In this document: positions 1 through 38,884 of the stretch, piece by piece | How the letters are laid out: every line of letters begins with the position of its first letter | How positions within the stretch are numbered: position 1 is the stretch's first letter | NCBI GenBank assembly: GCA_015956445.1 | Contig: WIUZ02000039.1 | Location: 1 to 38,884 of the forward strand | DNA: 38,884 bases | DNA from: Thelephora terrestris | Taxonomy: Eukaryota; Basidiomycota; Agaricomycetes; Thelephorales; Thelephoraceae | Direction: 5' to 3' | The notes under the pieces: generated by a model | Databases searched by the model: none | Told to the model about the DNA's origin: nothing | The model's input: only the letters and a program-made list of their open reading frames with translations | Position numbers and translations under genes: made by a program

Positions 1-693
1 TTGGTGTCGCCCTGGACTTTGCATTCCCTGTTTCTTCGTCCCAATAGGCCCTTCCCCAACAAGAACCAGAGAAAACGGAAAGATAGATTTGGACACAACA
101 TCTACGACGGAAGGTACGCGACAGACTTCAATCGGTTGTCGAGATTGTTCCTGGACGGTCGATCCAAGTTCTCCATCCCCACTTCCACGGATTTCGCTGA
201 TACGGCGCAACGGTGGCCCATGTGCGGCGTGTTCACCCTGTCTCCACGAACACAATTGAAACACAGTCAAGCCGATGAGCACGTCCCCGACCCATCCACG
301 CCTCTCGAATACCACCCAGCATATACCAGGGCCTACATTCACCACTTACTTCACACGCACGAGATGTCCGCTCATGCGTTGCTCACGACGCACAACCTTT
401 CTGTGGTTGACCGGTTCTTCGCTGACATTCGGGGCGTCCTTGAGCGGGACGGTGTTGATAAATTTAGGGAAGAGGTTCAGACGTTTAGAAATCGGTATGA
501 CGATGACGAGATCGTCGGTGATAACACTCAGGGTCTAGGTGAAGATTTTGAGGTTGAGGTTGTTGGAGGCATTGTGGGAAGGGAGGCCAAGCGTGATTGG
601 GGATCTGTCGATAAGGCCAGAGGGAAGGGGAGACTTGCAAGGGATAAGGAAAAGTCTGGTGCTGCAGTGCTTGAGGAGGCGGAGGTTGCGTAG
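1..693 (+). pseudogene. QTRT2-like queuine tRNA-ribosyltransferase accessory subunit, 3' part, frame-broken
   Basis: The accessory subunit of the eukaryotic tRNA-guanine transglycosylase helps exchange queuine for guanine at tRNA wobble position 34. In the long frame, GHNIYDGRYATDF (about residues 31-43) and AYIHHLLHTHEMSAH (about 111-125), followed by LLTTHNL, match the C-terminal half of the TGT/QTRT2 family, including the zinc-ligand His. The Cys side of the zinc site (CAACSP, at 221-238) lies in a different frame, and the upstream piece GVALDFAFPV (3-32) in a third. At least three frame changes are therefore needed, with no plausible intron between them. The N-terminal half would lie left of the window. 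The acidic/basic tail after residue 160 ends at a TAG. It is either a decayed copy or a gene hit by assembly indels. Family assignment is firm; intactness is doubtful. Confidence 0.7.
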
Positions 694-943
694 GAGTTTG
701 GTGGCTCTTCTCGGATTGGATGCACCTCGACCAACAATGTGACACTCGTTTTGCTTCGCCTCCCACTTTGGTGCCGCTATATTTTTCAGGCGTACTTCTG
801 AGAAGTTAATGTGGTGTGAACTTCGTGGTAAGGTGCAGATCAGTGCCGTTCGAAGGAACCGAGCCGCTCTCTAGAAAAGCCCCGACGTATTTTTTCTCTT
901 CGTTGAATCCTTATCCTACCTTTCCTTTCCCTCCTTTCCCCGT
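694..943. other. Downstream flank of the QTRT2-like gene, nothing recognised
   Basis: Short pyrimidine-rich stretch (TTTCCTTTCCCTCC near 919-936) with no coding frame of note. It probably contains the 3' untranslated region of the preceding gene. Confidence 0.3.
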
Positions 944-980
944 AAGAGTGAATCGAAGTGGCCCACTTCGATTCACTCTT
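944..980. repeat. Near-perfect 37-bp palindrome (hairpin)
   Basis: The 17-nt arm at 944-960 is the exact reverse complement of 964-980. The 3 nt between them allow one more G-C pair, leaving a 1-nt loop. It directly abuts a second, imperfect hairpin. Function unknown: it could be a transposon end, a cruciform, or a folded RNA. Confidence 0.8.
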
Positions 981-981
981 G

Positions 982-1026
982 TGTCAGACTCATGCCACTA
1001 GTCACGGTAGCGGTATGAGTTTGACA
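982..1026. repeat. Imperfect 19-nt-arm hairpin next to the 944-980 palindrome
   Basis: Arms 982-1000 and 1008-1026 pair with 16 Watson-Crick pairs, two G-U pairs and one A-C mismatch, around a 7-nt loop. The differences are all transitions, as expected from C-to-T decay of an older perfect inverted repeat, or from selection for an RNA stem. Confidence 0.65.
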
Positions 1027-1962
1027 AACAACGAGTGAGGGAGGGGAAATCCCAGGGTGATGGGGGTAACTGAAAGAGGGTTTATAACAAGCGAGGCTGG
1101 GTTGACCTACCAAGCGGACTCTGTGGGACCTTTCTGTTCTCGATGTTATCGTTTTCCTACTTACCTGTTATCAATCAGCCTGAGGCTCCTCCCATCAATA
1201 TGTGCACATCACGTTGAACTGCCCAACCTCGCAGTTCGCGTCAGTGCCGTAAGTTCGTCTCGAAATGGTTGTCGCGTTCTGGGTGCCCAAAACGCGCCGC
1301 GGACGGGCAGCAGCGATCGTCCAGGAGTAGCACGACGCAAGCCACCGCACGACTTCTGATCGTACCAGGCGCAGCAGTTCCGTCGCGCCAAGCTCACGTA
1401 GGGTCTCGATATGCAGTTCAAGTTACTCACCGGAGGGGAACTCCCTCGAGATTCGCTGGCCAGCCTGGAACTCCGTCTGTGCCAAGTTGGAAATGGAAGT
1501 TTTATCGTGGGAAGACTGTCACATTCCCTCGCAGGTATCTGAGATCTTATCGGCCAGACTTTTCCGTTTTCCGACATAGCATGGAGCGTTTCCCTGTGAG
1601 GAAATGTTTGCTCCGGATCGGGTTGGATTCGCAATCGTGGCGTACGGGACTAACTTGAAGGCATTTTGAGCCTTCTCAGTCTGCGATTACGAACGTGCGT
1701 CGTGGGGTGGTGTCAGGCCTCCAGGTCGCTAGTGCTACACCCACCCCCATAGCTGACAAGTATTTGATCGGGCCTCACCCAAAATCAACGTCCGCGGGTG
1801 CGTGCATTTTATTGTTCTTATTCTGGCGCTAGGTTTCTGCTGAGATAAAACACGGCCATACTGTGTGCACGTGCGAGGGTCCGGGAAGGCGGTCCTGAAA
1901 GATGGAGAACTTATCAAACTGCTCATGATCGCAGATGCATTTCCCTTTCTCCCACGCATCAT
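1027..1962. other. No gene recognised
   Basis: Several short open frames on both strands (for example around 1209-1658) overlap one another. None resembles a known family, and none shows convincing splice signals. Treated as intergenic. Confidence 0.4.
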
Positions 1963-2330
1963 ACACCATATCGTACATCACGTTCCCAGCCCCCGTTCGA
2001 TTAGACCAAAAGGATCTAAAGTGCTAACTGCAAGGTTACAGACCCCCCTATCAGAAAAAAAATTACATCCCGCCGGACCGCAAAAAGAACCCAACTTAGG
2101 TTTTGCGTTCCGGGATCCATCAAAATTTTCCGCCCGATGGCACATCCATCAGTAGCAGATAGGATAGGCATCTACGTACTTATGCTGATGTCATGACACG
2201 AAAGCAGACGATCAACTTCGAATCCAAAGTTGGAAAGGTAATCTTTCTCTTTTTGGTATAGGATCCCGGACTTGGGATGGTCGTGTGGAGGATGTCATCG
2301 AAAGGGTATGCGCTGATATCAGCCTTCCAG
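1963..2330. repeat. Diverged dispersed repeat, copy A
   Basis: Two blocks (1963-2119 and about 2255-2330) have counterparts in the same order and orientation about 0.5 kb downstream (2490-2647 and 2691-2820). Shared cores include CATCCCGCCGGA-like and GGTTTTGCG strings and an A7-9 run after CTATC(A/G)G. The copies differ by many substitutions and short indels, so this is an old duplicated or transposed element with no coding frame in common. Confidence 0.6.
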
Positions 2331-2489
2331 ATTTCAAAACCTCTCCCCTGTGAACTGGAGACCACAAGTCCCGCTACGGTGTTCGCAATGGTTATGTGTA
2401 CGTAGGAGGATGTGGTAAGTGGCCCTAGAAGATGGGGGCTTCAATTTTCAAACAGTTTGCAATTTATCGATCCATCTCTCGTACATTAC

Positions 2490-2820
2490 ACACCATGCAT
2501 CATTGCACCAAAGGTTCCCCGTCTCCGTTTGGTCGGACCGAAAGGATTTCCTGAGCTAGCCTCAAGGTCGCAGACCCCCTATCGGAAAAAAATTCTATCC
2601 CGCCGGATCGAAGAAGAACCAATCTTGGGTTTTGCGATCCGGAGATCTGCCAGAAAGCCCCCCAGCGTGCATATACTGCTCCTCGTTTTAATTCAGAATC
2701 CCGAGCTATCGGGGATTCGAGCGAGGGGGCGCCATCAGAGGACCTCGCCTCAAATTTCCAATATCGTGAACGGAATCGACCGAGGGACAGAGGATATATG
2801 CGGCTGACATCAGCCTCTCT
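2490..2820. repeat. Diverged dispersed repeat, copy B
   Basis: Counterpart of the repeat at 1963-2330. The block order is kept: a C-rich block with the GACCCCCTATCGGAAAAAAA core, then a block ending in a GCTGACATCAGCC-like palindromic string (GCTGATATCAGCC in copy A). No ends with terminal inverted repeats could be fixed. Confidence 0.6.
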
Positions 2821-5481
2821 CATCATGCAACCCATTCGAACTTTCGAACCGAACCCCTGGCAAGCGGGAAAGCAAGCAAACTAGGGAACGTTGAACTTAA
2901 TGGGGCAAGGTTCGAACGCGCGCTGTATACATAAGGGTTGAACGTTGAGATCCCATTCAGTCAAGCATTCGGTCTGGGCCTCACCGTGTTGCTCTGGTGA
3001 TCCCGGTATCACTTTGTGAGCGGCGATCACGTACAAAATGGTACCGCCACCGTCGGCGGTGTGTATCGGGTGTTCCGAGTCGCCTGATTGAGTTCAAGGG
3101 TTTGAGCCTCGAGGTGAGTGAAGCCGAACGTGCTTATGCAACGGGCGCGGACAGTAGATGCTGCGCTGTGCGCTCTACCAACACGGCTGTCACCGAGGGT
3201 ATTTGAACTAGAGTCCGCGTGGCGTGCCATGGGATTTCCATTCCTGAAGTGGAGGGCGCGCTTGCTCTCCTTTCATCGGCAGCGCGATATGAAATAATCG
3301 GTGGCGTTCGTAGACGCACGGCCGGCTGGCTGCGATCACCAGCTCTCAATAATCAGTGTAAAAAGGCTGACAGAAGTTAGTCACTCGGATCTGGACTACG
3401 CTGGACTAGCAGAAGAAGCCTACGTGAGCGGGGTCCAGACAAAGTTATAGCGTAGGTTTGAGTCCACCTTTTCCCGACCCGGGTTTGTCCAATACCCGTA
3501 TAACGCTATCCCCGTCTTCGCCGAGCCTAAGGTGGTGGTAGGGCTATCATATCTTTGTTGTAGGGTAGACAATAGTTTCGCCGAGCCGTGCGGGAGGCGG
3601 GGACGATACGGAAACGGTCCCTGACCGTGGATGGGGTTTTCGTAAACGGCCCCTGTGCCGGCGTGAACATTGGCAGGGCATAGGAGCCAGCGGAACGGAG
3701 GAGCAGAATATAAGGAGCAACATTGGCGTGGAAATTGGGGCGGTCAGCAGTTGATCGTCCCTCGCGGGGATGAGGTAGTCGGGATATCCTGTGGGGAAAC
3801 GTCATCACACAACCGCGCGGGTGCTGTATGGTTAAGCTCCACGACGCAACGGCTGGGTCTGTGACGGAATAGACCGCGGTACCTCGCACGTTCCAGCACT
3901 ACCGAGGCCCCGAATGTATACCACAAGGACGTCTGCTGTTATCTCTTAGCGTTTGATGACGGTAAAGGCTGGCGGAACTCCGCTACAAAGTTTGGTGTAA
4001 GCTCCATTTCGCGTTGTCCGGGGGTGCGTCCTCAGCCACGGTTTCTGATCTCTGATGTCCCTGCGCGTCGATCATTCCTGGTAAGCCGCGTGGGATGCGT
4101 AAAGAAGCGTAGGGACCCGCATGGCGAGCGTCAGGAGGCGTCAGGAGTTTTGAAACGACGGAGTTTTGTCCTCGTCCGTAGTCAACCCTAGCAAAGGAAG
4201 CCGTAAGAACGCGGTTTTACCCGTTCCTCCGCCGCAGAGAACTGAGACTGCTCACAGAGTCGGTTGGATTTCGACAAAGTCGCGTCCATGACGGCTCTGA
4301 TGAGCGTTACGTAGCCCACTTTGGGAGACCATCTGTCAAAGCGATCCGAGTCCGATACGGCTCGCTATCGGCCTTTCATTGAAGTTTCCAACGAAACGGG
4401 TGTCCCGTTAGCATATATACATATACATATATTTCCATGGGGTCGGAACCTGACGGTGGTGTCAAATGTCCAAAATTTGGACAGCCTAGTGGCTTCGTCA
4501 TCTTTGCGAGATGCGTAAGAGTGAGCAAGCGTTGACTATGACGCTTCCGATGTGTCCGACCTGGCCGGGGACCCTGCCTTCGGCCTGCGCTCCAATGTGG
4601 AGAGGACGGGCAGAAGTTCCGGGAAGCTGTTCAGGGGCTGGCCGCAGCGGACGAGTATACGCAACTGAAGGGAGATAGGAGTGCAGGTCGTTGTAGCCTT
4701 GAAATCGCCAGCAATACTAGGACATCCCCCTTCAGCCGGATAAAGCTAGGTCGGCACGTCGGTAACATCATTTTATCCCCGGGAAGTTGACAGGAACTGA
4801 TGAACCTCAACGAACCCGCTTACACAGAGGTAAGCGGGCGGGATACCCTTCTTGGTAGGTTCCAGTGGGTGTACCGCTAGAATCAGAAAAACGTTAGTGA
4901 GGGCGCGGCGAATTGTGGGTCGTTTGTTCCAGGGTCCAGTTATCCGATCTGATGTGTCACCACCGCACCAGATATTTAGTCAGGGGCCTGGGTTCCGGAA
5001 TCTGGGACAGTCGCATTAGTTGCGGTGGCTGTCGAGACGAGGCGCAGTTGCGATGTTGGCGCGACGACGCGAGCGTGGCAGGGTGTGGCAGAAAACGATG
5101 AAGGATGACAGCGGTCGCATATGCGCCAGAAGCTCGAGTGTCCAAGATCTCGTTGCCACGATTCGGACCATGAAGCCAAGTTGAGGGGTGGATAGCGCTC
5201 TTGCACCTCTCAGCGCTCTTGCGTTTGCTGTCGATAACGATATCGAGGGGCGGTTTTGATTCTACGGCATGGTACCGATCACCTTCCTTCTGTCTCGTAC
5301 GTTCCATCCGTTGACGGAACAGACTCTCAGATCTCCGTTCTTGCTCCTCTAATAGTCTATGTCAGGACCCCGATAATCGGTTATGAGTATGATCAAAATC
5401 AGGACTTCTGGTCGGACACCTTGGCCGTTCCTTTGGTCCGAGTTGAGCACCGGCATTGGGGTTTGAGCTGGTTTGAGCAAA
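2821..5481. other. No gene recognised; unique-looking intergenic DNA
   Basis: Open frames here are short, contradict each other across strands and match nothing I recognise. Minor structure: a TA-rich microsatellite at 4412-4433 and a 9-bp hairpin at 4815-4838 (CCCGCTTAC paired with GTAAGCGGG). Confidence 0.4.
4412..4433. repeat. TA/CATA-rich microsatellite
   Basis: Imperfect CATATA/TACATA repeat of about 22 bp in otherwise mixed sequence. Confidence 0.6.
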
Positions 5482-6122
5482 TTTGGTCCGGAAAGGTACC
5501 ATAGATGCTTAAAAATGCCGAAATTCCCGATTTTTGCCTATTTTTCCCCCGCCCCCCGAACGTCTGCTGATACGCCTAGTGCAAGTCAACCTGAGGATCC
5601 TCTCCTTGAGGCTACCGCATTCAAAAGGCTCATTCCAACGTCCAATAACTAAGTTACGAGCGGAAAGAACTACCGTTAATTCTTGCCACTGCTGTGAGTG
5701 TGGCATCGGCACTGTTCATCATGCTATGTCAGACAATGTCCAATCTCAGTGTTACCGCCCGTGTGCAGCCCGATCTACGCTGTTTCTATTTTTTGTTCTT
5801 AGGATTTTCTGAACGCACGAGAGGTCTTCTGCTCTTGACTTGCACGCTCGGGAGAATTGCTCCACTGTTTTCTGATGCGATGGCTCATCGATGAGTGCGA
5901 GCCTCGAGGGTCAGCCGAACTTCTTTCTGGGGTCACGCGCCTTTGGCTGGGCAAAACGTGCGAGAGCCGGTCGACAGCCGAGGCAAGGCGGTCCGGATCA
6001 CGCACGCAGTGTCCCTTGAAGGAGCCGATTGGTCGGGATTTGACATACATTTTTTCCAAAAAAATGGTGTTTGGTCCGGAAAAAATCATACCTCCCTGAT
6101 TTTTGGCCCAATTTGGTCCGGA
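5482..6122. repeat. TTTGGTCCGGA short repeat, three direct copies
   Basis: The 11-mer TTTGGTCCGGA occurs at 5482-5492, 6070-6080 and 6112-6122, all in the same orientation. Each sits in locally similar T-rich context (GATTTTTG-type strings nearby). It probably marks remnants of a small dispersed element rather than a regulatory array. No gene is recognised in the interval. Confidence 0.5.
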
Positions 6123-7029
6123 TTTTGCACCGGACCTTCCCTCAATTATCGGGGTCCTTCTATGTCGTGCCCTCCGAGCTCGGAACTCCTTCTGAGAGAC
6201 CCGCGTTTGCCCTCACCCCGCCCTCTCAGTTCTCTCGCTCCCTTTGTTTCAGGCCGATACCAGTGCTGTACGAGGCGTAGCTAATCAGGTTTCGTTCGAG
6301 CGGCAGTGAATGTTCATATTCCCCTTTGTGGGCCCGGGGGGATAGGTGGTAGTTTTGATGACCGTTAGCGAGGAATGCGTGATGCGGCAAAACGGAACCA
6401 AGCGACTGGACTCTGCCTTCGAGACTCTTCATGATATGTATATCGGTCACATAACCTTCGAACGCGATGCACGTCGGTTTTTAACTCCCCCAATTCGACA
6501 GTCTTCGTACAGATGCGATACGGAAATGTAAAAGCGCGGAGAATAGGCTGCACTATACGGTTCTATACTAGACATAGACAGCGCAACTTGTGCCCCGCCC
6601 CCCCCTCACCCTGGTTGTGACCAAACCGCGTCATCTCCAGTTGGCTTTTGTTCCAACCTCCGGCCGTGTTAACATAAACTATCGTAAGCAAACAACCGTG
6701 CGAGCACGAAGTTGCATATGGGGATGTCCTTCGCGCGGTTATATCTAACCTAAAAGTTTATTCAGCGACGAACCCACCCCACGCTCTTCTTTCCCCCTCC
6801 TACCTCCAGGAATTCCCCTCGTACGCTTTCGAATTCGAGTTTCTGCTGAGCATCGCCCCCTGGAACTTCTACCCGTGCCGAGGACGGTTTTGACAGCTCG
6901 AATTGAAGAACAATCCTTTTTGAGCGATCGTCGTCCTGATATATCCCGATATCTGCAAAACCCCACCTCCATCCTCAATTTCCACCACATCCCCACCCCC
7001 CACTCGCACCTTCGCACCCCCTCAACACG
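6123..7029. other. Upstream flank and probable 5' UTR of the F-box-like gene
   Basis: No recognised gene. The last 250 bases are C-rich with CCACC/CACCCC strings, typical of basidiomycete 5' leaders, and lead to the ATG proposed at 7030. No TATA box is evident at a suitable distance. Confidence 0.3.
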
Positions 7030-8958
7030 ATGCAGATTCGAAAAGACAACGATCCTCTCGCCCAGTATGGGACACCATCTCGCCCAATATCACCACCGGC
7101 CACGCTGTCGACTCCACTCAAGAAGCCGACGACCACCGGAAATGAACCCGGGAAATCGACAGCCAAAGCGTAGAGCCGCGAGCGGGGCGCGAATCGCCTC
7201 CCCAGCAGCAACGCTCAGCAGCGTCACCCCTCGCAATTTCCACCAGAACTCATTGATCATATCGTCGATCACCTCCACGACGATAAGGAGTCGCTCATCC
7301 GGTGCTCCTTGGCTTCCAGAGTCTTCTCGCACGCAACGAGCTACCATCTGTTCAGGACAGTTCGCATACCTTCTTTGCAGAGGTGTGTGCGGTTTCAAGA
7401 ACTCGTATCGCCCTCATCGCACCCCCTCTCCTCGACTTCGAACCCACCCCCATCACCATCACCTGCCCCGCACACGACGCACCATCAGATCACCCAAGCC
7501 CACGCACGATCCACACATCTCCACCCTAACCCTGACCTCATCAGCACGCAATCCCACGCGCGTCCCACGTGCATGTCGATCTGCGATGTCTCTGCGACGT
7601 GGGACATTTCAAAGTTTGTTCGGAAAATCGAGTTTCAGTACCCGCCAACATCGATCGTGGAATATGTCTCGGAAGCGGTAAAGCTGGTGAGGATGCTCCC
7701 AAGGATCCGAGAAGTAGCCTTTGTGTGGTGGATAGGGTCAACCGGGGTGGAAGAGATCGCGCGGGCGTTTGCCCCCATCTCCCACAACCCCAGTCATTCA
7801 CTCGACCAGACGCCGTCATCGACATCAACGAGTGCGCTTTCCGAAACGCGGACGGGACCAGCGTCCACCAGCGATCCGCTCAAGGTACATTTGGATATGG
7901 TGGATTTTGAATCTGTCCATATGTTCCTGGATTTCCTCGAATCGTTTGGTGGGAGGCTGAGGGAGCTCAGCCTGTCGAATGTTGGTTTTGGAGGGGATGA
8001 TGGTAAAGGGAGAGGTGACTTTCGGGGTCGTCGTTTGCCCGGAATAGAGAGCGTGTGCCTAGGCTTTGAAGGTGGGTAGTTCGGGTCCTTGGAATCCTCA
8101 TTGCCTCCCCTTTCATTGAAAATTGGAAACCAATCTTCATTCTTGACGCTGATCGATACCAAAACAGCTGTGGTGAAACCGAAAGTACCCGGTCTAGACG
8201 GTCCGACAATGGGAAACACAGATGGCTTGTTCGGGGCGCCTGATGTGTGCGACATATTGGAAAGCATTGCGCCTAATGTCAGCGAGTTGCAGCTGTTTAG
8301 GGATGTTGAAGAGGCTAAGGACGTATACATGTATGGTAAGTCATTTAGCGTTCTGTTTTCATTTCCCCCCTTATTTCGGCGTCGATGTACGTCACCTAAT
8401 TGAGAGGAAGTGTTTGCTTCTTCATACTTTCACCTTTTCACGCTTCGCCACTACCCTTGACCCTTTGACGGGATCACTCTTCGCCCCCCCTGGTCCCTTG
8501 GACATTGAGTGGGACGAGTTCTACTTTACTCAATGACCCATTTCGATCTCGACCGACTCTGCAATCTCACCACTAATCGTCTTTTTCGCTCTGCTTTGCT
8601 CTCCCAGTGTCACCAGGTTCTAGAACAGCCAGAACACTTCGACTTCCGATGTTCCGGAAACTAAAGTCGGTGACTATGTGTGTTCCGGGGTCACGTTGGT
8701 CCGATCTGATTTACGAGATCGCTGCGTGGTTCGCGAGGGACCGGTCGCACGGGGAGATTGCTGATCCCACTTGCCAAGATGGACGTGCTTCTCCTCCTTC
8801 GTCTGTCACCCCCTTCCCTGCCATCAAGCAACCCAGCAACGCAAGCGGACCGGTGGAAAGACCGGAAGCGGACCAAGGTCAGATTCGTCTACCCCGTTGG
8901 GAAAAGCGATGTCGACTGGAGGAAGCTTGAAAGTGCTGTATTGGGAGAGGGACCTTGA
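7030..8958 (+). CDS. F-box-like domain protein (hypothetical), multi-exon
   Basis: Substrate-adaptor type F-box proteins recruit targets to SCF ubiquitin ligases. Here FPPELIDHIVDHLHDD (about 7234-7281) plus SLIRCSLASRVF is the classic agaricomycete F-box-like start. The rest lacks a named domain but has Leu-rich stretches (RLRELSLSNVGF). Introns supported by phase: 8072-8167 (GTGGGT...AACAG) and 8336-8607 (GTAAGT...CCCAG; long, might hide an exon). The ATG at 7030 shares the frame, but a TAG at 7171-7173 interrupts it, so a first intron (7065-7175 would keep phase) or a later start is needed. The end is uncertain: after about 8740 the likely frame changes, one frame stopping at 8958 and another staying open to 9223. 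No ligase partner is visible nearby. Confidence 0.6.
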
Positions 8959-9760
8959 GGGTTTGGATGGGAGGTGCGTTTGTTCTATATTTGGTAACCA
9001 CGGTGGCTGGACTGAGTGTGAGAGCAGGGACGGGAATGGGAATGATCCCGTCGATATGCTGATGAGAGTCAACAATCGTGGAGCCGGCGGTAGCTGTAGC
9101 GCACGGTTCATGGCTGGTTCGCTTTCGGTCGAGGTTGGGAGTGGGTCGGCTGTGCTGAGGGAAGTCAGGGGTGAACTCGGACGACTGGACGAACTGGGAT
9201 TGCTCCAGGTCAGCTGCTGGTGATCGTGTCTAGATATGGGCTCACAGTGGGCTGCTGCCGTGGATCCTGAATGGGACTTGTATCTTATCAGAAATAATTA
9301 TTGGCTATTATTATTGTTTTCGGAAAGGTTCCGAAGAGGGATTTTAGACCATTGGAAGGTTATTGTTGCCGAATAACAGGAAGGAGGTGAGAGGGGAAGA
9401 GAACCGAGCATCAGGAAATTCCGACCGATCGTGAAAAATAATCAAACCCAGGCGTGCAATATTATGGGCAATGTACCCGCGTGTGCGTTTCCCGGCCTTA
9501 GCGGTTGCGTCCCTTTCCTCCGCTTCCTTCGTCTCACTGCACCTCCTCCCGGTCGCTGGTCGTTCCAGGTCTCCCCTCTGTATCCTTACCGGCGTCCGAT
9601 TTCAGGAGGAAACCAAGTTTGACAAATCTCCTCGGTTGTGCTTATTCATCACTTTATACCCGTCAAATTATAGGGCCACTCCGTCTCCTCCTTCCCCTCC
9701 TACACGCTCATCCCCCGCCTCCCACCCGTATCTCCTCGTCCACCTCCCGTATCACGCCCA
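8959..9760. other. Interval between the F-box-like and Ser/Pro-rich genes
   Basis: A frame open to 9223 may be the true C-terminus of the preceding gene. From 9240 to 9480 the DNA is AT-richer (ATTATTATTGTTTTC) and looks like 3' UTR and spacer. 9480-9760 is C/T-rich leader sequence of the next gene. Confidence 0.35.
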
Positions 9761-12283
9761 ATGCCTGCACGCAGTCCACCACGGAGCTTAACGGTCATGG
9801 TTCCAGAACTTCTCGAGTCGTTCCCGGCCCCACCTTCCTTCATTCCACCTTCACCTCGAACTCCCATGCACAGTCAACAGACCTCGAATCCTTCCACCTC
9901 CTCCCACATTCCCCCAAATCCTCCACCATCGCTACCACCCACCGGTCCACTTCCACCGCTTCCAACCGGTCCTTCGCCAATCACCGAGGAAGAGACGCTC
10001 TTGTTCCTTTCCTCCGCGTCGAGGCTCAAGAGGCTGTCCAAGCTTTCGATTATCAGCACATCCTCAAGACGTGATTCTACCGCGACGACGACGAGCGTGA
10101 ACAGCAATGGATCGACCAACGGAGGTGTTCCGGGGCTGTCGCCATCGATGTCCGGCAGTAGCATTTCATCTTCCTCTTCATCATCAACATCATCATCAGC
10201 CAGGATCAGAACCGAGTCTCTCACTTCCTCCCATTCACTCCGCTCTTACCCTTCCACCAGCTCCCTCTCCGTCTTGTCCGCTTCGGCTTCCCACTCGCAC
10301 CGGCTTCCTATATCCGTCGAAAGTCTCCTCCCGTTCGGTTACTTCCGCCAATGGAAATCTCAATCACAGAAGAGGACGACGGGATTTCGACCTCTGCGGA
10401 CCTCACAGCCGTCACTCTCGATTTTTGTGTTCAGACATGGACGAAGATAACTGCCTGCCTCAGTTTCCCCCTTCCACCACGGTCAACTCCTTCACAACCG
10501 TTCGGGAAGTCGAAAAGTCGTCTCCGCCCCCTTCGTCGTTTAAATCCCCGCCGCCCGTGACGACTTCCCCGTTTCCCACTCTCCTTTCCTAATAAGGAAG
10601 GTGACACTCCCAGGGGTCGGACCAGTCCAGACATTCAGACCATCATCTCTGAGACGCCCAAGCCCCGGCGGAGGAAATCCTCCTTGTTATCCAATTCGTC
10701 GTCAAGGGAGCGGCCTCAGCCGGGGGCGCTGCCGCTTAACAGGCAACCGCAAAGGTCTAGCGCGCCTTCTGCCATCCTTGGTCAACCTTCGCCTCTAAGG
10801 CCGTCGGTGGCAAGGAAGCTGAGTTTGCCCGTGGGGAGACACGAGGGCGCTTCGGATGCGGAAATGGACGAAATCGATATGGACAGGCTGGAACGGGAGT
10901 TGGAAGGTGATGGCACAGAATCTGATTCTAGCCTGGATTTGCATACCCCGTTTGCGTAAGTGATTTTGCTTTTTCTCCGCCGCAGCGTGATCCTCAACAC
11001 CCTCTCTCTTCGTTTAGGCATGTGATGTTAAGGGATGGGCTTATATCACCCCGTTCCAAGGTGATTGCGGCCCTTGATACTTCGACCCGACCTGGAAGCA
11101 CCATATCAACCGGTAAGCCTAGTCAATTTGTTGCGTTGGAGATATTCTCACTTGGCGTTTCAGCGTCTGTGAAGACAAAGACTGGCCTGTTCAAGGACCA
11201 CCGAGATACCCTTAAACGCCGAAGAAGGCACAGGGATGGCAGACTTTTACGTGGCGGCATCGGTCTTACTACGGGGCTGGGGTGGAGTGATAGGTATGTA
11301 GATCTATTCCGCTTGACCTTTCTGGTCCTAGTGCTCACGTCTGCCGCGCGAATAGCGAGGACGAGGATTCTCCATCACCGCTCACTCGTCGGCTCTCCTC
11401 GATGGCGATCTCACGGACATCTTCGGTGGCTTCTATGCGATCACTACCTGGCGCAGGACCTTCTCCTCTCTCTAGGACTCAGAGCACGGTGTCTGCTGAT
11501 GGAACTTGGACGAGGCAATCTTCTACGAGGAGCAGCACGTTTAGTAACAGTTCGTCGTCGAGTGCGCGGTTACCAACCACACGTGAGGATGACGATACGG
11601 AGCTCCCACCGCCGTTACCTCCCAAGGATAATCACGCGACAAGGTCTCTTCCTACTCGTCGATCCCAACCTACTACCCCGACAACACCGGGTCCTCGGAC
11701 ATTGAAGTCTAAGCCATCGCTCAAGAGTATCCCGACCCCATCTGAGTTTGGCGTAGTGGAGCGGCCACCGATTACTCAGTCTTTATCGGGTGGGCCGAGG
11801 CCACTGAAGCTAGGGACCAGTTCTTCGATGCTTAGGTCGACCTCGCTGGGGAACTCGCCATTGGCAAATGGTCGTTCGATGTCGAATCCCGTCGTTCGTT
11901 CGACGGGAAGTTTGGACTCGAGGAATCGAACCAAGTCTGTACCCTCGTCTATCACGGTATCCCCATCTCCGCTTTTGAAGAACTCCAAGAGCCTTCAGAG
12001 GCCTGTTCCTGTGCCGACCTCCTCGATTCCCAATGTATCTTCACCCCTTCTTGACCCATCAAGACAACGTTCGAGGATCGGGACGGGTATGATGTACAAG
12101 AAGAGCGGCCCGCTCACATCGGAATTTGGGATTGCCTCCGGGTTGAAGAGGCCGACGTTGACGACCAGTGGACTTCCAGGTGTCAGAAGTCAGAGGTTGG
12201 GCGTGCCTTCTCCGTTGCGGACTGGTGGAAGCTCAGGAGGTTCTTCACCGTCTTCGAGCGTGGAGTTTGGTATTGCCCTTTGA
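9761..12283 (+). CDS. Ser/Pro-rich, probably disordered protein of unknown function, multi-exon
   Basis: Not recognised. The protein opens with Pro/Ser-rich sequence, then PSPITEEETLLFLS and a RLKRLSKLS basic helix (about 9980-10045), a poly-Ser run, an acidic patch (EMDEIDMDRLERELEGDG, about 10864-10917) and repeated STSLG/SRTSS-type low complexity to the C-terminal SSVEFGIAL. Introns fixed by phase: 10956-11017 (GTAAGT...TTTAG, 62 nt), 11113-11163 (51 nt) and 11294-11355 (62 nt); the exons between join without frame conflict. The segment 10220-10600 needs at least two frame changes that I could not place at good splice sites. Phosphorylation-type SP/TP sites are abundant. It could be a cytoskeletal, polarity or signalling scaffold, but nothing proves that. 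Confidence 0.65.
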
Positions 12284-13240
12284 GGGTTTGCCTTTGTCTC
12301 GGTTGAACCCTTCCCGCTCGACCTGGGTACCGTCCCTACCTCCGCGGAGTTTCGACGTCATTTTTTTTGAGAAGTTTTATGGCGGTTTGTGTAGGATTAG
12401 GGTTTCTCTTTCCCCTCTGTTTTTCTCTCGTTCTTCAATCCTTTGTCCGGTTCTGATGTCTTTATGGCACCCTTATTCCCTCTCACGTCTTGCTATCAAG
12501 TCTTGACGCATCTTCACGTTCGCTACGGTATCTAGTTTACACCTTCCCCTCTTTACAACTACCATCAGTTTGAGGTTTTTTCTTCTGCACACATACCCGA
12601 TCCCGTCTCCCCCCAACCCTTCATCCGTTCTCCCTGTGCATTATGAACGATTCCCATTCTTGTTCCTCCACCACCCACGATATCAAAGTGTTTCGTACAT
12701 TGATACCTTCATGTATAAATGGATTTTAACCCTTTTTTCACCGTCATCTTTACTTCTAAAATACCATCATACTCCGTGGTACCCCACCCACATTAGAGCA
12801 CATCTTAGCTTCCATGGATTCACTTTGGTTTTTTTTTGTCGGGATCCGTCTTCTAGGCTAGATCGACTGTCGTTACTCTCAGGCTACACACTTTTAGGAT
12901 TTTGTGGATTTGGATTCGCGGATCTTCCCACTTCCCCCTCACATGCACACCTCGCTCCCTCACCATCCTCAGTTCGCCCGGTTTTCTTTATTTGATGAGT
13001 TCTCAGCTCTCTCTATCATTTATTTACAGCACGACCCCGGTAGTCTCATCCGTCCGTGATATTATTTTTGTTTTTCTCTCAATTTTTTGTAGCCGCAGAA
13101 ATCAATTGCAGAACCCCTCTCTGCGTGTGTGTCGCATCATCTTTTTACGTGCACCCGGCCCTTTTGTTCGTACGGTTTGAATGCTCGAATGAACTGGTTG
13201 TTGCTGCCCTCGCCAGTTTCAAAGTTTCGAGTTTGAATGC
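12284..13240. other. Probable 3' UTR and downstream spacer of the Ser/Pro-rich gene
   Basis: T-rich DNA with repeated TTTTTT and CTCTC strings follows the stop at 12283 and grades into spacer. Open frames here are low-complexity artefacts of the T/C bias. Confidence 0.4.
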
Positions 13241-13264
13241 TCAATATTGAATATTGAATATTCA
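13241..13264. repeat. AATATTG tandem/palindromic motif
   Basis: TCAATATTGAATATTGAATATTCA is three overlapping AATATTG units and partly self-complementary. Short, with no functional claim. Confidence 0.5.
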
Positions 13265-16200
13265 GAGCCGAGTTGAGCGTACGTACGGACATTCAGTTTG
13301 GTCGTTTGGGCGATGCTGATGCGTACGTCCGATTGTGCGCACACGAATTCAAGGTTTTTCATTTTTCATTTAGGCGCGATGATCATTCTCAGAACTTACT
13401 ATGGGTCTTTTCAACGGGTTCATCTTGCGTACCCGCCAACCCCCTTAACCGTTTCCAAGCGACGGAGAATATAGTTTAGACAGCTCTCGTTGAGACCACG
13501 GGTTTCAAAGCATGGCTCTCAGTACCACCCCCACTCCCTGGGTACTACGCGTACATTAATGTCAGCGTGGTTCACTTCATATTCACGCCTCCGTCTCGCC
13601 CGAACCCGGCGATTCATTTGTCTGGCGGTGGAACGGCAGGCGAGAACATTCTCCCGCTCCTCCCCCTGGGCTCATTTTTGGTAACTCTGATTGAATGCCC
13701 TTCTTCCTGCGATCCCAACGGTACAGTGCTTCCCTGTCCGTTCGGAAAATATCCTGACGCTCTAACAGGCTGCATGGGGATTTTTCGCACTTGCTCATCG
13801 TTTCATCCAGGCCTTCCCATCCTCCTCTACCCTTCGGGGTAACACCTGAGGACTTTGAGAGGGGGTTATTTCCGGGTTGGCGTTTCAGGGAGATTTCCCG
13901 AAGGCCCTTTTTCATGAAAAGCGTCATTAAACCTGTGATCACTTTGGACCCCGACGCGACATTGTTTCCTCCCCCCCTCCTACTCTCGCGCAGCTTCATA
14001 TATCTGGACGTGGTTCCCAGACGCTTTCGGCATTCAATATTGGACTCGCTCAATTATTCCAACGCTGATCGTCTGGGTTGATTGGCTGAACGGTATATAT
14101 CGCGAGCTTCCCCCCCACCCTCCGCAAGAACGCCGATAGCAGCTGTCATCCGAGCGTTTTCGGAGTTTGCGCCCCGTATCTCCTTACAATTTTGCCCAGG
14201 TTCCACCAGCCTACCCTCCCAACCCTCTACGGCGCTACCGCAGGCTCCTTGCTCTTCATCTTATCTCCGTCCTTTTCTCTTCCGCCGATTCCGTCCCTGT
14301 GTTATGACGTTTTGAGGCCCCACCCCTGGCGCTCGGGTTTCTACATCCCTTTCAGGTAATCTTAACCACGAGTTTTTATCTTTTTTTCTTCTCAGGCACT
14401 TCGCGAAGCTTTGTCGTGATACGTGATCGTTATTCCGACGGCGTTCCTAGGTAAAATCTCCCAACATGGGTCGATGAGGGAACGCAGGTGAGCAACGAGA
14501 TTTTCCTAATGGCCCAATGCCTCCAGCAGTGGTGGGGCTGTCCCGTCGCAGATTCACACCAGTCCCACAGGGCAAAAAATCCACCGTAGTAACTTTCACC
14601 CCCCCAAGTCCCCTGCAGAGGTAGCTTTCGTGGACGCTGAAACGCTTCCGGCCGGCGCAATACATGTTTAGCGCTGTTAGCGCCCCCCCTCTCTCGTTTC
14701 TCCCGTCCCCCGTATCGGCCGAGGGAAGCCACGGAGATGACATAAGGATTGCTCGATGAGATTCAATCCTCGTCTGACAGGCCATCTAAGGAAAGCAATC
14801 TGGTTTGCTGCTGTGTGCTGAAACGCCACGGTAGAGCTTCTTGACGCCAAGGACATGTTCAGGGTCGATCGTGAAGGAGAATGCGACCCTGATTTTTGTG
14901 TAGTGTATCTTGGGTGCGCTCTGGCGGAGATTGGACGCGGATGTATGGGTTATATGCGTATGTACTTACATATTTGTGTGCCCGATCGATGCAAACCGGA
15001 ACCCGACCCCGTCGTTGAGCGTCCCTGACGTCCCTGAATAGAAACTGCTAGGAAATAGACCGGATGTCTCCGAGGTAAGAATACTTGTCGGGGCCCGGAT
15101 GTGGAGCGTTTTGGAAGCTGGTGGGCTCAAATTTTTTGATGACCTCCCTATGAATACGGCGAGAAAGTCCAGGCAGGGCACGCGAGTGTTGATCGGTGCA
15201 TTTTGTTACCATTGAACCGGTTGGTGAGCTTCAGAAGTTACGATGATTCGCGGAGGAATCGGGATGTCCACCGAGGCGTCGTCGTAGGGTAATAGAGACG
15301 AACCGCTACGACGGAACGGTCTTAGAGCTTTCCCGGCTACATGCTCTGACGCATGGGAGTGTACAGCAGCTGCTCGATCGATAGGGTCGATTTGGTGAAA
15401 CAATGGATCCGGAAGCTGCGGTTTCTCTGTGACAGTCGTGTGCTTGACTGGCGTTCCAGCTCTACAGTGTGCCAGGTTATGAATGCCTGCGCAGAGCAAA
15501 GGACGTAAGACGGTGATCAAGTGATTTGTTTGAATGTACCCTATCCGAGTCACATTCCCCAACGGTGAGGTAGTTCGGGAGAATGATGATCGACGATCGG
15601 TGGAAGGTATGCAGATCCTTGAAGATTTGGACGTGTATGTACTGTGAATTGCATCCTCCTGTTTACATAAATGGCCCTGGCACAGCCTCTGCAGAACGTA
15701 GCTTCAAGGGGAGAGGCACTATGATCGTCGTTACGATCATAATGCCTGACCACTGTGGTGTCCCGTACAATGGGCGTGGGTTCTGTCTCTCACCAAAGGA
15801 AGTTAGATGCCTACCGCATATGGGAGGATGGTCCTCAATTTTACGGAGGTTCTGTTCAACACGTTCGTGATCATGATGGCGGTGGTGTCCCACAGCTCTG
15901 AATTCGATCAGGAAGCAGGAGAGACGACTTCCATTCGATTCGGTAGGAATGCAGAGAACGACATATATGTCAATAGCAGAACGAAGAACTTTGCACTTGA
16001 GAAGACGGATCCATGTACATATGTACATTGTAGACCTCGTTTCGGAGGATCAGGGAGGATCCTGCTCCCGATCGGGCCGGAACATGCCGGAACGTATTCT
16101 GTGTTTCCCTTTCCCTGGCGTCCTCCCGTGTAGTACAAACTCAAGATAGAGAGACTTTAACTCCAGGGACAAGTGGAGTGCGCTGCTGTGAGTCTGGTCG

Positions 16201-18213
16201 AGGCGGTTTGCCCCCGCGCTTGCGTAGGTATGCGACCGTACTTCAACGCTGGCTCTTTCATTAAAGAACCGATTGATACGAGGCCCGTCATACTAAGCTC
16301 TGAGAACATCATGAGGTCTCGTGAGACCAAAGCGGGCCACAATGCAACCAGTCGAATCTTCTGTTGCTCTAGGATCACCCTGGCTGGCCATAAGCACGAC
16401 GCTATCTTCGTAGATACCAGTAAGTACCAGCAACTCGAACGATCAATCACTGCCATTGTTATTGAGGGCACGGCGCCGCCGAGGTCAAACCGGCTGGGAG
16501 TTGAACACGTATCCGCTAAGGGCGAAGGTACAGTCGATCGCCAAGTAAGCAAAGGCCACGTTGTTAAACCCCTCGATTTGTTGAAACTTCCTGTGTAAAT
16601 GTTGTCTTTCCATCGCGACTACGAAGGCACGAAGACTCCTCTCGGTATCTGGGGTACTCAGAGACCCTCTCGCAACAGCTTCCCACCAGAATGCGCCGCC
16701 GGTTTTGAAGCCACCATGGGTGCGCGTTGGGCGCCAAAACCGCGATTCGGTGTGGACGTATTCATAAAACACCTAAATGCCGGTTGTGACCGCACGCATT
16801 GCCCTTGGGAGCGCTCGCAGTGACTTGCAAGCCTTCGTTGTCAATCCCCAACACCTGCCCAAGGCGTCGGCGCAGACGCGAGGATAGTCGACATCCAATG
16901 TCTGATGACGCCTCGGACGGTGTTCACCGCATTGCGGAAGAGATCTAGGAGGTTAACAAGGAAGCATGACGGCGATCGACCATCCGCGGTTTGTCCTCTA
17001 CTTCCACTTGGTCGCTCTTTTCCCACGGTCCCCTCCTGCGAGGATTCGTCCCCTGGAGGGCCATCGTGGGACATCGGTCACTCTGGTACGTCTGCAACAG
17101 TCTTGGGGTGTAAGTTGGTTGTAGAGATCAGGTCGGATCACGTACTGGAAGTGGATACAAAGCCTTCGGGCCCCTCTGCTGGCAGGAGAGAGTTTGCAAC
17201 CTTGGTGGGGATGGCGTTCTCAATGGGAATCCCGTCAGACTTCGCCAATTGTGCCAAGCAGGTAACCCACCGAGAATACGAATGCCTGTAAAATCCCGGG
17301 TGGACTACTCGAATGCTCCCTTTCTCGTCCGGCCCCTTTCCCTTCCCAAACCCCTTTGGCTGTGTGCGCCAAACCTTTCCAAATCAAAGCAACAGACCTG
17401 CAGCGGACGCCGGTCTACCCGTGCCACTTGCCCATACAGCAGTGGTCTTCCCCAACCTCGTCCACCGTCGACGCAACAGGTGTTTCGCCTCGCGCTGTCA
17501 GACCACCCGGACACGCCCTTTGCCTCATGTGCCGCCTCAATAGGCCACGATCCTGCCTCAGGGCCTTTTTGATCGTAAACGCCTCACCCTATCCTTCCTT
17601 GGATCCATCCAGGCCCATCGATGATCCTTCCCAAGATAACGGCACCCACCCTACATTTGGCACAACCCTCTCATCCCGGCCCCCTCCTCCCTCCCTGTGA
17701 GCCAATGGCCTAGGTTACCGGCCCTCACCCACGCAGCAATTTGCGCGTGGAACCCGGTCCATCCCCCCCACTTCCCTTTCCTCCCAGTTTCCTTCCCCTG
17801 CCCTACCACCGATTCAGGCCTATCGGAGTCCACTCTCTTTACCAGGTCCCCGTCGACACGGGTCGCCTGACCACCATCACTCCTTCCATACATGCGACAC
17901 TAGGATCCGCCGCTGGTGCATCCACATGGCCACCCTGTTGCCACAAGACACTCATTCAACAACACACTTCAACGACTTTTTCTTTTGGATTGGGTTCTGT
18001 TTCTTTGGTTACGGTTCTGTTCCTTTGTATGTAACTCTGAACCCCGAATTCGGTAGTTGCATGGACTTTCTCTTTTTCTTCCCTACCTCCACGTAGCTAA
18101 AATGGGATGTCTGTCTTTGTAGGAGTTGGTACTACTTAGTGTTTTACCATGTGTTCTGTCCATACAGATGAGCAGTAGGTTAGGAGTTGCTGTAGCACGT
18201 TAAATCAGAATTC
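13265..18213. other. 5-kb stretch with no recognisable gene
   Basis: Open frames up to about 140 codons occur on both strands (for example 16157-16598 and 15663-16133) but overlap antisense partners of equal length, match no family I know and lack consistent introns. 17290-18030 is C-rich and followed by T-rich, UTR-like DNA and then a poly(A) run, so a transcribed unit on the plus strand cannot be excluded. I found no transposon ends or protein domains. Confidence 0.35.
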
Positions 18214-18231
18214 AAAAAAAAAAAAAAAAAA
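18214..18231 (+). repeat. A18 homopolymer
   Basis: Eighteen consecutive A residues following GAATTC. This may be the poly(A) tail of a retroposed RNA or a simple homopolymer. The upstream 200 bp resemble a 3' UTR, but no matching coding sequence was recognised. Confidence 0.6.
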
Positions 18232-18750
18232 GACGGCGATCGACGTGAACAGGATTAATTTAGCGGAGAGAGGATCTGGCCCTCTGTGCAAGAAGAAGCC
18301 TGTTAATTTTGTGGCTAAGGTTCACGAACACACCAAAGTCAAGTATAATCGCCTTTTTTGTTCCTCTAAACGATCTCCCACCCTCGGGCTGCACAATGGA
18401 GGAAGGGACCGTGGGATTTCGAATTTGTTTTTGGGGACGAAAAAAGGCGGAGACACGGGGAACGAGTAGGAGGTTGTTGGTCTCACAGCACGAACGACTG
18501 TGTGTCAACCCTTCCCATTTTTGCTACTATGAAACGCCGCAATCGGATGCTGTTTTAGCACGGTTTATACGGGTGCATCGTCGTTTTTGTTTTCCGATGT
18601 TCGCGCTTACATTCAACTCCGCCTTACACAGGCGTTCTTCAGCGGTTTCCGGAATCTGCCCTGTTGCGTGAACGCCCACTACAGTCACTGTGCAAGTAAA
18701 GTTGGAAAAAAGTCTGTGGGTTGTTGAAAAAAATGTTTCCTACAGCCGTG

Positions 18751-18850
18751 AGGACTTGCCCAGCGGTTGGGAAACCCGCCTCCGACTCGTTGGCGAAGTT
18801 CAGATTTCTCGGAGAAATCTGAACTTCGAACTGTGTAGGTGAGAATCACT
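18751..18850 (+). repeat. Possible tRNA-derived SINE fragment
   Basis: TTGCCCAGCGGTTGG (18756-18770) is close to the RNA polymerase III box A consensus, and GGGAAACCCGCCTCCGACTC after it is typical of tRNA-related SINE heads. A box-B-like AACTTCGAACT follows about 50 nt later, within a strong palindrome. No cloverleaf with a paired acceptor stem can be drawn, so this is not a functional tRNA. Suggestive only. Confidence 0.3.
18794..18828. repeat. 35-bp near-perfect palindrome
   Basis: The arms 18794-18810 and 18812-18828 (17 nt each) are exact reverse complements around a single base. Size and loop resemble the 944-980 palindrome, but the sequence is different. Confidence 0.8.
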
Positions 18851-19768
18851 TTATCTTTCGGGGTCTGTTGGCGGAGTACTCCGGCGGACTTTTCCTCTGC
18901 AAGAAGCTTTCACCATATGACCGCGTAGTACCCTTGTCTTTCGCGGTCGTCACCTTCCAAGCATCCTCCGGCGTCTTCAAGATATGACCAGCTTCGCCAC
19001 ACACAGATAAGGACGAGCTACCTCACCCATCCCACGTTCTGGCCAACGGGGCAGCTGCGAAAACAGGGCGCAGATCCACTTATTCTCGAGTCACTCAGAG
19101 ATTAAACCCTCTACCACCGGGCATTCCACCAAGGCAACCGCCCAGACCATCAATTTTCAGATTGGGCGCATTTGGGCCGCTGAAACTTCAGCAAAGTACC
19201 TCATGATCAAATCACAAGGCTGCGCGAAGGTCGCGCGCAGAAGATCACCGCTTTTCTTTGAGGTTAGTACACCAAACTGCGAAGGTGTATTCGTGATAAG
19301 TGACCGCATACGCTTCAAGCCGGGTGGCTTTTGTGTAACGTGGACTCGTGTTGATGTTGATGCCCGACGGATATGGAGGATGACTTAATCAATTATACTT
19401 GGAGCATGGTGTGCATGCCTCCGGCCACGGCTTACACACCATCACCAGCAGGTGGGAAATTGCATGGCATTCCAGGTGAATAGTGAAACCGGAGGGGCAG
19501 GTGTGGGGACTTGCCTTACCCACGCTGGAAATGGAAGGATCGATCCTTCCTGACGGCCACCCCTTAACCTAAGGGCGTCTTATAAAGCATCCTCCGATGT
19601 TCAAGGTGATTACGAATGACAACCCTTGCTGCGAGATGAATAGATAACCCTATCGAGAACAGCAGTTCACTGATACAATGGGAAGTGCAAAGGAGTGGGA
19701 GCAATAGTGAGACGGGCCGTGGAACAAGGAGTATGAGAGCATTACATGACAAAGAGTATGATATAAGT
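18851..19768. other. Spacer downstream of kinase K1
   Basis: No gene recognised. Contains an 18-bp perfect palindrome (GGAAGGATCGATCCTTCC, 19533-19550) and the left end of the tandemly duplicated kinase unit (similarity to about 22430-22570 starts near 19560). Confidence 0.4.
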
Positions 19769-22330
19769 TCAGTCTCGACGCAGTCGAGAGGATCCGAAGT
19801 TGAGTTTCGTCCGAACGTTGTCCATGAACCTGCGGAATGGAAGACGTTCGAGCAGCTCGAATCCACGTCGAGCCGTGGGGGATATGGAGGCATGGATCCC
19901 GCTGACGACCTCCCTCGCGACACTAATCGAACGCTCGACCTTCGGATGATCTAAACTTATCAGGCGGATGTGTTGATCTCCACCTTCGCCACTTGACGCG
20001 TCTGGGTCAGTTCGGGCGCTTTTCCCTTTGAATAAATTGACTGTGCTATAGGTCAGCTCTGAGGAAGGGGGTTCGAAGAGTTGTTACTCGCCATAGGAGG
20101 TAAATAGCGTAGAGCGGGTGCTGACGGTTCGGGCCTGTGAAACTGCTACCCTCGGGCCAGGGGGGGCGGACGATGACGTCGACGCTGCGAAGGTCAGACG
20201 CAAACGCACATCTCGAGTGCTTGGTCGCTGCTTCCGGTCTTGACTCCAACATTTCTCCACTAGGTTCCAAATCCCGTTTCCAAACCCAATGGCTTCCGCA
20301 TTCTCTGGTTTCTTGGGTCGCTCTCCTTCCGTGACTGCGAAAATCAATTCCTGGACCCGCTTGCCTTCAAGACTAAACGGTCTGACTCCCGTCACAACTT
20401 CGTAAATGGCCATCCCGAAGGCGAAGATGTCCCCTTCCCTGGATGCTTCTGAGCCGGAGAGACCAAACATTGACGGTCGAATGAGCTCCGGTGCCATATA
20501 CGGCGGCGTCCCCCCTCCGAGGTTCATCCCACAGGTGGAAAGGGGAAAAGTGTTTGTCGGAGCAGGAATGGAAAACCCGAAGTCAGAAAGACAAGCTTGA
20601 GGGGGCGTTGCGTTTGTGATCAGGATGTTGGGCTATCATCCCAAAGGAGGGTGGAAGTCAACGTCTGTACAGCTAGAGAGATGTGATAAGTGGGGTGGGT
20701 GATAGGGACTCACCCCTTTGATGTCCCCGTGGAAGATGTTGAGGCGGTGGAGGTAGTACAGGCCTTCAGCGACGTCTGCAAGCTAATATGAGAGAGAAAT
20801 CAGTTGTGGCCCAGAGGGGAGTAAATCCATTAGTCAATCACCAGACGGAGGCGGTTCGCCGAGTTGCGCTGGATGAACTCGAAGATGTTGCCGTTCCCCA
20901 TGAGCTCGGAAACCATAAAGCACCTCCCAGTGGAACCATCAATATCGACTGCAATGAGGCCGAGAACATTGGGATGAGAGATGCTCTTCCAAAGAACGGC
21001 TTCCTTGCAGAAATCCTACGACCAGCGTGCACTCGTGAGTGAGAGTGATAGAAATGCGGCCCGGTATATCCCACCTTTTGGAGCTTGACCACGTTACTAT
21101 TTTGCGCCATGCGCAAAACCTTTACGGCAACCACATGACCGCCCAAGCTCCCCTTCCGCACATCCGAAAACCCTCCACTAGCGAAGGCCACAGGATCGAT
21201 CTGGAAGTCTAGGTTCCGATCAATCTTGTAACAATTTGGTACCTGGCCGGCTTTATATGCGAGCGACTGGAACACGCGAAGCACATGATTCGAGAGGTTT
21301 TCGAGGTTTCGAACTCGTTCAAGAATCTACGGTAAACGCGAGTCAGCATCTACGAGGTCGACGCGGTTTCATGGTTGCCCCGGACAAGCAAAGGGATCAA
21401 AGCATACCTTTGCAAGAATGTCGAGGACAACGATGGCGTCCTCATCCTCGAGAGAGGTCGTGGCTTTCCTGTCCACCTTGTCGTCGAGGAAAGAGTTGAG
21501 AAGTGGGGGGTAATCTTGGGATTCGGGGTCGAGCTGGTCTAAATGTCTCCATTTGGAGACAATCCTAAGTGCCTCCGCGCGACGGTCTCGTCGTTTGTAT
21601 GTACCCTGAAGGGGGACTTCGCTTGGCGTTGGGGTATCGTGACCCTTGGCAAGGAATTGGCGAAAGAATCCATCGAATGGCATTGCTTGTGTGTCCAGGG
21701 GATGAAGAGAACGAGATAATTGCGTGCACTGTTCGTAAGCGTTTCTATGGTTCGGATGGAGAGGTGTCAATAGAGGATCCCGCGAGTCCCCGCCTGCAGA
21801 GGAGAGATGAAATGGTCGTAAGCAAGAGGGAAGCCATGAGGTGGTTCTGAGATATATCTAAGAACGCACAAGTTGTCACCTCAAACGTTTCTGTCGTAAG
21901 AGATCTACGACCACCGAGAGACCGCTAGCCTGGTCCGGGACCTTTCAGACTGCCCGAAGCCTCAGTGCCGTGGGAGGGTGATGGCTCTGTGACGAGCGAT
22001 GATCATGATAGCTGGGGACAAGCAAGGCCACCCCGTGCTTAAGAGTATTCGAATTTGGGCCGCAGATCAGATCAAGACCCTGGGTCATTGGTGATTGTCC
22101 TGAGGAGGATCGGATTCCTCCGAGACCCCGCCCAACGTACTCATACGTAATCGGGATGGCCGCTTTGGCCATTCTTCGGCAGCCATAGCGAGAAGTTGAA
22201 TTTCCCGATCTCTCTTTGTGAATAGAACGGGACAAGGAATGGTAGCATATCCATGTGACAATCTCATAACGAACCCGGAAGAGACTTGCAGATCTTCTGC
22301 ATACATCCATGTAGTCAACTGTGTAAGTGA
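19560..22330. repeat. Tandem duplication unit 1 (contains K1)
   Basis: The unit, including non-coding flank (for example 22190-22320), matches 22430-25110 at a spacing of about 2.8 kb. Shared flank strings include GGGACAAGGAATGGT and a CTGCA(T)-rich end. Boundaries are approximate. Confidence 0.65.
19769..21683 (-). CDS. TKL-type protein kinase K1, intact
   Basis: Predicted Ser/Thr (tyrosine-kinase-like) kinase of about 530 residues. Exons 21683-21408, 21326-21075, 21015-20842, 20782-20714, 20632-20088 and 20045-19769; the first four introns are phase 0. Order: N-terminal helical module (1-92), glycine loop ASGGFSDVRKG, catalytic Lys in VVAVK (161), alpha-C Glu (181, CKE), catalytic loop HGDIKGPN (Asp 254), DFG (Asp 274), MAPEL, C-lobe CWSQDRKQRPS, then a tail ending in a conserved block (AREVVSGIHASISP). 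All catalytic residues are present. The start Met at 21683 aligns with that of K2. The last intron (42 nt, donor GTAACA) is inferred from conservation with K2; without it the protein ends at 20084. The gene is first of five tandem paralogues. Substrate and pathway unknown. Confidence 0.8.
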
Positions 22331-22429
22331 TCGCTAAATCGAAACTGCTCACCAGTCTGGGGTGGACTGGTTTGTGTATCGATGCCGTATGGCCTGGGTC
22401 AGCGGCGTAGCGCGCTCGAAGTGCTCTAC

Positions 22430-25110
22430 CTATCGTATGGCCACGGGACATTCTTGCCCAGATACTCGGCAAACCCCACGGAAACTGTTGTACATCGATT
22501 AAGTACAATGGGAAGTAGAGAGCAGTGAAGGAAACAGCTGGAAATATCATATACAAACGTCGTCAAAGCATCAAGTGACAAGGAGCGTGGTCGGAGGAGT
22601 CCGGTCCCGGCGTCGTCGAGGGTATCTGAATTTGAGTTTCGCCCTAACGCCGACCACGAACCTGCGGATTCGGAAACCTTGGAGCATCCCGAACCCACGT
22701 CGAACCGCGGGGGGCACGGAGGAATGGATCCCGCCGACCACCTCTCTCGCAAAGATCATTGAACGCCCGATTAACTGTTGATCCATATTTGGGCGTGGAT
22801 ATTGGTTTCCACCTTCAATACTTGATGCGTGCGGGTCAATTTGTGCGCCCTTGTCTTTCGCGCCGTAGAATAAGTTCGCTATGCTGCAGGTCAGTTGGGG
22901 AGAGGGAAGTTTGGTGAACACCTACTCACCAAAGCCAAAGGAGTCGAATACTGGAGGACGAACTTTGACGCTTTGAGCCAGTGGATCTGGTATCCTCGGG
23001 CCAGGGGGGGCGGGCACTGACTTCGATGCCGCGAAGGTCAGTCGCACACGAACATCCCGAGCGCTTGGCCGCTGCCTCCGGTCTTGACTCCAGCATTCGT
23101 CCACCAGTTTCCACATCCCATTCTCAAACCCAATGGCTTCCGCATTCTTTGGTTTTTCGGGACGCTTTCCTTCCGTGACCGCAAAAAGCATTTCCGGGTG
23201 CCTCTTGCCCCTAAACGGCTTGACTCCCGTCACGACCTCGTACATGGTCATCCCGAAGGCGAAAATATCCCCTTCTTTGGATAGTTTTGAGTCGCGAAGG
23301 CCAAACTCTTGCGGATACAAGATCTCTGGTGCCGTATACGGTGACGTCCCCCCTCCGAGGTTCATCCCACACATGGAAACGGGAAAACTGTTCGTCGGAG
23401 AGGTAACGGAAAACCCGAAGTCAGAAAGACAAGCCTGAGGGGGGGTTGCGTTTGTGATCAGGATGTTGGGCTATCATCCCAAACGAGGATGGAAGTTAAA
23501 GTCTGTGCACCAAGCGAGATGCGATGGTAGGCAATACTCACCCCTTTGATGTCCCCGTGGGAGATATTGAGGCGGTGGAGGTAGTGTATGCCTTCTGCGA
23601 CGCCTTCAAGCTAAGATGTGAGAAAAAATCAGTTGCGGCCCAGCGGAGAGAAGATCCAGAAACCAATCACAAGCCTGAGGCGATTCACCGAGTTGCGTTG
23701 AATGAACTCGAAGATGTTGCCGTTCACCATGAACTCGGATATCATAAAGCACCTCCCGGTGGAGTCGGTATCGACTGCAATGAGGCCAAGGATATTGGGA
23801 TGGAAGTGAGAGATACTCTTCCAAAGGACCGCTTCCTTACAGAAATCCTATGACCAGCGCGCGCTCATGAGTGCAAAGAAGGAATATACCGGCCCGAAAT
23901 CCGACCTTTTGGAGTTCGGTTGCGTCATTACTTCGCGCTATGCGCAAAATCTTGACGGCAACCAATTGGCCGCCCAGGTCCCCCCTTCGCACATCAGAAA
24001 ATCCCCCGCTAGCGAACGCTTCAGGATCCATATCGAAGCTTAGGCTCCGATCAATCTTGTAACGATTTGGTATGCGGCCGGCTTTATATGCGAGGTATTG
24101 CAACACGAGAAGCACACGATTCGAAAGTTTCTCGAGATTTCGAACTCGCTCAAGAGCCTGCGGCAAAAGCGGGTTAGCATCGACGTGCTTTCGTAGTTAC
24201 CCCGGATAAGCAGTAACATCAACGCGCACCTTTGCAAGGATGTCAAGGACAACGATAGCGTCCTCACCTTCGAGAGATGTTGTGGCTTTCCTGTCCGTCT
24301 CGTCGTCGAGCAAAAGATTGAGATGTAGGGCGTAATCTTGGAGTTCGGGGTCGAGCTGGTCCAAATGTCTCCATCTGGAGACGATTCTGAACGCCTCCGC
24401 ACGACGGTCTCGTTGTCCGTATGCACCTCGGAGGGAGATATCATCTGATCTTGGGGTATTGTGATTGTCGTTATCCTTGCCAAAAAGTCGGCGGAGTAGA
24501 TCGAGTGACATTGCGGGTATATTCAAGGGAGTGCGGAGAATGAGATATGCGGAGTCGGTACGCTGTAAGTGAGCGCTCCTATGGTCCGAATGAAATAGGA
24601 TCAATAGAAGATTCCACGAGTCCCTGCCCGCAGAGGAGAGATGGTCACGAGCAAGAGAGAGATTGGAAGAAGTCACGAGGTGACTCTGAGATATGTATAT
24701 CTAAGAGTGCACAGGTTTTCGCCTCGAGCATAATTGCGTCGGAAGAGATTACAAAGACGACTGTTGTAGGCCCGGTTTCATGATGGCCGATGATCGTGGA
24801 CGTACTCAAAGCCACCGTATTTTAATCTGAGCTATAGACCAAGGCACGGGCCCGGGTCACGGATGATTGCGCGGATGGCTGATGGGAAGGTTTAAGTTTC
24901 TCCGATACCCGCGCAACGTAAGAGTAATCCGGATAGCCATTTTGGCTGTCGTTCGGAAGCCATCGCAAGGACTTGAGTTTCCCGATCTAAGTATGAATGA
25001 AACGGGACAAGGAATGGTGGCATATCGGTGTGATTCCATGGAAAACTCGGAAAATACCTGCAGATCTACTGCATATATTGTCAAATAAGCGATCGATAAA
25101 TCAAAGTTAA
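22430..25110. repeat. Tandem duplication unit 2 (contains K2)
   Basis: Second copy of the ~2.8 kb unit. Coding exons, intron positions and part of the upstream non-coding DNA (24975-25085, similar to 22190-22320) are shared, showing that the duplication covered a whole gene with its promoter. Confidence 0.65.
22571..24511 (-). CDS. TKL-type protein kinase K2, intact
   Basis: Close paralogue of K1, about 545 residues. Exons 24511-24230, 24157-23906, 23847-23671, 23610-23542, 23470-22926 and 22883-22571. Start Met (MSLDLLRRLFG) aligns with K1. The N-terminal module contains SRWRHLDQLDPELQDY, followed by ASGGFSDVRRG, the catalytic Lys in LVAVK, CKE, HGDIKGPN, DFG, APEI and CWSQDRRQRPS. Exon 3 is one codon longer than in the other members (SHFHPN versus SHPN), possibly a neutral indel. 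The last intron (42 nt, donor GTAGGT) joins phase 2 to a basic tail (AREVVGGIHSSV, then KLKFRYPRRRRD). Lies 0.9 kb upstream (in coordinate) of K1, same strand. All catalytic residues are kept, so it is probably active. Confidence 0.8.
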
Positions 25111-25250
25111 CTAAGGCTGCAGTGTGGCGAGGTCGTGATCGTTATGACGGAAGCGGGACGTGCACCGCACGTTTGAAACGTACCAGATAAGCTTAAGCAT
25201 GGGCATGAAGTAAAGATACGGGGACATATAAAATATGGGTATAAAAATGG
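25111..25250. other. Short spacer between K2 and K3
   Basis: AT-richer spacer with no ORF of note. Contains the K3 3' flank on the minus strand. Confidence 0.3.
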
Positions 25251-27150
25251 TCAAGCCCGAGCAGGCGGGGAAGTAGGTGCGACGAGACGAGGTACCGGCC
25301 CTCGACCCTTGATACGTGCGGTGATGCGGTCGAACAGCGAAGGCGCCGCCCGAATGAAATGTGCACTAGGCACAGAGACTGCAGGGTGGAGGCTGCCGCC
25401 ACCAGCCACAACGCCTGCAACAAACTTGAATTGCTGAACTTTGCTCATACTTGTTTGAGAAGGGGAGAGGAACAGTTGGGCTGTCGATGTTGTCCTGGCA
25501 GGTGAGGATTGGTCTGGCGCGCGCAAACTAAGAATATGCTTACTAAATTGATCGGAGCGACTCTCCGGTCCGGAAGCCGTCGAAGGCTCCACCTCACGAA
25601 CCACTTTCGCAGATCCAGGGGGGACGACAGTCGAGGTCCTTGCCACGCGCCGAAAGTGTTTGCGAATATCTTCCGCGGTAGGTCGTTCATCACGGCGTTG
25701 GTGCCAACACCGTTGGACGAATTCCCAAGTGCCTCCACCAAACCCAATATCCTCCGCGTTTTCCGGTTTACTCGGCCTTTGGTCCTGTATGATGCATATT
25801 ATTGATTCCTGAATCCGACGCCCCTCTCCACCGAAGGGGGGGAACCCTGTGAGCACCTCGTAGACCACCGCTCCAAAAGCGTAGATGTCCGCTTGCTTGG
25901 ATAACCGGGCATCGTGTAGGCCAAAGTTTCCGGGGATGAGTAGTTCGGGAGCCATGTGAGACCAGGTCCCTTTATTTTCATCGGCACTGGCGGACATGGC
26001 AAAAGACATGGTAGGGGCGACGGTCGAAAAACCAAAGTCGGAGATACACGCCTGAGGAGTCGCCCCGTTCTTGATTATGATATTAGCCTAAGCGGTTATC
26101 ACATTAGAAGGTTGGCTTCTGATAAGCAAGGCAGCGAACCACGGAACTTACTCCTTTCAAGTCCCCATGGATAATTTCACGTTGGTGAAGATACCGCAAA
26201 CCTCTCGTAACATCATCCAACTTTGAAACAATCAACTCAAAGAAAGACCAGAAATATAAAATGCCAAACTTACGAGACGAATCCTGTTCGCCTCCTTCGT
26301 GCGAATATACACCATGATGTTTCCGTTGACCATAAACTCAGAAATCAGAGAAAATATTCCGTTCTCAGGATCGACATCGACTGCAGCAAGCTCCAGGACA
26401 TTAGGATGGGAAAGGTGCATCCAGACCACAGATTCCTTGCAAAAATCCTAAAATCAGGCGTGCAAAAATTGTTAGAACCAATACGGTGCCCTCGTGACGG
26501 TACCCACCTTCCGAATTTTGGATATGTCCTTATCTTGTGAAACGCGGATGGTTTTCACAGCCACTGCCCTGTTGCCCAATTTTCCCTTCCGAACGTCCGC
26601 GAACCCACCGCAGGCGAATGGCATCTCTTCAACTTGATAACCGGCATCTTTGTTGAGCAAATAACTTCCTGGTAGTTGACCGGTTTTCCCGGCAAGTTTA
26701 CGAAGCATGGAGAAGGAGTGAAGGGCAAGTCCCCTCGGAAGCGTGCCGCCCCGGAGTCTCAGGGCCTGGTGATATACGGAAGCACAGATGGATATGAGTA
26801 GAGTAATAGAGGTAGAGTCAATTAGAGGAGTTCACCTCGCCGATGATATTAATCACAACTCTTGCATCGTAGTCTGTGAACCCAAGGGCAATATTCCTGT
26901 TGGATTCAACATCGACAAGCGTCCTCAGGAGCTCGACGTAGCCGTGAGATTTCGGGTCTAGCGTCCCAAGCTGCTGCCACTGTGAGAGGATCGTTTGCCG
27001 ATCTGGAAAGTCGGGTTGTACATCGAGGCCACTGGATGAGGGGAGGGGACGGATGTTATCTTGGTTCGGAACTGGAAGTACGGGATCGGGGCGAGTCGGC
27101 CGCACGAATCGGGGAAGGCGGAATCGGATAGGCCACATCGTTAATCGCAA
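25251..27150 (-). CDS. TKL-type protein kinase K3, intact
   Basis: About 550 residues. Exons 27150-26836, 26765-26508, 26447-26274, 26220-26152 and 26087-25251, all phase 0. N-terminal module with SQWQQLGTLDPKSHGY, then glycine loop ACGGFADVRKG, catalytic Lys in AVAVK (176), alpha-C Glu (196), HGDLKGAN (Asp 269), DFG (Asp 289), HMAPEL, DIYAFGAVVYEVLTG, and a Ser/Pro-rich tail of about 120 residues with a weakly K1/K2-like block (KFVAGVVAGGGSLHPAVS). More divergent than K1/K2 but with the same intron map. A TATATAA box lies 37 nt upstream of the first ATG, so the second Met (27138) may be the real start. All catalytic residues present; substrate unknown. Confidence 0.8.
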
Positions 27151-27186
27151 GGTCGTGAAGAGCGGATTAGAAAGTCGATAATGTGG

Positions 27187-27193
27187 TTATATA
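27187..27193 (-). promoter_or_regulatory. TATA box of kinase K3
   Basis: TATATAA on the minus strand, 37 nt before the first candidate ATG at 27150 and 49 nt before the second Met at 27138. Position fits a core promoter for K3. No matching box was noted at the same place for K1, K2 or K5. Confidence 0.5.
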
Positions 27194-28040
27194 ACGCTAG
27201 GGGGTGGAGAGGAGGGTTCGACCCAACATGGCCAGTGAAGGGGGAAGCGAGCGAAACTGTAACTTAAGTATAAGAAACCAATGGAATGAGGCAGGGGCAC
27301 GTAGTCGGCGGTGCCACTCCACAATTGGAAATTGAACATTAGAGGCTGTGAACCCGGGGCTGGGGTTCCAAAGGAGTTTAAATGCGTCGAAACGAGGCAG
27401 TCGCATGGCGAACGTGTTTATCGAATACCACAACTGTACTGCCGAATGACGCATGCCACGTTGGCAAAGGGAATATGGAGAGGACTATGTCATCGCAGAG
27501 TAAAGACGCGGGCGAGCGCTGCCGGGTCAAGTGGAACAGACATGAGCAAAGGTCGTGGTGATGGAGTAAAGTGTAACATGTAACCGAAAAAGAGCCGGAT
27601 CTCAAACCATCCTGATCGACTCTGGGGAAGAAGCGATGTGACTCGAGGGGAAGATCAATGCTTGCGGGCAGTGGCTACGAGTAATACGAGCTAGGTAGAG
27701 AGGAAAAATTGGAGGGCTATCCGGTAGCACAACATACTAGTAACAAAGGTGCGTTGCAAGTCTCGGACATGCAAAGAAAGGGAGAATGAACGGTATGTCT
27801 GATGCAAGTATATATTCAATTCAATTGCCACCTTGCGGAGACGGCTCCAGACGAGGGGCAGACCGGGGTGATATGAGATGATGATACATCCGAAGCAGTG
27901 GGTTAGGCTCCCGTTTAGCCTGGAGGGTTGGAACGGGGACGGCCCGATTGTTGACCAGTACACGTGTGGCGTAGGCCGTCTGTTGGAACCTGCCTGTGTT
28001 ACTCCTCGACGGTGGGCCAAATAGCCTGGCTGGAGCGCTG
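27194..28040. other. Spacer between K3 promoter and K4
   Basis: No independent gene seen. A minus-strand frame at 27821-28153 overlaps the K4 tail out of frame and is probably spurious or decayed K4 C-terminal sequence. Confidence 0.35.
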
Positions 28041-29580
28041 TCAGAACAGAGGCAACCGTGTGAGGTTGTGATACTGACTGAAATTTCTGGAACTGTTCCC
28101 CACACTGGGGTATATTGGTTCACGGACCGATACCGTAGGACCTGGATCAACAACCGTTGAAGTCTTCGCAGCCCGCTCGAAATGCTCCACCGCCTGTCTA
28201 GCCGCGGGGCGTTGTCCCGGATTTTCGTCCCAGCATCTTTCGGCGAATTCCCAGGTTCCCTGACAAAACCCGGCAGCCCCTGGATCTTCCGGGGCGGGCG
28301 GCCTCGAGCCCTGAAGAGTAAGCACAGGAAGTTCCTCCAGCCTATGGTCTCCGAACGGACGGGTCCCCGTGATTACCTCATAAACGACTATCCCAAAGGC
28401 ATACATGTCCGCCTCTTTGGAAGCCTGAACCCCAGACAATAACTCGGGCGCCATGTAGCCAAAGTGCCGACTGCACCACCCTGAGTGGGGCGGAAAGACA
28501 TACTCGGTGCGATAGCGCTGAGTCCAAAATCTGCGATGCACGCTTGTGGAGGTGTTTCGTTATTAATTAGAATGTTAGGCTACAATAACGGGTCAGTAGT
28601 CAACGTTAAGAAGATTTGAAAGGTAAACGTACTCCTTTGAGATCTCCATGGATAACTCCCGATTTATGGAGATATTCGAGGCCCCTTGCAATATCCACCA
28701 CCTGTGGGTTTGTTAGCAATTTGGTTCCGGAAGGGCAGAAGGGACCGGAACTCGCACCAGGCGGATCCTATTTGCCTTATTTCTCTTAGTGTAGATGAGG
28801 ATATTTCCGTTCTTCATCATCTCAGAAACCATTGAAAACTCTCTAGCGTCAGGTTTGATTATGACCGCAGTAAGTTGATGGATGTTAGGATGAGACATGT
28901 TCATCCAAACCACGCATTCCTTGCAGAAGGCCTAAATACGGTGTTTCACTTTGATCAATGGTCAAGAGTGGGATAACAAGTCATATTGCACACCTCGTGA
29001 ATTAAAATGATTCTCCCCTCAATCTCATCCTGGAGCGATGTGCGGATTGTTTTAATAGCAACATCCTTCCCCTTCAATCTGCCTTTCCTGACGTCTGCAA
29101 ATCCGCCGTTCGCAAAGATTGTCTTCTCGACCTTGCACCGTGTGAATATCCCAACCAGGTAGCTTTTCGGAACCTGGCGTGACGCTCCTGCGAGTCTTCG
29201 CATAAGATTTAAGGCGCGTTTCTGGGTCTCATCTGGAAGTTGACCACCCTTCAGCAACTTCGAGACAGATGGGGTACTGTGAGTTATCGTTGTGGGCATG
29301 AAGGGCTAAGATCGGATTACCTTGTCGATGGCATTTATGATAGTGGCTGCATCCTTGCCCCTGAATTTCATAGCTATTTCCCTATTCTCCTTGACAAGAT
29401 TGGCTACTTGATGGAGATCAATGCGTTTGAGGCTCCGAGAAAGTAGACCTTTCCACTGTTGGAGGATATCTTCTGCAGCGATGATGAGTTATTGATCATA
29501 GCTGATGGAGGATGGAAACGAGGAGTACCCGGATCGAGAACATGAGCGGGCCGTGGGCCGCGGTTGTTGTCGGTGGCCAT
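28041..29580 (-). pseudogene. TKL-type protein kinase K4 with two one-base deletions
   Basis: Fourth tandem paralogue. Exons 29580-29321, 29257-28994, 28931-28758, 28701-28633 and 28579-28041. It keeps the glycine loop ANGGFADVRKG, VAIK, CKE, HGDLKGPN, ADFG and MAPEL. Two exons have lengths that cannot keep phase: exon 1 is 260 nt (needs 261) with the frame change before EDILQQWKG, and exon 5 is 539 nt (needs 540), with DFG in one frame and GYMAPEL in the next, breaking at 28461-28463 within a T-run. The C-lobe and a short tail (VREPIYPSVGNSSRNFSQ, resembling the start of the K3 tail) follow. As written, the gene cannot encode a full kinase. It is a young pseudogene or an assembly error; catalytic residues show no other decay. 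Confidence 0.7.
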
Positions 29581-30843
29581 TGGGGACGAGATCGGGGGAG
29601 TCGCGAGGTCGTGAGATGGGCTGTGCCCTTATTAGCAAACAGAGATAACGATATTGTACTTTTTTTACTGCCAGAGTATGGGGAAGAGGTGAGGACGCAT
29701 GCACGATGGACCGGGGGTATTTAAGAGTGGTTCCGTGCATGGGGCATGCACGCAAAGCCCCGACGGCGTGTCTTAGTTCTGCGGATTTCGAAGGGCTGAG
29801 CGCGTGGGGTGCCCGGTGTCCTACTTATCGGTCTATCGCCCCTCATCCGGGCGAGAACCTTTGTATAGACGGCGCCTTTAACCAAGAGAGATCAGCGTTG
29901 CAACATAGTGTTTTTCTATTCGATAGAGTAAGATTCCTATGCTCCACGGATGAGCTTATCGAAGGCGGAGTGAACCCACCGCTTTCATGAAATATGCCAT
30001 CGACATAAGAGTCACTCAATCGCGCTTTGTGTATCTGCGCCAATTGAGGTGGGAACAACCCGAATCAGATGGTCCTCTGGGACCGCTGTGGGTTAATTGT
30101 AAACCTGGAGTGAGCGCCATCACTGCCACCTGAGTTGCGTATACCCAAGAAACAATTTCGCGCTGCGGCTGAGAGGAAATTAAAGCTTAGCCTTGGAGCT
30201 CCGGACCGTGCCGAAGAACGTTTCCTTTTCGAGTCCGTGCCGAACGTGCCGAACGTCCACATCGGAACTGACAAGGGAACGACCTGATTTCTCCTGATTT
30301 CCGTTCTCCTGCTTCCGTCACAGCAGCCTCACGGTTCTGTTGCGTTGCCCTGTCCCCCCTCCCCAAGAAGGGTGAAGGAAATAGTGCCCAAGCGGCTCCT
30401 TCTGCATCTCACCAACATAACCCTCGGCCAAGTCCAACGATACGCTCCTCCGCCACGCCTTTGGAAGGCCTGATAGTGACATCGAGTTGCACGAAACTAG
30501 CAAGGAGCCAACTAATTGATGACAAGTCGAAACGAAGGTTCTCCATGGATCTTTCCTTGATCTCATTCATCCTAATGCCCCCCATGACCTGATCGCATGG
30601 GCAACAAGATAGGCACCCGTTTCGCGTTTTTGATATGAAAATCTCGCTCAATACTCTGTTAGTGTTCCGGGGGCTTAGGATCAAAGTGGGTACGTCATTA
30701 AATAAAGTACATATTGTGTTCATACAAACAATCAAGGAAAAGATTTGCTACTGCTACATTTACCTAAATATTAGATCGACCTACGAGGCACACCGCCCTC
30801 TACTGCACGCATATAAACTGATAGAAGCCAGCAGAAGCCCATG
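29581..30843. other. Spacer between K4 and K5
   Basis: Contains only short, mutually overlapping frames and no recognised domains. GCATGCAC-type strings at 29697-29752 form a short inverted pair. It must hold the K4 promoter and the K5 3' flank. Confidence 0.35.
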
Positions 30844-32916
30844 TCAATGACCCCGAAAATTCGAAGCCAAAAGATCCATTGCGTGCTTTGGATTGAGTCT
30901 GTCTAAAAGTCCGTCGAAACCGAAGCGATCGTGTTTTGGTGGCTTCATTGCAATGAACATCGGCATAGGGATGGTGGAATTTACCACGTTCCCGGGTTTA
31001 ACCTGAAGGTTCTTGGCTAGGGCTGATAACTTGGCGGACGAAGGCTTTGGTGACGGCGTTGACAGGTTTGGGGATGAGAGTCGGCGGAGCAACCTGTTGA
31101 ACTGCGAAGGTACATGCAATCCCGGCGGCGGTTTGACTAAGGTTTCAGGAAGTTAACGATGAGACACAATGGAAAAGAGCCAAAAACTACCATCTGGGCT
31201 CTGGGAGACTCCGCTTCCCCTACTTGTAACTGGTGTGATGGTGCTCGGGGCCAGGGTGTTGATCATGCTAGTTGCGCCGCTTACAGTGCTGAGCGGTGAA
31301 TCGGGGGTATCTCCGTCCGTTGAGACGGTTGGAATGGCCAGTAAATTCGACCTTTGTTCGGTGGTCATTGCGCCAATGTATGGATTAATGTTGCCTTCCG
31401 CGCCGATGTGAGAGGTCGCTGCATGCCAGAAACACAAAGAACTCACTGGATGAATCTGACTCTGAGGCGTCCACACTGAGCACTATCTCCGGAGTTGGGC
31501 CAAAAACTGTCGAGGACGCGGCAACACGAGTTAGGTGTGCGAGCACCTGCTCGATCTTCGGTCTTCTTGTTGGTTGCTGCACCCAGCATTCTTCCACTAA
31601 TTCCCAAGTCCTACCTCCAAACCCAATTTGTTCTGCATCGTCGGGTTTGGTCGGTCGTTCCCCGCTCACTACTCGATACGTGACCTCCGTAGTAACCCAC
31701 CCCTTCTCAGAAAATGGCAGGGCACCGGTGAGCACTTCCAGTATCACCATACCCAAAGCGTAGATATCGGCAGGCTTCGTCGGTCGGGCGCTCGAACTAC
31801 CGATCGTCGATGGAGCTATCAGCTCTGGGGCCATGTAAAGAAACGTCCCTCCAGCATTATCCGTGGCCGTCACCCCCGAAGTGCTAGGGGCGAGGGTCGA
31901 AATTCCAAAGTCGGCCAGACAAGCCCGGGGAGGCGTTTCGTTGGTGATCAAGATGTTGTTCTGGAAATACTGTGAAGATGCAGAATACCATCGGTCTCGA
32001 TGGACATACCCCTTTTAAATCTCCGTGGACGATATCATGTTCGTGGAGGTAACATAAACCTGCAGCGATATCCTCCAACTGGGCAGAAAGTAGCGTTAAC
32101 ACTATTTTTAGAGTTGAAAGATGTGTCGTACCAGGCGGTGTCTATTTGCTGAATTTTGGCGGATATACTCCCTGATATTCCCATTCGCCATCAGTTCCGA
32201 AATCATCGAATAGTGGCCGGTTTGAGAATCGATATCAATCCCGATGAGCGGTAAGAGGTTGGGGTGGGAAATCTTCATCCAAATAATACACTCTTGCAGA
32301 AGAGCTAGGTATTGTTCGTTAATACCTGCTGGTACCGGATAACTGGCTGGATGAAACAAACCTTTTGATGTTTATCACCATTGGTCTTCTGGTCAATTCT
32401 GAGGGTCCTGATGGCCACCGCCTTATTATCTAGCCTCCCCCTCCTAACTTCCGCAAAGGTGCCAGCTGCAATGATGGTCTCCTCCCTTCTCAGGGAGCGA
32501 CGATTTACTTGGTAAAGAGGAGGAACCTGTCCTGAGTTATACGCAAGCTTCCGCATAGTGTTGAGGGTACCACGCTCATGCTCGCCCAGGACTTTTCCAG
32601 CCCCAAAGACCTGGAGAGAGGATGCAACATTAGTTACTGCCCCCGCAGAAAACGCCGGGCTTACCTCGTCCATGATACTAAGCGTGTCCCTGGCCTCTGC
32701 ACCGCGAAGCTCGATCGTCTGGGATTGGTTGCCTCCGGTTATAAGTGAAGAAAGTAAGCGGAGAAACCCAGGGGATTGTCGATCCATTGAAGCGAGATCT
32801 CGCCAGAGAAAGACAATCGGACTTATATCAGACCAAGCTTCTCGAGGATCGTCGGAGGCGACGGGAGACGTCATTTCGGGACCACAAGAAGGAGGGGCGA
32901 GATCGTGTTGAGACAT
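30844..32916 (-). pseudogene. TKL-type kinase K5, predicted catalytically dead; pseudokinase or pseudogene
   Basis: About 582 residues if repaired. Exons 32916-32665, 32610-32362, 32304-32132, 32078-32010, 31960-31477, 31418-31191 and 31136-30844. Two lesions hit catalysis: the catalytic VAIK Lys is Arg (AVAIR, AGG codon at 32409-32407), and exon 3 is 173 nt instead of the 174 found in K1, K3 and K4, with the missing base falling at the alpha-C Glu codon (about 32293). HGDLKGNN, ADFG and MAPEL remain. Intron 1 (32664-32611, 54 nt) is a multiple of three without stops, so its retention would be in frame. The tail is unique: a Ser/Thr-rich exon, then a basic exon (HVPSQFNRLLRRLSS). An alternative AG acceptor at 32292-32291 would keep phase but drop the alpha-C Glu. 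Confidence 0.7.
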
Positions 32917-33342
32917 AGCCCGCGTGTTTTCTTGTTTCCGTTGTAGTTGGATTGGTGTTGGGAAGATTAGGGCAGTCGCTCATGCTGGAGAAAGGGGGGT
33001 CTCTAGGCTGCCAGGACATCTAAATATGTGGAGAGTACCGGACGCGTGGGATCGGCGTGCCGTGCGAAAACCTCCCGGTTTCCAATCAATCACGATATGA
33101 GATTGCTCATTTCCAGTGAACTTGTCACAAGAATCCGCTTGCGGCAGCCATCATGCTTATGAGGGTCATGGGTCGACAATGATAAAGTGGCGTAATGCAG
33201 CTCCTGACTCGAAGCGGCTAGACAAGGATGCGGGATCTCCATGGAGAGTTTTGAGATAATGAGATGGGTGCACAGATCACGTGCAGATGAACGTAAAGTT
33301 TCAATTCATTCCGACTCGTATCGGACATTCCCAACCTGGCTT
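32917..33342. other. Spacer between the ICMT-like gene and K5
   Basis: Short intergenic stretch holding the K5 promoter region and the 3' flank of the upstream gene. No further feature seen. Confidence 0.3.
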
Positions 33343-34252
33343 TCACCAGATGTATGGGATAATCCTATAGGGGACCCTGAATTTGTACACCTTGTATTCA
33401 TTACCAAGCACCGGGTCCTCCGTAAGGGTTCTCTCCTAGACATTTTAACTCTTAGCCCATGACTTCAGCGTGCAGGTCAACGGTAATCACATACCTCAAT
33501 CGGCAGTTTGAGAAGATGTCCACCAATCGTAATCGGAAGGGCGTACAGAGGAATATACGACCAAAATGCTAGAGCGAAAGAGGTTGCGATTATCAAGTTC
33601 CCGCTATGGAGAGGAGTATAAGGAGGAAATTCGGGAGGAGGTAACTGAGACTCGCGTGTAAATTGGGTGGCGGACGTATGCATAAGGGCCACTGTCAACC
33701 AGCCGAGGTTTTTTCCCTGATCTAACGTTGAAGGAACGTAAGTCAGTCTCCGGTACTACCGGAAATAAGGAAACTCACTCCAATTGCGTGGAACTGGTCC
33801 CCCAAAGCTTTCAACGCGCTGCGCGTCAAGGTAGTCCCGACGAGGAAAGCCAGCAATCCAACCGCCCTTCCAACGACTACGCCGTCAGCCCCGAAGACGT
33901 CAGGAGGTGCTGGGAGAGCGTATTCCGTCATCCATTCCGGTTGGTGGAACTTGTTACATGCGGTAGCCGTCCAGTAAACGAGCGTCGGAAGACTCATTCC
34001 GCCGACTTGCCCCAATATCGCGAGGGTTGTCTGGGTACATGGGCCGGTAGAACCTGGCTTGATGTTCCCGGCCTTCGACCTTGCGCTTGCGAGCTGGCGG
34101 CGGACTCGGAAGGTAGAGGAAGCGAGGATTCCCATGGTCGAACCCCAGACGATCAGCTCCATCTTTGGAGCGTCGGAGAGGTGGTCCATTATACCTGCGA
34201 AGTACATCGTGGTGGGGGTAGAGTGCAATGTGGTTGAGTGGGCGTCACGCAA
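33343..34252 (-). pseudogene. ICMT-like isoprenylcysteine carboxyl methyltransferase, one-base insertion
   Basis: Membrane enzyme family that methylates the C-terminal prenyl-cysteine of CaaX proteins using S-adenosylmethionine at the ER. Diagnostic parts: RPxLVDSGPYAYVRHPIYT-like catalytic segment at 33700-33656, hydrophobic helices (LLAFLVGTTLT; ATSFALAFWSYIPLYALPI) and the C-terminal YKFRVPYRIIPYIW. Exons 34252-33779, 33721-33656, 33603-33495 and 33435-33343. Exon 2 is 66 nt, but phases on both sides need 65. The extra base sits in a run of six T (33709-33714 on plus). The exon 2 donor would be GC (AC|GCGAGT), a non-standard GC-AG intron. The first Met is uncertain (Mets near 34207 and 34162 are alternatives). 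Probably a real gene if the homopolymer is an assembly error. Confidence 0.75.
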
Positions 34253-35270
34253 TGGCCCTCTCCCTGCGCGTCTCCTTGTAATATACTGCCGTACTACGGT
34301 TCTCGAGTGCTGTGCGGGGTGTTGTACCTCGACTGAAGGGAACTTTCAGTACAACGCACGTTGTATCCATCTTCTCAAATGTGTTTGGGAGACAAAATTG
34401 AGTGGACACCGGTACCGTTGAACTGTCTTGTTCACTTCCAGGGCAGGAATCTTTGCTCATAGGCCCACAGAAGGATCCTCTTCTCATCGTAAATATAGAC
34501 GCAGGGTAGCTGGAATTTGCAAGGAACGGCAGTTTGACTGTCGGATAGGTACGTTGAGAACGGGGCCGCTCAAATTTTGATCATTTCGATTCGAACCGAA
34601 CCGCGACCAGCCGAATCCAAGAAACTGGGCAGGGCCGAACCGACTTTGCACCGATGTCATGCCCGCGTGGTGTATTCCACCTTGTTCTCTCCCCGTTGAC
34701 TGTCTGTGATGATGTTAGTGTGGTGAAATGGGGTGAGATCTTCTTAGTGACGTTACATTCTCACCTCAGTAGGGCATGGAGGTTCATTGATGACATCGCT
34801 ATGAACGCCAAAACACCTACGAAGTAGCCCCTGTGGCGAAGATTGCTCAGGCCGATCCCCGGTGGATTTTTTGTTCTCTCATTTTTCGGTGATAACCGCG
34901 CACGGGTGTGTGGTGGTCGTCGACGTCAAACTGAGCCCCGGAATGATCGCTGTGTGGGTTCACGGTCATCATTAGGGGAACTCGACGGACCGGGATGTCT
35001 GGTATCCTCGTGGTACCGCTCGAGGTTGCGTCCGGCCAACCGGCGAAACAGGTATACTACACACATCAGCAAAAGGGAATCAACTTATTTTTCCCACCAG
35101 CCAAATCTGACAGATTTTGCGGTATAAATGGCAGGGCGCTTAGGACATAAACTTATAGAAGTTAGAAAATAAGTCTCAAGGTTACGGAAAAGGCAAAAAA
35201 AGTCGGAAAAGGCTGAAAAAAGTCTGAAATAAGTAAAACTCCATGTTGCTGATGCAGCTGTCATGGTGCA
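34253..35270. other. Spacer between the ICMT-like gene and the LINE
   Basis: No gene recognised. Includes purine-rich AAAAAGTCGGAAAAGG/GAAAAAAGTCTG repeats at 35180-35230, just before the truncated LINE start. Confidence 0.35.
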
Positions 35271-35733
35271 ACCACCATACCGACCCTCCAAGCTCTCTCG
35301 ACCGGCAACTGGACGAGACCCGACAACGTATGGTGCACCAACCACTCGACAGAGCTCTTCACCTCATGCACCACCAACCCCGGCCTGAGAGGCCCGAATA
35401 CCGACCACTCCCGATATTATCGACAGTCGACATCCCGCTACCGCGAAACTCACCAAAACAGACGCGCAACTTCCGGGACGTAGATTGGAAGGCATTCAAC
35501 CTCCACCTCACCACCCTCCTCAACGAGCACCCACAGCCACAACGCATCACCACCGAAGCAGAATTCCGCACATCACTCAACATCATCAACAACACACTCA
35601 AGGCAACAGTTGAAGACCAAATCCCAGTCTCCAAACCACTCCACACACCAAGAGATGGTGGACTAGCAACCTCACGGTCCTCAGGAAAGCGAGGAATAAG
35701 CTAGCTAACATTGCATACAGATGGAGAGCCACC
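35271..35733 (+). mobile_element. LINE (non-LTR retrotransposon), 5' fragment: endonuclease C-terminus and linker
   Basis: TLQALSTGNWTRPDNVW, then a TDHS-PILSTVDIPLP pair in two frames, is the C-terminal end of an APE-type LINE endonuclease (TDH-x-PI motif). NFRDVDWKAF and a KRWWTSNLTVLRKARNKL segment lead toward the reverse transcriptase. The upstream endonuclease is missing, as in 5'-truncated LINE copies. At least two single-base frame changes occur (near 35390 and near 35648). The element is cut at 35733 by another insertion and resumes at 37973. Confidence 0.75.
35729..35733 (+). repeat. Target-site duplication CCACC, left copy
   Basis: CCACC just left of TGTCAC; the same pentamer flanks the right end at 37968-37972. 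Inferred from the break point in LINE homology. Confidence 0.45.
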
Positions 35734-36035
35734 TGTCACGAACAGGTGACATAGTATTAAAATCACACAGATAATTCAAGACATTGGTCTTATTCGTCGT
35801 AATAGTACAAAGGTGACTAACAAACACTACAAACCTAGACCAAAACAAACGGGTCCACGTCGCAAGTGCAGTCCTGATCGAACGGGCAACGATGAGCAAA
35901 ATGGTGAGGGTTATGTACACTCGCAGGACAGTACGAGTACACTCGAGTTACCGGATCCTGCCAACACTCCCTGCATCCCAACATCATGAAACAAACTGTC
36001 ATGCATCTCCCATTTCACGTCCGTCAGCGCCGCGC

Positions 36036-36725
36036 TCACCAATGCGAACCCATAACGGTCCTGGAGACCCCCACTTCCACCTTCAACTTCATCCGAACCG
36101 TCATGACTTGTCGGAGGGACGACAACGTTGACCAGTACGAGTCATCGGACTCTTGCGCCCTCTCTTCTTCTGGGTCCTCTCCACCATCAGACGAGTCGGA
36201 GCAGGACTCCAGGGAGGGGACTGAGGGAGAGGGACTCCCTGATCGCAAAGGTGGCGGAGGGACGACGGGGGAGTGAGGAGTTGCGTCCGTGCAGTACGCT
36301 CCATGGCATCGATGGCCGAAATGTCTGAGGAGAGATTCCTGGAAAGGTTTCCAATGTTCCAAGGCAAAGTGAGAGAAGTCCTCGTTGAGGCTATTGACGA
36401 CCACATACATAACGTCCATCCTCTCTCCAATTTCAAAATCCTATCTTCCCGCTCCTGCTCCATCGCGTCCTGCATGGGAGTAACCCCAGGAGCCCACCGA
36501 CGAGTCCTGTTGGGGTCTTCGTATCCAGCTTGTTCCCAGAACTCAGCGGGAGCATTGTGAGCGGTCAAGAAATCCACCGCCACCTGATTGTCGTGGGCGA
36601 TGTTGGCGGGGTGTCGTACAAGTGTTGTTCTATGTCGAAGGGAGCGTCCGTCTCGAAGGACGGAGAGAGATCAAAGGGGTGGCGGCAGCATTGAGCAGGG
36701 CACTGTTGGCAGCGTAGGCAGACAT
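36036..36725 (-). pseudogene. Broken ORF in the insertion, possible gag-like protein
   Basis: Not firmly recognised. A TATATAA (36823-36817) precedes ATG at 36725 (MSAYAANSALLNAAATP). Coding continues in shifted frames: a segment with VAVDFLTAHNAPAEFWEQAG and MQDAMEQEREDRILKLERG, then MDVMYVVVNSLNEDFSHFAL and an acidic low-complexity stretch (SSDGGEDPEEERAQESDD). At least two single-base frame changes separate the parts. The charged, coiled-coil-like helix and acidic tail would fit a structural retroelement protein, but no zinc knuckle or protease motif is visible. Confidence 0.35.
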
Positions 36726-36816
36726 AATAGCAAAGGTAAATCGAGAAAGGAGGTGATAGTAGTGTTGGTGGGAGAAGGAAAGAGGTGATGAGAAGAAAAG
36801 ACCAATAACCCCTGGA

Positions 36817-36823
36817 TTATATA
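36817..36823 (-). promoter_or_regulatory. TATA box upstream of the 36725 ATG
   Basis: TATATAA on the minus strand, 92 nt before the ATG. Only its position supports it. Confidence 0.4.
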
Positions 36824-37168
36824 CGACTGACTCAATAGGACGCCAAAAGAGGAAAACAATGAGCCATTATCCATTAAAGCCCCGATTAGGGCAAACAAAC
36901 CCTCAGCCCCAATCGCGATCCCATCAAATCCAGAGAAATCCCCATCACGCTTCTATTACTACATGAAACGAGAGAAATCCCCGTCGATCAAGAGAAATCC
37001 CCACCAAGAGTGTCAAGGACTCATTCGCTATTATTCCCCTATTTTGTACTCGATATACGTCGTTCTAAGTCCTCCCTCTGACTCATTTACCCTACCCTAA
37101 AGTACGCACAGACCACGTTGATCCCTGTTTGGTTTGTTGTAGAATTATGACTCCTGTGGAGGATTGGG

Positions 37169-37175
37169 TATATAA
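37169..37175 (+). promoter_or_regulatory. TATA box within the insertion, plus strand
   Basis: TATATAA followed by GGAAGAGCG and a pyrimidine-rich leader; an AATAAA lies 72 nt downstream. This arrangement is like the U3-R part of an LTR. Confidence 0.4.
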
Positions 37176-37246
37176 GGAAGAGCGTTCGCTCCTTTCTTTT
37201 CCCCATTCTCAATCTCTTCTGTACTCCTCTACTAGCACCCCTCTCA

Positions 37247-37252
37247 AATAAA
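37247..37252 (+). terminator. AATAAA polyadenylation-type signal
   Basis: AATAAA in CTCTCAAATAAACAAAAG, close after the plus-strand TATA box; likely an LTR-type or promoter-proximal signal. Confidence 0.35.
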
Positions 37253-37636
37253 CAAAAGTAAGCTGAGGAATTCTCCTCACGTGTTACTTCTTTCTGACTC
37301 TATCAAAGCAGGAATTCTCCTGCTAGTGTATGTTCAGAGCTCCAAACCCCTTCCCCTCTACCAGTCCCATTCAACGCCCGGTTATACCCGTCAGAAGATC
37401 TGTCTGGGAGATAAGCTCATCAGAGGTCTTCAAGTAAACCGAACCGCCGGTTTACTTACTCACTTCCCATATTATCGTCCCTTCGCGGCACTTGACTCCG
37501 GAGTCACTACTCCCCATTCCTTTTAGGGGCTGACCATCAGTTCCTTTGGAACTCAGACACCACTGAGAGCGTTCTTGCAACCGTCTACTTCAGTATAAGT
37601 CCAGCCTTCTACTTTCCCAATCCTCGCATCCACCTT

Positions 37637-37930
37637 ATGACTAACGTTCACACCCACTCTCCTGCTATTATCGTCTTGTGGTGGGAAATCCCAACTGAAC
37701 TCCCTTATTCGGTTTTAGAATATCTCGTGAGCTTCGAACGTCTCAGCGACCAAGATTTCGATCCCTTTATTCAGCAACTGAGTCAATTCTGTCAAGACTA
37801 TCACTCGCCCTTCCATCCCTATCAAACCGAGTCCCCCTCACTCTCGACATCCCCCCTTCCCTCACATCTACACCCGGAACTCCTTTCAGAGTCCGACCCG
37901 ATACCCCTCACCCATCTGCTAATCCTCTAG
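37637..37930 (+). CDS. Short ORF in the insertion, unknown
   Basis: A 97-residue frame starting MTNVHTH, with a hydrophobic/acidic middle (LPYSVLEYLVSFERLSDQDF) and a Ser/Pro-rich end. It lies downstream of the plus-strand TATA box and stops 37 nt before the element end. No domain recognised; it may be a gag remnant or chance. Confidence 0.25.
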   Translation: MTNVHTHSPAIIVLWWEIPTELPYSVLEYLVSFERLSDQDFDPFIQQLSQFCQDYHSPFHPYQTESPSLSTSPLPSHLHPELLSESDPIPLTHLLIL

Positions 37931-37967
37931 CGTCCCCTAAACAGTAAGCAGGCCCACAACCCTGACA

Positions 37968-37972
37968 CCACC
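37968..37972 (+). repeat. Target-site duplication CCACC, right copy
   Basis: Follows the CTGACA end of the insertion and matches 35729-35733. Confidence 0.45.
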
Positions 37973-38884
37973 CAACCACCTGGCACACCAACAGCTCAAG
38001 ACCACAAACAAGAACTACGCAGACCTCATAGCAAAGTCCAAGAAGGACCACTGGGAAACTGGCTCACGAACGCATCTGAGAGAGACGTGTGGACGGCGAA
38101 CAAATACGCTACTGACCCCCCAACTGACGGAGGACGTACGCGAATGCCAACACTCAAATTCACAGATCACACAGGTGAAATTAGACACATGAGCTCAAAC
38201 CAAGAAAAGAGCACCGCGCTTGCTAACTCATTCTTCCCTCCACCCCCCACAACCAATCATTCCGCCCACACAATACCCGAGACCTGCTGACATATGCCAA
38301 TCTCACCCAGAACAGATCCGCAAAGCCACCAAGAAGCTGGAAGCCTTCAAAGCACCAGGCCCAGATGGAATCCCAAACGTCGTCCTCAAGAAGACCTTTT
38401 ATACACTGATCAAACACGTCTACTATGTCTTCAGAGCGATCTTTGAACTCGATGTCTACCCCGAAGAGTGGAAGGAGTCAATCACAGTAGTCCTAAGGAA
38501 ACCAGGTAAACCGTCATACGAAGAGCCAAAAGCGTACCGACCCATCGCACTGCTCAACACGCTCGGAAAACTTTTCTCATCTATTGTTGCGATGACCTCA
38601 GCCACTTCTGCGAATCAAGGCAGGCCCTCCCCGCCAACCAATTTGGCGGCAGACCGGGCAAAACCACGTCCGACTCGATGCTCTTACTAACCCACAGAAT
38701 CAAGGAGGCATGGAGACACAAAAAGGTAGCCTCGATCCTCTTCCTGGACGTACAGGGTGCATTCCTGAACGTCGTCAAGGAAGTCCTCATTCACAACATG
38801 AGAAAACGAGCGGTCCCAGAACGCTACGTCTTACTGACTGAACGAATGCTGACCGGCCGAAAAACGAACTCTCGTTCGACGACT
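37973..38884 (+). mobile_element. LINE 3' fragment: reverse transcriptase, runs off the window
   Basis: Copies LINE RNA into DNA at nicked target sites. Motifs: LIAKSKKDHW (about 38029-38058), KLEAFKAPGPDGIPN (about 38336-38380, the RT block before palm motif A), EEWKESITVVLRKPGKP, YRPIALLNTLGKLFSS, ANQFGGRPGKTTSDSM and SILFLDVQGAF (motif A with the first catalytic Asp, about 38732-38764). The YxDD motif would lie beyond the right edge. Frame changes occur near 38061 (GGGAAACTGG, one A short of the expected reading), near 38290 and near 38591. Together with the fragment at 35271-35733 this is one interrupted, defective LINE. Confidence 0.85.

Follow-up and report, generated by a model that had tools for sequence, protein, structure and literature searches.

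Five TKL-type kinase genes in tandem, a locus probably assembled twice, and a beta3-arginine subfamily that appears to be retained

The stretch of DNA analysed here (the window) is a complete contig of 38,884 b, labelled C33, from an assembly of 40.6 Mb in 60 contigs. Five related TKL-type kinase genes, K1–K5, are located on its minus strand between 19769 and 32916 (19.8–32.9 kb; Table 1). Exons were modelled by reading the three frames by eye and by spliced profile alignment allowing introns and frameshifts; both gave the same kinase-domain exons, save for the second intron of K5, where the shifted site read by eye was later dropped. The last open frame of each gene matches the Pfam families Pkinase and PK_Tyr_Ser-Thr above cut-off, and the full spliced models of K1, K3 and K5 match PF00069 and PF07714 with E values of 3e-39 to 1e-32. 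No Pfam domain beyond the kinase was found in these three full models, and their sub-cut-off matches are to other kinase-fold families. The remaining ORFs of the window gave only sub-cut-off Pfam matches, the best being F-box-like, and a phage search at the right end of the window found nothing.

A common intron map is evident in all five genes. Three phase-0 introns recur: one separates beta3 from alpha-C, the next precedes the exon of the catalytic loop, and the last follows directly on the KG of that exon. The N-lobe exon contributes 165–180 nt to the kinase domain, the alpha-C exon measures 174 nt (177 nt in K2 and 173 nt in the window's K5), and a 69 nt exon ending in HGD(L/I)KG is followed by the long C-lobe exon; introns across the five models are 49–81 nt. 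Such gene structures, taken with the TKL expansion, point to a basidiomycete as the probable source. HGD replaces HRD in every one of the five. A one-strand, five-gene array with a single intron map, as proposed in an earlier sequence-only reading of this DNA, is thus supported by Pfam and by the spliced models, and K1, K2 and K3 are, as that reading had it, open throughout in the window. K1–K4 retain the beta3 Lys, alpha-C Glu, catalytic-loop Asp and DFG Asp expected of a competent kinase and, judged by these residues, are probably active, as ‘non-RD’ kinases with HGD.

Table 1. Kinase genes and sequence features of the array (window positions)
Feature	Position	Strand	Details
K1	19769..21683	−	Exons 21683–21408, 21326–21075, 21015–20842, 20782–20714, 20632–20084
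Possible exon 6 of K1, a basic tail	down to 19769	−	Weak; K1/K2 dN/dS 0.63
K2	22571..24511	−	Exons 24511–24230, 24157–23906, 23847–23671, 23610–23542, 23470–22922; possible sixth exon
K3	25251..27138	−	Exons 27138–26836, 26765–26508, 26447–26274, 26220–26152, 26087–25251
K4	28041..29580	−	Exons 29580–29529 (tentative), 29472–29321, 29257–28994, 28931–28758, 28701–28633, 28579–28041
K4 frame break, homopolymer run before APE	28455..28466 (~28460)	−	One base; absent from C6
K4 candidate N-terminal intron	29473..29528	−	56 nt, phase 1; one of three GT-AG options
K5	31385..32916	−	Exons 32916–32665, 32610–32362, 32304–32132, 32078–32010, 31960–31385
K5 run-length difference, alpha-C exon	32290..32297	−	One base, ~10 nt into exon; absent from C6
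K5 beta3 motif VAIR	32407..32418	−	Arg codon AGG at 32409–32407; identical in both copies

The window duplicates positions 430431–468544 of another contig, C6, of which C6:410001–530000 served as the comparison segment. C33:6159–38884 is 99.3 % identical to C6:435799–468544, and C33:1–5363 is 97.5 % identical to C6:430431–435806. The second match of the K4 region in the genome, C6:457521–459320, is one base shorter, with an identity that rounds to 100 %. Five close relatives are also located on C6, namely C (485k, minus strand), B (487k, plus), D (488k, plus), A (492k, minus) and E (683k, plus), and the window holds a section of this wider group of basidiomycete-type TKL kinases on C6.

K5 is the sole one of the five that fits the sequence definition of a pseudokinase, in which the beta3 Lys, the catalytic Asp or the DFG Asp is missing. 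Loss of its catalytic Lys had been claimed from the window and is confirmed, Arg being present in both assembly copies. The alpha-C Glu, which had been thought probably lost as well, is kept in the C6 copy, where the alpha-C exon reads LFCKECIIW, with the Glu present as in paralogues A and B, and the C6 exons of 249, 174 and 69 nt have the lengths found in these paralogues. The catalytic-loop Asp and Asn and the DFG motif are likewise kept. A shifted, phase-1 intron of 53 nt opens the frame of K5 in the window and brings exons 2 and 3 to 426 nt as in K1; it was rejected, since the C6 copy, A and B all use phase-0 sites with 249 and 174 nt exons.

A search with 185 residues of K5 gave at least 173 matches at the exon level, with both contig copies counted and not all of the matches necessarily TKL. 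Twenty-three domains, mostly the best scorers, were modelled, and the residue tallies that follow describe this part of the family rather than the genome. Left out were L001, L002, L004, L005, L006 and L008 (HRD, outside the family), L003 (no model above threshold) and three models that were incomplete and scored low (272, 208 and 151). The beta3 Lys, alpha-C Glu, catalytic Asp and DFG Asp are all retained in 17 of the 23, including C12:738k, which has HAD and no clear APE. The remaining six comprise three with Arg at beta3 (K5, E and A), two with HGN (C6:415k and 699k) and one with an alpha-C Glu-to-Gly change (C23:1240k). The beta3 codon is AGG in K5, E and A and AAG (Lys) in B; Lys, encoded by AAG or AAA, is also found in K1–K4, in C and D, and in three more genes on C6. 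Within the 23-domain sample, Arg is limited to one subfamily, consisting of K5, E, A and B, and its three Arg members all retain the alpha-C Glu, the Asp and Asn of the catalytic loop and the DFG motif.

K1–K5 and A–E form one clade in the 23-domain tree (support 100/98). Within it, K1 and K2 are a recent tandem pair (100/100, dS 0.39), K4 groups with C and D (100/99), and K5 groups with E (99/98), the two being joined by A and B (100/99). Support for pairing K5 with E falls to 85/86 when the 13-row protein tree is built with the beta3 column removed; the DNA tree gives 98/99. A clade of K1–K5 only is rejected in the 13-row set (AU p 3.24e-48), and K4 and K5 are nearer to C6 relatives outside the array; thus, the array is not one recent tandem family, and the expectation that the five would cluster together fails; expansion of the family by duplication stands. 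The array is a mixture of older subfamilies and one younger tandem pair, and the wider cluster occupies both strands. The free protein tree places A beside B (92/88), a relationship that is not resolved in the DNA tree; two Arg/Lys changes are needed on both trees. A single origin of Arg, as a clade of K5, E and A, is not rejected (AU p 0.086 for protein, 0.245 for DNA). The Arg may have arisen once, with reversion to Lys in B, or may have arisen twice.

Expansions of TKL kinases in fungi are already known, and the array looks like another case. One has been reported in Laccaria bicolor (Kosti et al. 2010, PMC2838846), which is similar in having many TKL-type kinase genes within one fungal genome; beta3-Arg members and the structure of arrays are not described in the part of that paper available to us. 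FslK, a fungi-specific kinase lineage near the tyrosine kinases, is described as expanded in the Agaricomycetes (PMC3937382). By the published description, FslK members have Pro for the Leu/Met of the tyrosine-kinase motif GxR(L/M), comparable to the GERP of K1 and K5, and are mostly without added domains. The tyrosine-kinase motif DL(R/A)A(A/R)N was not seen by eye in the array kinases. Among the best 60 of 2,426 PDB matches, the relatives of K5 include the kinase domains of RIPK2, Roco4 and B-raf, with E values of about 1e-21 to 1e-19. These are distant from K5, and tyrosine kinases, Eph among them, reach almost the same scores, so that orthology is not implied. The top PDB match, an EGFR chain, has a score that sums two domains. 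No paper on beta3-Arg fungal TKLs was found by title or by the start of the abstract, which is not proof of absence.

Pairwise dN/dS values within the subfamily of K5, E, A and B are 0.223, 0.161, 0.187, 0.204, 0.196 and 0.147. Bootstrap 95 % limits exclude 1 in all four pairs tested: K5–E, 0.22 (0.15–0.32); K5–A, 0.19 (0.12–0.28); E–A, 0.20 (0.13–0.28); and A–B, 0.16 (0.11–0.23). The dS from K5 is about 0.5 to E and about 1.1 to A. Were one partner of the K5–E pair unconstrained, a ratio near 0.6 would be expected. The dN/dS check that had been proposed for K5 thus indicates purifying selection, and the low ratios across the subfamily argue for an old Arg form that has been maintained because it serves a function. 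The view of K5 as drifting to a pseudokinase role accordingly stands for its pseudokinase-like residue and not for recent drift, given an Arg common to two paralogues and a low dN/dS. Whereas the expansion of TKL kinases is a known kind of event in fungi, this retained subfamily is the part worth follow-up, and a beta3-Arg form beside a close Lys relative offers a natural comparison for the need of the Lys.

The nearest precedent found is KSR2, which with KSR1 belongs to the pseudokinases of the RAF branch. KSR2 is described as having Arg692 at the position of the beta3 Lys, near the DFG Asp, in an ATP-bound structure, and this member of a scaffold family has been reported to phosphorylate MEK1 (PMC4718504). 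Like K5, it combines Arg for the beta3 Lys with a catalytic Asp/Asn and a DFG Asp that are kept. K5 differs in its HGD; the resemblance seen is the beta3 Arg, and no sign was found of common descent, of a role in a RAF/MEK pathway or of the other domains of KSR. By analogy, a KSR2-like regulatory kinase domain is tentatively named as the most likely role of K5. Such a domain would bind ATP, perform weak phosphotransfer or none, and act allosterically or as a scaffold on a partner, which may be one of the neighbours that carry Lys. More doubtful is the extended proposal that, in a subfamily whose beta3 Arg is kept by selection, Arg members regulate Lys members of the cluster, and that this amounts to an independent fungal KSR-like system with possible Arg/Lys switching (B versus A).

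Exchange of the beta3 Lys for Arg is the customary kinase-dead mutation, which makes it unlikely, although still worth serious consideration, that K5 and the other Arg members have full kinase activity, with the Arg replacing the Lys or with another residue doing so as in WNK. The glycine loop, read by eye against the familiar WNK motif, contains no new Lys at the WNK position. Full activity would, however, be compatible with the retention of every other catalytic residue and with the close relationship of B (Lys) and A (Arg), which may have toggled; additionally, some formal pseudokinases, KSR2 among them, have been reported to be active (PMC4718504).

A K5 drifting to loss, for which the Arg would be a first step of pseudogenisation, is very improbable. 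The beta3 Lys is indeed gone, and other members of the family miss catalytic residues (the two HGN domains and C23:1240k). However, E and A carry Arg as well, dN/dS between K5 and E is low in both lobes (0.219 in the N-lobe and 0.224 in the C-lobe), and the frame of K5 is intact in C6.

The differences between the two copies bear on the graded decay that the sequence-only reading saw in the array. Between 19769 and 32916, 42 bases are missing in C6 and one or more bases are missing in the window at 12 points, giving 54 indel positions, against three substitutions that are adjacent and would be equally explained by one gain and one loss. Exons are not avoided, the density being equal in exonic (29 differences in 7,462 b) and non-exonic (25 in 5,686 b) sequence. 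Over the 32.8 kb aligned block, 112 of 126 one-base indels occur in runs of two or more, a count taken without a chance control. The C6 copies of K1, K2 and K3 contain two, five and four modelled kinase-domain breaks, respectively; K4 has one in each copy at different places, and K5 has a single one, which is confined to the window. Breaks never coincide between the copies. No frameshift was modelled in any of the 17 other family domains for which a second contig copy was not noticed, their single assembly not having been checked individually, and five of six twice-assembled domains, counting one without a real break (C58:1782k), contain a break; no weight is placed on a Fisher p-value computed with C58:1782k excluded (5 of 5 against 0 of 17).

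Differences that are rich in indels, poor in substitutions and blind to exons suggest assembly error, with uncorrected reads rather than selected alleles as the source. Fragmentation of genes by long-read errors has been described (PMC12007338). C6 and C33 would then be one locus assembled twice, and the frame breaks leftover homopolymer-length errors; a plausible cause is that reads divided between two redundant contigs hinder correction. Graded decay thus loses its basis. The breaks are not shared between the copies, dN/dS in the K5 subfamily is well below 1, and the five array genes are probably intact.

K4 had been credited with two frameshifts and complete catalytic motifs. The motifs are complete in the spliced model. 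The break near the APE is present in the window and not in C6, where the activation segment (DFG–APE) reads GTFGYMAPE in frame; a separate break is found further on in the C6 copy, and K4 is not fully open in either of the two. A 23 nt intron at the activation-segment break was rejected by eye as too short. The N-terminal ‘frameshift’ (~29.5 kb) also allows an intron reading, most naturally with 56 nt in the window and 57 nt in C6. This reading is no more than suggestive; randomised stretches offer at least one frame-joining GT-AG option 21 % of the time, and no intron is seen at this site in paralogues C and D. K4 looks constrained too. Its differences from C fall at the third position in 148 of 275 codons, compared with 82 at the first and 52 at the second. 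Its dN/dS values are 0.13 against C and 0.09 against D, at near-saturated dS (pS 0.71 and 0.74), and the bootstrap, which counted saturated draws as zero, gives no usable limits for these pairs.

Taken jointly, it is highly probable that the frame breaks are an assembly artefact and that the Arg of K5 is old and under selection. True alleles or a segmental duplicate, with real frameshifts that would mean decay of K4 and K5 in one copy and of K1–K3, and K4 again, in the other, would suit the haplotype-like first 10 kb of the contig, which differs by substitutions besides indels, but are extremely unlikely in view of the indel excess and lack of exon avoidance in the array, the homopolymer bias across the whole aligned block and the breaks in C6 of the very genes, K1–K3, that the window shows as open. 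Those first 10 kb hold 81 of the 92 substitutions counted over both aligned blocks; C33 may therefore in part be a true second haplotype, since the substitutions there are real. A twice-assembled locus can mimic graded gene decay and in this way mislead genome scans. A further redundant contig pair is C39 and C58, with no mismatches and two gaps in 3,477 b, and the frameshift modelled at C58:1782k was rejected by eye as a GC-AG intron.

Among relatives of the tandem TKL-type kinase genes K1–K5, catalytic residues other than that lost in K5 are missing from members on C6 and C23, two other contigs of the assembly. The catalytic-loop motif has changed in two members and the alpha-C Glu in one (see table), so pseudokinase-like forms are recurrent in this kinase family.

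Altered kinase family members and additional window ORFs
Feature	Location	Strand	Remark
HGD to HGN	C6:415k		
HGD to HGN	C6:699k		
Alpha-C Glu to Gly	C23:1240k		
F-box-like ORF	window 7174–8079	+	weak, sub-cut-off Pfam match, E 0.003
Non-LTR retroelement reverse transcriptase-like ORF	window 38193–38690	+	likeness by eye; contig's right end; no match in Pfam search (limit E 5, HMMER filters on)

The flanks upstream of K1 (22115–22306) and K2 (24897–25078) are ~74 % alike, as taken from the C6 copies of these segments, so the unit duplicated in this recent tandem pair took in the 5′ flank.

C6:430431–468544 is redundant with window 1–38884. The window contig may represent a second haplotype joined to a collapsed stretch, since its initial 10 kb differ from C6 by both substitutions and indels and 5364–6158 forms a gap in the match. 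C39 and C58 are a further pair of redundant contigs; C39:26920–30396 and C58:1780156–1783632 (loci L056 and L057) align over 3,477 b with 0 mismatches and 2 gaps.
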